53,969 bases of DNA, taken from contig JANXXO010000085.1 in the NCBI GenBank assembly GCA_025350565.1, forward strand, positions 1-53,969, written 5' to 3'. The notes beneath the pieces were generated by a model that saw nothing but the letters and a program-made list of their open reading frames with translations, ran no database searches and was not told where the DNA came from. Shown one piece after another: positions 1 to 53,969 of this stretch (the stretch's first letter is position 1; the number at the start of each line of letters is the position of its first letter). Both the position numbers and the translations under genes were made by a program. The stretch is from Acidimicrobiaceae bacterium (GTDB taxonomy: Bacteria > Actinomycetota > Acidimicrobiia > Acidimicrobiales > RAAP-2).

Positions 1-258
1 CGCCACGATGAAGACGGTGAAGGTGAAGTTCAGGGCGAAGAGACCGGCCAGGAGTGACCAGAGGACCCACCACTGATAACGCGACGAACCGGCCGCGCGC
101 GCCTGAACGCGGTGGCGAAGCAAGAGAAACCAGTTGAGGTCGCTGCCCGCCTCGGTGCCCATCGTGCCAAAGGCACTGGCCGCGGGATCGGTGCGAGCGT
201 TGAGTAAGGAGTCCGGGTCCTCGCGATTGACGTGGGCGCCTGGACGCTCCTCGGTCAC
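1..258 (-). CDS. MFS transporter, N-terminal part (runs off the window)
   Basis: Translating the minus strand from a GTG at 258 gives about 86 residues with no stop to the window edge. The first ~50 residues are polar and cytosolic, with a run rich in charged residues. From about residue 63 a hydrophobic helix begins (WWVLWSLLAGLFALNF...), typical of the first membrane segment of a major facilitator exporter. The GTG overlaps the TGA of the upstream SDR gene (GTGA at 258-255), so translation is probably coupled. The substrate cannot be told. An internal ATG at 162 is an alternative start just before the helix. The MFS assignment rests on one helix and on context. Confidence 0.6.
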   Translation of the reverse strand, partial: MTEERPGAHVNREDPDSLLNARTDPAASAFGTMGTEAGSDLNWFLLLRHRVQARAAGSSRYQWWVLWSLLAGLFALNFTFTVFIVA

Positions 259-1133
259 TGCAACAAGGTAGGCAGTTGTTCGCTGAGTTCCCCGACCGAC
301 CAGCGATCGTTCTTCTCGAGCGTCGCGGTCATGGTCCAGTTCTGGAACTTGCGAATGGTGCCACCTTGCACGAAGAAGACCTCGCCCGTTACCTCACAGT
401 GCTCCATGGCCAGGGCCGCGACCAGAGGGGAAATATTCGCGGGGTCCCAGGTGTCGAAGACCGAGGCGTCGCTCGGGGCGACCACGTGGTCGGACAGACC
501 AGGCGTCGACTCGGTCATGCGGGTGCGCGCCGCGGGCGCAATGGCGTTGGCCCGTACGCCGTAGCGACCGAGCTCTTCGGCGATGATCACCGTGAAGGCG
601 GCGATACCGGCTTTCGCCGCGCCGTAGTTCGACTGGCCAATGTTGCCCAACAGTCCTGACGTCGACGAGGTGTTGATGATCGCTGCCTTCACCGGTCGGC
701 CGGCCTTCGCCTCTTCGCGCCAGTACGTCGCGGCGTGACGCGTCGGCACGAAGTGGCCCTTGAGGTGCACGTCGATGACCGAGTCCCAGTCTTCTTCGGA
801 AAGGTTGACGAGCACCCGGTCACGCAGGATCCCGGCGTTGTTCACCAGGACGTGCAGAGCGCCAAAACTGTCGAGGGCCGCTTGAATAAGTCGCTTGCCG
901 CCTTCCCATTGCGCGACGTTGTCATGATTGGCCACGGCCTCGCCGCCCATGGCCTTGATCTCGGCCACCACCTCTTCGGCCGGCGAGGCGGCGTGGCTCG
1001 ATCCGTCGAGCGCGCCGCCGAGGTCGTTGACGACGACCTTGGCACCTTCGTGCGCGAATAAGAGAGCGTGCTCACGACCAATGCCGCGACCGGCTCCGGT
1101 GATAATGGCAACGCGACCGTCAAGTGCACCCAT
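255..1133 (-). CDS. SDR-family dehydrogenase (3-hydroxyacyl-CoA dehydrogenase-like)
   Basis: A 292-residue short-chain dehydrogenase/reductase, cytosolic and NAD(P)-dependent. The Rossmann motif TGAGRGIG is at residues 12-19, NNAG at 98-101, a catalytic serine in the TSS segment near 156-157, and YGAAK gives Tyr170 and Lys174, so the active site is complete. The segment after the first strand (VVNDLGG, then a polar insert) resembles the (R)-3-hydroxyacyl-CoA dehydrogenase domain of multifunctional beta-oxidation proteins and their stand-alone bacterial relatives, so an acyl-CoA or steroid-like substrate is likely but unproven. The ATG follows an AAAAGGGG ribosome site. The gene lies downstream of the small Cys-rich protein and overlaps the MFS gene after it. 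Confidence 0.85.
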   Translation of the reverse strand: MGALDGRVAIITGAGRGIGREHALLFAHEGAKVVVNDLGGALDGSSHAASPAEEVVAEIKAMGGEAVANHDNVAQWEGGKRLIQAALDSFGALHVLVNNAGILRDRVLVNLSEEDWDSVIDVHLKGHFVPTRHAATYWREEAKAGRPVKAAIINTSSTSGLLGNIGQSNYGAAKAGIAAFTVIIAEELGRYGVRANAIAPAARTRMTESTPGLSDHVVAPSDASVFDTWDPANISPLVAALAMEHCEVTGEVFFVQGGTIRKFQNWTMTATLEKNDRWSVGELSEQLPTLLQ

Positions 1134-1187
1134 GGGAACCCCTTTTGAAGAAATGCGGTGACCCGATTGTAACGACGAACGCGACGG

Positions 1188-1487
1188 CTACCCGACCCCA
1201 CTCCGACGCGAGAACGAAGGTGGACGCGCGTGCGCGTGATAGTGGTCGGGGATGTTGCGCATGTGGTCGTCGAGGGACCACGTACCTTCACCCAACTCTT
1301 CATTGGCCACCTTGGTCAGGGCGGCCACCAGTTGGTCTTTCGTCGCGACGGGCGGCGAGGGGTCGTGCACTCGCCACACCACCATCGGAACCAGACAAAT
1401 CTCGCAGTCGGCAATCCAACAGACCTCGTCCTCGAAGTAGCGCGTCGTAATGACCGCGCCCTCGCAGAGATCGCAGCGTTCGCTCAC
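1188..1487 (-). CDS. small Cys/His-rich protein, likely zinc-binding, unknown function
   Basis: A 99-residue protein I cannot assign to a named family. Cysteines sit at 5, 8, 23, 28 and 31, forming two CxxC pairs (CDLC and CEIC) about 20 residues apart, which looks like a zinc ribbon. The second half has a histidine cluster around DHYHAHA (82-86) and a basic tail. It starts at a GTG that overlaps the TGA of the kinase-like gene (GTGA, 1487-1484), so it is translationally coupled to that gene. Coding is supported by the Cys pattern, the coupling and the lack of any better frame. It might be a partner of the upstream pseudokinase, but that is guesswork from position. Confidence 0.65.
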   Translation of the reverse strand: MSERCDLCEGAVITTRYFEDEVCWIADCEICLVPMVVWRVHDPSPPVATKDQLVAALTKVANEELGEGTWSLDDHMRNIPDHYHAHARPPSFSRRSGVG

Positions 1488-3379
1488 TTGACCGTCAGGA
1501 TGACGTTGGAGAGTTTCGCCACCTTGGTCCCGGCCGCGGGCGCCTCGGACACCACGCTGGTCCAGGTCGGCGTCGCACCCGATCCGTGGCCGGTCGTGGA
1601 GTAGTAAAGACCGGCACGGTGAAAAGCCGCGTTGACCTGAGCGGGATTCATGCCGACCACGTTGGGTACGGCGACCAGGACGGGCGCCACGGTCGTGGTG
1701 GTGGTCGGCGGCGTCGTCGGCGTGGTGGTGGTCGTGGTCGTGGTCGGCGTGGTGGTGGTGACCGTCGGTCCCGTCGAGAGTTGCAGCACCACGTGGGCGT
1801 CCGTTGGCACCACGAGCGGGTTGGGTGAGCCGTTGTACAGCACGCGCGCTACGAGACCGGTCGGCGTGGCGCTACTGGCGACGGCTTGCGACGACGGGCA
1901 GTTGGCGGTCACGTGCACCTTACGAAGCGCTCGAATGTCGGCGTTGCAACTGGAGCCGACGAGGTGGCCGGGCAACGTCGCGAGTTGCTTGCCCTCGGAC
2001 ACCGTGACCGTGATGACCAGTCCACTCTTGCCCGACGTGCCGGCGAGAGGGAGTTGCGAGATGATGCCGTGCAGCGGAACGGTTGCCGAGAATTCGCGCT
2101 TGGTCGCCGCGACCGTGAAGCCATCGGTCTTCAACTTGAGCGCTAAGGGATTTGTAGCGCTCCCCGTCCCCGAGAGTGCATCGAAGTTCGCGTTGATGAG
2201 CGAGGGCACCGTTGTACTTGACGCGAAGAGACCGAAGCCCCACACCACGCCACCACCGATCGCCACCACCAGAATGAGAATCGCCGCCGCCAGATACGCC
2301 AGACGACGAGTTCGCGGCGAGTTCGAATAGTCGAAACCGCCGGTGGCGCCTCGGCCGCGTTGCGACACCCCGCCCACACTCGACACCCACTCATCGGGCG
2401 GACGAGCATGACGCGGTTCACCCGGTCGCCGCGACGAGACGAGGGGTGTCGCCCCGGTGATCTGGTCGGGCGAAGGCGGGCGGAAACCGACCGAGGTGCG
2501 CGGCTCGGCAGGGCGAAAGCTCGACAAGAGAGGCACTTCGCGACTCACCGGCGCAAGAACCAGGGGCGCCACGCCGCTCACCACCGCACCCAACCGACTG
2601 GCGAACTGCTCGGCGTCGAGGCGCAGGGTCGGATTGGAGACGGCGGACTGCGCGAGGAGCATGTCGAGGGTTCCCAGTTCGGGGCGCATGGGCAATGACG
2701 CATTGATGCGAGCTCGCAACACGGCTTCGGCAGTGAGGCCGTCGAAGGGCGTGGCCCCGGTGACGGCCTCGTAGAGGATGAGCGCGAGCGAGTAGACGTC
2801 ACTCTTCGCACCGGGAGGATCACCGATGGCCTGCTCGGGACTGAGGAAACGTACGTCGTCGAGCGACAGTCGATCGCGGTACGCGGTGCCGAGCCCGGCC
2901 AGCGCAATGTCGCTCACTCGTACCCGACCCTCGTCGTCGAGTAGCAGTTTGGACGGCTTCAAGGCGCCGTGCACGATGCCGTTCTCGTGTACGTAGGCGA
3001 GCGCACTGGCGACGTCGCGTCCGAGTCGGGCACCGTCGTCAACGCTCAGTCGTCGGCCCGACGCCAAGATGGTTTCGAGTGAACCGCCGCTCAGGTACTC
3101 GCAAATCATGAAGATCGACCCGGCCTCTTGTCCCCCGTCGTAGACCCGCGCGAGATGGGGGTGGCTGAGCGTCGCCGCTTGAATAATCCGGTCACGAAAG
3201 GCGCGCCGAACGTCCTCGTGACCGGCAAGTCTCGGCAACAGGACTTTTACGACGACCGACCGCTGAAGGGAGGCGTCTTCGGCGAGATACACCTCGGCCG
3301 TTTGACCGACACCGAGCAGCTCTTGAATGCGGTAACGGTTGACCAGAAGGTGCCCGGGAGCGAAGGTTGACGGTGCCAT
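1484..3379 (-). CDS. membrane PASTA-domain protein with a kinase-like domain lacking catalytic residues (pseudokinase)
   Basis: 631 residues from the ATG at 3379; a TTG at 3391 would add four. The layout is that of actinobacterial PknB-type receptors: cytosolic kinase fold (about 15-270), linker, one membrane helix (about 359-386), extracellular PASTA-like repeats, a Thr/Pro-rich spacer (542-564) and a clear final PASTA domain (569-630). The glycine-rich loop and the ATP-anchoring Lys45 (VVVKVL) are kept. The catalytic loop, normally HRDLKPxN, reads HGALKPSK (137-144), so the proton-accepting Asp and metal-binding Asn are both replaced. DFG reads DIA. It may bind nucleotide and sense cell-wall fragments while signalling through partners. 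It sits between ligA and the small Cys-rich gene. Confidence 0.85.
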   Translation of the reverse strand: MAPSTFAPGHLLVNRYRIQELLGVGQTAEVYLAEDASLQRSVVVKVLLPRLAGHEDVRRAFRDRIIQAATLSHPHLARVYDGGQEAGSIFMICEYLSGGSLETILASGRRLSVDDGARLGRDVASALAYVHENGIVHGALKPSKLLLDDEGRVRVSDIALAGLGTAYRDRLSLDDVRFLSPEQAIGDPPGAKSDVYSLALILYEAVTGATPFDGLTAEAVLRARINASLPMRPELGTLDMLLAQSAVSNPTLRLDAEQFASRLGAVVSGVAPLVLAPVSREVPLLSSFRPAEPRTSVGFRPPSPDQITGATPLVSSRRPGEPRHARPPDEWVSSVGGVSQRGRGATGGFDYSNSPRTRRLAYLAAAILILVVAIGGGVVWGFGLFASSTTVPSLINANFDALSGTGSATNPLALKLKTDGFTVAATKREFSATVPLHGIISQLPLAGTSGKSGLVITVTVSEGKQLATLPGHLVGSSCNADIRALRKVHVTANCPSSQAVASSATPTGLVARVLYNGSPNPLVVPTDAHVVLQLSTGPTVTTTTPTTTTTTTTPTTPPTTTTTVAPVLVAVPNVVGMNPAQVNAAFHRAGLYYSTTGHGSGATPTWTSVVSEAPAAGTKVAKLSNVILTVK

Positions 3380-3407
3380 GTTCGCTCTCAACCATACCGA
3401 GAATGGC

Positions 3408-6493
<3,086 letters not shown>

Positions 6494-6519
6494 GTTTCTA
6501 GTCTGCCAGTCGCGACGAC

Positions 6520-7686
6520 TTATGAGCCCGAACGCAGCGCGTGCACGACTTTGGAGACGATTTCAATGACGGCGTCGATGTCGTCGTGCGTGGTTTCGGC
6601 CCCGAACGAGAGCCGAAGTGAACCGCGCGCGCGTGCACGCGACACGCCCATGGCCGCCAGCACGTGACTTGGGTCGGCTGCGCCACTGGAACAACTCGCC
6701 GCCGCCGAGGCACACACGCCCTCCTGATCGAGCAGGAAGAGCAGTTCATCGCTCGCGAGGTCGTCGAAGGTGACGTGCACGGTGCCGGGCACGCGAAAGG
6801 CGGCGAGCCCGGTCACTTCGCATCCCGGAAGGAAACGTAGCGCCGCGACCAACTTCTCCTGCATGTCTTGGGTCCGCTCCACCACGTCCAGGAGTTCGGC
6901 CCTGGTGAGTCGCACGGCCGCGGCCAGTCCCACCACGGCCGCGACGTCCACGGTGCCTCCCCGCCGACCCCGCTCTTGGCCGCCCCCGGGTATGACTGCG
7001 TCGAGCATCACATCGCGGCGTAATATCAACGCGCCGCTGTTCACCGGCCCGCCGATCTTGTGAGCGCAAATTGAGATCATGTCAACCGTCGCGGTGACGT
7101 TGGGCAGGACCAACCACGGCGCGCCGGCCACGGCGTCGGTGTGCGTCGTCGTACCGCCGGTAATCATCAAGTCGCACAAGGCCGTCACGGCGTCGAGCGG
7201 CTGGCGCACGCCCGTCTCGTTGTTGACGGTCATCACGCTCACTAGAGCCGTGTCGTCGCTTAGCGTGTCCTGGAGCGATTCAATATCCAACACGCCGTCG
7301 GCGTCCACGTCGACGTAGTGAACGCTCACGCTGTCGAAGTCGCGCGCCATTTTCTCAGCGGCGTCGGAAACGGCGTGGTGCTCGATGCGCGAAATGACAA
7401 GTTCCGAACGTTCGTGCGTTCGCCGATGGGCCGTCGTGACGCCGGCAATCGCCAGGTCGCACGACTCGGTACCGCCACCGGTAAAGATCACGCCCCCGGG
7501 TTTGGCGCCCACGAAGGCCGCGACTTCGTCGCGGGCCTCTTCCACCGCACGGCGCGCCTCGCGTGCCGCTCGGTGACTTCCCGAGGGATTGCCGACGACG
7601 CCGTGTTGCCACGGCGCCATGGCGTCGGCGACCTCGTCGCGACGGGGGGCCGACGCGGCGTGATCGAAGTAGTACTGAGGACTCAC
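6520..7686 (-). CDS. cysteine desulfurase, IscS/NifS family
   Basis: PLP enzyme that takes sulfur from cysteine as a protein persulfide; its likely client here is the adjacent MnmA, and possibly Fe-S assembly. 388 residues. PLP Lys210 lies in AHKIGG, His104 in EHHAV stacks on the cofactor, and the persulfide Cys332 lies in a mobile-loop motif ASCSSG. The early HAAS and NPSGSHR segments are typical. One oddity: in the motif usually written HxDAVQ, the Gln that contacts the PLP ring oxygen is replaced by Ala (THTDAVAG, 181-188). The GTG start overlaps the upstream aldehyde dehydrogenase stop (GTGA, 7686-7683). Confidence 0.95.
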   Translation of the reverse strand: MSPQYYFDHAASAPRRDEVADAMAPWQHGVVGNPSGSHRAAREARRAVEEARDEVAAFVGAKPGGVIFTGGGTESCDLAIAGVTTAHRRTHERSELVISRIEHHAVSDAAEKMARDFDSVSVHYVDVDADGVLDIESLQDTLSDDTALVSVMTVNNETGVRQPLDAVTALCDLMITGGTTTHTDAVAGAPWLVLPNVTATVDMISICAHKIGGPVNSGALILRRDVMLDAVIPGGGQERGRRGGTVDVAAVVGLAAAVRLTRAELLDVVERTQDMQEKLVAALRFLPGCEVTGLAAFRVPGTVHVTFDDLASDELLFLLDQEGVCASAAASCSSGAADPSHVLAAMGVSRARARGSLRLSFGAETTHDDIDAVIEIVSKVVHALRSGS

Positions 7687-9047
7687 GCCACGTAGAAGGA
7701 TTTGACGTTCGTGAACTCGCGAATGCCGTACTCGCCGAGTTCACGGCCAAATCCGGACTCCTTGGTGCCCCCGAAGGGCAACTCCGGCATGGAGGCGACA
7801 ATCGAATTCGCGAAGACCATGCCGACGTCGAGTCCCGCAATCGCGGCGTCGATCTCCTTTGGGTCGGTGGCGTAAATCGCGCCACCCAGTCCCCACGGCG
7901 TGGCGTTGGCGAAGGCAATCGCGGCGTCCAGGTCCTCGACCACTTCGACGACGGCGACGGGACCGAAGAGTTCTTCGCACCCCGCGCGCGAGTCCTTCGG
8001 CACGTTGGTCAGTACCGTGGCGGGAAAGAAGAACCCGCGACCTTCGAGCGGCGCCCCGCCGGTGTGCACTACGGCGCCTTGCGCCACCGACGCCGCCACC
8101 TGAGCGGTCAGCTCGTCGAGTTGGCCGCGACTCACGACCGGCCCGAGGACAGTCGCCGGGTCCATGGGGTCGCCCGTCGGCACGGCCGCCATGGCGGCGA
8201 CGAACTTCGTGAGGAACTCGTCGGCGCGTTCGCGTACCACGATGTAACGCTTGGAGGCAATACAGGCTTGTCCGTTGTTTTGGACTCGCGCCGTGACCGC
8301 GAGCGGGACAGTGACATCCATATCGGCCGAACTCGCGATGATGAAGGGGTCCGAACCACCCAACTCGAGGACGGCCTTCTTCAGATTCTTACCGGCGATC
8401 TCGGCGACCGAGCGACCGGCGCGGTCGGAGCCGGTCAACGTCACCGCGGCGATGCGCGGGTCGGCGATGATACCGGCGATGGCGTCGTGGCTCACGAACA
8501 AAGTGGTCACTACGCCCTTGGGGAATCCAGCGCGCATGAAGAGGTCCTCGATGAACTTCGCGCAGCCCGGGACGTTGGACGCGTGTTTCAACACCATCAC
8601 GTTGCCGGCCATCAAGGTCGGGGCGGCGACGCGAATGAACTGCCACAACGGGAAGTTCCACGGCATGACCGCCAACACGGCGCCAATGGGGTCAAACCGG
8701 TAGCCACTCGCCGAGCCACTGGTGGTGACGCGCTCGTCCTTTAACATTTCCTCGGCGTGTTCGGCGTAGTACCGCATGACGTGCGCGCACTTGGCCGCCT
8801 CACCTTTGGCGGCGTTGAACGTCTTGCCCATTTCACTGGTCAACAACTCGGCCACGACCGGAATCTCGCTCTCGAGCAGTTCGGCCGCGCGCTCCATCAG
8901 TCGGGCCCGCTCGCCAATTGACAGACTCTTCCACGTCAGAAAGGCGTTCGCGGCGTGATCGAGGGCCTGATTGACCTGCGCGCTGGTGTGACCGTCGAAT
9001 TGGGCGACGACTTCTTCGGTGTGTGGATTGATGGCGGTAAAGGGCAT
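7683..9047 (-). CDS. NAD(P)-dependent aldehyde dehydrogenase, succinate-semialdehyde dehydrogenase type
   Basis: 454 residues, the compact length of the GabD/Sad-like branch of aldehyde dehydrogenases. The catalytic Cys262 is in NNGQACIASKR and general base Glu228 in LELGGSDPF; the NPHT start and MPWNFP motif fit succinate-semialdehyde dehydrogenase. It would oxidise succinate semialdehyde to succinate, the last step of GABA breakdown, complementing the amine-catabolism genes near 21.6-28.1 kb. Substrate is inferred from similarity of motifs only. It lies 4 bp after the MFS gene and overlaps the cysteine desulfurase start, so it shares their transcript, although its metabolic link to them is unclear. 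Confidence 0.88.
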   Translation of the reverse strand: MPFTAINPHTEEVVAQFDGHTSAQVNQALDHAANAFLTWKSLSIGERARLMERAAELLESEIPVVAELLTSEMGKTFNAAKGEAAKCAHVMRYYAEHAEEMLKDERVTTSGSASGYRFDPIGAVLAVMPWNFPLWQFIRVAAPTLMAGNVMVLKHASNVPGCAKFIEDLFMRAGFPKGVVTTLFVSHDAIAGIIADPRIAAVTLTGSDRAGRSVAEIAGKNLKKAVLELGGSDPFIIASSADMDVTVPLAVTARVQNNGQACIASKRYIVVRERADEFLTKFVAAMAAVPTGDPMDPATVLGPVVSRGQLDELTAQVAASVAQGAVVHTGGAPLEGRGFFFPATVLTNVPKDSRAGCEELFGPVAVVEVVEDLDAAIAFANATPWGLGGAIYATDPKEIDAAIAGLDVGMVFANSIVASMPELPFGGTKESGFGRELGEYGIREFTNVKSFYVA

Positions 9048-9051
9048 GGCT

Positions 9052-10302
9052 CTAGTCTGCCAGCAAAACGACGGGATGCGGCGGGGTGGCGCCCATCTCG
9101 CGCCAGTACGACGGGGCGCCGAGCGAGACCATCACGAGGACCACGCCGAGGAGGAGGGCCGCCACCATGGTCACGGGACGTACCCCCCAGGTCTTGGCGA
9201 AGGCCGACTGCACCAACGCGCCGAGGGGATAGAAGATCGAGAGCGACAGCGTGTACAGCGAAAGGATTCGCGACCGTTCACTGGTGGGCGCGTGGAGTTG
9301 GACCGCAGTGTTGAGACCCGTCAACGTCCCGACGTACGCTCCCCCGAGCAACACCAGCGCCGCCACCGCCCAGGCGAGGTTGGGCGCCACGGCGTAGAGG
9401 GCGAGTGACACGCTGACGGCGGTCAGCGAGTAGCGCAGCACCCGCAGTCTCGAGGTTCGTCGCGCGAAGGCGGGGAGGGTGACGGCGCCCAGCACGGCGC
9501 CGACGCCTTGCCCGGTGACGAGCCACGAGGTGCCCACTCGGCCGGTGTGCAAGGTGACAATGGCCATTGCGGGCACCAGCGCGATGAAGGGACTGGCGAT
9601 CAGGGCCACGGTCCCGACCCCAATGATGGGGTAACGACACCCCTTCACCGACCACGCTCGCTTCGCTCCGTACTTGATCTCTGACCACAGATGAATCGAT
9701 GTCGTGGGTGCGGGACGTTGCGCAGTGCGCACGAAGGAAAAGATCACCACGACGAAGATGAACGAGGCCGCATTCAGCGCGAAACAGACGCCCGGGGAAC
9801 CGAACGCCAAGGCGACACCCGCGAGCATCGGACCAATGATGCGCCCCAGATTGAACTGCGCGGACGACAGCGACACCGCGGCGAGGACCTCGTCGCGACT
9901 CACCAGGTCAGGAAGGAGGGACTGCCACGCGGCCCACGAAGCCGATCCACAGAAGCCTTCGATGACGGCGAGATAGCAGGCCAGCTGCGGGGAGAGACGG
10001 TGCGTCAAGGCGGCCGTCGCGAGCACGCTGGCACTGAGCGCCATCACGAGGTTGTTCGCTTGGATCCATCGTTGTCGACTCCAACGGTCCGCAATGACGC
10101 CGCCGAGGGGCGATCCAATGAGGGCCGGCGTCCACGCGCAGACGGTCAAAAGACCCAACCAAAGCGCGTTGTGGGTGCGCTCGGTCAAGTACACGCCGAG
10201 GGCGACGGTCTGCATCCAGGTGCCGGTGGAGGAGACGAAAGAGGAGATGAGTGAGAGGGCGAAACTTCGGTGTCGAAGTGGCGCGAATGATGCGTTGGCC
10301 AT
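9052..10302 (-). CDS. MFS exporter (EntS/MFS_3-like)
   Basis: 416 residues with about 12 hydrophobic helices. The N-terminal segment (FAPLRHRSFALSLISSFVSSTGTWMQ) and the GGVIADRWSRQRW loop between helices 2 and 3 are characteristic of the EntS-like MFS_3 branch, whose members export siderophores or drugs; the substrate here is unknown. The ATG at 10302 is the apparent first gene of the long minus-strand run down to position 1. A TAACGT box ends 7 nt before the start, so the mRNA may be nearly leaderless. Confidence 0.88.
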   Translation of the reverse strand: MANASFAPLRHRSFALSLISSFVSSTGTWMQTVALGVYLTERTHNALWLGLLTVCAWTPALIGSPLGGVIADRWSRQRWIQANNLVMALSASVLATAALTHRLSPQLACYLAVIEGFCGSASWAAWQSLLPDLVSRDEVLAAVSLSSAQFNLGRIIGPMLAGVALAFGSPGVCFALNAASFIFVVVIFSFVRTAQRPAPTTSIHLWSEIKYGAKRAWSVKGCRYPIIGVGTVALIASPFIALVPAMAIVTLHTGRVGTSWLVTGQGVGAVLGAVTLPAFARRTSRLRVLRYSLTAVSVSLALYAVAPNLAWAVAALVLLGGAYVGTLTGLNTAVQLHAPTSERSRILSLYTLSLSIFYPLGALVQSAFAKTWGVRPVTMVAALLLGVVLVMVSLGAPSYWREMGATPPHPVVLLAD

Positions 10303-10347
10303 TTACGAAACGTTAACGGTCATCTCTACCCCACTCGCGCTACGGCG

Positions 10348-10476
10348 TTACTCGCCGCCGTGCTTGCGTCGGGGACGCAGCGCGAACCACCAGACCGAGA
10401 TGATCGAAGCCAGTGCTCCGACCACGCCGATACTGGACTTGAGGGCCCGGCCCTTTGTGTTCTCGTTCTCGGTCAC
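10348..10476 (-). CDS. small single-helix membrane protein
   Basis: A GTG at 10476 opens a 42-residue frame: a short charged N-terminus, one hydrophobic helix (about 14-30, SSIGVVGALASIISVWWFAL) and a basic tail (RPRRKHGGE). This profile is that of a real small membrane protein with the tail in the cytosol. The open frame extends further upstream, but that part is Arg-rich and overlaps the 10489-10532 hairpin. It lies between the yceI gene and the MFS gene, on the same strand. Function is unknown, and coding status rests on the hydrophobic profile. Confidence 0.45.
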   Translation of the reverse strand: MTENENTKGRALKSSIGVVGALASIISVWWFALRPRRKHGGE

Positions 10477-10488
10477 GATCCCATCGTA

Positions 10489-10532
10489 ACGGGCACAACG
10501 CCGGGAGCGGTGGCCCCCGGCGTTGTGCCCGT
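10489..10532. terminator. hairpin terminator downstream of yceI
   Basis: A 15-bp perfect stem (GGGCACAACGCCGGG, 10491-10505, pairing with 10516-10530), extended by two pairs at its base, with a 10-nt loop. It begins 12 bp after the yceI stop. There is no clear U-tract on either side, as is common in GC-rich actinobacteria. Confidence 0.7.
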
Positions 10533-10543
10533 CACTCGAAGCG

Positions 10544-11122
10544 TTAGTCCTGCTTGGCGGCCTCGATGGAGAACTCCAAGACAATCTTGTTGCTGACGAT
10601 CAGGCTGCCGTTCTCCAAGTTGCCTTGGAAGGTGACGCCGAAATCACGACGGTCAATCTCGGTACGAGCTTCGAAGCCCGCAATCGTGACGCCCGGCGCC
10701 GTTGAGGGGCCCGATCCAAGGAATTCGAGGTCGAAGGTGACCGACTTGGTGACGCCCTTGACGGTCAAGTCACCAACGAGTTCGAAGTCAGTGCCGCCCT
10801 TGGCGGTGATTTTCGTTGACGTAAAGTTCAGCGTCGGAAAGGTCTCGAACTCGAGGAAGTCCGGGCTCTTCAAGTGCGCATCGCGCATTTCGTTGTCGGT
10901 CGTGATGCTGGCCGCCCGGACCGTCGCCTCCACGGCCGACGTCTCGAGGGTGTCGCCAATGGTGACCGAACCGGTGAAGTCGGTAAAACGTCCGCGGACC
11001 TTGGAGGCCACGAGGTGGCGGGCAATAAAGCCCACTGTCGAGTGGACGGCGTCGACGTTATAGACACCTGTAGCGGGAAGCGTGCTCGTTGAGGTGTCGA
11101 TGGATGTCTCGTTGGGGGTCAT
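10544..11122 (-). CDS. YceI-family lipid-binding protein
   Basis: 192 residues from the ATG at 11122, chosen because an AGGAGA ribosome site precedes it at the right distance; the open frame upstream (to 11275) is not protein-like. It matches the YceI lipocalin-like beta-barrel family: YNVDAVHSTVGFIARHL near the start, the RGRFTDFTG strand, and a final strand ending in a variant of the family's usual C-terminal hydrophobic segment. YceI proteins bind isoprenoid or polyprenyl chains and respond to base or stress in some bacteria. No signal peptide is seen, so it is probably cytosolic. It is divergent from a MarR-family gene and has a strong promoter carrying a palindrome. Confidence 0.9.
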   Translation of the reverse strand: MTPNETSIDTSTSTLPATGVYNVDAVHSTVGFIARHLVASKVRGRFTDFTGSVTIGDTLETSAVEATVRAASITTDNEMRDAHLKSPDFLEFETFPTLNFTSTKITAKGGTDFELVGDLTVKGVTKSVTFDLEFLGSGPSTAPGVTIAGFEARTEIDRRDFGVTFQGNLENGSLIVSNKIVLEFSIEAAKQD

Positions 11123-11161
11123 AATAATTCTCCTGATGTGGTTATTTGCTGCGTAACGACG

Positions 11162-11191
11162 ATTATACTTGCATATGCAATAACTTGTCAA
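11162..11191 (-). promoter_or_regulatory. near-consensus sigma-70-type promoter for yceI
   Basis: On the minus strand, TTGACA (11191-11186) and TATAAT (11167-11162) are separated by exactly 18 bp. Both hexamers are perfect consensus, the strongest promoter seen in this window. It lies about 40 bp upstream of the yceI ATG. Confidence 0.8.
11169..11180. promoter_or_regulatory. palindromic operator, probably for the adjacent MarR regulator
   Basis: TTGCATATGCAA is a perfect 12-bp palindrome sitting entirely inside the spacer of the yceI promoter. Size and AT-rich centre fit MarR-family operators. Binding would block yceI and could also affect marR, whose start is about 45 bp away. Confidence 0.65.
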
Positions 11192-11224
11192 GCAGTAATT
11201 GTTAAAAGAACTATAAGGTAGGCT

Positions 11225-11686
11225 TTGATCATGACGCTTCTTTCGAGTTGCCCATCCGGGGATGAGAAAGTCCAACTGTTCGGGCTCCTGCTCGAGACCA
11301 ACGCTCGCCTCGCTCGAAGCCTGTCGCTCGAACTGGAAACGGAGTGCGCGCTACCCCTCGCGTGGTTTGACGTTCTGCTCCAACTTCACAAGTCGCCAGA
11401 GGGCCGGCTAAAGATGAATCAGATCGCCGACGCCATCGTGCACTCGACGGGCGGAACCACACGACTCATCGACCGCCTCGAAGAAGCGGGCTTCGTGGAA
11501 CGACACAACTGTCCCAACGACCGCCGAGCTATTCACGTCGCGATCACGCTGCTCGGAGAAGAGAAACTCACCGAGGCGTTAGCGGTCCACTTGGAGTACT
11601 TGGACGAGGCACTGGCGCGTCGACTTTCGGACAGCGAGCGCGCAACCCTGGCCACGCTCTTGACCAAATTGAACACGGCCCGCTAA
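11225..11686 (+). CDS. MarR-family transcriptional regulator
   Basis: 153 residues with the MarR winged-helix layout: an N-terminal dimerisation helix (LFGLLLETNARLARSLSLELE), a recognition-helix region (MNQIADAIVHSTGGTTRLIDRLEEAGFVERH) and the wing motif NDRRAIHVAIT. It most likely represses the divergent yceI gene and itself through the palindrome at 11169-11180; the ligand is unknown. The start is either TTG 11225, five bases after a TAAGGT -10-like box, or ATG 11231. The last three bases (TAA) overlap the convergent ileS stop. Confidence 0.9.
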   Translation: MIMTLLSSCPSGDEKVQLFGLLLETNARLARSLSLELETECALPLAWFDVLLQLHKSPEGRLKMNQIADAIVHSTGGTTRLIDRLEEAGFVERHNCPNDRRAIHVAITLLGEEKLTEALAVHLEYLDEALARRLSDSERATLATLLTKLNTAR

Positions 11687-14600
11687 GCCTTCGCGATCCA
11701 GGCCCTCGCGTCGCGTTCGTCGTCTAGTTCGAGGATCGTTCCCTCGCCCCACCCTGGACCAGTGATCACTTCAACAGCGAGCACCTCCTTGGCCAAGAGT
11801 TCGAAACCAGCACTGAGGTCGTCGAGACCGAAGACGTGCAGCACAATCCGGTCCGCCACGTCCAGTCCGGAGTTTTTGCGCAGGTCCTGCACTTGACGCA
11901 CGACGTCGCGCAAGTAGCCCCGCCGAAGGAGTTCGTCGTCCAGCGTGAGATCGAGGGCGATGACTTCCCCTCCCTCACGCGAGACGGCGTATCCGCCCTG
12001 TCCTTTCACGCGCAACTCAATATCGTTCGCGCCTAATTCGAAGTCGCCACTCGATAGCGTCACCCGCAGTGATCCTCCCGATTCGAGGGCCTCGGCCGCG
12101 GCGATGGAATCGAGTGCCGCGAGCGCTGGCTTGAGCTCTTTTACCGCTTCGCCTAGACGGGGTCCCACTTCGCGGTAGTTCGGCACGAGATCGAACGTCA
12201 AGACTGCCGCGAGCTCGGTACCGTATTCGAGATGGTCGACGTTTAGTTCATCCTCCACGATGCCCGAGGGCGGCATGGGCGAACCGGACGGCAAGAAGAC
12301 GAGGGCGCGGGCCAGGGGCTGGCGAACTTTGACGCCGGCTTCGGCGCGAGCGCCGCGACCGAGCGAGGTGAGTCGCCGGGCGACCGCCATCGATGCCTCG
12401 AGCTCGACGAGGCGACGATCGGGGTTACCGAGCGGCCAATCGGTCAAATGGACCGAGTCGGTGTCGGGGACCTCAAAGAGCTCGCGGTAGAGCCGTTCGG
12501 CAACGAAAGGACAAAAAGGGGCGAGGAGCAAGGTGACCCGCTGGAGGACCTCGAGCAGCGTCGCTTGAGCCGCCAACGAATCCGAGGCCGGCACGTTCGG
12601 ATCGGTTCGCCAAAACCGTCGACGATTTCGGCGCACGTACCAGTTGGAAAGATCGTCGATGAGTTCGGTCAAGGCATCCGTGGCGCCCAAGGGTTCGTAC
12701 CCGTCGAGCGCCAAAGTCACGGCGACCGTCACACTTTCCAGTCGCGACAGAATCCACTGGTCGATGGCCGGGCGATTGTTCGGCGCCGGAATCTGATGGT
12801 CAGCGGCGTCGAAGTGGTTCAGCGAGGCGTACGTGGTGAAGAAGCTGAAGGTGTTCCAGAGCGTCGCCAGCGTTTCACGCATCGACGAGTCAATGGCGTT
12901 CAGACCGGCCCGAGTCGACGTCCACGGCGAGCCCTGCGAAAACATCCACCATCGAAGGGCGTCAGCGCCGCGAGTGTTCAGTACTTCCCAGGGGTCGATG
13001 ACGTTGCCGACGGATTTGCTCATCTTCTTGCCGTGCTCATCGACGATGTGACCGAGACACAACACGTGCTCGAAGGGCTTGGCACCAAAGACGAGCGTGT
13101 TGACCGCGAGCAAGGTGTAGAACCACCCACGCGTCTGGTCGATCGCTTCGGCTATGAACTGGGCCGGGAACTGCATCGCGGCCTCACTGCCGGGCACGTG
13201 CGGGTAGCCCACCTGACCGGCGGGCATGGCGCCGGCGTCGAACCAGGCGTCAATAACCGGCTCAACTCGTTGGGCTGGTTCGCCGCACGTTCGACACGGC
13301 ACGATGATTTCGTCAATGGCCGGCCGGTGGGGATCGAGGTCACTGAGGTCGAGACCAGCCAGGGCGCCGAGTTCGGCCCGCGAACCAACGCAGGTGAAAT
13401 GGTTCTCTGGGCAACGCCAGATGGGAAGGGGCGTGCCCCAAAAGCGGTCTCGCGACAGCGCCCAGTCAACGTTGTTCTCGAGCCACTTCCCGAACCGTCC
13501 GTCACGGATGTGTTCGGGATGCCAATCAATCGTCGCGTTTTCGGCGATCATCTCTTCGCGGAACTGGCTGGTGGCCACGTACCAACTGGGTTTGCCCCAA
13601 TAAATGAGAACGGTCCCGCAGCGCCAACAGTGGGGTAAGGGGTGCCCGTAGTCCATGCGCCGAATGAGTACGCCGCGACGTTCGAGTTCGTCGTTGATGT
13701 CGTGGTTGGCACCTCGAACGTCTCGACCACTGAGCCACGCGACGGCCGAGGTGAAGGCACCGTCGGGACCGACCGGATTAATGGTCGGCAGATCGTGCGC
13801 CCGCGCTATCTCGCGGTCGATCTCACCGAAGGCCGGTGACTGGTGGACGAGGCCGGTGCCATCGTCGGTCGTGACGTACGCCGCCGTCACGACGTAACAG
13901 GCATCGCGGTCATCGGGAAACTCGACGTCGGTGAAGGGGCGTTCGTAATGCACACCGGCGAGCGTGGCGCCGAGCAAGGTGGACGTCGCGGTGGCGCCCT
14001 CGCCGAAGACCGATTCAACCAGTTCGCTCGCCACGATGACGCCGTTGACGACGGCGTAGGTGACCTCGGGGTTGACGGCGACCGCGACGTTCGACAGTAA
14101 CGTCCACGGCGTGGTCGTCCACACCGCGAGATGCGTGGCACCGCCTAGTCCACCGTGAGCATGCGCGTCGGTGATTCGAAATTTGACGTAGGCACTTTCG
14201 TCAATTTCTTCGGTATAGACGTCGGGTTGCCCGAGTTCGTGGCTCGACAGGGCCGTACCGCAGCGTGGACAGTAGGGCACGACTTTCAAGTCCTCGTACA
14301 GGAGTCCCCGGTCAAAGAGCTGCTGGAGTTGCCACCAGACGGACTCCACGTAGGAAGGGTGAAACGTATAGTAGGCGTGCTCCATGTCCGTCCAGTAGCC
14401 AATGCGTTGCGTGAGTTTCTCGAACTCCCCGACGTACGTCAGCACAGATTCACGACAGAGTCTGGTGAATTCGCCAATCCCGACTTGTTCGACGATGGCC
14501 CGCTTCCCCGAAATGCCGAGTTGCTTCTCGACCTGGACCTCTACGGGCAGTCCGTGCGTATCCCATCCGGCCCGTCGACTGACGAAATGGCCCTGCATGG

Positions 14601-14817
14601 TCTGGTAGCGGCAAAAGAGATCCTTGTACACCCGGGCCCACACGTGGTGAAGTCCCGGTTTGCCGTTGGCCGTCGGAGGGCCTTCGTAAAAGACCCAAGG
14701 TTCGGCGCCCGCGCGGTGCGCCATGGAGCGCGCAAAGACGTCATTGGCCTTCCAACGAGAGAGTTCGGCCTCTTCGATGGCCACAAAATCCAGTTCTGCG
14801 CTGATGGGGCGAAACAC
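11683..14817 (-). CDS. ileS: isoleucyl-tRNA synthetase
   Basis: Charges tRNA-Ile with isoleucine. At 1044 residues it belongs to the longer, eukaryote-like class of IleS often linked to intrinsic mupirocin resistance. The HIGH signature appears as GLHH (55-58, after PPTANGKP), the second signature KMSKS is near residue 598, and an editing (CP1) domain lies between, with CxxC pairs near 184 and 394. The C-terminal anticodon-binding half is complete. The GTG at 14817 has an AAGGAG site 5 nt upstream. Only about 70 bp separate it from the divergent acetyltransferase gene, too short for a T-box leader. Its stop overlaps that of marR. Confidence 0.96.
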   Translation of the reverse strand: MFRPISAELDFVAIEEAELSRWKANDVFARSMAHRAGAEPWVFYEGPPTANGKPGLHHVWARVYKDLFCRYQTMQGHFVSRRAGWDTHGLPVEVQVEKQLGISGKRAIVEQVGIGEFTRLCRESVLTYVGEFEKLTQRIGYWTDMEHAYYTFHPSYVESVWWQLQQLFDRGLLYEDLKVVPYCPRCGTALSSHELGQPDVYTEEIDESAYVKFRITDAHAHGGLGGATHLAVWTTTPWTLLSNVAVAVNPEVTYAVVNGVIVASELVESVFGEGATATSTLLGATLAGVHYERPFTDVEFPDDRDACYVVTAAYVTTDDGTGLVHQSPAFGEIDREIARAHDLPTINPVGPDGAFTSAVAWLSGRDVRGANHDINDELERRGVLIRRMDYGHPLPHCWRCGTVLIYWGKPSWYVATSQFREEMIAENATIDWHPEHIRDGRFGKWLENNVDWALSRDRFWGTPLPIWRCPENHFTCVGSRAELGALAGLDLSDLDPHRPAIDEIIVPCRTCGEPAQRVEPVIDAWFDAGAMPAGQVGYPHVPGSEAAMQFPAQFIAEAIDQTRGWFYTLLAVNTLVFGAKPFEHVLCLGHIVDEHGKKMSKSVGNVIDPWEVLNTRGADALRWWMFSQGSPWTSTRAGLNAIDSSMRETLATLWNTFSFFTTYASLNHFDAADHQIPAPNNRPAIDQWILSRLESVTVAVTLALDGYEPLGATDALTELIDDLSNWYVRRNRRRFWRTDPNVPASDSLAAQATLLEVLQRVTLLLAPFCPFVAERLYRELFEVPDTDSVHLTDWPLGNPDRRLVELEASMAVARRLTSLGRGARAEAGVKVRQPLARALVFLPSGSPMPPSGIVEDELNVDHLEYGTELAAVLTFDLVPNYREVGPRLGEAVKELKPALAALDSIAAAEALESGGSLRVTLSSGDFELGANDIELRVKGQGGYAVSREGGEVIALDLTLDDELLRRGYLRDVVRQVQDLRKNSGLDVADRIVLHVFGLDDLSAGFELLAKEVLAVEVITGPGWGEGTILELDDERDARAWIAKA

Positions 14818-14878
14818 ACGACTCCTTCAATGAATCCCCATATCGTACTGAACGATCAGTTGGCGACGAAACGGACCG

Positions 14879-14884
14879 TACGCT
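14879..14884 (+). promoter_or_regulatory. -10 box for a leaderless transcript
   Basis: TACGCT ends exactly 6 nt before the GTG at 14891, which has no ribosome binding site. Transcription would start at or next to the start codon. Confidence 0.5.
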
Positions 14885-14890
14885 GATGAA

Positions 14891-15364
14891 GTGCCCGAAC
14901 TCACGATTACGCAAGATCCAATCGACACGCACGGCGCCCTCAGCGTGCTCCACGCCGCGACCGACGAACTGACGCAACGTTACGGCGGCACCGGGGACAG
15001 CGAGCATCTCCACCTCGAAGAGTTGCGCCCTCCACTAGGCCTCTTCCTCGTCGCTCGACTCGACACTCATCTCGCCGGCGGCGTGGGACTTCGCGCAATT
15101 GGCCAACCGAGTGACCGCTGGGCAGAAATAAAACGCCTCTGGGTGCGCGTCGATCTTCGGCGCTCGGGAATTGCCGCCCGACTCATGGACGAAGTGACGG
15201 CGCGAGCGAAAGAGCTCGGCTACGTGCGCCTCTACTTGGAGACCGGACCGCGCCAGCCCGAAGCAATTGCCTTCTACGAAAAATTCGGTTGGCTGCCCCT
15301 CATCGACTATCCCGAAGGTGTCTTCGTCCACCCCCACTCATTGCGATTCACCAGGACGCTCTAG
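14891..15364 (+). CDS. GNAT-family N-acetyltransferase
   Basis: 157 residues. The acetyl-CoA-binding core is visible: strand beta-4 (EIKRLWVRVDLRRSGIAARLM, about 77-97) with an R-R-S-G-I-A version of the Q/RxxGxG/A loop, followed by the YLETGPRQPEAIAFYEKFGW motif near the end. This C-terminal motif is common in single-domain GNATs that act on small molecules. Substrate unknown. GTG start supported by the leaderless -10 box at 14879. Its TAG shares CTAG with the stop of the convergent HAD gene. Confidence 0.85.
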   Translation: MPELTITQDPIDTHGALSVLHAATDELTQRYGGTGDSEHLHLEELRPPLGLFLVARLDTHLAGGVGLRAIGQPSDRWAEIKRLWVRVDLRRSGIAARLMDEVTARAKELGYVRLYLETGPRQPEAIAFYEKFGWLPLIDYPEGVFVHPHSLRFTRTL

Positions 15365-16020
15365 GCGAACGCGCCGTCCATCCATTCGGGCGATAATTGG
15401 TCGAGGGAATCCAGTACCAGATCGGCCAGGAGAAATTCCACGCGGTGGCGGTCGTCCAACGTCGGGACGGCGACCACCATCATGGTGGCGGCCCTGGCCG
15501 CCAACACTCCCGCCGCCGCGTCCTCGAAGACGAGACACTGCGCCGGTTTGATGCCGAGTGAGGCAGCGGCAGTCAAGAAGACGCCGGGGTGAGGCTTACC
15601 GTAGGGCTCGAACTCGGCCGAGTGGACGGAAGCGAAGCGGTGTGCGAGTCCGAAGTGGCGTAGGCATCGCCCAATCAAGTCGAGTGGCGTCGAACTGGCC
15701 AGCGCGATGGGACCTCGCGCATCTGCCAACTCGAGGGCTCGAAGCGCCCCGGGCATTAACCGACCTTCTCGTTCAACGAGGTCGCCCACGCGCGTCACCA
15801 ACATGTGGACGACCTCGTCGGTGCCGTGGTTCTGCCAGGGATACCGAGCGCGCCAGTAGTCCACGACTTCATTGACGAACATTCCCTTCGTGGATCTACC
15901 TTCACTCTCGCCGAGTGGCACCCCAAGATCGCCGAAAATCTCCACCTCGGCCTTGTGCCACAGGACCTCGGAATCAATCAAGAGACCATCCATGTCGAAG
16001 AGCGTCGCGCGTACTGTCAC
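15361..16020 (-). CDS. HAD-superfamily phosphatase (beta-phosphoglucomutase/sugar phosphatase-like)
   Basis: About 219 residues. HAD motif I is FDMDG (nucleophile Asp and acid Asp), motif II the ALASST segment, motif III the Lys in YGKPHPGVF, and motif IV VFEDAAAGVLAA. The DSE segment after motif I and the helical cap place it in subfamily I, with beta-phosphoglucomutase- and 2-deoxyglucose-6-phosphatase-like enzymes; the substrate cannot be assigned. The GTG at 16020 is preferred because GGAAAGG precedes it; another GTG lies at 16038. It converges on the acetyltransferase with a 4-bp stop overlap and diverges from the next gene with a very short spacer. Confidence 0.88.
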   Translation of the reverse strand: MTVRATLFDMDGLLIDSEVLWHKAEVEIFGDLGVPLGESEGRSTKGMFVNEVVDYWRARYPWQNHGTDEVVHMLVTRVGDLVEREGRLMPGALRALELADARGPIALASSTPLDLIGRCLRHFGLAHRFASVHSAEFEPYGKPHPGVFLTAAASLGIKPAQCLVFEDAAAGVLAARAATMMVVAVPTLDDRHRVEFLLADLVLDSLDQLSPEWMDGAFA

Positions 16021-16056
16021 CCCGCCACCTTTCCACACGTCGACTACTACGGTGTC

Positions 16057-16989
16057 ATGATGCGACGTGTCAGACCATTGGAGAATGCCGATGTAGAGCG
16101 TGTAGTGGAGCGCATCACCACTCGCCTCGCGGAAGACGCCACCGTGCAGTCACTCGTCAATCCCGCTCTTCCGGTTGAACTGCTCGCGGACGCACTACGC
16201 AACGCGCGCCACGAGACGTGGGTCTGCGAAGAAGACGGTGTGGTGGTGGGTCACCTTTACGGCGCGATGCTCGAGAATGCGACGTACGGTAACGGCGTGT
16301 GGATAGGCCCCGACGGCGTCTCATTCAATACCACCGACATCCTCGCTGACCTTTACGCCACGGCCGGGGCCACGTGGCTCGAGCACGCTGCACTCGAACA
16401 CTACGTCTGGACGCTCGACGACGTCGTCTCGGTCGAGCCATGGTACGAACTGGGCTTCGCGCGAATGCATATGCGCGGCGTGCTGGCCCTGCGCGAACCT
16501 CGCGCACGTGAATTTCCGAGTGGCTACTTGATTCGACGCGGCGACGTCGACGACATTGACACCGCCGTAGCGCTGGACGACGAACTCGACGCCGTGCAAC
16601 GTGTCGGACCGAGTTTCTCCATCGGCCTCGACCACTCGACCAAGCGCGACGACCTCTTGGAGACGTTGGGCGACCCCGACACGAACCACTACATCGTGGA
16701 AGCGAATGGTCGCGCGGTGGCTCAGTGTCTTACCTTCGCCCTTCCTCCGCGAAGGGGTTCGTTCGACCACACCCTTCACTTGAGCGCGGTGACGGTGGAC
16801 GCCGAGCACCGTCACCACGGTGTCGGAACGGCCATGGTTGATTGGGCGTTGCGCGAGGCCTTTCACGCGGGCTTTCAGTACGTGGAGACCAACTGGCGCG
16901 TCACGAATCGACGGGCGGGCACGTACTGGCGCCACTACGGCTTCGTTCCGACCTACGTACGACTCCATCGCACCATCGGAACGGGCTAA
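16057..16989 (+). CDS. GNAT-family acetyltransferase, probably with two tandem domains
   Basis: 310 residues from the ATG at 16057 (a second ATG follows directly). The C-terminal domain is a clear GNAT: an LSAVTVDAEHRHHGVGTAMVDWAL acetyl-CoA loop (near 250-270) and a final TNWRVTNRRAGTYWRHYGF motif. The N-terminal ~150 residues are shaped like a degenerate GNAT (WVCEEDGVVVGHLYG, then a helix and YELGFARMHMRGV) without a good CoA loop, giving a tandem arrangement like mycothiol synthase-type proteins. Substrate unknown. TACTAC six bases before the ATG may be a weak -10. Its stop overlaps that of glutathione peroxidase. Confidence 0.8.
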   Translation: MMRRVRPLENADVERVVERITTRLAEDATVQSLVNPALPVELLADALRNARHETWVCEEDGVVVGHLYGAMLENATYGNGVWIGPDGVSFNTTDILADLYATAGATWLEHAALEHYVWTLDDVVSVEPWYELGFARMHMRGVLALREPRAREFPSGYLIRRGDVDDIDTAVALDDELDAVQRVGPSFSIGLDHSTKRDDLLETLGDPDTNHYIVEANGRAVAQCLTFALPPRRGSFDHTLHLSAVTVDAEHRHHGVGTAMVDWALREAFHAGFQYVETNWRVTNRRAGTYWRHYGFVPTYVRLHRTIGTG

Positions 16990-17468
16990 CCCAGGTTGGC
17001 TTCAATGGCGCTCACGAGCGCCGGGTCCTCGGGAGTGACGGTTGGCGCGAAGCGCTCAACCGTGCCGTCGGGTCCGATTAAGAACTTCTCGAAGTTCCAA
17101 CGAACGTCCCCGGTGTAGCCCTCGGCGTCAGCGGTCTTGTTAAGTTCGGCGAAGATCGGGTGTTGGTGCTCGCCGTTCACGTCGATCTTCTCGAACAGCG
17201 GGAAGGTCACGCCGTAGGTCGTGGAGCAAAAGGTCTGTATCTCTTCGGCACTACCTGGCTCTTGGCCGGCGAACTGGTTCGACGGAAAACCAACGACGGT
17301 GAAACCGCGGTCCGCGTAGGTCGTCTGCAGGGCTTCGAGTCCTTCGTACTGAGGTGTGAGGCCGCACTTCGACGCCACGTTGACGGCGAGTACCGTCTTT
17401 CCCGCGAAGGGAGCCAATGAAGCCGACTCACCAGCGAGCGTATTGATGGGAATGTCGTAAATAGTCAT
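16986..17468 (-). CDS. glutathione peroxidase-family thiol peroxidase
   Basis: 160 residues. Reduces hydrogen and lipid peroxides. The catalytic residues are Cys35 (NVASKCGLTPQY), Gln69 (FAGQEPG) and Trp124-Asn125 (WNFEKFL). Cys81 (FCSTTYGVTFPLF) is at the resolving-cysteine position, so it probably works as a two-cysteine enzyme with thioredoxin or another thiol rather than glutathione. A TAGAGT box ends six bases before the ATG, pointing to a leaderless mRNA. Divergent from a quinone oxidoreductase gene. Confidence 0.93.
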   Translation of the reverse strand: MTIYDIPINTLAGESASLAPFAGKTVLAVNVASKCGLTPQYEGLEALQTTYADRGFTVVGFPSNQFAGQEPGSAEEIQTFCSTTYGVTFPLFEKIDVNGEHQHPIFAELNKTADAEGYTGDVRWNFEKFLIGPDGTVERFAPTVTPEDPALVSAIEANLG

Positions 17469-17474
17469 GGCGCG

Positions 17475-17480
17475 ACTCTA
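17475..17480 (-). promoter_or_regulatory. -10 box for leaderless peroxidase transcript
   Basis: TAGAGT on the minus strand ends 6 nt before the ATG at 17468. No ribosome site is present between them. Confidence 0.5.
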
Positions 17481-17508
17481 ACGTCTGGTCGCTCCACGGT
17501 GACAGCCG

Positions 17509-17514
17509 TAGGCT
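17509..17514 (+). promoter_or_regulatory. -10 box for leaderless oxidoreductase transcript
   Basis: TAGGCT ends exactly 6 nt before the ATG at 17521; no ribosome site is seen. Confidence 0.5.
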
Positions 17515-17520
17515 GCACGA

Positions 17521-18471
17521 ATGCGCTGCGTGGCAATTCAGGACGGCAATCTCACCATCGTCGAACGCGAGACGCCCGACCCTGGTCCCCTCGATGTCGT
17601 CGTCGCGGTGCGCACGGCGGGCATCAACAATGCGGACCTAATGCAGCGCGAAGGACGATATCCCGCTCCCGAAGGATGGCCGGCCGACGTGCCCGGCATG
17701 GAGATGGCCGGTGTCGTGTCGGCCGTCGGGAATCGGGTGCACGAACCTCTCCTCGGACGACGCGTGTGCGCCATCGTCGGGGGTGGCGCGCAAGCATCAC
17801 ACTGTCTCGTGCCAAGCGAACACCTTCTGTTCGTGCCCGATCACGTTGGTTGGGACGAGGCCGGAGGTTTTGCCGAGGCCTTTACGACGGCCCACGATGC
17901 ATTGGTGACGCAGGCGCAACTTCGGACCGGCGAGCGGGTCTTGATCTCGGGCGCCGCGGGCGGCGTGGGAATCGCCGCGGTGCAAATCGCGCGTGCCCTC
18001 GGGGCACATGTGATAGCGGTCACCCGCACTAGCGAACACTTCGCGGCGCTGGCGACGTTCGGTGCGAACGAAACGGTCACGATTGAACAGGTCGCGGACC
18101 TCGAGCGCGTCGACGTCGTGCTCGAACTCGTGGGCGCCGCGCATCTCACCCTCGCGCAGCGTCTCCTGATGCCATTTGCTCGCGTGGTCGTTATCGGCGT
18201 CGGAGGCGGTGGCTCCAAACTGGAGCTCGATCTGCTCGCCCTTATGGGAACGCGCTCCACCCTGACCGGTTCCACGTTGCGCTCGCGTTCACGCCAAGAA
18301 AAGGGCGAGGTGGCCGACCGCGTCAACCACACCCTCGTTCCGCGCTGGCGAACTCGCGAACTCACCGTGCCCGTGGCTCAGACATTCAACCTCGACGAAG
18401 CGAGCGACGCTTACGACTATTTCGCCCGCCCGGGCAAGTTTGGCAAGGTAATCCTTCGTGTTGACGAATAA
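17521..18471 (+). CDS. NADPH:quinone oxidoreductase-like protein (zinc-free MDR family)
   Basis: 316 residues of the medium-chain dehydrogenase/reductase fold. An N-terminal GroES-like domain (INNADLMQREGRYP, PGMEMAGVV) is followed by a Rossmann domain with SGAAGGVGIAAVQIAR around residues 141-156. The zinc-binding cysteines of alcohol dehydrogenases are absent, as in quinone oxidoreductases (PIG3/QorA group). It probably reduces quinones or enones with NADPH, giving oxidative-stress protection alongside the divergent peroxidase. C-terminal FDVARPGKFGK-like ending (YFARPGKFGKVIL) is typical. The next gene starts 21 bp later. Confidence 0.9.
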   Translation: MRCVAIQDGNLTIVERETPDPGPLDVVVAVRTAGINNADLMQREGRYPAPEGWPADVPGMEMAGVVSAVGNRVHEPLLGRRVCAIVGGGAQASHCLVPSEHLLFVPDHVGWDEAGGFAEAFTTAHDALVTQAQLRTGERVLISGAAGGVGIAAVQIARALGAHVIAVTRTSEHFAALATFGANETVTIEQVADLERVDVVLELVGAAHLTLAQRLLMPFARVVVIGVGGGGSKLELDLLALMGTRSTLTGSTLRSRSRQEKGEVADRVNHTLVPRWRTRELTVPVAQTFNLDEASDAYDYFARPGKFGKVILRVDE

Positions 18472-18491
18472 CACCTTGTCCGAGTGACGCA

Positions 18492-18710
18492 GTGACAACG
18501 CCTGTGCCGCCACCGCCCGCCTCGCGCTGCGACCGGGCTCGAAGCGACTATGACGCGATTATTCGCGCGCACGAACGGGCCGTCATCGCGGGTGAACCGA
18601 GTTACCGTGACCCGTCAACCGGTCTCACAGTGCTGACCGTTGCCACGCACGTGGCGCGAGGCACCTGTTGCGAGAGCGGATGTCGTCACTGCCCGTTCGT
18701 CACTGATTAA
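18492..18710 (+). CDS. DUF5522-type small cysteine-rich protein
   Basis: 72 residues from a GTG. The core YRDPSTGLTVLTVATHVARGTCC followed by ESGCRHCPF matches the pattern of the DUF5522 family, small proteins with four clustered cysteines (here 58, 59, 63 and 66) that may bind a metal; function unknown. The N-terminal 20 residues are Pro- and Ser-rich and probably disordered. It sits 21 bp behind the oxidoreductase gene and probably shares its transcript. Its TAA shares TTAA with the stop of the convergent exporter. Confidence 0.75.
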   Translation: MTTPVPPPPASRCDRARSDYDAIIRAHERAVIAGEPSYRDPSTGLTVLTVATHVARGTCCESGCRHCPFVTD

Positions 18711-20218
18711 TTCGCCGTCTCTTCGTCGTGCTGCGCGAGATGGTCACGGTCGATGTTGACCAGTCCCCCGAAGGTGATCGCGGCAATTAAGAGCATCAAC
18801 GCCCCGAACCGAAACGACTCGTCGTAACCGTGGACGCTCGCCTGGGCGCGCAAGAGTGCTGTTGCGACTCCATGTCCATGTTGGTGGATCTTCGAGGCGA
18901 TGAATGACGCCGTGCTCGAGACGACGATCGTTCCGGCGATCGCCGTGCCGAAGGAGCCACCAATCTGTTGGGACGTAGTGAGCACGGCTGAGGCTGCGCC
19001 CGTGTCTTGGGGCCGCACGTTGAAGAGTGCGGTGGAGGCAATGGACACGAAGGCCATGCCGAGGCCGAGACTCGTCAGGATCATGGCCGGCATCACGCTC
19101 GAGATATACGCGCTGTGCACGCCAATGAAGGAGAGGTAAAACAGCCCGACCGCGGCCATGAGATTGCCGAAAGTGGCCAATGGTCGCGGCCCGATTTTGG
19201 GCAGCAGCTGACTGGTCGCGCCGGCGGCGAGAATGATGCCAAAAGAGAACGGCATGAAGAGCAGGCCGGTTTTCACCGCCGAGTAACGCTCAATGTCCTG
19301 GAAGTAAAACGTCATGAACAAGAACATGCCAAAGAGGCCGAGTCCAACGAAGAGCTGGGCGAGGAACGCGCCGGCGCGCACGCGGTCGGTAATCAAACGC
19401 AAGGGCAACAACGGGGACGAAATCCTTCCCTCGATGATGAAGAAGATGAGTAGCAGCACCGCGCCGAGCAGCATGAACAGCCAGGCATTCGTCGATCCCC
19501 AATGTTTGGTCGACGCCTGTGAGACCCCAAACACGATGCTGACCATGCCCGCGGTCGCGGTCAGTGCTCCGGGGACGTCGTAACGGGGATGTCCTTCGAC
19601 TTTGGACTCTTTGATATTGGGAATGGCGAGCGCGAACGCGATGATGGCCATGGGCGTATTGACGAACAGGCACCACCGCCACGAAAGGTACTGGGTAAGC
19701 AGGCCCCCCGCGATGAGGCCAATGGCGCCGCCCACGCCCGAGAGGGCACCGTAGACGCCGAACGCCTTCGCGCGCTCTTTCGAGTCAGTGAAGGTGACCG
19801 AGATAAGCGACAGCGCCGCCGGGGCGAGGAGTGCACCGAAGAGCCCCTGCAGCGCGCGGGCGCCGAAGAGCCACTGTTGGTTTTGCGCGAGTCCACCAAG
19901 AAATGACGCGCCGGCGAATCCGAGGAGTCCAATGAGAAAAGCCTTCTTGCGGCCCAAGTAGTCGCCAATGCGACCTCCGAGCAAAAGGAATCCACCGAAG
20001 GTAAGGGTGTAGGCCGTAACTGCCCATTGGTAGTTCTTGGTCACGATGTCAAGTCCACCGAGTGCTTTGGGGAGGGATGCGTGCGGCAACGCAATGTTCA
20101 CGATCGACGCGTCGAGGATCACCATCAATTGAGCAATGCCAATGACGACGAGCGCGAACCATCGTCGTGGATCGGGCGTTTCGGCGTGTACTACGTGACT
20201 GACTGAAGCCTCTGACAT
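18707..20218 (-). CDS. MFS multidrug exporter, DHA2 (EmrB/QacA) family
   Basis: 503 residues with about 14 membrane helices, the DHA2 pattern. Motif D/C-like signatures are visible: LDASIVNIALP in helix 1, GGRIGDYLGRKKAF in the 2-3 loop (motif A) and LSGVGGAIGLIAGGLLTQ in helix 5 (antiporter motif C). It would expel hydrophobic or cationic compounds using the proton gradient; the natural substrate is unknown. ATG with a GGGGGA ribosome site. No regulator gene of the TetR or MarR type lies next to it. Confidence 0.9.
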   Translation of the reverse strand: MSEASVSHVVHAETPDPRRWFALVVIGIAQLMVILDASIVNIALPHASLPKALGGLDIVTKNYQWAVTAYTLTFGGFLLLGGRIGDYLGRKKAFLIGLLGFAGASFLGGLAQNQQWLFGARALQGLFGALLAPAALSLISVTFTDSKERAKAFGVYGALSGVGGAIGLIAGGLLTQYLSWRWCLFVNTPMAIIAFALAIPNIKESKVEGHPRYDVPGALTATAGMVSIVFGVSQASTKHWGSTNAWLFMLLGAVLLLIFFIIEGRISSPLLPLRLITDRVRAGAFLAQLFVGLGLFGMFLFMTFYFQDIERYSAVKTGLLFMPFSFGIILAAGATSQLLPKIGPRPLATFGNLMAAVGLFYLSFIGVHSAYISSVMPAMILTSLGLGMAFVSIASTALFNVRPQDTGAASAVLTTSQQIGGSFGTAIAGTIVVSSTASFIASKIHQHGHGVATALLRAQASVHGYDESFRFGALMLLIAAITFGGLVNIDRDHLAQHDEETAN

Positions 20219-20293
20219 TCATTCCCCCCGTGCGGTGTGACTGTCGGCCGAACGCACGAGTACCGGCCCCATGGGTCTCATGACGATTGCCCC

Positions 20294-21412
20294 TTAGAGC
20301 AACGACCGTAATGGAGTGTAAGACATGGCGAGCGCTTCAGCGACCGGCCCGTAAGTGACAGCGCCGTCAACGACGTTCACGCCCTCGGCGAGCGCGTCGT
20401 CGGCGACGACCGCTTCGCGCCAACCGTGTCGCGCGAGTTCCATGGCGTAGGGCAAGGTGGCGTTCGAGAGGGCGTACGTGGACGTGTACGGCACCGCTCC
20501 GGGCATGTTGGCCACGCAGTAGAAAATCGAGCCGTTGACCTCAAAGACCGGGTCCGAATGCGTCGTTGGGCGCGTCGCCTCGAAACAACCACCCTGGTCA
20601 ACCGAGATATCAACGAGTACCGAACCCTGGCGCATCCGCGACACGAGTTCGTTGCTCACGAGTTTGGGCGCCTTGGCACCCACGACCAGTACGGCGCCAA
20701 TAACGATGTCGGCGTCAAGACAGGCCTGCTCCAGTGACAAGGTAGACGAGGCGATCGTTTGGACGCGTCCATCAAAATGGATATCGACCTGGCGCAGCCG
20801 CTCCAAATTTCGGTCAAGAATCTTGACGTTGGCGTGCAGTCCCACCGCCATCGTCGCCGCCGCCAGCCCCGAGACACCGGCGCCGATCACGACGACATTC
20901 GCGGGCGCCACGCCCGGCACCCCACTGATGAGTGTGCCGTGGCCACCGCCTGGACGCATGAGGTGATGCGCGCCCATCAGGGGAGCCATTCGCCCCGCGA
21001 CTTCACTCATGGGGGTGAGCAGTGGCAGTGAGTTGTCGCGCAGTCGCACCGTCTCGTAGGCGATGGCGACGTTGTTCGCGGCCACCAGGGCGTTGGTGCA
21101 GTCGCGCGACGCCGCGAGGTGTAGGTAGGTGAACAGCACTTGATTCTTGTGGGCGGCCAGTCGCGGGTACTCCGAGGCGATGGGTTCCTTTACCTTCATC
21201 AAAAGTTCAGCCTCAGCCCACACGTCGTCGACGTCGTCGACAATGGCGGCCCCGTTGGCGACGTAGTCGGCGTCGGCGATCGACGAACCGATGCCAGCAC
21301 CTCGTTCAATCAGGACCGTGTGGCCGGCCCCCGTCAACTCGCGGGCGCCGGCTGGTGTCAAAGCCACCCGATACTCGTCAGTCTTGATTTCCTTCGGTAC
21401 GCCGATGATCAT
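20294..21412 (-). CDS. ald: alanine dehydrogenase
   Basis: Interconverts L-alanine and pyruvate plus ammonia with NAD. 372 residues, the normal length. The N-terminus IGVPKEIKTDEYRVALTPAG, substrate Lys75-region KVKEP, catalytic His in YLHLAAS (near 96) and the nucleotide loop VIGAGVSGLAAATMAVGLHANVKILD are all present. Allows growth on alanine and nitrogen release. ATG at 21412; the sequence just upstream contains two TGATCAT repeats overlapping the start region. It follows the APC permease on the same strand, but the 222-bp gap suggests its own promoter. Confidence 0.96.
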   Translation of the reverse strand: MIIGVPKEIKTDEYRVALTPAGARELTGAGHTVLIERGAGIGSSIADADYVANGAAIVDDVDDVWAEAELLMKVKEPIASEYPRLAAHKNQVLFTYLHLAASRDCTNALVAANNVAIAYETVRLRDNSLPLLTPMSEVAGRMAPLMGAHHLMRPGGGHGTLISGVPGVAPANVVVIGAGVSGLAAATMAVGLHANVKILDRNLERLRQVDIHFDGRVQTIASSTLSLEQACLDADIVIGAVLVVGAKAPKLVSNELVSRMRQGSVLVDISVDQGGCFEATRPTTHSDPVFEVNGSIFYCVANMPGAVPYTSTYALSNATLPYAMELARHGWREAVVADDALAEGVNVVDGAVTYGPVAEALAMSYTPLRSLL

Positions 21413-21634
21413 CGTTGATCATCCTTTCCTTGTCGCCCTACGCTCACCACGATAATCATTCGTGTCGAGTTCGAGCGCCCGTCCTAGTAGTTCGTCACGA
21501 TCTCGTTCGGTGTCGTCGCACCCAACCGAACGAGCGCGGCTCCAGCACGACCGGAGTCCCTCTAACGTGGCCCCTCCAACGCACTATGCGAGAGCGTCTA
21601 CAACGTGCCGGTCACCGAGAGCGGTCGAAGTGTC
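21413..21634. other. 222-bp intergenic region upstream of ald
   Basis: No protein-like frame. Contains tandem TGATCAT motifs near 21405-21420 at the ald start. No convincing -35/-10 pair, riboswitch or terminator hairpin was found. Confidence 0.5.
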
Positions 21635-23128
21635 TTATTCAACGGAATCGTACGAGACGCGACTTTGGGAGAAGAAGGGGCTACGCCCCTTCGTCGTGAG
21701 GTACGCAATCAAGAGCAGCGGCAGTCCGAGTATCAGCACGACGATGTCGGGAATCGCCGTTGATCCGCCCGACTTCAAGACCTCGTAACACGTAAACAAG
21801 AGGATGAGGCCACCAACCAGCGGCAGCCACACCATGGTGAGATTGGCTTTCAAGCCCTGGCCGATGGTCTTGCGGAACGCCCACGCGCACGCGAGCCCAG
21901 TTATTCCGTAGTAGAAGGCGACCAGCACGCCGATGTTATTGATGAGGTTGGTGAAGACCGTGCCGCTCGATGATGAGAAGGACGTCAGCATGATGCCGAA
22001 CAACGAGATGAAGGCCAGAATGAGCGTTCCGAGCGCCGGCGTCTTGAACTTTTCGTGGACCGTTCCAAAGATCTTCGGGAAGACGCCGTCCCGGGCCATG
22101 GCGTAGGTGATTCTGGCGGCCGGCAACAGCGTGGTCTGCGTCGTCGCCACCGTTGAGGAAAGCACCGCGAAGATCATGACGTAGCTGGCCCATGAACCGG
22201 CGAACTGTTGTCCAAAGAAGAAGAGAACCTTATTTCCCTCGTTCGAGATTTGCGCCGGTGAGAGCAACATCTGGGCGGCGATGAAATTAAGGAGGAAAAC
22301 GAACAGCAAAAGCCACATCGAGATGATGCCCGCGCGACCAGGCGTTCGGCTCGCGTCCTTGGACTCTTCGTTGAGGTTGAGGGCCGTGTCCCAGCCCCAG
22401 AAAAAGAACACGCCCAGTGCCAAGCCGAGGGCAATGGCGTGAAATCCGTGGATGGCGAAAGGATTGAGCCACGATGCGCTGAATCCGCGTGAGGCGGTCG
22501 GGTGGCTAATCCAGACTTTGATGATGCCCCCAATGGAAAAGCCCACCACGCAGACGTACTCGATGATGACCATCACCCACTGCGCGTTGGTCGTCCAGCG
22601 GATGCCGTAGATGCAGATAAAGGTGACCAAGGCCAACCAACAAGCGGCGATGATGGCGATGTCTTTCGAACTCGAAATCGAAGCGGCGCTCACCAAATGC
22701 AAGGCCGAATGCATGAACTGCAGCGTGTAGGTCCCCGCGAGGAGCGGCGCCGCGGTGCAGAAGAGGACCGACGTCGCGATCTGCACCCAGCCGTTGAACC
22801 AACCGACCGTCGGGTGCACGACTTGACTCAGCCACGAGTAACTCGCACCGCAATTGGGGTTGCGTCGATTGAGGTGAAAGTACGAGACGGCGATGAAGAG
22901 GACGGGCACGAAGGAGTAGATAATGACCGAGGGCGCGTGGGCACCGATGCCGACGATGACGAAGACGGCCGACATGGTGGAGGCCAACGAGTAGGCCGGA
23001 GCCACGGACGAGACCGCGACGGCGGTGGCGTCAAAAAGATTCAGCTCGTCCGCTCGTAATTGGGCGCCCTCTTGGGCATCCGGAACTGGCGCCCCGAAAG
23101 GACCCCGCACACCATCGTCGATTGACAT
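21635..23128 (-). CDS. APC-superfamily amino acid/amine permease
   Basis: 497 residues with about 12 membrane helices. The first helix region (LNLFDATAVAVSSVAPAYSLASTMSAVF) and the helix 6 motif (FFFWGWDTALNLNEESKD) are those of APC amino acid/polyamine permeases. It is transcribed with the aminoaldehyde dehydrogenase gene across a short gap (52 bp), so its cargo is probably putrescine, GABA or a related amine; this is inferred from context. ATG at 23128 follows an AAGGGGA site. Confidence 0.88.
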   Translation of the reverse strand: MSIDDGVRGPFGAPVPDAQEGAQLRADELNLFDATAVAVSSVAPAYSLASTMSAVFVIVGIGAHAPSVIIYSFVPVLFIAVSYFHLNRRNPNCGASYSWLSQVVHPTVGWFNGWVQIATSVLFCTAAPLLAGTYTLQFMHSALHLVSAASISSSKDIAIIAACWLALVTFICIYGIRWTTNAQWVMVIIEYVCVVGFSIGGIIKVWISHPTASRGFSASWLNPFAIHGFHAIALGLALGVFFFWGWDTALNLNEESKDASRTPGRAGIISMWLLLFVFLLNFIAAQMLLSPAQISNEGNKVLFFFGQQFAGSWASYVMIFAVLSSTVATTQTTLLPAARITYAMARDGVFPKIFGTVHEKFKTPALGTLILAFISLFGIMLTSFSSSSGTVFTNLINNIGVLVAFYYGITGLACAWAFRKTIGQGLKANLTMVWLPLVGGLILLFTCYEVLKSGGSTAIPDIVVLILGLPLLLIAYLTTKGRSPFFSQSRVSYDSVE

Positions 23129-23179
23129 ATGAACTATCCCCTTAGTAGCTTCATGAACTGCAACAGCCTTAGCGAAAAA

Positions 23180-24607
23180 CTATCCCTCGATGTTGTGCAT
23201 TACGTGCTTTACGCGCGTGTAATCCTCGAAACCATACATCGAAAGGTCTTTGCCATACCCGGAGCGCTTGAAGCCCCCGTGCGGCATTTCCGCGACCAGG
23301 GGAATGTGCGTATTCACCCACACGCAACCGAAATCGAGATCGCGCGTGAAGCGCATGGCCCGACCGTGGTCCCTCGTCCACACTGAAGACGCCAAGCCGT
23401 AGTCCACGCCGTTGGCCCAAGCCAGTGCCTCGGCATCGTCGCTGAACTTTTGGACCGTGATTACCGGACCGAAGATTTCACTTTGAATCAATTCGTCTTC
23501 CTGGTGCAGATCCGCGACGACGGTCGGCGCAATGAAATAGCCCGTCTCGCCTACGCGCGCACCCCCGGCCGCGACGGACGAGTGACCCGGGGCGCGCCCG
23601 AGGAATCCCGTCACGCGTTGAAACTGGTTGACGTTGTTCACGGGACCGAAGAGAGCCTCGTCGTTGTCGGGTAGGCCAATCACCGTGTTCTTCGCCTGTT
23701 CGGCGAGGGCATCGACGAAATCGCCGTAGACCTTGGGGCCGGCGAGCACCCGGGTAGCCGCCGTGCAGTCCTGTCCAGCGTTAAAGAACCCGGCGACGGC
23801 GATATTCTCGGCGGCCATGGCGACGTCGACGTCGTCAAAGACGATGACGGGGGCCTTGCCACCCAGTTCCAGATGCACACGCTTCAGGGTCGCCGAAGCG
23901 CTGGACGCGACTTCCATACCGGCGCGCACCGAACCCGTCACCGACACCATCGCGGGGACCGGGTGTTCGACGAGTGCTCGTCCGCTGTCGCTGTCACCGC
24001 ACACCACGTTGAAGACTCCTTCGGGCAGCACCTCGGCCATGAGTTGGGCCATCAGCAGGGTCGAGGCCGGCGTCGAATCGCCTGGCTTCAACACCATGGT
24101 GTTTCCCGCGGCAATGGCCGGTGCCCATTTCCATACGGCCATCATCATTGGATAGTTCCACGGCGTGACGGCGCCGCAGACACCAATGGGCTCACGGCGT
24201 ACGTAACTGGTCATACCTTCCATGTACTCGGACGCTCCGCGACCTTCGAGGAGCCGAGCGGCGCCGGCAAAGAATCGGATTTGGTCCAGCATCGGAGGAA
24301 TCTCCTCACTCATCGTGAGCGAGATGATCTTGCCGCAGTTCTCAGTTTCTACGGCAACCAGTTCGTCGACGTGCGCTTCGAGGACGTCGGCGATCTTTAG
24401 GAGCGCGAGGCTGCGCTGCGACGGCGTCGTTCGCTTCCATGATTGGAAGGCTCGATTGGCCACGTTCACCGCGTGATCAATATCCGCGGCGTTAGAAACG
24501 GGCATTTCGGCGAAGGGCTCGCCGGTCGCAGGATTGATGAGTTCCACGTACTTGGCACTCTTCGGTGCGACCGATTCTCCTCCGATGAAATTTGCCAAAC
24601 GACGCAT
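23180..24607 (-). CDS. aminoaldehyde dehydrogenase (4-aminobutyraldehyde type)
   Basis: 475 residues from the ATG at 24607, chosen for the GGGAGGGC ribosome site and the family-like N-terminus (FIGGESV...[11 protein letters not shown]). Catalytic Cys281 in [11 protein letters not shown] and Glu247 in LELGGKAP. The GQDCTAATR context is typical of the PatD/YdcW branch, which oxidises 4-aminobutyraldehyde to GABA after putrescine deamination. It is divergent from the AsnC/Lrp regulator, aminotransferase and oxidase genes and followed by a permease, so this is one amine-breakdown locus. Confidence 0.92.
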
Positions 24608-24803
24608 AATGCCCTCCCGGTCACGGACGTCGCAGGGGCGATGTCCACAGCCACTCTGCCAGAGTTTGCAAGGGTTCTGCAACCCAAACCGTAGATATAA
24701 GTCTGGATTTAACAAAAGTCCGACGCATTCAGTCGCTAATGCCCCCTATACTGTCTCTATCCGCAGCGAGGCGACCCACGGGTTTCCAAGCCGGGAGCAA
24801 CCA
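24608..24803. promoter_or_regulatory. divergent control region of the amine-catabolism locus
   Basis: 196 bp between the oppositely oriented dehydrogenase and regulator genes, more AT-rich than its surroundings. AAGTC occurs twice within about 20 bp (near 24698 and 24716) flanking GGATTTAACAA, and a TATACT box at 24748-24753 could be a -10 for the regulator. This is where an AsnC/Lrp-type protein would be expected to bind. Sites are suggestions only. Confidence 0.4.
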
Positions 24804-25328
24804 ATGTCAGCGACTAAACCACTTCGTCAAAGCACTGTGAGCGCCAAGCGCTCCAACCAGGAACTCATTTCGTCCGCGCCGAATGGCCTTGACTCCCTCG
24901 ATCGACAAATCATCAGTCACTTGCAGCGCGACGGTCGGCGCGCCTACGGAGCCATCGCGGCCGACGTCGGACTCTCGGAAGCGGGCGTGCGCCGCCGCGT
25001 GCAGCGCCTGAAGGATTCGGGGGTCATGCAGATCGTGGCGATCACCGATCCGTTGCAACTCGGCTACGGGCGAGAGGCCCTCATTGGCATCCGCGTCCAC
25101 GGGGACGTGCGCCTCGTCGCCGACAAGATCGCCTCAATTGACGAAGCCAACTACGTCGTCATGACCGCGGGCAGCTTCGACATCATTGCCGAGGTCATTG
25201 CCGTCGATGACGACGCCTTGGTGCACTTGTTAAACGACTCGATTCGCAGCATTCCAGGAGTAACCGAAGTTGAAACATTTCTGTATTTGAAACTTTCAAA
25301 GCAGACCTACGTATGGGGGACCAAGTGA
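24804..25328 (+). CDS. AsnC/Lrp-family transcriptional regulator
   Basis: 174 residues from the ATG at 24804 (GGGAGC site upstream). After a ~30-residue polar tail comes the helix-turn-helix (LDRQIISHLQRDGRRAYGAIAADVGLSEAGVRRRVQRLKDSGVM) and then the RAM ligand-binding domain ending in VTEVETFLYLKLSKQTYVWG. It probably controls the divergent dehydrogenase/permease pair and its own operon in answer to an amine or amino acid. The TGA at its end overlaps the GTG of the aminotransferase, so the two are translationally coupled. Confidence 0.93.
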   Translation: MSATKPLRQSTVSAKRSNQELISSAPNGLDSLDRQIISHLQRDGRRAYGAIAADVGLSEAGVRRRVQRLKDSGVMQIVAITDPLQLGYGREALIGIRVHGDVRLVADKIASIDEANYVVMTAGSFDIIAEVIAVDDDALVHLLNDSIRSIPGVTEVETFLYLKLSKQTYVWGTK

Positions 25329-26743
25329 CGCTTCACGAGATCATTAGTGACGGAGTAAATTTCAGTGACGAGGAACACGCGAGCCGTAACTACTCCGAGC
25401 GGGCCCGTCGTCATCTTTGGCTCCAGATGTCACGCATGGGCGCCTACGACGAGCACAAGGAAGTGCCGATCATGGTGCGCGGCGAAGGCACGCGGGTCTA
25501 CGACGCCAACGGCGTCGAGTACTTTGACGGACTCTCGGGGCTCTTCACCAACATGCTGGGCCACGGTCGCTCCGACATTGCGGCAGCGGCCGCTGAGCAG
25601 ATGACCAAGATGGCCTTTTTCCCTCTCTGGACCTACGCCCACCCGAAGGCCATCGAGTTAGCCGAGAAGATCGCCAGTCTCGCGCCCGGTGACCTCAACA
25701 GGGTCTTTTTCACCTCCGGCGGCGCCGAAGCGAACGAGAGCGCCTGGAAACTGGCCCGTCAGTATCACAAGATGCGCGGCGACACGGACCGCTACAAGGT
25801 CATCAGTCGCGACGTGGCTTACCACGGCACCACGCTCGGTGCGCTCACCATCACCTCGCTCGAGGGCTACCGTCAACCCTTCGAGCCGCTCGTACCGGGC
25901 GCCGTCAAAGTTCCGGCGGTGAATTTCTATCGGGCCGAGCAGTACGGCGACGACTTCGAAGCCTTCGGTCTCTGGCAGGCCCACCAAATCGAAGAGGCGA
26001 TCCTTCGCGAAGGTCCCGAGACCGTGGCGGCGGTGTTCTTGGAGCCAGTGCAAAACGCCGGAGGTTGCTTCACTCCCCCACCGAACTACTGGAAGGCGGT
26101 GCGCGAGATCTGCGATCGCTACGGCGTCATCCTCGTCTCGGACGACGTCATTTGCGCCTTCGGACGACTGGGTAATTGGTTCGGCGGACAGAAGTACGAC
26201 TACGTTCCCGACATCATCACCTGCGCGAAGGGCATCACCGCCGGGTACGCGCCGCTTGGCGCGATGATCGTGTCGGACCGCCTCGCCGAGCCCTTCCAGC
26301 ACGGTGACGCGTCCTTCGTGCACGGCTTCACCTGGTCCGGTCACCCGGTGTCGTGCGCCGTCGCCTTGAAAAGCATCGAAATTATGGAGGACGAAAAGGT
26401 CCTCGAGAACGTGCTCGCCAACCAGGACTACTTCCGCGATAGTTTGCTCGCACTGCGCGACATCCCCATCGTGGGCGACGTTCGAGGTACGGGTTATTTC
26501 TGGGGCGTCGAACTGGTTAAGAACCAAGAGACCAAAGAGACGTGGGCCGGCGAGGACGCCGAGCGACTGCTGCGCGGCTTCGTCTCACCAGAGATGTTCC
26601 GTCGCGGCCTCATTTGTCGCTCGGACGACCGAGGTGACCCCGTCGTCCAACTCGCCCCACCACTGATCTCGACGCGGGCTGACATTGACTTCATGGTCGG
26701 CACGATGCGCGAGGTCTTCACTGGAGCCACCAAGTTCATCTGA
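25325..26743 (+). CDS. class III aminotransferase (putrescine/omega-amino acid:pyruvate type)
   Basis: About 472 residues. PLP-binding Lys302 lies in ITCAKGITAGYAPLGAM, with the Asp of VSDDVICAFGRLG contacting the ring nitrogen; FFTSGGAEANESAWKLAR and the HGFTWSGHPVSCAVALK segment are typical of omega-transaminases using pyruvate. Genetic context points to putrescine or a related diamine, giving 4-aminobutyraldehyde for the nearby dehydrogenase. The start is taken as the GTG at 25325, which overlaps the regulator's TGA and has GGGGGA upstream; an ATG at 25313 would add four residues. Confidence 0.92.
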   Translation: MTLHEIISDGVNFSDEEHASRNYSERARRHLWLQMSRMGAYDEHKEVPIMVRGEGTRVYDANGVEYFDGLSGLFTNMLGHGRSDIAAAAAEQMTKMAFFPLWTYAHPKAIELAEKIASLAPGDLNRVFFTSGGAEANESAWKLARQYHKMRGDTDRYKVISRDVAYHGTTLGALTITSLEGYRQPFEPLVPGAVKVPAVNFYRAEQYGDDFEAFGLWQAHQIEEAILREGPETVAAVFLEPVQNAGGCFTPPPNYWKAVREICDRYGVILVSDDVICAFGRLGNWFGGQKYDYVPDIITCAKGITAGYAPLGAMIVSDRLAEPFQHGDASFVHGFTWSGHPVSCAVALKSIEIMEDEKVLENVLANQDYFRDSLLALRDIPIVGDVRGTGYFWGVELVKNQETKETWAGEDAERLLRGFVSPEMFRRGLICRSDDRGDPVVQLAPPLISTRADIDFMVGTMREVFTGATKFI

Positions 26744-26745
26744 TT

Positions 26746-28131
26746 GTGGCGCCATCACCGTCACTGTGGTGGGCGTCGCAGACTGAGCCCGTCACTCCTC
26801 GTCCCTCGTTGACCCACCACGTCGACGTCGACGTCGCGATTGTGGGTGGCGGCTTCACCGGGCTCTGGACAGCTCGCGAGCTCCTGCGTCGCGATCCAAC
26901 GCTCCAGATCTGCGTCCTCGAAAAGGAGGTCTGCGGCTTCGGGGCGTCGGGACGCAACGGTGGATGGGCCTCGGGACTCTTTCCGATGAGCCACGAAGCC
27001 GTCATTGCACGCTACGGCGAAGACCGTTTCCATCACCAACGTCACGTCCTGCAGTCAGCCGTTGGTGAGTTAGGTGCGGCGCTGGCGGCGGACGACATCG
27101 ACGCGCATTTCGTCCACGGGGGCACCCTCACCTTCGCGCGCAACACCGCGCAGCGAGCGCGACTGCAGGGTGAGGTCAGTCGCGCACGCGAACTGGGCAT
27201 CGAGCCACCCGATCTCGAGTGGCTCGAGGGTGATGCGCTTAAGGCGCACGGAACGCTCAACGGAGCGCTCGGCGCGAACTTCTCACCCCACTGCGCCCGT
27301 ATTGAACCGGTGCGAGCGGTGCGGGGTCTGAGCGACGCCGTCGAAGCACTTGGGGCAACGATTTATGAGCAGACCACCGTCACGCGCATCGTGGGCGGAA
27401 CGTCGAGGCGCCGTCCCGAGGTGGTCACCGTGGGCGCCACGGTGCACGCAACGTTCGTGGTGCGAGCGACCGAGGGCTTCACCCCGACGCTGCCCGCGCA
27501 ACGACGTACGGTCGTACCGCTCTATTCGCTGATGATCGCTACCGAACCGATAGCACGCGACTTTTGGGACGACGTTGGATTCGACCACGCGGAGACCTTC
27601 GCCGACGACCGCCACCTCGTCATTTATGGTCAGCGCACGGCGGACGACCGCATCGCCTTCGGGGGTCGCGGTGCTCCCTACCATTTCGGATCAGTCGTCG
27701 AACAGCGCTTCGACACGAACGAAGCGGTCTTCCGCAAACTCGACGAAACCTTGCACGAACTCTTCCCTTCGCTCGAAGCGGCCGTTACGCACCGCTGGGG
27801 TGGTCCCCTCGCCATGCCTCGCGATCATTCGCCCTTCGTTCGCGTGGACTTTGCCTCGGGTCTCGCCGCGGCCGGCGGTTATACCGGCGACGGCGTGGTC
27901 CTCAGCCACGTGAGCGCCACGGCTTTAGCCGATCTTTTGGTCAGTCGCGACACCGACACGGCGTTCACCCGATTGCCCTTCGTGCACCACGAAGGTCGAC
28001 GCTGGGAGTTCGAACCGTTCCGATGGCTCGGCATCAACGCCGGTCTGGGGCTGGCCGGTTGGGCCGACCGGGCCGAGGAACACGGTCGAACGAGTCGAGC
28101 GAGCGCACTGTTGCGTCGACTCGTCGATTGA
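26746..28131 (+). CDS. FAD-dependent amine oxidase/dehydrogenase of the DAO family (PuuB-like)
   Basis: 461 residues. FAD is bound through VDVAIVGGGFTGLWTARELLRRDP (about 25-48) with a following ELEK-type acidic residue and the GASGRNGGWASG loop, a hallmark of the gamma-glutamylputrescine oxidase/PuuB group. The C-terminus has the GYTGDGVVLSH motif that closes the FAD site. It starts at a GTG only 2 bp after the aminotransferase stop, so it belongs to the same operon. Substrate is probably an amine or glutamylated amine; no glutamylputrescine synthetase gene is present in the window. Confidence 0.88.
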   Translation: MAPSPSLWWASQTEPVTPRPSLTHHVDVDVAIVGGGFTGLWTARELLRRDPTLQICVLEKEVCGFGASGRNGGWASGLFPMSHEAVIARYGEDRFHHQRHVLQSAVGELGAALAADDIDAHFVHGGTLTFARNTAQRARLQGEVSRARELGIEPPDLEWLEGDALKAHGTLNGALGANFSPHCARIEPVRAVRGLSDAVEALGATIYEQTTVTRIVGGTSRRRPEVVTVGATVHATFVVRATEGFTPTLPAQRRTVVPLYSLMIATEPIARDFWDDVGFDHAETFADDRHLVIYGQRTADDRIAFGGRGAPYHFGSVVEQRFDTNEAVFRKLDETLHELFPSLEAAVTHRWGGPLAMPRDHSPFVRVDFASGLAAAGGYTGDGVVLSHVSATALADLLVSRDTDTAFTRLPFVHHEGRRWEFEPFRWLGINAGLGLAGWADRAEEHGRTSRASALLRRLVD

Positions 28132-28132
28132 G

Positions 28133-28771
28133 TCAGTGCAAGATGTTGACCGCTCGCGCCGCCACGATGGCGACAGTAATCAGCGAGACCAGCGACTCGC
28201 CAAGAAAGAGTGTCTTCATGCGAAGAGTCAACGGCATCGCGTCGGCCGGCGCGAAGCTCGTCCCGTTGGCGAAGGACGAGTAGAGGTAGTCGGTGAATTG
28301 AGGACGCCAGTTGGGTGGCGCCAAGTCAGCGACACCCATCTGGGGGAACTGGAGATCGGGTAGCAACTTCTCACCCGAGGCCCGTCGGTGAGGGCCGCCG
28401 CGGTCGACTTCCCAGAACCACAGACCGTAGACAATGACGTTGGTGAGCCACACCGCGACCGCGGAGTAGATCAGGTTTCGACCTTGGTGCACCGTGGCGT
28501 TCAAGAGGTGATGGACCAACAAGGCCATCGAGACCACATTGGCCAACGTCACGAGGGCAATCAGGCCGATCGTGGCCTTTCGGACCCAAGGTGCTTCATC
28601 AGGATGGCGATGCCTTCTGGCCGACAGCGGCGCGAGGGGAAGCGCCACAATCACCGGCACGAGCCAGTGCGGCCCCACCACCAAGCGATTGGGAAGTACC
28701 GCGTACAACGCGATGCACGCAACGAGCGCGAGTGACGCGGGCCAACGCGGTTCGGGATGCACGGTGGCCAC
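28133..28771 (-). CDS. conserved integral membrane protein, unknown function
   Basis: 212 residues from a GTG. About six hydrophobic segments. The second half carries a distinctive block: FWEVDRGGP, then PDLQFPQM, then WRPQFTDYLYSSFANGTSFAPADAMPLTLRMK and a final helix with ARAVNIL. I recognise this block from uncharacterised actinobacterial membrane proteins whose middle part recalls ion-channel pore segments (the SFANGTSFAPAD stretch), but no function is assigned. It ends one base from the stop of the convergent oxidase gene. Start uncertain. Confidence 0.75.
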   Translation of the reverse strand: MATVHPEPRWPASLALVACIALYAVLPNRLVVGPHWLVPVIVALPLAPLSARRHRHPDEAPWVRKATIGLIALVTLANVVSMALLVHHLLNATVHQGRNLIYSAVAVWLTNVIVYGLWFWEVDRGGPHRRASGEKLLPDLQFPQMGVADLAPPNWRPQFTDYLYSSFANGTSFAPADAMPLTLRMKTLFLGESLVSLITVAIVAARAVNILH

Positions 28772-28777
28772 GATGGC

Positions 28778-29569
28778 CTAACTGATGCTCGCGCCGAGCG
28801 CGGTGAGGTTTTTCGGTACCAGGAGCGTGGTGAAAGCCGTGGAACCGAAGATCGACGGCAAGGTTGTGCCTCGGATCGACTTCACCTCCTTGGAGGGCGG
28901 TGCGATGATGTCGGTCCTCTGATTGTAGGACAGGACTTGGGCGCTGATGGTCGTCGTCGCGGTCTTATCGCGCACGATCAAGGTACTCTGCGTCACTTCG
29001 CCTTGACTGCCGACCGTGACACTCCACGTGAGCGAGCCCACCATGACCACGTTACGTGGGCCGAGCAGGTTCACCACGGCCACCTTGTTGATTGTGTACA
29101 GGTGCGTAGTGGAAAAGCCGCTCGTCGAAATCGTCTCGGTGTTGAATCCCCTGATCAAGTAAATATCAGGTTTGGTCATCTCCAGGGCCACGCCGAAGAG
29201 GGCCGGCAAGTGGAAAGGCAGGGAGAGCCACGGGCCCGATGAAACATCAGCGGCTCGCGCGTACAGGGTCTTACCGACGAGTCGGAGGTCGACGGAGGTT
29301 TCGGAAAAAATAAGCGGGAAGTGAACGATGGCGTCCACGTTGTTGGTTGCGAAGTTCGCCCGCACGTCGGCGCTGAGATTATAGGAACCGCCCGTTGACA
29401 CCTTCACGAGCAGGCTGACCGACGTCGGCGGAAAACCGTGCAGTACGAGATTGTCTTTCGCCACGCCCGTGGGGTTGGTGTCAGTTGCGGCGACCACCAG
29501 GCCGAAGGCCGTTAATAAGCTGGCCACGACGACGAGCGCAATCCCCGCCCACTGCGTCTTGGCTGCCAT
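28778..29569 (-). CDS. secreted or membrane-anchored protein, possibly LppX/LprG-like
   Basis: 263 residues. One N-terminal hydrophobic helix (about 8-28), no lipobox cysteine, then an all-beta-looking domain with alternating Ser/Thr/Val strands. Length, the early TGVAKDNLVLHGFPPTSVSLLVKVS segment and the later RLVGKTLYARA strand recall the lipid-carrying LppX/LprAFG fold of actinobacteria, but this is a weak resemblance. It lies just upstream of the membrane protein at 28133 on the same strand. A TAAGGT box six bases before the ATG indicates a leaderless mRNA. Confidence 0.7.
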   Translation of the reverse strand: MAAKTQWAGIALVVVASLLTAFGLVVAATDTNPTGVAKDNLVLHGFPPTSVSLLVKVSTGGSYNLSADVRANFATNNVDAIVHFPLIFSETSVDLRLVGKTLYARAADVSSGPWLSLPFHLPALFGVALEMTKPDIYLIRGFNTETISTSGFSTTHLYTINKVAVVNLLGPRNVVMVGSLTWSVTVGSQGEVTQSTLIVRDKTATTTISAQVLSYNQRTDIIAPPSKEVKSIRGTTLPSIFGSTAFTTLLVPKNLTALGASIS

Positions 29570-29575
29570 GGCACA

Positions 29576-29581
29576 ACCTTA
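29576..29581 (-). promoter_or_regulatory. -10 box for a leaderless transcript
   Basis: TAAGGT on the minus strand ends exactly 6 nt before the ATG at 29569. Confidence 0.5.
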
Positions 29582-29606
29582 CCGTCGTCGAAAATTGCCC
29601 CGAAGG

Positions 29607-30581
29607 TCAGTGCAGCGGTTCTTGCAGCAGCTCGATCAATAGTTCGTGTGAAATGTTACGACCACTCGCAATAAATCCAATTCGCGAGGTGGTGTCGTCA
29701 ATGAGGTCATTCGTGATGGCGGCGTAGGAGGCCGCGGCCGAACCCTCGATCACGATGCCGTTGTTCTCGATGGTCTCGCGCACCGCTCGACGGATCTCGA
29801 TTTCGGGTACGAGCACTAGCGGCACGCCGTGGGTCGAAATCAACTCGTTGGTCACGGCTCCGTCGTCACCGCCGCCGGCCAATCCGTCCGCGATGGTCGG
29901 ACGGTGCACGACGTCGGCCATCGTGGCACCGCGAAGTACGTGAAACAGTGCCGCACTCTCCGCGGGCTGTACGCCGGTCAGTCGGATGTCGCTTCGTCCA
30001 TGGTGGTCACGCGCGATAAGGGCGCCCGACAACAAACCGCCTCCACCCACCGACACCACCAAGTGCTCGAGTTCGGGAGCCTGGAGCAGCAGTTCATCAA
30101 AGACGGTGGACTGACCGGCAATGACGTTGGCGTCGTTGAACGGCGAGATGAAGTGGATGGACCGCTGGTCGGCAAGTTCGAGCGCGTGCGCCTGCGCTTC
30201 GTCAAAGGACGTGCCGAACTGGATGAGTTCAATCATGTAGTTGCCGAGTTTTTTCACCTTCGCGGCCGATGCGTTCTCGGGGACCACCACCGTGGCGGGC
30301 ACCCCGAGAACGGACGACGCGTAGGCAATACCGAGACCATGGTTACCGGCCGACGCCGTGATGACCGCGCCGCCGGGATCGTCGCGACGTGCCGCGTCGA
30401 CGGAGGCCAGGGCCCCTCGAACCTTAAAGGAACCGGTGGGTTGCAGACTCTCCATCTTCACGAGCACCGCGCGGCCGCGCACGGTGATGGAAATGGTCGG
30501 GGTCGAAGAGAGTCGGTCGGACACGATACGCCGTGCCGCCTCCAACTGCTCGTTGGTTGGTGGCAACACGTGGCGAATCAT
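29607..30581 (-). CDS. threonine/serine dehydratase-like PLP enzyme (fold type II)
   Basis: 324 residues from the ATG at 30581; the frame is open far upstream but there it has no protein character. The PLP lysine is in PTGSFKVRGA (near 55), the asparagine loop is SAGNHGLGIAY and the phosphate-binding loop is SVGGGGLLSGAL. There is no C-terminal ACT domain, so it matches the short catabolic threonine dehydratase or serine racemase group, releasing ammonia and 2-oxobutyrate or pyruvate. A TAGGCT box lies only 3 nt before the ATG, closer than in other genes here, so the real start may be slightly downstream. Confidence 0.9.
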   Translation of the reverse strand: MIRHVLPPTNEQLEAARRIVSDRLSSTPTISITVRGRAVLVKMESLQPTGSFKVRGALASVDAARRDDPGGAVITASAGNHGLGIAYASSVLGVPATVVVPENASAAKVKKLGNYMIELIQFGTSFDEAQAHALELADQRSIHFISPFNDANVIAGQSTVFDELLLQAPELEHLVVSVGGGGLLSGALIARDHHGRSDIRLTGVQPAESAALFHVLRGATMADVVHRPTIADGLAGGGDDGAVTNELISTHGVPLVLVPEIEIRRAVRETIENNGIVIEGSAAASYAAITNDLIDDTTSRIGFIASGRNISHELLIELLQEPLH

Positions 30582-30627
30582 CCATGCCAGCCTACCGTCA
30601 GCGTTTTCAATGCTCGTAACCAGCGGG

Positions 30628-30633
30628 TAACGT
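30628..30633 (+). promoter_or_regulatory. -10 box for leaderless cadD-like transcript
   Basis: TAACGT ends exactly 6 nt before the GTG at 30640, favouring that codon over the TTG at 30637. Confidence 0.5.
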
Positions 30634-30639
30634 CGGTTG

Positions 30640-31209
30640 GTGCACACGATTCTTGGTGTCATCATCGTCGCACTGCTCGCGTACCTCGGGACGATGTTTG
30701 ACAATTTCTTCGCCTTCGCCGCGCAGTTACTCGTCACCGATCCCTCAAGATTTCGTCGCGTGAGTTGGGCGCAGGCGCTCGGCGTCGCTACCCTGCTCTC
30801 GCTCGCCGCGGCCATTGGGTCGTTCCTCACCCTCATTCCCTTGCCCTGGGTCGGTCTCTTGTCGCTCGCTCCCTTCGGTCTCGGCGTGTACGCCTTTCGA
30901 CAACGCGGCGTTGCCCCGCGCGAACAGTTCCGACGCGGTGCGCTCACCACCTTCGCGCTGACTTTGGCCCTGGGCGGCGACAACCTCGCCGTATGGATTC
31001 CGCTCCTTCGAGCCAATGGGCTCTTTCATGCGGTGGTGACGATCGCCATCTTTGCCCTACTGGAGTTCCTGTTCCTCGTGGGCGCGCAGTCATTGGTGCG
31101 TCACCCCCGAGTGGTGACCTGGGGTACGAAGCATGCCCCTTCAATGCTCCCGTGGGTGTATTTTGCGCTCGGCGTGTTGATCTTGATCGAGTGCCGTACC
31201 TTCCAGTGA
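30640..31209 (+). CDS. CadD-like cadmium resistance/cation transporter
   Basis: 189 residues with about five to six membrane helices. The GTMFDNFFAFAAQL segment near the start and ALGGDNLAVWIPLLR in the middle are the paired acidic Asp-Asn motifs of the CadD family (LysE superfamily), whose members export cadmium or protect against it. Length is close to that of known CadD proteins. Ion specificity is not proven. The GTG was chosen over the preceding TTG because of the -10 box spacing. The next gene starts 37 bp later. Confidence 0.85.
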   Translation: MHTILGVIIVALLAYLGTMFDNFFAFAAQLLVTDPSRFRRVSWAQALGVATLLSLAAAIGSFLTLIPLPWVGLLSLAPFGLGVYAFRQRGVAPREQFRRGALTTFALTLALGGDNLAVWIPLLRANGLFHAVVTIAIFALLEFLFLVGAQSLVRHPRVVTWGTKHAPSMLPWVYFALGVLILIECRTFQ

Positions 31210-31246
31210 GGTAGGCCGCGCACGCGGTGCCCGAGTAGCGTGGAGC

Positions 31247-32413
31247 GTGGCACAAAGTACCCCGAAGCAGACGCTACGACGCCTCACCATTATCGTGGCC
31301 ATCCAGTGGATGGGGGCCACGTTGGGACTCCCGCTGCTTCCGCTCTTCCTCGAACGCCACGGGGGCGGCCCCACGACCGTGGGCTTCGTCATGGCCTCGT
31401 TCTTCGTGGCCGGCGTCGGAACGCAGTTCATTCTGGGGCACCTCGCGGACCGATTCGGTCGTCGACTCATTTTGATCTTCAGCCTCATCGCTTACGGCGT
31501 CGCCAGCATGACCTACATCTTGCCCATCACGGCACCGTGGTTCGTCCTTGCGCGCGTCGTTCAAGGAGCGTCCGCCGGTGCCATTGAAGTTGCGTCATTG
31601 TCCGCGGTGGCTGCGCTCTTCTCCGAGAACGAACGGGGCCGCGCGGTCGCTCGCATCTTCGCCGCCCAGTTACTGGGCTTCGGCATCGGTCCGGTCGCGG
31701 GCGTGCTCGTGTCGGTGAAGGACCTCGGATGGGCCTTCTTCACGGCCGGCATCATTAGTTTCCTCGCCGCCATGGTCACCATGCGAACCTCGCTTGGGGA
31801 CCGCGCCTACGACCCGACGCCACTGCCGCGCATGCAGTGGAACCAGCAGTTGGTCGGGGCACTTTTCGCGGCGTGCGCCGCCGGTCTCACCATTGGCGTG
31901 TACGAGACCTGCTGGTCGCTCCTCATGCACGCCCATCACGCCTCCACCTTGCAAATACGACTGAGTTGGACGTTGTTCTGCATCCCGTGGGTCGTGCTGA
32001 GCGGGGTGGCAGGCCGGTTGGCCGACCACGCGAATCGTCGCACCATTGCGCTCGCCGGCCTACTCAACAATGCCCTCTTCCTCGCCATCTACCCGCACAT
32101 CCACAACAACGACGTGATGCTGTTCCTGGGTTCACTCGAGGCCGTGGGCGCCGCCCTCTCCATGCCCTCGATTTCGTCGCTGATGAGTCAGGGGGCCGTG
32201 CACCGCGAACTCAGCCGTCGCCAAGGTCTCTACGCCACCTCCAATACGGCGGCCCTCGCCGTGGCGGCCGGTGTGTCAGGCGTCCTCTTCACCGTGAACT
32301 CGGTGCTGCCATTCACGTTGATGGCCGTCGTGTCCTCGGCCTTGGCGTTGACGACCTTGTGGTGGTGGCGCCACGTCACGGGCAACATCAGTCGACTCGC
32401 CGTCGGGGATTAA
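31247..32413 (+). CDS. MFS transporter
   Basis: 388 residues, about 12 helices. Helix 1 (IVAIQWMGATLGLPLLPLFL) and the following motif A loop (ILGHLADRFGRRLILIFSL) are those of small-molecule exporters of the MFS_1 group. The central loop is short. Substrate unknown. GTG start with a TAGCGT box five bases upstream; GGAG directly before the start is too close to act as a ribosome site. Transcription ends at the strong hairpin at 32428-32459. Confidence 0.88.
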   Translation: MAQSTPKQTLRRLTIIVAIQWMGATLGLPLLPLFLERHGGGPTTVGFVMASFFVAGVGTQFILGHLADRFGRRLILIFSLIAYGVASMTYILPITAPWFVLARVVQGASAGAIEVASLSAVAALFSENERGRAVARIFAAQLLGFGIGPVAGVLVSVKDLGWAFFTAGIISFLAAMVTMRTSLGDRAYDPTPLPRMQWNQQLVGALFAACAAGLTIGVYETCWSLLMHAHHASTLQIRLSWTLFCIPWVVLSGVAGRLADHANRRTIALAGLLNNALFLAIYPHIHNNDVMLFLGSLEAVGAALSMPSISSLMSQGAVHRELSRRQGLYATSNTAALAVAAGVSGVLFTVNSVLPFTLMAVVSSALALTTLWWWRHVTGNISRLAVGD

Positions 32414-32427
32414 GTCGCCCGAATGAG

Positions 32428-32459
32428 AAAGGAGGGCGGCGCACGCGCCGCCCTCCTTT
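32428..32459. terminator. bidirectional hairpin terminator
   Basis: AAAGGAGGGCGGCG (32428-32441) pairs perfectly over 14 bp with 32446-32459. Loop of four. The A-run at one foot and T-run at the other suit termination in both directions between two convergent genes. Confidence 0.85.
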
Positions 32460-32478
32460 ACCGCACTACGTTGAGCGA

Positions 32479-34377
32479 CTAGCTCTTCCAGATTTGGTCC
32501 CAACGGGCCGATCCGGCGTCAGGGCTGAGGCAACGCGTCGTGCCGTCGCCGGCCGTTCCCGAAACCCAGTTCTGGACGCTCGATCGTGCCGCCCAGGCGT
32601 TCACCGTGGCGTCGAGGAACAGGTAGGTCTGGTTGGTGACGAAGCGGCGGTTCACCGTCTGCCAGGCCGCCTTCTGGGCCGCCGAGTTGGGCTTCGAGGC
32701 GAGGGCCGTGAGGAGCGCGCCTTCGATGACTGGGTCAGCCTGGTGAGCAAAGTTCACCGCGCCGGCAATCTGCGTGCCCGCGGGCAGTGCGCCCATGCCG
32801 AGTCCACCGGCCGCCAGGCCTGCCGTCGCCGACTGCGAGTCGAACCACACGTAGTTGAGGGACTGGTCGACCCCACCGAACTGGTTCCATCCCGCGCAGT
32901 CGTATTCGCCGTAAATCACGTTGTTAATCAACGTGCTCTGCACGAGGGAACGAGGCGTGACGTTGATGCCAATAGCCGCGAACTCTTGCTGGAAGAAGGC
33001 GAACTGCTTTTGCGCCGTGGCACTACCCGCCACGATGTCGATGACGAAGCTGACCGACGACACGTTGTTCTTGGCTTTGTAGGCAGCCACGAGTGACTTG
33101 GCCTTCGTGGGGTTGTACGACGGATAGCCAGGGTTCTTGTAGAACGGTGAGCTCTTACGGAAAATACCGTCAGCAACGACACCAACGCCGTTGTCAATAA
33201 CGCGGAAATAGGTCGCCCGATTGATCGCCATCGCGCAAGCGGTCCGGATGGACGCGTCGTTCAGCACCGGCTTCAACGTCGTGTCCCACTGCAAGGTGGA
33301 CGGGTTCACGGCCCCCATGGTCCCAATCCAGTCAGCCTGCTGCACGGGGGTCGGGGGAACCTTGCCCTGCAAGATGTACTGCAGGGAACCGGGCACCGCG
33401 GGGGCAAATTGACCAGCCCAGGCAAAGTACTGGTTCATGGTGCCGGTGTTGTTCACGATCAACATATTGAGGCCCGGGTCACGCGGCTGGGTGAGGTCCG
33501 TGACGACGCTCACGTGCTTCATCTTCTTGAGCGCGAGAATCTGGGGACCGTCTTGCTGAAGGATCATGTCGACGTCGCCGGCTTGCAACGCCTGGTTGCG
33601 TGCGGACGGGTCGACAATCGTCTTGAAGTGAATGTTGCTGAGGTACGGCAGGGCACGACCGTGCCCGTCCGTCTTCCAGTAGTTGGGATTCTTCACGAAC
33701 TGCGACTCGACCCCTACTTGCCATGTCTTCACCTTGAACGGCCCCGTACCAATGGGGTTGCCGGTGTAGGTCGACACGAAGGAACTCGGGTGCGCCATGT
33801 AGGCGATTTGCTGCTCGGCCAAGGTGACCGGGAAGGCCGAGAACGGAATCACCAGGTTGTACTGGACCGTGTACTCGCTGACTTTCGTCACCGACGCAAT
33901 AATCGGCTTGATGGCCAGACCGACAGTGGGGTTGGCATTGGCCGCCGTGTAGTTAGCCACGACAATGTCGGCGTTAAATGGGTCCCCATTGGTAAAGGTG
34001 ACCCCTTGGCGAAGGTTGATCGTCCATACCGTGTAGTTCGCGTTGTGAGAAGCCGACAGGGCCAACATCGGCAGCGCCACCTTCCCGTTCGCCGACATCA
34101 CGAAAAGAGGGTCGTACAGGGCGTTGGCCACGCAAAAGCCCGAGGCATCCAATTTTCCTTGTGCGCCGTTAAAAATGTGATAGTTCGGCACGTCGGAGAG
34201 AGTCCCGACGGTCAACGTCCCGCCACGCTTGGGCTTGCCAGTATTTACCCCGATGGCGCTCGCGCTGGCCGAGGCAGCAAGAAGATCATCAACGATCGTT
34301 CCGGCCATCGCGACACCACCGATAGTGGCAGCTGAGTGAGTTAAGAACGATCGACGATCGAACGTTGATGACATCAT
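32479..34377 (-). CDS. ABC transporter substrate-binding protein, family 5 (peptide-type), Tat-exported
   Basis: 632 residues. The N-terminus has a twin-arginine signal (DRRSFLTHSAATIGG, Arg8-Arg9, then a hydrophobic stretch), so the protein is probably exported folded. The mature part is a family 5 extracellular solute-binding protein: RGGTLTVG at the start, then NLRQGVTFTNGDPFNADIVV, GTGPFKVKTW and INRATYFRVIDNG-like segments. Such proteins bind oligopeptides, nickel or other ligands for an ABC importer. No permease or ATPase gene is adjacent, so it must serve a transporter encoded elsewhere. Starts at ATG 34377 or 34374. Confidence 0.92.
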   Translation of the reverse strand: MMSSTFDRRSFLTHSAATIGGVAMAGTIVDDLLAASASASAIGVNTGKPKRGGTLTVGTLSDVPNYHIFNGAQGKLDASGFCVANALYDPLFVMSANGKVALPMLALSASHNANYTVWTINLRQGVTFTNGDPFNADIVVANYTAANANPTVGLAIKPIIASVTKVSEYTVQYNLVIPFSAFPVTLAEQQIAYMAHPSSFVSTYTGNPIGTGPFKVKTWQVGVESQFVKNPNYWKTDGHGRALPYLSNIHFKTIVDPSARNQALQAGDVDMILQQDGPQILALKKMKHVSVVTDLTQPRDPGLNMLIVNNTGTMNQYFAWAGQFAPAVPGSLQYILQGKVPPTPVQQADWIGTMGAVNPSTLQWDTTLKPVLNDASIRTACAMAINRATYFRVIDNGVGVVADGIFRKSSPFYKNPGYPSYNPTKAKSLVAAYKAKNNVSSVSFVIDIVAGSATAQKQFAFFQQEFAAIGINVTPRSLVQSTLINNVIYGEYDCAGWNQFGGVDQSLNYVWFDSQSATAGLAAGGLGMGALPAGTQIAGAVNFAHQADPVIEGALLTALASKPNSAAQKAAWQTVNRRFVTNQTYLFLDATVNAWAARSSVQNWVSGTAGDGTTRCLSPDAGSARWDQIWKS

Positions 34378-34490
34378 TGTCCTGCTTTCCCCCTGGAGTA
34401 CCCGCCTTGTGCAGGTGCTCCTTCTGGTGGCAACTTAGCAAGAACCCATCAGAAAAAAAGTTCACACAACAAAACCTTCATACGGGTGAA

Positions 34491-34534
34491 TTCCGGGGCC
34501 TGGCGGGTAGGGCTCCGCCCGCCGGGCCCCGGAA
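34491..34534. repeat. 17-bp inverted repeat
   Basis: 34491-34507 (TTCCGGGGCCTGGCGGG) pairs with 34518-34534, with one T-G wobble in plus-strand RNA and a 10-nt loop. No T-tract follows on either strand, so it may be a structural element rather than a terminator. It lies about 115 bp upstream of the binding-protein start. Confidence 0.6.
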
Positions 34535-34843
34535 ACCGTGCGGTGGCGTGCTTATTTACGGCCACGGGACAGACCGGCGAGTGCGCGCTCACGAAATCCC
34601 AGTGCGCGAATGATGAACTTTTGGCTGGCGCGAACGCGCCGTGCCAAGCGTGGAGAGTTCTTCTCACGCCTCTCAGCGGTCGATAATCCAAACGTTTTCA
34701 TCCTGCACGCTTCGAATGAGAACACGCTGTGAGAGCCCTGTGCGGCTCATTAAAGCTCGCCCAACGAAAGATGTGCATTCTTCATCACGGAAGGGGGTTG
34801 TCGCGCCACGCGAGGACGGGCGCCATCGCAGGGACCGCGCGCG

Positions 34844-34888
34844 AAAAAAGCAGGGCCCGGACGGAAGGGGAGACCGTCCAGGCCCTGC
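34844..34888 (-). terminator. rho-independent terminator with U-tract
   Basis: On the minus strand a 15-bp stem (34888-34874 with 34864-34850, one U-G wobble) is followed directly by CTTTTTT. The T-tract is on the minus side only, so it ends transcripts from the DUF5666-like gene at 34982. Confidence 0.85.
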
Positions 34889-34913
34889 GGGTACTTCGGG
34901 ATGCGAACTACGT

Positions 34914-34950
34914 CAGGGTCCAGGCAGCTGGGAGGACCGCCTGGACCCTG
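34914..34950 (-). repeat. second hairpin between the gene end and the terminator
   Basis: CAGGGTCCAGGC (34914-34925) pairs perfectly with 34939-34950 around a 13-nt loop. It lies between the stop at 34982 and the main terminator, so the transcript would end in two tandem hairpins. The two stems share a CAGG/CCTG-rich composition. Confidence 0.6.
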
Positions 34951-34981
34951 GGAACTGGTGACTTCGTCGATAGTGCGGTTC

Positions 34982-35698
34982 TTAGGAAGGAAGGGGCGCG
35001 AAGGGACGACCATCGGGTCCTGCGCCGGCGTCACGACCGGACCCCGGACCAGGGCCAAGGCCCGAAGAAGGTTGACCAATACCCACCGACGCGGCCTCGA
35101 TCGTGGTCGAAGTGGCGCCAAACGTGCCCTTGGCGAAGACGAATGAGCCCACCGTGACGTCGCTCAGTGACGCGGCCACCCCAGATTTGGCGAAGGTGGT
35201 CGCGTTGGTGACGTCAATCGTGCCGGTCCTACCGTGCGGACCGGCGACAGATATTGTGCTGGCGCTCACCGCCGTGACTCGCCCGGCTACGTCCGCCGGC
35301 ACGATGTCGATCGACGAAGCGGACCCTGCGTCTACCGAACTGACGGTGATGTGCACGTTGTCGCCCAGAGCGAGGGCCGTGAGCATCGAAGGGGAACGGT
35401 CCTTGGTCACCGTGGTGGATGACGAGACGGCGTAGGTGGACGAGGTGCCGTCACGATTGAGAACGGTGATCGCCGAACTGGTAAGGCCAGTCGCGTCGCC
35501 GCCCACGTCCGAACATTCATTGGGTCGTGGGTCGTTCTGGACTGACGTGGCCAAACGAGGGGCCTCGACGTGAGTGGACCTCGGCGAGTGGGCGGACGAA
35601 CTGGCACCGGCGACGCCGGCCCCGATGACGAACACGCCCAGCACTACGGCGCTCGGCGCGCCCAGAAACCTCGACAGCCTCTTTTGGGGAGAAATCAT
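34982..35698 (-). CDS. secreted DUF5666-like protein
   Basis: 238 residues. A signal peptide (about 1-33: basic start, then VVLGVFVIGAGVAGASSS) precedes Ser/Thr/Val-rich beta repeats: a GDNVHITVSSVDAGSASSIDIVPADVAGRVTAVSASTISVAG block, then a second similar block with VGSFVFAKGTF. This repeating 'tvdsdg... vgd.V.v.g' pattern is typical of DUF5666 domains, small exported beta-barrel-like units of unknown role. The tail is Gly/Pro-rich and probably disordered. It ends in tandem hairpins and a terminator and is divergent from the cytosine permease gene. Confidence 0.8.
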   Translation of the reverse strand: MISPQKRLSRFLGAPSAVVLGVFVIGAGVAGASSSAHSPRSTHVEAPRLATSVQNDPRPNECSDVGGDATGLTSSAITVLNRDGTSSTYAVSSSTTVTKDRSPSMLTALALGDNVHITVSSVDAGSASSIDIVPADVAGRVTAVSASTISVAGPHGRTGTIDVTNATTFAKSGVAASLSDVTVGSFVFAKGTFGATSTTIEAASVGIGQPSSGLGPGPGSGRDAGAGPDGRPFAPLPS

Positions 35699-35926
35699 TG
35701 GGACCCGCTTTCTGACTCGACGGGAGGGTTATCGAGACATCGCCATCTTCCACGTCGACCATGTGGACGCCATTGGGACGGGGTAAGAAGAAAATAAAAC
35801 TCCTCTTTGATCACCAAAGGTTCACCAACCCTTCATCCGTGTACTGATTTCGTGCATACTGGGCGCGTACGAGTAGCACCTCACAGCGTCGTGTCCGGTG
35901 CACCATCAACGGGGAGGACCACCACA
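35699..35926. promoter_or_regulatory. divergent control region between the secreted protein and the cytosine permease
   Basis: 228 bp without a protein-like frame. An inverted repeat CTTTG-ATCAC-CAAAG lies at 35805-35819. On the plus strand TTCATC (35832-35837) and CATACT (35855-35860), 17 bp apart, could be a weak promoter for the permease. Confidence 0.35.
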
Positions 35927-37480
35927 GTGGCAACAGGCATCGACTCTCGAGAAGGATCGTTTGACGATCAAGCGTTCCAAGTCGAACAACGGGGCATCGA
36001 TTTCGTCCCGGAAAACGAACGGTGGGCGACGCCGCGCAATATCGGTGCCCTGTGGGCCGGCACCTCCATCAACGTTGAATACTTCATTTACGGCGCACTA
36101 TTGATGGGATTTGGCTTTAGTTTCTACACCGCACTCATCATCATTGTGCTCGGCAATATCTCGTACTTTCTACTCGGTTTGGCGTCACTGCAAGGCCCCG
36201 AAACCGGTACGACGGCCTTCGCGATTAGTCGCGCGCCCTTCGGCACACGGGGATCTCGACTGGTCAGTTTCTTCAATTGGATTACCCAGCTGGGTTTTGA
36301 AACGGAAGGACTCATTCTCATCGTGGGCGCGGCGTTGGTCCTCTCCCAGATGGCCGGTATCCATACGTCAAGTGCCTTGAAAGTTGTCTACATCATTCTC
36401 GCCGCGGCCATCCAAGCCGTGATGCCCTACCTGGGTCACGCCACCATGGTCAAGGTCCTTCGTGCCCTCATCATTCCCTTCGGTGCGATTTTCGTGTTGC
36501 TGGCGTATTACGACTTACGACACGGCGCGGGCAGCTTCAAAGCCACCTTTGGCGGCTGGCAGCTCTTCACGGCCGGTCTCGCGTTCACCTTCGCCCTCTC
36601 TGGACTCGGATGGACCGAGTGCGGCAACGACTACACGCGCTACATTCCGCGCGACGCGAGCAAAAAATCGATCGTGGGTTGGATGTTCATCGGTACGGCG
36701 ATACCCGAGATATTCATGATGATTTTGGGCGCGGCGACCTTTACCTTCGTATCCACGGGGGCCGAGTTCACGGCCTGGAACGGATCGAACCCTTTCGAAG
36801 CACTCCACATCCAGCACACAATTCCGAGTTGGGTGGTCGCGATTTTCCTCATATTCGCCATTGTCCAGCTCTTCGGCATTAACTCGCTGGACCTGTACTC
36901 TTCGGGCGTATCGCTCCAAGCCATGGGACTGCGGCTCAAGCGCTACCAGGCGGTGGTGCTCGACAGTTTCCTCGCCTGCGGCCTGACCATCTGGGCGATG
37001 TTCCAGTCGACCTTCTCGCTCTACATGAAAGAGTTCGTGGGCGTCATCATCGTGTGGATCGCCCCGTGGCTCGGTATCTACATCATGGACTGGATCCTGC
37101 GTAAGTTCCGCTACAACGCCGCCGAACTCCAACGTACCGACAAGGATGGTCTCTACTACGTGGGAGCGAGCGGCATCAATTGGAACGCCATCGTGGCGTT
37201 CTTCGTCGGCATGGTCTGCGCCACCATTGCCTTCTCCAAGGCGCCCCCGCCCGTCAACTTCCCCTTCCATTGGATGACCCCGGTCTCGAACCACTACGGC
37301 GGCGCGTGTGGTGGCGCACTCGTGCACGGCGTCTGCACCGTCGGTTGGTACGGCGGTGCCGACTTCTCGGTGCCCACCGGGATCCTGGTCGCCGCCCTCG
37401 TCTACTTCGGGCTGGAAAAGGTGACGGGCAACGTGACGCGTCAGGTGCAGCGACAAAAAGAACTCGAACCCACTCGCTGA
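35927..37480 (+). CDS. NCS1-family cytosine/purine permease
   Basis: 517 residues from the GTG at 35927, picked because GGAGGA lies 8 nt upstream; the frame extends further upstream without protein character. About 12 membrane helices. The start NERWATPRNIGALWAGTSINVEYFIYGALLM and the helix 6 region SGLGWTECGNDYTRYIP are NCS1 signatures. Members import cytosine, uracil, allantoin or purines with protons or sodium. The nearby cytosine deaminase and uracil phosphoribosyltransferase genes make cytosine the best guess for the substrate. Confidence 0.88.
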   Translation: MATGIDSREGSFDDQAFQVEQRGIDFVPENERWATPRNIGALWAGTSINVEYFIYGALLMGFGFSFYTALIIIVLGNISYFLLGLASLQGPETGTTAFAISRAPFGTRGSRLVSFFNWITQLGFETEGLILIVGAALVLSQMAGIHTSSALKVVYIILAAAIQAVMPYLGHATMVKVLRALIIPFGAIFVLLAYYDLRHGAGSFKATFGGWQLFTAGLAFTFALSGLGWTECGNDYTRYIPRDASKKSIVGWMFIGTAIPEIFMMILGAATFTFVSTGAEFTAWNGSNPFEALHIQHTIPSWVVAIFLIFAIVQLFGINSLDLYSSGVSLQAMGLRLKRYQAVVLDSFLACGLTIWAMFQSTFSLYMKEFVGVIIVWIAPWLGIYIMDWILRKFRYNAAELQRTDKDGLYYVGASGINWNAIVAFFVGMVCATIAFSKAPPPVNFPFHWMTPVSNHYGGACGGALVHGVCTVGWYGGADFSVPTGILVAALVYFGLEKVTGNVTRQVQRQKELEPTR

Positions 37481-37495
37481 AGCTCCTGGGCCATC

Positions 37496-37537
37496 GGCCA
37501 ACGAATTTTCGGAGAACGCTCCGCGGATTCGTTGGCC
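37496..37537. terminator. hairpin terminator between convergent genes
   Basis: GGCCAACGAAT (37496-37506) pairs with 37527-37537 over 11 bp, with an inner CGGAG/CTCCG stem (37510-37514 with 37519-37523). No long T-run. It separates the permease from the convergent phosphoribosyltransferase. Confidence 0.65.
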
Positions 37538-37596
37538 TGCGCACGATCAAACGGTGAAGTCACCGCGACGATGCGTTACATCGCCAACGGCCCTCG

Positions 37597-38205
37597 TCAA
37601 CCGTTCCAGTCTTCGACGAGTCCGCCCGCGCCGTCGGGGCGAAACACGGGAATTGACCCGAGCGCGCGCACCAGTCGAGCGTCCTCGCCGAGCGAGGTGC
37701 GCCAAAGCGACCCTTCGGTGACCAGGGTCCCGATCACCACAATGTCGGCTCCCACCCCGCGTAGGAGCCGTAAGGCCGTCCCGGTGGACGCGCCGGTCGA
37801 TATGACGTCGTCCACGATCGCCACTCGCTTACCGGCCACGTCTTTGATGCGCGCGCGGTCGAACAAGAGTCGCTGGTCGGCGTCGGTGGTAATCGAGCGC
37901 ACCGACTCGCTCACGGCGTCGGCGAGGTGAATCTTGGGGGTCTTGTGCAATATCACGTACTGATCAAGGCCAAGGTGGCGCGTCACTTCGACCACGACCG
38001 GTATGCCCATCGTCGCCACGGTCGCCACGATGTCCACCTTGTAGGGACGAAGGATGTCGGCTAACTCCGCGCCCGCCGTTGACATGAACGCCACGCCCAT
38101 GTCAACGGTGATGAGCAGGGCGAGGGCGAGGTCCTCGTTGAGCGACACCAGGGGAAGTTCGACGTGCTGGGCGCCAATGTCGACGGAGTACGTGCGTTCA
38201 CCCAC
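37597..38205 (-). CDS. phosphoribosyltransferase, purine (Apt-like) type
   Basis: 202 residues. The PRPP-binding loop VAIVDDVISTGAS is at 128-140, with a hydrophobic strand then paired acidic residues, the signature of type I phosphoribosyltransferases. Upstream, KVDIVATVATMGIPVVVEVTRHLGLDQYVILHKTPK is the segment shared with adenine and xanthine phosphoribosyltransferases. It would form a nucleotide from a free base and PRPP. The base is not certain; adenine, hypoxanthine or xanthine are possible. GTG start; divergent by 22 bp from the cytosine deaminase gene. Confidence 0.85.
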   Translation of the reverse strand: MGERTYSVDIGAQHVELPLVSLNEDLALALLITVDMGVAFMSTAGAELADILRPYKVDIVATVATMGIPVVVEVTRHLGLDQYVILHKTPKIHLADAVSESVRSITTDADQRLLFDRARIKDVAGKRVAIVDDVISTGASTGTALRLLRGVGADIVVIGTLVTEGSLWRTSLGEDARLVRALGSIPVFRPDGAGGLVEDWNG

Positions 38206-38213
38206 GATGCTGG

Positions 38214-38221
38214 AGCATACT
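38214..38221. promoter_or_regulatory. overlapping divergent -10 boxes
   Basis: AGCATACT holds CATACT on the plus strand (38216-38221, 6 nt before the ATG at 38228) and TATGCT on the minus strand (38219-38214, 8 nt before the GTG at 38205). The two promoters therefore cannot easily be used at once. Confidence 0.45.
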
Positions 38222-38227
38222 TAATCG

Positions 38228-38698
38228 ATGAGTTCCCCTAGACCGCCGCTGGACCGCGACCTCGCCCAGCGCATGCTCGTCACCGCGTACGACGAGGCCG
38301 TCCTCGGTCTCAGTGAGGGAGGCATCCCCATCGGCGCCGCGCTCTACCTCCGTGACGGCACACTGATCAGTTCGGGTCACAATCGCCGCGTCCAGGAGAG
38401 CGACTCTTCCGTGCACGCCGAGACCGACGCCTTTCGAAAGGGCGGACGTCGTCGCGACTATCCCGACAGTGTCATGGTGACCACACTGTCGCCCTGTTGG
38501 TACTGCTCAGGTTTGGTACGACAGTTCAATATCGGCGCCGTCGTCATTGGCGAGGCGGAAAACTTCCACGGCGGTCACGACTGGTTGGGCGAACTCGGCG
38601 TCGAAATCGTCGTCCTGGACGATCGCGCCTGCACCGATCTGCTCGCCACGTTCATTACCGAACACTCCGACCTCTGGAATGAGGACATCGGGCTCTAG
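38228..38698 (+). CDS. cytosine deaminase, Fcy1-like zinc enzyme
   Basis: 156 residues. The zinc site is His63 (HAETDAF, with catalytic Glu65) and Cys90/Cys93 (TTLSPCWYCSGL). The C-terminal WNEDIGL and the VVIGEAENFHGG segment closely match the yeast-type cytosine deaminase (Fcy1) rather than guanine or tRNA-adenosine deaminases. It converts cytosine to uracil, which the convergent upp product turns into UMP. A CATACT box six bases before the ATG suggests leaderless transcription. Only 2 bp separate its stop from that of upp. Confidence 0.88.
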   Translation: MSSPRPPLDRDLAQRMLVTAYDEAVLGLSEGGIPIGAALYLRDGTLISSGHNRRVQESDSSVHAETDAFRKGGRRRDYPDSVMVTTLSPCWYCSGLVRQFNIGAVVIGEAENFHGGHDWLGELGVEIVVLDDRACTDLLATFITEHSDLWNEDIGL

Positions 38699-38700
38699 CC

Positions 38701-39336
38701 CTAGCGAGCCGGTGGCCCAAACAGTCGATCGCCGGCGTCCCCGAGGCCCGGCGTGATGTAGCCCACGTCGTTGAGTTCTTCATCGAGTGCCGCGGCGACA
38801 ATCACCACGTCCGGATGCTTGGCGAGCACGTGGTTGACGCCCGGTCGCGCCGCAATCAAGCACAGGACTGTGACGTCGCCGGCGCCGCGACTGCGCAACA
38901 TGTCCAGCACGCACACCAGTGAGCCCCCGGTGGCCAGCATCGGGTCACAGAGCACGACGTGCACTCCCGTCAACGACTCGGGAAGGCCGTCCAGATAGAC
39001 GTCCGGTTGCAGGGTCTCCTCGTTTCGACGAAGACCAACGAGGCAGACCCGGTGGTGGGGCAAGACCTCTTGCACGGCGGGACTCATTCCGAGCCCGGCG
39101 CGCAGGATCGGCACGATGAGATATTCGGTGTCAATACGTTCGGCCGGTGCGCCCTTGAGGACCGGCGTGTCGACGGTCGTCTTCGTGAGGGGCGTGTTAC
39201 GGAACGCCTCGTAGGTGACGAATCGCGAGATCTCGCCGGCCAGGCGAAGAAAGTCGGCGTTGGAGGTCGCGACGTCGCGAAGGCTGCGCACCTTATCGGC
39301 CACGACGGGATGATTGATGACGTGTAGTGAAGGCAC
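38701..39336 (-). CDS. upp: uracil phosphoribosyltransferase
   Basis: Makes UMP from uracil and PRPP. 211 residues, the usual length. The PRPP loop is CDPMLATGGSLVCVLDMLRSRGA, and the C-terminal uracil-binding segment GYITPGLGDAGDRLFG is nearly invariant in Upp. The central VPILRAGLGM also fits. GTG start with a TAGTGT box six bases upstream and no ribosome site, so probably leaderless. Confidence 0.97.
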   Translation of the reverse strand: MPSLHVINHPVVADKVRSLRDVATSNADFLRLAGEISRFVTYEAFRNTPLTKTTVDTPVLKGAPAERIDTEYLIVPILRAGLGMSPAVQEVLPHHRVCLVGLRRNEETLQPDVYLDGLPESLTGVHVVLCDPMLATGGSLVCVLDMLRSRGAGDVTVLCLIAARPGVNHVLAKHPDVVIVAAALDEELNDVGYITPGLGDAGDRLFGPPAR

Positions 39337-39342
39337 GAGGTC

Positions 39343-39348
39343 ACACTA
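39343..39348 (-). promoter_or_regulatory. -10 box for leaderless upp transcript
   Basis: TAGTGT on the minus strand ends exactly 6 nt before the GTG at 39336. Confidence 0.5.
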
Positions 39349-39389
39349 CGTCGGCTCGACACCGGCGATCGAGCGTAACGCGTGCTCGG

Positions 39390-39395
39390 TATTAT
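39390..39395 (+). promoter_or_regulatory. -10 box for leaderless ABC exporter transcript
   Basis: TATTAT ends exactly 6 nt before the ATG at 39402; no ribosome site is seen. Confidence 0.5.
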
Positions 39396-39401
39396 TGATC
39401 G

Positions 39402-41258
39402 ATGGCATCTTTCCTCTCTTCGCGTACTGAACGCGTCCGAGAGCGAAAATCGGACGCCGATTCAGCCAACCCGCTGGGCGGCGTCAGGTCGAACTATCCC
39501 GGCCCCCGCAACGAAATCTCGCGCGATGCGAACCTCACGTGGTGGCTGCGGGTCATGCCGGTCATCAAGTCCCATCGCGCGACCTTCGCAACGGCGATCG
39601 TGCTGTCCTTCGTCAGTCTGGTCCTGCAAGTGCTCGTGCCCAACATGTTGAGCAACGACATCAACCACACGTTTGTCCAACACGCTACGTCCCTGCACCG
39701 CGACGTCATCGCCATTGTCGTGGTGGGACTGCTCGCGGGAGCGGCGGGCATCATTTCGCGTCAGTATCTCTACGTCACCGCGTACAACGTGGAGGCCGAC
39801 CTTCGCTCCTTGATCTACGAGCACATGACGTGGCTCTCCTTCAGTTTCTATGACCGAGTGCAATCGGGCCAGCTCATCAGTCGCGCCAACAGCGACATCC
39901 GCAGCGTGCAGATGTATTCGATCTTCGCTCCACTCATCATCGTGCAGTGCTTCATCGGCGTGGTGGCCATCGCCTTCATGCTGAGCATCAACTGGGCGTT
40001 GGCGTTGATCTCCATGATCGTGATGCCTATCCTCTACGTGGTTGGCATCAAGATGCGCCGCGTCATGTTCCCCATCTCGTGGATCACGCAGTCCCGCTTG
40101 GCGCAGGTGGCCACCATCGTCGACGAGAACGTCAACGGCGTTCGCGTTGTGAAGTCGTTCGCCTAAGAAGAGGCCGAGATCAATCGATTGGCTGACGCGG
40201 CCGAGGGCGTGGCCTGGGCGTACATCAAGGACGCCAATATTCGTGCCATCTGGTCGCCCTGGGTCCAGAATCTTCCCCAATTGGGACTGGCGCTGGTCTT
40301 GCTCTGCGGTGGGTGGATGGTCCTGCACGGTCACCTGCAGTACTGGCAGATCCTCGCGTTCAGTCTCTATCTCCTCATGCTCCAGGCACCCTTCATGATG
40401 CTCGGCCAACTCGTCATGATGGGTCAGCGGGCTAAAGCCAGCGCCGGGCGAATCTTCGAAATCCTGGACGAGAATCCCGACATCGTGGAACGCCCGGGCG
40501 CCTACGACCTGCTCGAGGTGCGCGGCGAAATTGATCTCAATCACGTCGTGTTCAGGTACGACAATGGCGCGGAGATACTGAACGACTTCGACGCCCACAT
40601 CGCGGCGGGCGAAACCGTCGCCATTGTCGGACGGACCGGCTCGGGAAAGTCCACCGTGGCTCGTCTGCTCGATCGGTTCTACGACGTTACGGACGGCTCG
40701 ATCACCATTGATGGTCACGACCTACGCGACCTGACCATGGCGTCGCTTCGAGCCAACGTCGGCGTCGTGCTCGACGAGCCTTTCCTCTTCTCCATCTCCA
40801 TCGCCGACAACATCGCGTACGGACGACCCGACGCCTCGCTCGCCGATATCCGGGCCGCGGCCCTCGCCGCCAATGCTGACGAGTTCATTGTTCGACTGCC
40901 CGAGGGCTACGACACCGTGGTGGGTGAGCGCGGGTACACGCTCTCGGGCGGACAGCGCCAACGTATCGCCATCGCTCGAACCCTCCTCCTCAATCCGCCC
41001 GTACTGATCCTGGACGACGCCACCAGCGCAATCGACGTGCATGTGGAGGCGCGCATTTACGAAGCGCTCCGGGGACTACTCACCAAACGCACCACCATTC
41101 TCATCGCTCATCGCATCTCGACCATCGCTCTCGCCAGTCGCGTGATTGTCCTCGACGAGGGGCGCGTGGTCGCTAGTGGCACGCACGAAGAGCTCCTGGC
41201 CAACGAACCGCTCTACGCAGAGATCCTGGCCCAGACCGCACCCGCGGAGAATGCCTAA
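39402..41258 (+). pseudogene. ABC exporter half-transporter (permease-ATPase) interrupted by an in-frame TAA
   Basis: Read through the TAA at 40164-40166 this is a 618-residue half-exporter: about six helices (about 50-340) then an ATPase domain. The frame is the same on both sides, and the sequence around the stop is GVRVVKSFA-stop-EEAEINRLADAAEG, exactly where family members have one ordinary residue (often Gln, so CAA to TAA is likely). Walker A GRTGSGKS (about 410-417), LSGGQ (514-518) and Walker B ILDDATS (536-542) are intact. The catalytic Glu is Asp and the Q-loop Gln is Asp (VLDEPFLF), as in the degenerate subunit of heterodimeric exporters. Either a young pseudogene, a base error, or a gene needing readthrough. 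TTG/GTG restarts near 40180 could make an ATPase fragment. Confidence 0.8.
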
Positions 41259-43210
41259 TGGCCTGGGGCGGAGGCGGAGGCGGGGGCGCGATGTTCGGGC
41301 CTAGTGCTCCGTCATCGAGCGGCCAAGCGGGACTTCCGTTCGGCGGCATACCAGAAGAGTTGATGGAAGAGGCGACCAAGCTCTACGCGACCGAGCCCGA
41401 ACACGCGAAGGCAACACTGCCCTTCGCCCAACGACCGAGCGCCAAAGAGCGCGAACGACTCACGCTTGCCCAACTACTGCGCGCCTATCCCCGATGGGTC
41501 ATCTCGGGATCGGCCCTCGTGATCGTCATCAGCCTGCTGCTGCAGGCTGGTCCGCTGTTGACCGAGTACGCCATCAGTCACGGGATGGAACACCACAAGA
41601 GCCTGCGGGTGATTGTGTCGTGCGCCGTGCTCTATCTTCTCATCGCCTTCGTCAGCGTGTACTTCCAGCGCCAGCAGGTGAACGTCACGGGCAAGCTCTC
41701 GTCGCGCGTCATGCACGACCTGCGGATCCGCGTCTTTACCCAGTTGCAACGCCTGAGCCTTGACTTCTTCACCGAGGAAAAGGCCGGGGTCTTGATGAGC
41801 CGAATGACCAGTGATATCGAAAACCTCCAGCAGTTCATTCAAGACGGGGTAAGTCAATTTGCGCTGCAGGGTCTCACGATGCTCGTCATCACCGTGATCC
41901 TCTTTCTCACCAACGTCACCCTGGCCGCGTGGACGGTGCTGCTCGTGGTGCCACTCCTCGTCGCCTTTTCCGTGTGGTACCACCGAGCCTCCGAAAAGGG
42001 CTATCTCCTCGCTCGCGACCGGATCGCCACCGTCTTGGCCGACCTTTCCGAGTCGCTCTACGGCATCCGGGTGGTGACCGCCCACAACCGCCAGCGTCGC
42101 AATATTCGCAATCATCGCCACGTCGTCGGCGCCTATCGCGACGCCAACGCCTACACCGGTCGGGTGAACGCTATCTACGGTCCCTCCACCCTCATGATCG
42201 GCATCCTGGGCCAAGGCGTGCTCCTCGGCATCGGGGGCCACATGGTGCTCGCCCACCAGCTGAACGTACCCCAACTGATTGTCTTCTTCCTCTACCTCAA
42301 TCGGTTCTTCGCTCCGATTCAACTCCTCGTGCAGCAGTACACGACGTTGCAACAGGGTCGGTCCTCCATTATTCGCCTGCGCGAACTGCTGGATACGACG
42401 CCGACGGTCGATGAACTGCCGTACGCGCCCGACCTACCCACCATTGAAGGTCGCATCACCTTCGAACACGTGGAGTTCGGCTACCTCAGTGGCCATCCAG
42501 TGTTGCGCGACGTCAATCTGGAGATCATGCCCGGCGAGTCCGTGGCCTTCGTCGGCCCGACCGGCGCAGGAAAGTCCACCATGGCGAAACTGGCCAACCG
42601 CTTCTATGACCCCACCTCTGGTCGAGTGCTCTTGGACGGTATCGACGTAAAGACGGTTTCCCTGCGATCACTGCGATCGCAGTTAGGCGTCGTGCCCCAA
42701 GAGCCCTTTCTCTTCGCGGGCTCCATTCGCACCAACGTCAGCTTCGGCGCTCCCGGGGCCACGGACGAGGAGATTGAGACGGCCGTGGACGTCGTGGGAC
42801 TGCGCGATCTCGTCAGTCGTCTTCCCTTGGGACTCGACACTCCCGTGCACGAGCGCGGACAGACGCTGTCGGCGGGCGAACGTCAACAATTGGCCCTCGC
42901 GCGCGCGTTTCTCGCAAAACCCCGGGTCTTAATCCTCGACGAGGCGACGTCCTCGCTGGACTTGCAGAGCGAGATCGTCATCGAGCGCGCCCTCGACCGG
43001 CTCTTGGAAGGTCGATCGGCAATCTTGATTGCGCACCGACTCACCACCGCACAGCGAGCAGACCGCATCGTGGTCATCGACGACGGCGGCATTGTCGAGA
43101 TGGGCACCCCGGACGAACTCCTGGCCCTGGGAGGCGCCTACGCCGTGATGTACGACGCGTGGCTCGCTTCGGGCGGTCGCGACGCGTCACGCGCCACCGA
43201 CGAGGTCTAA
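41258..43210 (+). CDS. ABC exporter half-transporter (permease-ATPase), partner of the upstream gene
   Basis: 650 residues. A Gly-rich N-terminus (WGGGGGGG, residues 3-10) precedes about six helices (80-350) and an ATPase domain. Walker A GPTGAGKS is near 433, a non-standard signature LSAGE near 537, and a normal Walker B ILDEATSSLD near 559-568 with the catalytic Glu. Paired with the upstream protein this gives one normal site (its own Walker B Glu with the partner's LSGGQ) and one degenerate site, as in BmrCD/TM287-288-type exporters. Its ATG shares one base with the upstream TAA, so the two are coupled. Likely cargo is lipids or drugs, unproven. Convergent with an F420-type gene, sharing CTAA. 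Confidence 0.92.
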   Translation: MAWGGGGGGGAMFGPSAPSSSGQAGLPFGGIPEELMEEATKLYATEPEHAKATLPFAQRPSAKERERLTLAQLLRAYPRWVISGSALVIVISLLLQAGPLLTEYAISHGMEHHKSLRVIVSCAVLYLLIAFVSVYFQRQQVNVTGKLSSRVMHDLRIRVFTQLQRLSLDFFTEEKAGVLMSRMTSDIENLQQFIQDGVSQFALQGLTMLVITVILFLTNVTLAAWTVLLVVPLLVAFSVWYHRASEKGYLLARDRIATVLADLSESLYGIRVVTAHNRQRRNIRNHRHVVGAYRDANAYTGRVNAIYGPSTLMIGILGQGVLLGIGGHMVLAHQLNVPQLIVFFLYLNRFFAPIQLLVQQYTTLQQGRSSIIRLRELLDTTPTVDELPYAPDLPTIEGRITFEHVEFGYLSGHPVLRDVNLEIMPGESVAFVGPTGAGKSTMAKLANRFYDPTSGRVLLDGIDVKTVSLRSLRSQLGVVPQEPFLFAGSIRTNVSFGAPGATDEEIETAVDVVGLRDLVSRLPLGLDTPVHERGQTLSAGERQQLALARAFLAKPRVLILDEATSSLDLQSEIVIERALDRLLEGRSAILIAHRLTTAQRADRIVVIDDGGIVEMGTPDELLALGGAYAVMYDAWLASGGRDASRATDEV

Positions 43211-44253
43211 ACCATTTCCTTCACGGTCGCAATGAGCGAGGACTTCGTCTGGTCACCGGTGGGGATCGGGATGATTTGCAAGTGGGTGACTCCCACCGCT
43301 TTGAACGACGCGATGCGCTCCTCGACGTAACCCTTCGGGCCGCAGAGCGAGGTCAGCTCTAAGAACTCGTCCGGGATTGCGGCCTCCGCCTCTTTCTTAT
43401 GGCCACTCAAGTAGAGATCCTGGATGACCGCTGCTTCTTTTTCGAAGCCGTAGCGCACGGCCAACTCGTTGTAGAAGTTCTTGCCTTTGGCGCCCATGCC
43501 CCCCACGTAGAGCGCGGTCATGGGACGCGCGAGTTGGCGCATTGCGGTCACGTCGTCGCCCTCCCCGATGGCGAGGAGCCCCCCGGCCGAGATCATGAGT
43601 TCACCGAGCGAGGGGTCGCGCTTCGCGGCCCCGGCGCGCAGTGACGCGCCCCACACGTCGTTCGCGCGCTCGGGGATGAAGAAGACGGGAATCCAGCCGT
43701 CGGCGACCTCGGCCGTCATGGCGACATTCTTCTCGCCGAGCGACGCCACCCAGATGGGCAGCGAACTCCGTAGGGGATGCGTGAGCAGCTTCAGGGGTTT
43801 GCCGAGCCCGGTTCCCTGGTCGCTCGGCAGCGGCAGCGTGTAGTTCTTGCCCTGGTGCACGAGGGGCGCTTCTCGCTTCCACAGGTCGCGGCAAATCTCA
43901 ATGATCTCTCGCGTTCGCCCGAGCGGATTGGTGTAGGGCACCCCGTGGAATCCCTCGATGACCTGGGGGCCCGAGGCACCGAGCCCCAAATGAAATCGGC
44001 CATCGGAAAGGGCGTCGACGCCGGCTGCGGTCATGGCGATGAGTGACGGGGTACGTGAATAGATGGGCAAGATGGCCGAGCCGATGTCGACCGACTCGGT
44101 CTTGGCCGCGAGGTACCCCATCAAGGAGGGACTATCGAAGCCGTAGACCTCGGCGACCCACACCAAATCGAGTCCGGCCTTCTCCAACATCGCCACCTCA
44201 GCGACCGCGTTCTTAAAGCCCCCTGAGTAGTCCAATATCGTCGAGATCTTCAT
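43207..44253 (-). CDS. luciferase-like (LLM) F420-dependent oxidoreductase
   Basis: 348 residues from the ATG at 44253, which has AAGGAG upstream; the open frame before it is not protein-like. The TIM-barrel begins MKISTILDYSGG and carries AGLDLVWVAEVYGFDSP and the DGRFHLGLGASGPQVIEGFHG loop, all typical of actinobacterial LLM-class F420-dependent enzymes (MER/FGD-like). Substrate unknown. Cofactor F420 is inferred from the family. Divergent from the glutamate dehydrogenase-like gene by 132 bp. Confidence 0.88.
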   Translation of the reverse strand: MKISTILDYSGGFKNAVAEVAMLEKAGLDLVWVAEVYGFDSPSLMGYLAAKTESVDIGSAILPIYSRTPSLIAMTAAGVDALSDGRFHLGLGASGPQVIEGFHGVPYTNPLGRTREIIEICRDLWKREAPLVHQGKNYTLPLPSDQGTGLGKPLKLLTHPLRSSLPIWVASLGEKNVAMTAEVADGWIPVFFIPERANDVWGASLRAGAAKRDPSLGELMISAGGLLAIGEGDDVTAMRQLARPMTALYVGGMGAKGKNFYNELAVRYGFEKEAAVIQDLYLSGHKKEAEAAIPDEFLELTSLCGPKGYVEERIASFKAVGVTHLQIIPIPTGDQTKSSLIATVKEMV

Positions 44254-44385
44254 GGGGGCGTCGCTCCTTCGTCGTTGGTGGTCACAGTAATGCAGGGTGT
44301 TCACTGGCCCGCAACCTCGTGGGGTGTGACCTACGCTGAAGTAAGGAAGCAACCGCTTTCCATGACATAAAAGGCTGGTGACAAC

Positions 44386-45660
44386 GTGGTCACGCGTCCG
44401 ACCGAGGACTCCCCTCACGAATTCAATCCGTGGCAGCGCGTCACGTCGCTCATCGAAACCGCCGGTCACCTGCTTGGCCTCAACGAGGGGTTGATCAAAC
44501 GAATCGTGACGCCGGAACGAATTCTGGAGGTGGCCGTGCCGGTGCGCATGGACACCGGCGAGGTCGAGATGTATCACGGGTGGCGCATCCAACACAACAC
44601 GTCGCGCGGACCCGGTAAGGGCGGCATCCGCTACCACCCGAGTGTCAACGTGGACGAGATCGCCGCCCTCAGCGCGGACATGTCGATCAAATGCGCGGTG
44701 GTCAACATTCCCTACGGTGGCGCCAAGGGCGGCATCAAGGTCGATCCCACGACGCTCTCACGGGCCGAGCTCGAACGCCTGACCCGTCGATACGCGTTCT
44801 CCATTGCCCCCATGATTGGACCCGACCGCGACATTCCCGCACCCGACATCAACACCGACACCCAGGTCATGAGTTGGATTATGGACACCGTCTCGATGCT
44901 GCGGGGCCACAACACCCCGGGCGTGGTCACGGGCAAGCCCCTCGCCATTGGCGGGACGCTCGGTCACGCCGGCGCCACGTCGCTCGGCGTCACGATCTGC
45001 ACGAGCGCGATTCTCCAGCGGCTCGGACGCCTGGCCAGCGAACAGCGTGTCGTCATCCAAGGTTACGGAAAAGTTGGCGCGCCGTTAGTCAAACTCCTCA
45101 GTGACCGCGGCATGAAAGTGGTGGGCGTCGCGGACATCCGCGGCGCCATTCACGTCGCGGACGGTATCGACGCCACGTTGATGGCCAATCACTTCAAAGA
45201 GTCGGGCACAGTCGTTGGCTACCCCGGCAGTGAGTCGGTCACCGCCGATCTGCTCTTCACGTTACCCAGTGACATCGCCATTCCCGCGGCCCTCGGCGGC
45301 GTCATCGATCAGGACGTGGCCAAATCAATGTCGGCCTCGATCGTGGTGGAAGCGGCCAATGGCCCGACCACCGGCGAGGGTGCCGAAGTCCTCGCCAGTC
45401 GGGGCATCGCGGTCGTCCCCGACGTCCTCGCCAACGCCGGTGGCGTGGTGGCGTCCTACTTTGAGTGGGCCCAAGATTTGCAAGGGTACCTGTGGGAGCC
45501 CGAACTGTTCCACGACCGGTTGGAGAAGACGCTTCGCGAGGCCTTCAATTACATCTGGACCCGCCACCTTCAACTGGAAGTCACCCTGCGCGAAACGGCC
45601 ATCGCCGTAGGCGTGGAACGCATTGCCGAAGCGACCGAACTGCGCGGTCTCTTTCCCTAG
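44386..45660 (+). CDS. Glu/Leu/Phe/Val dehydrogenase (glutamate dehydrogenase type)
   Basis: 424 residues. Oxidative deamination of an amino acid with NAD(P), or the reverse. Lys102 (IKCAVVNIPYGGAKGG) and Lys114 are the substrate and catalytic lysines, and the Rossmann loop is IQGYGKVGAPLVKLL. Length and the Gly-rich GGAKGGIK segment fit the hexameric NAD-type catabolic glutamate dehydrogenase; leucine dehydrogenases are shorter. GTG start; a weak AAAGG lies 11 nt upstream. It is convergent with an APC permease, separated by a hairpin. Confidence 0.93.
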   Translation: MVTRPTEDSPHEFNPWQRVTSLIETAGHLLGLNEGLIKRIVTPERILEVAVPVRMDTGEVEMYHGWRIQHNTSRGPGKGGIRYHPSVNVDEIAALSADMSIKCAVVNIPYGGAKGGIKVDPTTLSRAELERLTRRYAFSIAPMIGPDRDIPAPDINTDTQVMSWIMDTVSMLRGHNTPGVVTGKPLAIGGTLGHAGATSLGVTICTSAILQRLGRLASEQRVVIQGYGKVGAPLVKLLSDRGMKVVGVADIRGAIHVADGIDATLMANHFKESGTVVGYPGSESVTADLLFTLPSDIAIPAALGGVIDQDVAKSMSASIVVEAANGPTTGEGAEVLASRGIAVVPDVLANAGGVVASYFEWAQDLQGYLWEPELFHDRLEKTLREAFNYIWTRHLQLEVTLRETAIAVGVERIAEATELRGLFP

Positions 45661-45732
45661 GCGCCGCTTCGCCCGCGACCTGCGCGGCGGCCAAGGCTGT
45701 ACGGCACGAGCACGCCTCGCAACCGTGGTCCG

Positions 45733-45779
45733 TAACGCACGGGACCCGCTGCCCGCGTTGCAACGGGTCCCCTGCGTTA
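45733..45779. terminator. hairpin terminator between convergent genes
   Basis: TAACGCA-C-GGGACCCG (45733-45748) pairs with 45764-45779 over 15 bp with one C-C mismatch; loop of 15. It separates the dehydrogenase from the permease; no clear T-tract. Confidence 0.7.
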
Positions 45780-45783
45780 GTAC

Positions 45784-47322
45784 TTAACGATGTGCCTTGT
45801 CCGGTCGAGCCAATCCCTCGTAGAGAGCACCGGCCGCAACGATGATTACCATGACCAGCAACGTGACCCAGCCGTAGTTGAAGTAGGCCGCTCGCCCACT
45901 GGTGAGCGGGCTCGGCCAGACAATGTTGAGCAGCATGACGAAGAGGTAGAGCGCGCCAAGGGAGGCGACCGGCACTCCCCACTTGCCCAAAGTGAACGAA
46001 CCCGCCGGTACCCAGCCGCGACGACGCGCTACGAGCGAACCAATCACCGTCAAGAGGAACGAGAGATAGATCCCCGAGGTCGCGAAGGAGACGAGCGCGT
46101 ACAGCGCGTTCACGTGCGCCGGGTAATCGAACCAGAGTATGTGGGTGTTCTTCGACGGGTTGATCAAGACGAGCAACAAGAACAGAAACGGGATGACCGT
46201 GCCCACGATGATGGCGTTGACCGGCGTCTTGTACGTGGCGTGCACCTTCTTGATTTGGTTAGAGAACGGAACGGCGCCGTCGCGGGCGAGACCGTAGGCA
46301 ACACGCGCTCCCGCACCTTGGACCGCGGTGCCGCAACTGAAGAAGGCGATGATCACCATGATGAGGAAGAAGTCCTGGAGCCACGCCGGCAGCACCGCCA
46401 GGATCGACGGAATGCCGCCCGCGACGACCGAGCCGATTCCCGACTTCGGCGTTGCCAGTATGAGACCTAAGACCAAGACGAACGACGCGATCCCACCGTA
46501 GAGCAGTGCGTTGCGCATGGCCTTGGGGACTTGGCGGTGCGCTTCTTTGGTCTCTTCGGCAATGTCGCCCGCCGATTCGAAGCCGTAGAAGATATAGACG
46601 TTGGCGAGGACGGCCACGAGCGCGGCGCCCGTGAGCCAATGGCCACCAAAGTTGATGCCCAAGTGGTTGGTCGCGAGATTCTGCGCGCCTTGCGTGGTGA
46701 AGGTGTAGCCCACACCGTGGTGGAATCCGTGAATGGCGAGAGCAATCGCCACCCCGAAGGTGCCGATGGTCTCGACGTAGACACCCAGTCCCGCCACGCG
46801 ACCCATGATCTTGGCCCCGACGGAGTTAAGAATTGCCGAGAGGAGAATCATGATGGCGACCACCACGAAAATGGTGATGTGGTTCGTGGGGTCGAGATTC
46901 GTGTTGAACCAGACGTGCATCAGGCTCGTGACGTAGCTGACGATGCCCGAGTCAACTGAGGCGACGGTCGCCAAGAGCGCGAATCCGTAGATCCAGCCCA
47001 CGAACCAGCCGTAGCGCGGTCCCACGGTGTACTTCCCGTATTGATAGAGGGCACCCGACACCGGATACTCGCTGGCGAGTTCACCGAAGACGAGCGCGAC
47101 GAGCATCATCAGGCCGACTACGAAGGGCATCGTCCAGAGATAACGCGGTCCCCCCATACCGAGGCCGAGGGTGTAGAGGGAGTAGATCCCCACCATCGGG
47201 CTCAAGTAGGCGAAGGCCACCGAGAAGTTGTCAAAGAGCGAGAGGACTCGCGACAACTCCTGTTTGTAACCGAGGGCTGCGAGACGGTCGCCGTCCCTGT
47301 TTTCCACTTCGCTCGTCGTCAT
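45784..47322 (-). CDS. APC-superfamily amino acid permease
   Basis: 512 residues from the ATG at 47322, preceded by GGGGGA. About 12 helices. Helix 1 (FSVAFAYLSPMVGIYSLYTLGLGMGG), EYPVSGALYQYGKYTVGPRYGW and the helix 6 motif (YIFYGFESAGDIAEETKEA) are those of the basic-amino-acid/GABA permease-like branch. It might supply amino acids for the convergent dehydrogenase; this is inferred from position. The other APC permease here (21635) is a different subtype. Confidence 0.9.
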   Translation of the reverse strand: MTTSEVENRDGDRLAALGYKQELSRVLSLFDNFSVAFAYLSPMVGIYSLYTLGLGMGGPRYLWTMPFVVGLMMLVALVFGELASEYPVSGALYQYGKYTVGPRYGWFVGWIYGFALLATVASVDSGIVSYVTSLMHVWFNTNLDPTNHITIFVVVAIMILLSAILNSVGAKIMGRVAGLGVYVETIGTFGVAIALAIHGFHHGVGYTFTTQGAQNLATNHLGINFGGHWLTGAALVAVLANVYIFYGFESAGDIAEETKEAHRQVPKAMRNALLYGGIASFVLVLGLILATPKSGIGSVVAGGIPSILAVLPAWLQDFFLIMVIIAFFSCGTAVQGAGARVAYGLARDGAVPFSNQIKKVHATYKTPVNAIIVGTVIPFLFLLLVLINPSKNTHILWFDYPAHVNALYALVSFATSGIYLSFLLTVIGSLVARRRGWVPAGSFTLGKWGVPVASLGALYLFVMLLNIVWPSPLTSGRAAYFNYGWVTLLVMVIIVAAGALYEGLARPDKAHR

Positions 47323-47496
47323 ACATCCCCCCTTGTCAACACCACTCTGGGCCAACACGACGAACGATAATCAAAAGGGACCGTGTCGTGCGCGATGAAT
47401 CGGACGAAACGTCCACCGATGGGTCCCGGGAACACCACTTTTCCTCAGGGGCGCCGGTGCACGAACCTCGATGTTCGGCGTATGCGAACCTTGGGT

Positions 47497-47631
47497 ATGA
47501 CCGCCACGCCGCCCACCCGCGAAGAACTCGAAGCACTCATTGCGTCACTACGCGAGGAGAACCTTCGACTGAAGGAAGAGCTTCGTCGGACGCGTCGCGA
47601 AACAAATGAGGCACCACCCCACTATCTGTGA
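47497..47631 (+). CDS. small coiled-coil protein (tentative)
   Basis: From ATG 47497 a 44-residue frame encodes a Glu/Leu/Arg-rich helix with leucine-zipper-like spacing (REELEALIASLREENLRLKEELRRTRRE). The heptad pattern supports coding, and it ends 4 bp before the convergent glycosidase gene. No ribosome site is clear and an upstream ATG at 47383 is possible. Function unknown. Confidence 0.4.
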   Translation: MTATPPTREELEALIASLREENLRLKEELRRTRRETNEAPPHYL

Positions 47632-47635
47632 GTCG

Positions 47636-48790
47636 TTACGACGTGGTGGTCGTGGTCGGCGCCGGGCAGGTCAGTTGGTTTCTCGCCGCGAGGTCCTGAG
47701 CGGCGGCGGCGATCAACGTCGACTTCGAGAGTGAACCTTGGGTGACGCCGTTGACGATCGCCGCCGCCATCTGGGCCGCGAGTGCCAACGAGGCCTTGAC
47801 CGACGTAGGGGACCCGAACAAGATGAGGTCGTCGCCGGCCGCGAGCGCCACCACGGCTGCCGCCGGCTGCGAGAGGTGTAACGCACTGATCGCTCCGGCG
47901 CCCAGTGAGTCAGTGACGATGAGACCTTTGAAGCCGAGCGTCTGGCGTAGTGCCTGCACCGCCGCCGGCGATAGACCGGCCGGGAGCGAGGTGAGACCGG
48001 GAATACGAGCGTTGGACATCATGACCGCCGCCGCGCCGTTCGCGAGTGCTTGGCGAAACGGCACGAGGCCGGACGTCTGCAACGACGCCCACGACAACGT
48101 CGCGGCCGGTCCGTAGTCGGTGTTGCGATTCGAGTAGCCGAGGCCGGGGAAGTGCTTCACCACCGAGAGCACGTGGGCCTCGGCGAGTCCCTTCATGAAG
48201 GCGGTGGCGTCCGCGGCGGCAATGGACGGCGTGCCGCTGAAGGATCGGTAACCGTCGGGGTTCGCGGCGCCGGGATCTTGGGCGCGACCGTCCACGTCCA
48301 GCACCGGCGCGAGGTCGGTGTTCACCCCGGCCGCGGCGAGCGCGGTACCGACGCGCAGACCGGTAGCGGTAATCTGACTCGGATTGAGATTGCTCCCCAT
48401 GGTGTGCGCCCACGGAAAGGAACCGACGAGGTTGGTGAGTCGTTCGACGCCCCCACCTTCTTCGTCGGTCATCACGATGCTTTGGTAATGACCGGGGCGC
48501 TCACGCTGCAAAGTGGCGAAGATCTGGGCCATGGAGGCCGGAGCCGTCGAACCGAAGAGGAGATAGCCGCCGTAGCCCGCGCGTGCCGCCGGTGCCAACC
48601 CACCAATATTCGAGGCATTGACGGGAATGGCAATCGTCTCGTTGGCGAGTTGCGTCGTGGTCCAACTCGCCACGATCTGGGTGGCGCAGGCCAGATTGGT
48701 GGCGGCGCTCCTACTTTCACTGGCCCCGGCCGCGCCAGTGAGACCACTGGCGAGCAGTACGAGGGTTCCGACCACTCGCGACGTCCACAT
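47636..48790 (-). CDS. secreted family 3 glycoside hydrolase (NagZ-like)
   Basis: 384 residues from ATG 48790, favoured because a TAGCCT box ends six bases upstream. A signal peptide (about 1-25, ending near AGA-S) precedes a GH3 barrel: TDEEGGGVERL, GVNTDLAPVLDVDGRAQDPG and the nucleophile Asp294 in GLIVTDSLGAG. In the NagZ motif KHFPGHG...DSH, this protein has KHFPGLG (212-218) and DYG (225-227), so the catalytic His of the Asp-His pair is missing. It may have a different mechanism or substrate from muropeptide-recycling NagZ. Convergent with the small coiled-coil gene. Confidence 0.85.
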   Translation of the reverse strand: MWTSRVVGTLVLLASGLTGAAGASESRSAATNLACATQIVASWTTTQLANETIAIPVNASNIGGLAPAARAGYGGYLLFGSTAPASMAQIFATLQRERPGHYQSIVMTDEEGGGVERLTNLVGSFPWAHTMGSNLNPSQITATGLRVGTALAAAGVNTDLAPVLDVDGRAQDPGAANPDGYRSFSGTPSIAAADATAFMKGLAEAHVLSVVKHFPGLGYSNRNTDYGPAATLSWASLQTSGLVPFRQALANGAAAVMMSNARIPGLTSLPAGLSPAAVQALRQTLGFKGLIVTDSLGAGAISALHLSQPAAAVVALAAGDDLILFGSPTSVKASLALAAQMAAAIVNGVTQGSLSKSTLIAAAAQDLAARNQLTCPAPTTTTTS

Positions 48791-48796
48791 ACCCAA

Positions 48797-48802
48797 AGGC
48801 TA
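48797..48802 (-). promoter_or_regulatory. -10 box for leaderless glycosidase transcript
   Basis: TAGCCT on the minus strand ends exactly 6 nt before the ATG at 48790. Confidence 0.5.
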
Positions 48803-48859
48803 CGACTACGGGTGTCGAAATGTCGGCCGCTACGCTGGCGAGGAAGAATTGAGGACGTT

Positions 48860-49642
48860 ATGTCAATACTGATGCCGGCGGCGTTCTTCGGCCACGGAAA
48901 CCCGATGAACGCGTTGGAGACCAATCGCTACACCGATTCGTGGGCGAACTTCGGTGCCTCTATTCCAAAGCCCTCGGCGATTCTCGTGGTCTCAGCTCAC
49001 TGGTACGTCAACATCACCGCCGTGACGGCCATGCGCATGCCACGCACCATTCACGACTTCTACGGTTTCCCGCAGACACTGTTCGACGTCGAGTACCGCG
49101 CACCCGGCGATCCCTTAGTTGCTCAGCGCATCGTCGACGTCGTGCAGCCGACCTACGTCGGTCTGGACGAAGACAGTTGGGGAATCGATCACGGCACCTG
49201 GTCGGTTTTGGTCCATATGTTTCCCCTGGCCGACGTGCCGGTGCTCCAGCTCTCCATCAACGCCGAGCTGCCCTTCGCCTATCACTTCAACCTGGGCGCC
49301 ACCTTGCACGCCTTGCGCAGCGAAGGCGTACTCATCCTCGGCAGTGGCAACGTAGTGCACAATCTTCGATTGATTGACTGGTCCATGCCCGGACTCGGGA
49401 CCGACTGGGCCCACCGCTTCGACGACGACGTTCGATCCGTCATGACGAGTGACCCCAGCGAACTCGGCCGAGCCGGTACCCATCAGGACTATCAACTTGC
49501 CGCGCCGACCGCCGATCACTTCCTCCCGCTCGCCTACATCGCTGGGTTGGCGGCCGCGTCGAACACCCCAACTCGCACGCTCATCGACGGCTACGAAATG
49601 GGTTCGCTCTCCATGACGTCGTACGAACTACCTGGGGGCTAA
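48860..49642 (+). CDS. 4,5-DOPA dioxygenase-like extradiol enzyme (YgiD/LigB family)
   Basis: 260 residues from the ATG at 48860 (GAGGA site). Metal-site and family motifs: MPAAFFGHGNPMNAL at the start, VVSAHWY (His near 48), SWGIDHGTWSVL (His near 114) and the C-terminal LPLAYIAGLA. This layout is that of YgiD, an extradiol ring-cleaving dioxygenase acting on L-DOPA or similar catechols in plants and bacteria. The true bacterial substrate is unclear. It ends one base before the convergent small membrane protein gene. Confidence 0.92.
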   Translation: MSILMPAAFFGHGNPMNALETNRYTDSWANFGASIPKPSAILVVSAHWYVNITAVTAMRMPRTIHDFYGFPQTLFDVEYRAPGDPLVAQRIVDVVQPTYVGLDEDSWGIDHGTWSVLVHMFPLADVPVLQLSINAELPFAYHFNLGATLHALRSEGVLILGSGNVVHNLRLIDWSMPGLGTDWAHRFDDDVRSVMTSDPSELGRAGTHQDYQLAAPTADHFLPLAYIAGLAAASNTPTRTLIDGYEMGSLSMTSYELPGG

Positions 49643-49643
49643 C

Positions 49644-49886
49644 TCACTCTTTGCGCGAGGAGCGTCGGGCCAAGGCGAGCGAAAGGGCGAGCGCCGATAC
49701 CGCCATGAGCGGTAAGAGGACGACGGCGGCGGCATTGAAATGCCCGACGTCACTGAGTAGCGCGGTGACCCCGATGATCACCAGCGCGGCGAGAAACAGC
49801 TCGGGCGTGTCACCGACCAAGAAATCCCACCAGAATCGGCCGAATCCCTTGAGAAGTCGTAGAGGCGCTGTGACGTACTTACTCAT
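49644..49886 (-). CDS. small two-helix membrane protein
   Basis: 80 residues: an amphipathic aromatic start (LLKGFGRFWWDFLVGDTPELFLAALVIIGVTALL), a second helix (AAAVVLLPLMAVSALALSLALA) and a basic tail. Its ATG overlaps the TGA of the upstream membrane protein gene (ATGA, 49886-49883), so the two are coupled and probably form one system. No named family recognised. Confidence 0.7.
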   Translation of the reverse strand: MSKYVTAPLRLLKGFGRFWWDFLVGDTPELFLAALVIIGVTALLSDVGHFNAAAVVLLPLMAVSALALSLALARRSSRKE

Positions 49887-50647
49887 GACGCCAACACCGA
49901 TCGGGCGCTTTCGCCTCGACGAATGAAGGTCACCAGCATCCAGGTCACGAGTCCGTAGAGCGCCACGAACACCAGCAGGGCCGCGTCGCTACCGGGCCAA
50001 TGCACCTTCAGTCCCTCGCCCGTCCAAAAGGTGCCGAAACTGACGATCAAAATTCCGACCGTCATCTTCATGGCGTTTTCGGGGACGTTCGAAAGTTGCT
50101 TGGCGACAATCGCGCCAACGACGCCGACGACCACGATGGCGATCGCCGCGACCACGATCGCTAAACCGAGACGGTGCGCCGACGTGCCCAGCGTCAACAC
50201 GGCTACCACGACCTCCAGTCCCTCCAAGAACACGCCTTTGAAGGCCAGCACGAAAGCCTTTTGGTCACGACCGCGCTCCACGCCCGACGCGCGCAACTGC
50301 GCAACGGTGGCCTCATAGATGGCGTCTTCGTCGTGCTTTGCCTTGAGACCGCTCGAGCGCAGGATGGCCTTGCGCAACCACTGCATGCCAAAGATCAACA
50401 ACACGCCGCCCACGATCAAACGCAACGTCGTGAGCGGTACGTGCACCAACGCCGGGCCGAAGGCGCCCACCAATGCGCTGAGGGCCGCCAAGGCCACGAC
50501 CGTACCTTCCACGGCCGAGCGCCACCCTCGGGTGTGACCAACGGCCACCACGATCGTGAGCGCCTCGACCATTTCCACCGCGCAGGCCAAAAAGACCGTA
50601 CCGACGAGGACAATCGCGCTCGACGACACCGACGTGGCTACCAACAC
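49883..50647 (-). CDS. predicted membrane transporter with FTR1-like EGLE motifs (COG4280-like)
   Basis: 254 residues, about seven helices. Two acidic membrane motifs, EMVEAL in helix 1 and FLEGLEVVV in the middle, recall the REGLE motifs of the iron permease FTR1 and of related metal transporters, but the Arg is missing and overall length is shorter. It resembles uncharacterised proteins of the COG4280 type. Metal transport is a guess. GTG start with AGAGGA 8 nt upstream. Coupled to the small membrane gene that follows. Confidence 0.72.
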   Translation of the reverse strand: MLVATSVSSSAIVLVGTVFLACAVEMVEALTIVVAVGHTRGWRSAVEGTVVALAALSALVGAFGPALVHVPLTTLRLIVGGVLLIFGMQWLRKAILRSSGLKAKHDEDAIYEATVAQLRASGVERGRDQKAFVLAFKGVFLEGLEVVVAVLTLGTSAHRLGLAIVVAAIAIVVVGVVGAIVAKQLSNVPENAMKMTVGILIVSFGTFWTGEGLKVHWPGSDAALLVFVALYGLVTWMLVTFIRRGESARSVLAS

Positions 50648-50708
50648 AAAGAATTTCCTCTCGTTACATCGCGGAGTACCAACTTAATGCAGGGCGCGCT
50701 CGCTCCGA

Positions 50709-51260
50709 TCAGCGACTAATGGCCCTTCGGCGTAGTTCGTCCTCCACCGCGGCCGGATCAAGACCGCGACTTCGCAGTAACACCAGCGTGTGAAACCAAA
50801 GGTCGGCCGCTTCGCTCACGACCCGCTCGTCCTCTTCGCTGAGGGCGGCGACCACAAGTTCCACGGCTTCTTCGCCCACCTTTCGCGCAATCCTTCCCGG
50901 CCCGTCGCGCAGTAGTGCCACCACGTAGGAATCCTCGGACTGCGCACGCTCACGTTGCAGGACCGTTCGCCACAACCAAGGAGTAAAACAGGACGTACTC
51001 CCGTCGTGACAGGTAGGGCCGTCGGCCGTGGCGCGGACCAAGACGGCGTCTGCATCACAGTCCAAGACGACCTCGACCACGTGCAGAACGTTGCCCGAGG
51101 TCTCCCCCTTCTGCCAAAGCCGTTGGCGCGACCGGGAGAAGAAGTGCACGAGTCCGCTACTACGCGTGAGCGCCAGGGCTTCTTCGTCCATCCAACCCAA
51201 CATCAAGACACGCCCGGTGGCGTCATCTTGGACGATGGCGGCCTTTAACTCTTCGCTCAT
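50709..51260 (-). CDS. hisIE: HisIE: phosphoribosyl-AMP cyclohydrolase / phosphoribosyl-ATP pyrophosphatase
   Basis: A fused histidine-biosynthesis enzyme of 183 residues. The N-terminal HisI half has [26 protein letters not shown] and the metal-binding Asp/Cys segment [22 protein letters not shown]. The C-terminal HisE half (from about 100) has the [14 protein letters not shown] helix and [14 protein letters not shown]. Steps 2 and 3 of the pathway. The ATG overlaps the hisF stop (ATGA). Last gene of the his group. Confidence 0.95.
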
Positions 51261-52009
51261 ACTGATTCCTTCATTGGTCGGAGTACAACGCCCAAACGTT
51301 CAATCTCGCGACGAAGTCCCGCCAGACCCGAGGGATTCTCGTGGACAATCGAGGCCACCAGCGCCGCGTCCGTCACGCGTAGGGCGTCCACGACGTGCTG
51401 GGCGCAGCCGGCTCCCCCCGACGCGATGACGGGAATCTGCACCGCGCGACGAACGGCGACCGTCAAATCAAGGTCGAAACCGTTTCGCTGTCCGTCGCGC
51501 GCAATCGACGTCAGCAGGATCTCGCCGGCGCCGCGTTCGGCGGCCTCGACCGCCCAGGGAATGGTCGCGGTCGCGGTGGCCACGCTCCCTCCGTGCGAAT
51601 GCACGACACCGTCGCCGGCGTCAATGGCGACGACGACAGCCTGGCTCCCGTAACGATGAGCGATAGCGGCAATCAGGGTGGGCTGGGCCAGCGCCGCGGA
51701 GTTGAGTGAGACGCGGTCGGCCCCGGCATCAATGAGGCGGGCCGCATCCTCGACGCTGCGGATACCTCCGCCGACCGTGAACGGGATTGCCACGACCTCG
51801 GCCACGGCGCGAACGACGTCGACCAAGGTCGTTTGGTCGTCGGGCGTCGCTTTGATATCGAGAAACACCAGCTCGTCGGCTCCGCCGTCGCTGTAAAACT
51901 TGGCCAGTTCGAGGGGATCACCTTGGTCGCGCAGGTCGACGAAACTGGTGCCTTTGACCACTCGCCCGTAGGCGACGTCCAGACAGGGAATTAGACGCGC
52001 GTAAGGCAT
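51257..52009 (-). CDS. hisF: imidazole glycerol-phosphate synthase, cyclase subunit HisF
   Basis: 250 residues from the ATG at 52009, the usual length. Catalytic Asp11 is in [16 protein letters not shown] and the second Asp in VAIDAGDG (near 130). TIM-barrel phosphate loops GGGIRS and ASGGAG are present. With HisH it makes imidazole glycerol phosphate and AICAR. Its start lies 19 bp inside the end of hisH, so the two subunits are tightly coupled. hisA, often found between or beside these genes, is absent here. Confidence 0.96.
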
Positions 52010-52533
52010 CGTTCGAGAAACCGCAGTCCGGCGGTCCCGCTCTTCTCGGGGTGGAACTGCACGCCAATAAAGGAGTCGCGTTGCACCACCGCGGCAACCC
52101 CGTCGGAGGTCGCCACGACGTCGGTTGACTCGGCGGCAAAGGAGTGGGCGAAGTAATAGGTCTCCCCCCACGGTTGCACGTCGGCCCATCCCAAACGCGG
52201 GACCCGTTCACTGGTCAGGCGCCGCACTCGACCGTTGAGCAGCCCCAAACCTTCGACGCCGCCGTCCTCGTCACTCGAGGTGAACGAGAGTTGTAGGCCG
52301 AGACAGATGCCGAGCATGGGCTGTCCCTGCGCGAATCGTTGGCGCAGCGCCGTCGCGGCGCCCGTCTCGTTGAGGTGCGTCATCGCGCTTCGGGCGGATC
52401 CGACGCCCGGCAAGACCAGTAGTTCGCTCGAGCAAATACGGTCGGGATCGCTCGTGACCTCGCTCGTCAACCCAACGTGTTCGAGCGCCGCGCGAACCGA
52501 GTGGGTGTTGCCGGCGCCGTAGTCGACCACCAC
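51991..52533 (-). CDS. hisH: imidazole glycerol-phosphate synthase, glutaminase subunit HisH
   Basis: 180 residues, slightly short. Class I glutamine amidotransferase: the nucleophile Cys is in MLGICLGLQ and the His/Glu pair in GVQFHPEKSG. It starts at a GTG at 52533 (VVDYGAGN, the usual first strand), 8 bp after the hisB stop. Supplies ammonia to HisF. Confidence 0.95.
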   Translation of the reverse strand: MVVDYGAGNTHSVRAALEHVGLTSEVTSDPDRICSSELLVLPGVGSARSAMTHLNETGAATALRQRFAQGQPMLGICLGLQLSFTSSDEDGGVEGLGLLNGRVRRLTSERVPRLGWADVQPWGETYYFAHSFAAESTDVVATSDGVAAVVQRDSFIGVQFHPEKSGTAGLRFLERCLTRV

Positions 52534-52541
52534 GACGGCGT

Positions 52542-53399
52542 TCAGAGCGATCCTTTGGTCGAGCGGATCAGAGATCCGTCGGGCGTGAAGGCCTGGGCCA
52601 AGGCGCGTCCCACGGCCTTGAAGGACGCTTCCGCCACGTGATGCGCGTTCTCACCCGTGGCCGTCACGTGCAAGGTGATGCGGGCGGTCTGCGCCAAGGA
52701 CTCGAAGGCGTGGACCGCCATTCCGGGGTCGGGGGTGATGGTGATGTTGGCCGTCGCACGACCCGAGAGGTCAACAACGGCGTGGGCTAATGCCTCATCC
52801 ATCGGTACGCGCGCTTCGCCGTAACGCGTGAGTCCTCGTCGGTCGCCGAGAGCCTCGTCAAGTGCTTCGCCAAACGTCCGCATCATGTCCTCGACCATGT
52901 GGTGATCGCCCGTTTCGAGGTCGCCTACCCCTTCGAGTCGAAGGTCCATTCCGCCGTGGAAGGCCAGTTGCTGCAACATATGATCGTAGAAACCGAGTCC
53001 GGTGTTCACGTAGACCCGGCCTTCACCGGGTACGCGCAGTCGTACGGACAACACCGTCTCGGCCGTAGCCCGGCGGTGACGCAGCATCGGTGGCGAGGGC
53101 GGCTCCCCGTTGACCACGCACCGCACGGCGTCGAGCAGCACGTCGTCGTCGAGTTCGTCCTTGACGCTGATACGAAGTCCGCCCGCGTAAGCGCGCACGA
53201 CGACGCCCCACGCCATCAATTGTTCCACCAGTGCTTGAGGATCGTCCATGGGAATGAAGAGGAAGTTGGTGTACGACGTAAGGGGCACGAGACCGAGTTC
53301 ACGGAGGCAACGTGCCAATCGTTCGCGTTCGGCGACCTGGGCGCTCACGTCGAGGGGAACCGCCAGTGCGGCCAGGGCCAGCGAGGCCGAGAGTGATCG
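52542..53399 (-). CDS. hisB: HisC-HisB fusion: histidinol-phosphate aminotransferase C-terminus joined to imidazoleglycerol-phosphate dehydratase (5' end missing)
   Basis: One continuous frame. Its last ~180 residues are a full HisB dehydratase: GFYDHMLQQLAFHGG, the metal motif GDHHMVEDM, PMDEALAHAVVDLSGR, NAHHVAEASFKA and the final STKG. Before it, joined by NGEPPSPPM with no stop, lie about 100 residues of a HisC C-terminal domain: LVPLTSYTNFLFIP and GLRISVKDELDDDVLLDAV. HisB makes the substrate of HisC, so these are consecutive steps. The 5' part, with the PLP lysine, is missing: HisC-like sequence stops at about 53399 where the AT-rich tail begins. An internal ATG at 53087 could make HisB alone. 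Confidence 0.88.
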   Translation of the reverse strand, partial: RSLSASLALAALAVPLDVSAQVAERERLARCLRELGLVPLTSYTNFLFIPMDDPQALVEQLMAWGVVVRAYAGGLRISVKDELDDDVLLDAVRCVVNGEPPSPPMLRHRRATAETVLSVRLRVPGEGRVYVNTGLGFYDHMLQQLAFHGGMDLRLEGVGDLETGDHHMVEDMMRTFGEALDEALGDRRGLTRYGEARVPMDEALAHAVVDLSGRATANITITPDPGMAVHAFESLAQTARITLHVTATGENAHHVAEASFKAVGRALAQAFTPDGSLIRSTKGSL

Positions 53400-53402
53400 C
53401 TT
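53397..53402. other. abrupt junction to AT-rich foreign sequence
   Basis: GC-rich coding on the minus strand (hisC part) ends here, and AT-rich coding on the plus strand begins, with both reading frames cut at the junction. A GATC lies at 53395-53398. See the chimera finding. Confidence 0.8.
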
Positions 53403-53969
53403 CTTTCAAACTACGAAACTTCAGAAATATATTTAGTAAACAGTGACCGTATAATGGTTACACCGTCGCGCAATGCGAAGGATATAAAAATAAAACAAAA
53501 AGTAGACACCTTGCCTGTAAGAGAGTGTTTGCAAAACAACAAGGAGACTATTTCTGAGTATGATGACTATCGTGGCGTTCGGGTATACGGTGCATCAATG
53601 TGTCTTGAAAGTCAGGGGCTTGTTCTGTTGGTAGAGGTAAACAAGGATGAAATACTATCGCCGATCTCTTCTCTACTGCAAATAATATTTACAGGCGGAG
53701 TAGTCTTGTTCCTTTTTGGTATTTTAATGATTGTATCCTTTTTGAGGATTCCACTTAGAAATATAAATGAGGTTGTATCTGCTCTTGAGCGTGTGATGAA
53801 AGGCGATTTTACTGCTAAAGCGAGAGTGCTCGCAAAAGATGAAACTGGGCGACTTGCTGTGATGTTTAATACTATGGTTGAATCAATCCGCAATAGTCAA
53901 AAGGAATTGCAAATGTCTAAATTAGAAACAGAAGAAAAAGCACTTATCTTGGAAAAGGATATTATTGAG
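53400..53969 (+). CDS. Cache-HAMP sensor protein, internal fragment
   Basis: An open plus-strand frame runs from the junction to the window end (190 codons, both ends missing). The first ~65 residues look like the end of a periplasmic Cache sensor domain (EIYLVNSDRIMVTPSR, later YDDYRGVRVYGA and LVLLVEVNKDEI). A membrane helix follows (IIFTGGVVLFLFGILMIVSFL), then a HAMP domain (RNINEVVSALERVMKGDFTAKA, DETGRLAVMFNTMVES) and a coiled-coil entering a kinase, cyclase or chemotaxis output that lies beyond the window. Codon use is AT-rich and unlike everything before 53400. Confidence 0.75.

Follow-up and report, generated by a model that had tools for sequence, protein, structure and literature searches.

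The window, that is, the whole stretch of 53,969 nucleotides analysed here, carries a run of histidine biosynthesis genes (Table 1). A single frame, 52542–53396 (-), encodes the C-terminal ~92 residues of HisC, a linker of 16 residues, and a complete HisB. The open reading frame itself spans 52542–53348 (-), the frame stays open to 53399, and no stop codon is found between the HisC and HisB parts. The C-terminal part of the aminotransferase corresponds to positions 268–349 of the NCBIfam model PRK03321 (E 1.8e-10), whereas the HisB part covers the entire Pfam profile PF00475 (positions 1–144 of 144, E 1.6e-46), with a score of 158 bits against a cut-off of 27; in the NCBIfam search of the window, HisB and the final ~80 positions of HisC were matched. 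This HisB is of a short form, with ~9 residues fewer than PF00475. The preliminary description of this DNA, in which the C terminus of HisC runs through a linker into a full HisB without a stop, is thus borne out by the reading frame and the profile matches. The coordinates it assigned, 52542–53399, are correct to within 3 bases, since the homologous sequence ends at 53396.

Table 1. Positions of the his genes, the parts of the fused frame and the terminal segment of the window.
Feature	Position	Strand	Remarks
HisC domain, C-terminal ~92 residues	53121..53396	(-)	Remainder on contig C63 of the same genome
16-codon linker CVVNGEPPSPPMLRHR	53073..53120	(-)	Length identical in all 51 relatives
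Complete HisB (imidazoleglycerol-phosphate dehydratase) domain and stop codon	52542..53072	(-)	Short form
hisH of 180 aa, which follows hisCB in the operon	51991..52533	(-)	
hisF	51257..52009	(-)	
hisIE (hisI and hisE fused), 183 aa, final gene of the operon	50709..51260	(-)	From sequence; counterpart in relatives
Low-GC tail, read as foreign, with part of a HAMP-domain protein	53397..53969		Read as an assembly chimera; outside the his locus

The GC content is 64% at 52542–53399 and 38% at 53400–53969, and this drop falls inside the HisC part, in agreement with the earlier suggestion that the N-terminal portion of HisC had been lost at a break in composition. The missing portion, which was to be sought on another contig, was indeed found at the extreme end of contig C63, where a search of the window's own genome located the same 37 residues. 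Positions 53286–53396 of the window are identical to the final 111 bases of C63 save for one mismatch at 53385, and the two sequences diverge from 53397 onward. Contig C63 carries a divergent hisA, hisG, hisD, and the N-terminal 258 residues of HisC; joined with the window, it yields one HisC–HisB frame of ~506 residues, from MNPVALESYRWPPSN to STKGSL, with no stop. The tail of the window (53397–53969) encodes part of a HAMP-domain protein, as identified with Pfam, and no close copy of it was found elsewhere in the genome. We read the end of the window, from 53397, as an assembly chimera contributed by foreign sequence.

Conservation of the fusion in the genus

A search for the same two-domain protein in related genomes had been proposed, and the complete fusion is present in relatives belonging to the genus of the window, a group of uncultured actinobacteria from soil. 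The genus yields 51 distinct full-length copies, every one 500–509 residues long with a linker of 16 residues. The pooled dN/dS ratio over 329 pairs is 0.13 for HisC, 0.36 for the linker, and 0.05 for HisB, and the linker is, judging from these ratios, under purifying selection. In the linker region no start codon is common to more than 20 of the 51 relatives. Taken together, the ratios and the lack of a widely shared start codon indicate that the linker is translated and that a separate start of HisB is not conserved.

In a family-wide search HisB was found in 86 of the 99 genomes of the genus, mostly within a frame of more than 500 residues, and was not found in the remaining 13. In G009, G011, G014, and G031 the copy is either broken or truncated by the end of a contig. 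Most matches in the genome collection are named as Acidimicrobiaceae or other actinobacterial metagenome assemblies, many of them from palsa, bog, or fen. Six of the 13 genomes without HisB were searched for HisD; five do not have it, and one (G454) does. These five genomes (G018, G110, G423, G452, and G455) are 94–97% complete. Because both HisB and HisD are absent, some species of the genus probably make no histidine and would be auxotrophs, the pathway having apparently been lost inside the genus.

An explanation of the fusion as an artefact of assembly or base calling would require a missed stop codon, an indel in the linker, or a chimeric join of hisC to hisB. A chimera is indeed present at the end of the window, from 53397, and the genome of the window is a fragmented assembly of 98 contigs, yet that chimera lies in the HisC part, 277 bases away from the linker, and an identical frame and linker length recur in 51 distinct sequences from many independent assemblies. 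A base error or an indel in the linker is ruled out by these 51 relatives, and an artefact of any of these kinds is hardly credible. Of the observations that had been named in advance as speaking against the fusion, a stop codon or an indel, neither was encountered within the genus, where the length of the linker is constant; separate hisC and hisB genes occur, among the genomes compared, only outside it.

The two halves of the fused protein

The HisC half is complete in the copy of a relative (L090), which matches TIGR01141 with E 8e-57 over positions 9–347 of 349. Its score of 192.7 bits is below the NCBIfam curated cut-off of 276.55, but in 4 of 14 control genomes no match exceeds that cut-off either, so the cut-off alone does not exclude HisC. 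Alignment with HisC of known structure reveals that the segment with the PLP lysine (TFSKAYGLAG), DEAY, PNNPTG, and the segment with the substrate arginine (GLRISV) are all kept. Among 102 fused open reading frames, DEAY is present in every one and the PLP-lysine motif in 100. Among proteins of known structure, the closest in sequence to the HisC half is Rv3772, whose entry names it a putative phenylalanine aminotransferase, and the genome holds at least three more aminotransferases with weak matches to TIGR01141.

The HisB half is likewise matched by NCBIfam with E 4e-59, but with a score under the curated cut-off. HHMVED, HHVAEA, and STKG are found in HisB of the window; in the 102 fused frames HHxxED, PMDE/D, and S[TS]KG are present throughout, and the second motif, HHxxE, in 97. 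An N-terminal phosphatase domain was not found, with NF003937 matching only at its positions 170–355 of 355. The form of HisB with 182 residues is limited, among the genomes compared, to the genus, part of the family f103, and the family f67; the short HisB of another genus of the family, g188, is a different form of 176 residues. A HisB of 176 residues, the size of the enzyme from Pyrococcus furiosus, is available in the Protein Data Bank (5dnl) and is presumably that very enzyme. The roles of the metal ligands and of the C loop of HisB, as well as its assembly into a 24-mer, have been described, with the P. furiosus enzyme being active and losing its activity without the C loop (PMC4509728); a short length is therefore compatible with activity in HisB.

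A model of the fusion predicted with AlphaFold2 from 34 sequences has a mean pLDDT of 84.5. A Foldseek search with it returned plant, Thermotoga, and Corynebacterium HisC for the first half and HisB of Mycobacterium (M. tuberculosis) and Acanthamoeba for the second. Because the active-site motifs of both enzymes are kept, the product is most likely a bifunctional HisC–HisB enzyme. Its N-terminal half would be a PLP-dependent histidinol-phosphate aminotransferase (HisC, step 7 of the pathway) and its C-terminal half a Mn-dependent imidazoleglycerol-phosphate dehydratase (HisB, step 6), both presumably active, with neither cleaved off nor translated separately. HisB would convert imidazoleglycerol phosphate to imidazole-acetol phosphate, which the tethered HisC would convert to histidinol phosphate. 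The recognition, from the window alone, that consecutive steps are joined holds for the full-length fusion in relatives as well.

HisB might also, or even mainly, be made as a separate protein, either by cleavage or because translation starts again inside the linker. An ATG is present nine codons before HisB in 18 of the 51 relatives, and the linker in the window also contains an ATG; however, no ATG is found at that place in the other 33, the linker region of 10 has no start codon whatever, and the linker appears to be under purifying selection, all of which makes separate production of HisB highly unlikely. A different question is whether the fusion serves co-expression, dosage, or stability alone, without any channelling, which would compete with channelling and not with bifunctionality. 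We consider the chances of this to be even. In their catalytic motifs the two halves do not differ from ordinary HisC and HisB, and hisI and hisE are also fused in the same operon; against this, two successive steps are united in a fusion with more than one origin, a pattern that would suit an advantage of proximity without demonstrating it.

HisC is a dimer in known structures. Less firmly than the bifunctional enzyme itself, a 24-mer core of HisB with HisC on the outside may be envisaged, which would provide a short path for the intermediate. From geometry we infer, as a tentative and rather doubtful extension, a cage of 24 HisB domains and 12 HisC dimers with direct passage of imidazole-acetol phosphate, a module that would have arisen at least three times and would spread between classes with transfer of the operon.

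Distribution and origin of the fused operon

The his operon of the genus has the order hisG-hisD-hisCB-hisH-hisF-hisIE, with hisA divergent. A divergent hisA and a hisF placed straight after hisH are common to the genus and the families f103, f67, f114, and f131, whereas in the operon proper to the family of the genus hisA lies between hisH and hisF. Elsewhere in the family and order, the genera examined have separate hisC and hisB, with a stop, and the two genes adjoin each other except in g188. HisD in the genus is short (~352 residues; L032, 8943–10049 of C63, as well as G204, G310, G328, and G454), positions 255–292 of PF00815 being missing and the flanks abutting with little or no gap; in G328 a different contig carries a second HisD, of full length.

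The same fusion is widespread in a second class of the phylum, which we suspect to be Thermoleophilia. A phylum-wide sample revealed it in the families f103, f67, and f114, and a class-wide sample around the genome G621 in many genera of f103, f114, and f131. In the family f83, by comparison, it was found in the phylum-wide sample in a single genome, G537, with stops in its relatives. HisC and HisB are also in one frame in two Bacteroidales assemblies (L097, 5848–7506, and L098, 5893–7521). The HisB half of L097 matches the HisNB model from position 165 onward, with no phosphatase domain left, and this match suggests that the hisN part was lost between hisC and hisB. These fusions elsewhere in the phylum and in Bacteroidales rule out one unique to the genome of the window or to its genus. 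Stand-alone copies of HisC in f103 genomes (L170, L183, L184, and L185), near which no other his gene was found, branch inside the fused HisC clade and may have arisen from the fused gene by fission or duplication.

The HisB tree nests the genus among the short-HisB fusions of f103 (forks 100/93 and 97/83, starred) and sets it well apart from the unfused HisB of the family to which it belongs (98/96, starred). In the HisC, HisF, and HisH trees it is found beside f103 and f67, away from its own family. Since the layout of the operon and the four gene trees all tie the genus to the second class, the whole his operon probably entered the ancestor of the genus by horizontal transfer, the source of which would be that other class or something near it. 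The trees disagree on nesting, with HisB placing the genus inside the second class and HisC, HisF, and HisH beside it, and for that reason the donor and direction given here are tentative. A single origin for the Actinomycetota fusions, that of G537 excepted, is compatible with the HisB and HisC trees. The G537 and Bacteroidales fusions look like separate events, and independent fusion elsewhere in the phylum probably took place once.

Alternatively, the fused operon could have been inherited vertically from the ancestor of the phylum and lost in other genera of the order. The position of the genus beside, not inside, the second class in the HisC, HisF, and HisH trees agrees with such a history, but the HisB tree nests the genus within that class, and parallel loss and replacement would be required in the remaining genera of the family and in the sampled rest of the order; we regard vertical inheritance as unlikely. 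Read-through within the native operon of the family is ruled out by the layout of the operon and by the four trees pointing to the second class. The short HisB of g188 (genomes G394 and G395) was considered as an intermediate and rejected, being unfused, on a very long branch, and part of an operon of different order. In these genomes (L138 and L139) both the short HisB and HisH are strongly diverged, with very long branches, and the gene order is hisC-hisH-hisA-hisB-hisF-hisIE. A bifunctional HisC–HisB enzyme of ~506 residues, encoded in a probably horizontally acquired operon, is the best explanation of the data as a whole, with a probability of about 0.88.

Relation to other his fusions

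With two his enzymes in one conserved frame, hisCB is a his gene fusion. Like the hisCB product, HisNB of enterobacteria has a C-terminal imidazoleglycerol-phosphate dehydratase preceded by another his enzyme and is encoded in a compact his operon, but its N-terminal HisN catalyzes step 8, whereas the partner in hisCB is the aminotransferase of step 7, consecutive to HisB. HisIE, located in the same operon, also joins consecutive steps and arose several times, although with other enzymes, of steps 2 and 3. HIS4, HIS7, and a multi-domain protein of Acanthamoeba are multifunctional his proteins as well; they are eukaryotic, and the domains listed for them in the consulted passages (PMC6029752) include no aminotransferase. 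The separate HisC and HisB of other Acidimicrobiales share with hisCB adjacent genes, their order, and the domains; they differ in the stop in between, in a HisB of 195 rather than 182 residues, and in hisA located inside the operon.

A survey of his fusions from 2007 puts the number of fused his genes at eight out of ten, naming hisA, B, D, E, F, H, I, and N but not hisC (PMC1963479). A review from 2023 lists seven, again without hisC (PMC10138114), and the consulted part of a paper on Bacteroidota reports HisNB and HisIE and no HisC fusion (PMC8305728). We found no description of a HisC–HisB fusion in the searchable literature, which covers few subscription journals, and the 25 best NCBIfam matches (release of June 2026) include no model for a bifunctional HisC–HisB enzyme. 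Since no such model was found and both halves score under the curated cut-offs, the fusion has likely been missed in annotation. The preliminary description, which had called the arrangement unusual, did not foresee that the fusion is widespread in the second class and probably arrived with the whole his operon. The HisC–HisB fusion is real, widespread, and, as far as searchable papers show, undescribed, with each half an ordinary member of its family.

The role of gene fusion in the evolution of pathways is classically illustrated by histidine synthesis, and the HisC–HisB fusion adds hisC to the genes involved. It joins consecutive steps, has more than one origin, and, according to the layout and trees, probably moved with its operon between classes. 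It provides a natural system for asking whether a small phosphate intermediate becomes channelled when its enzymes are tethered.
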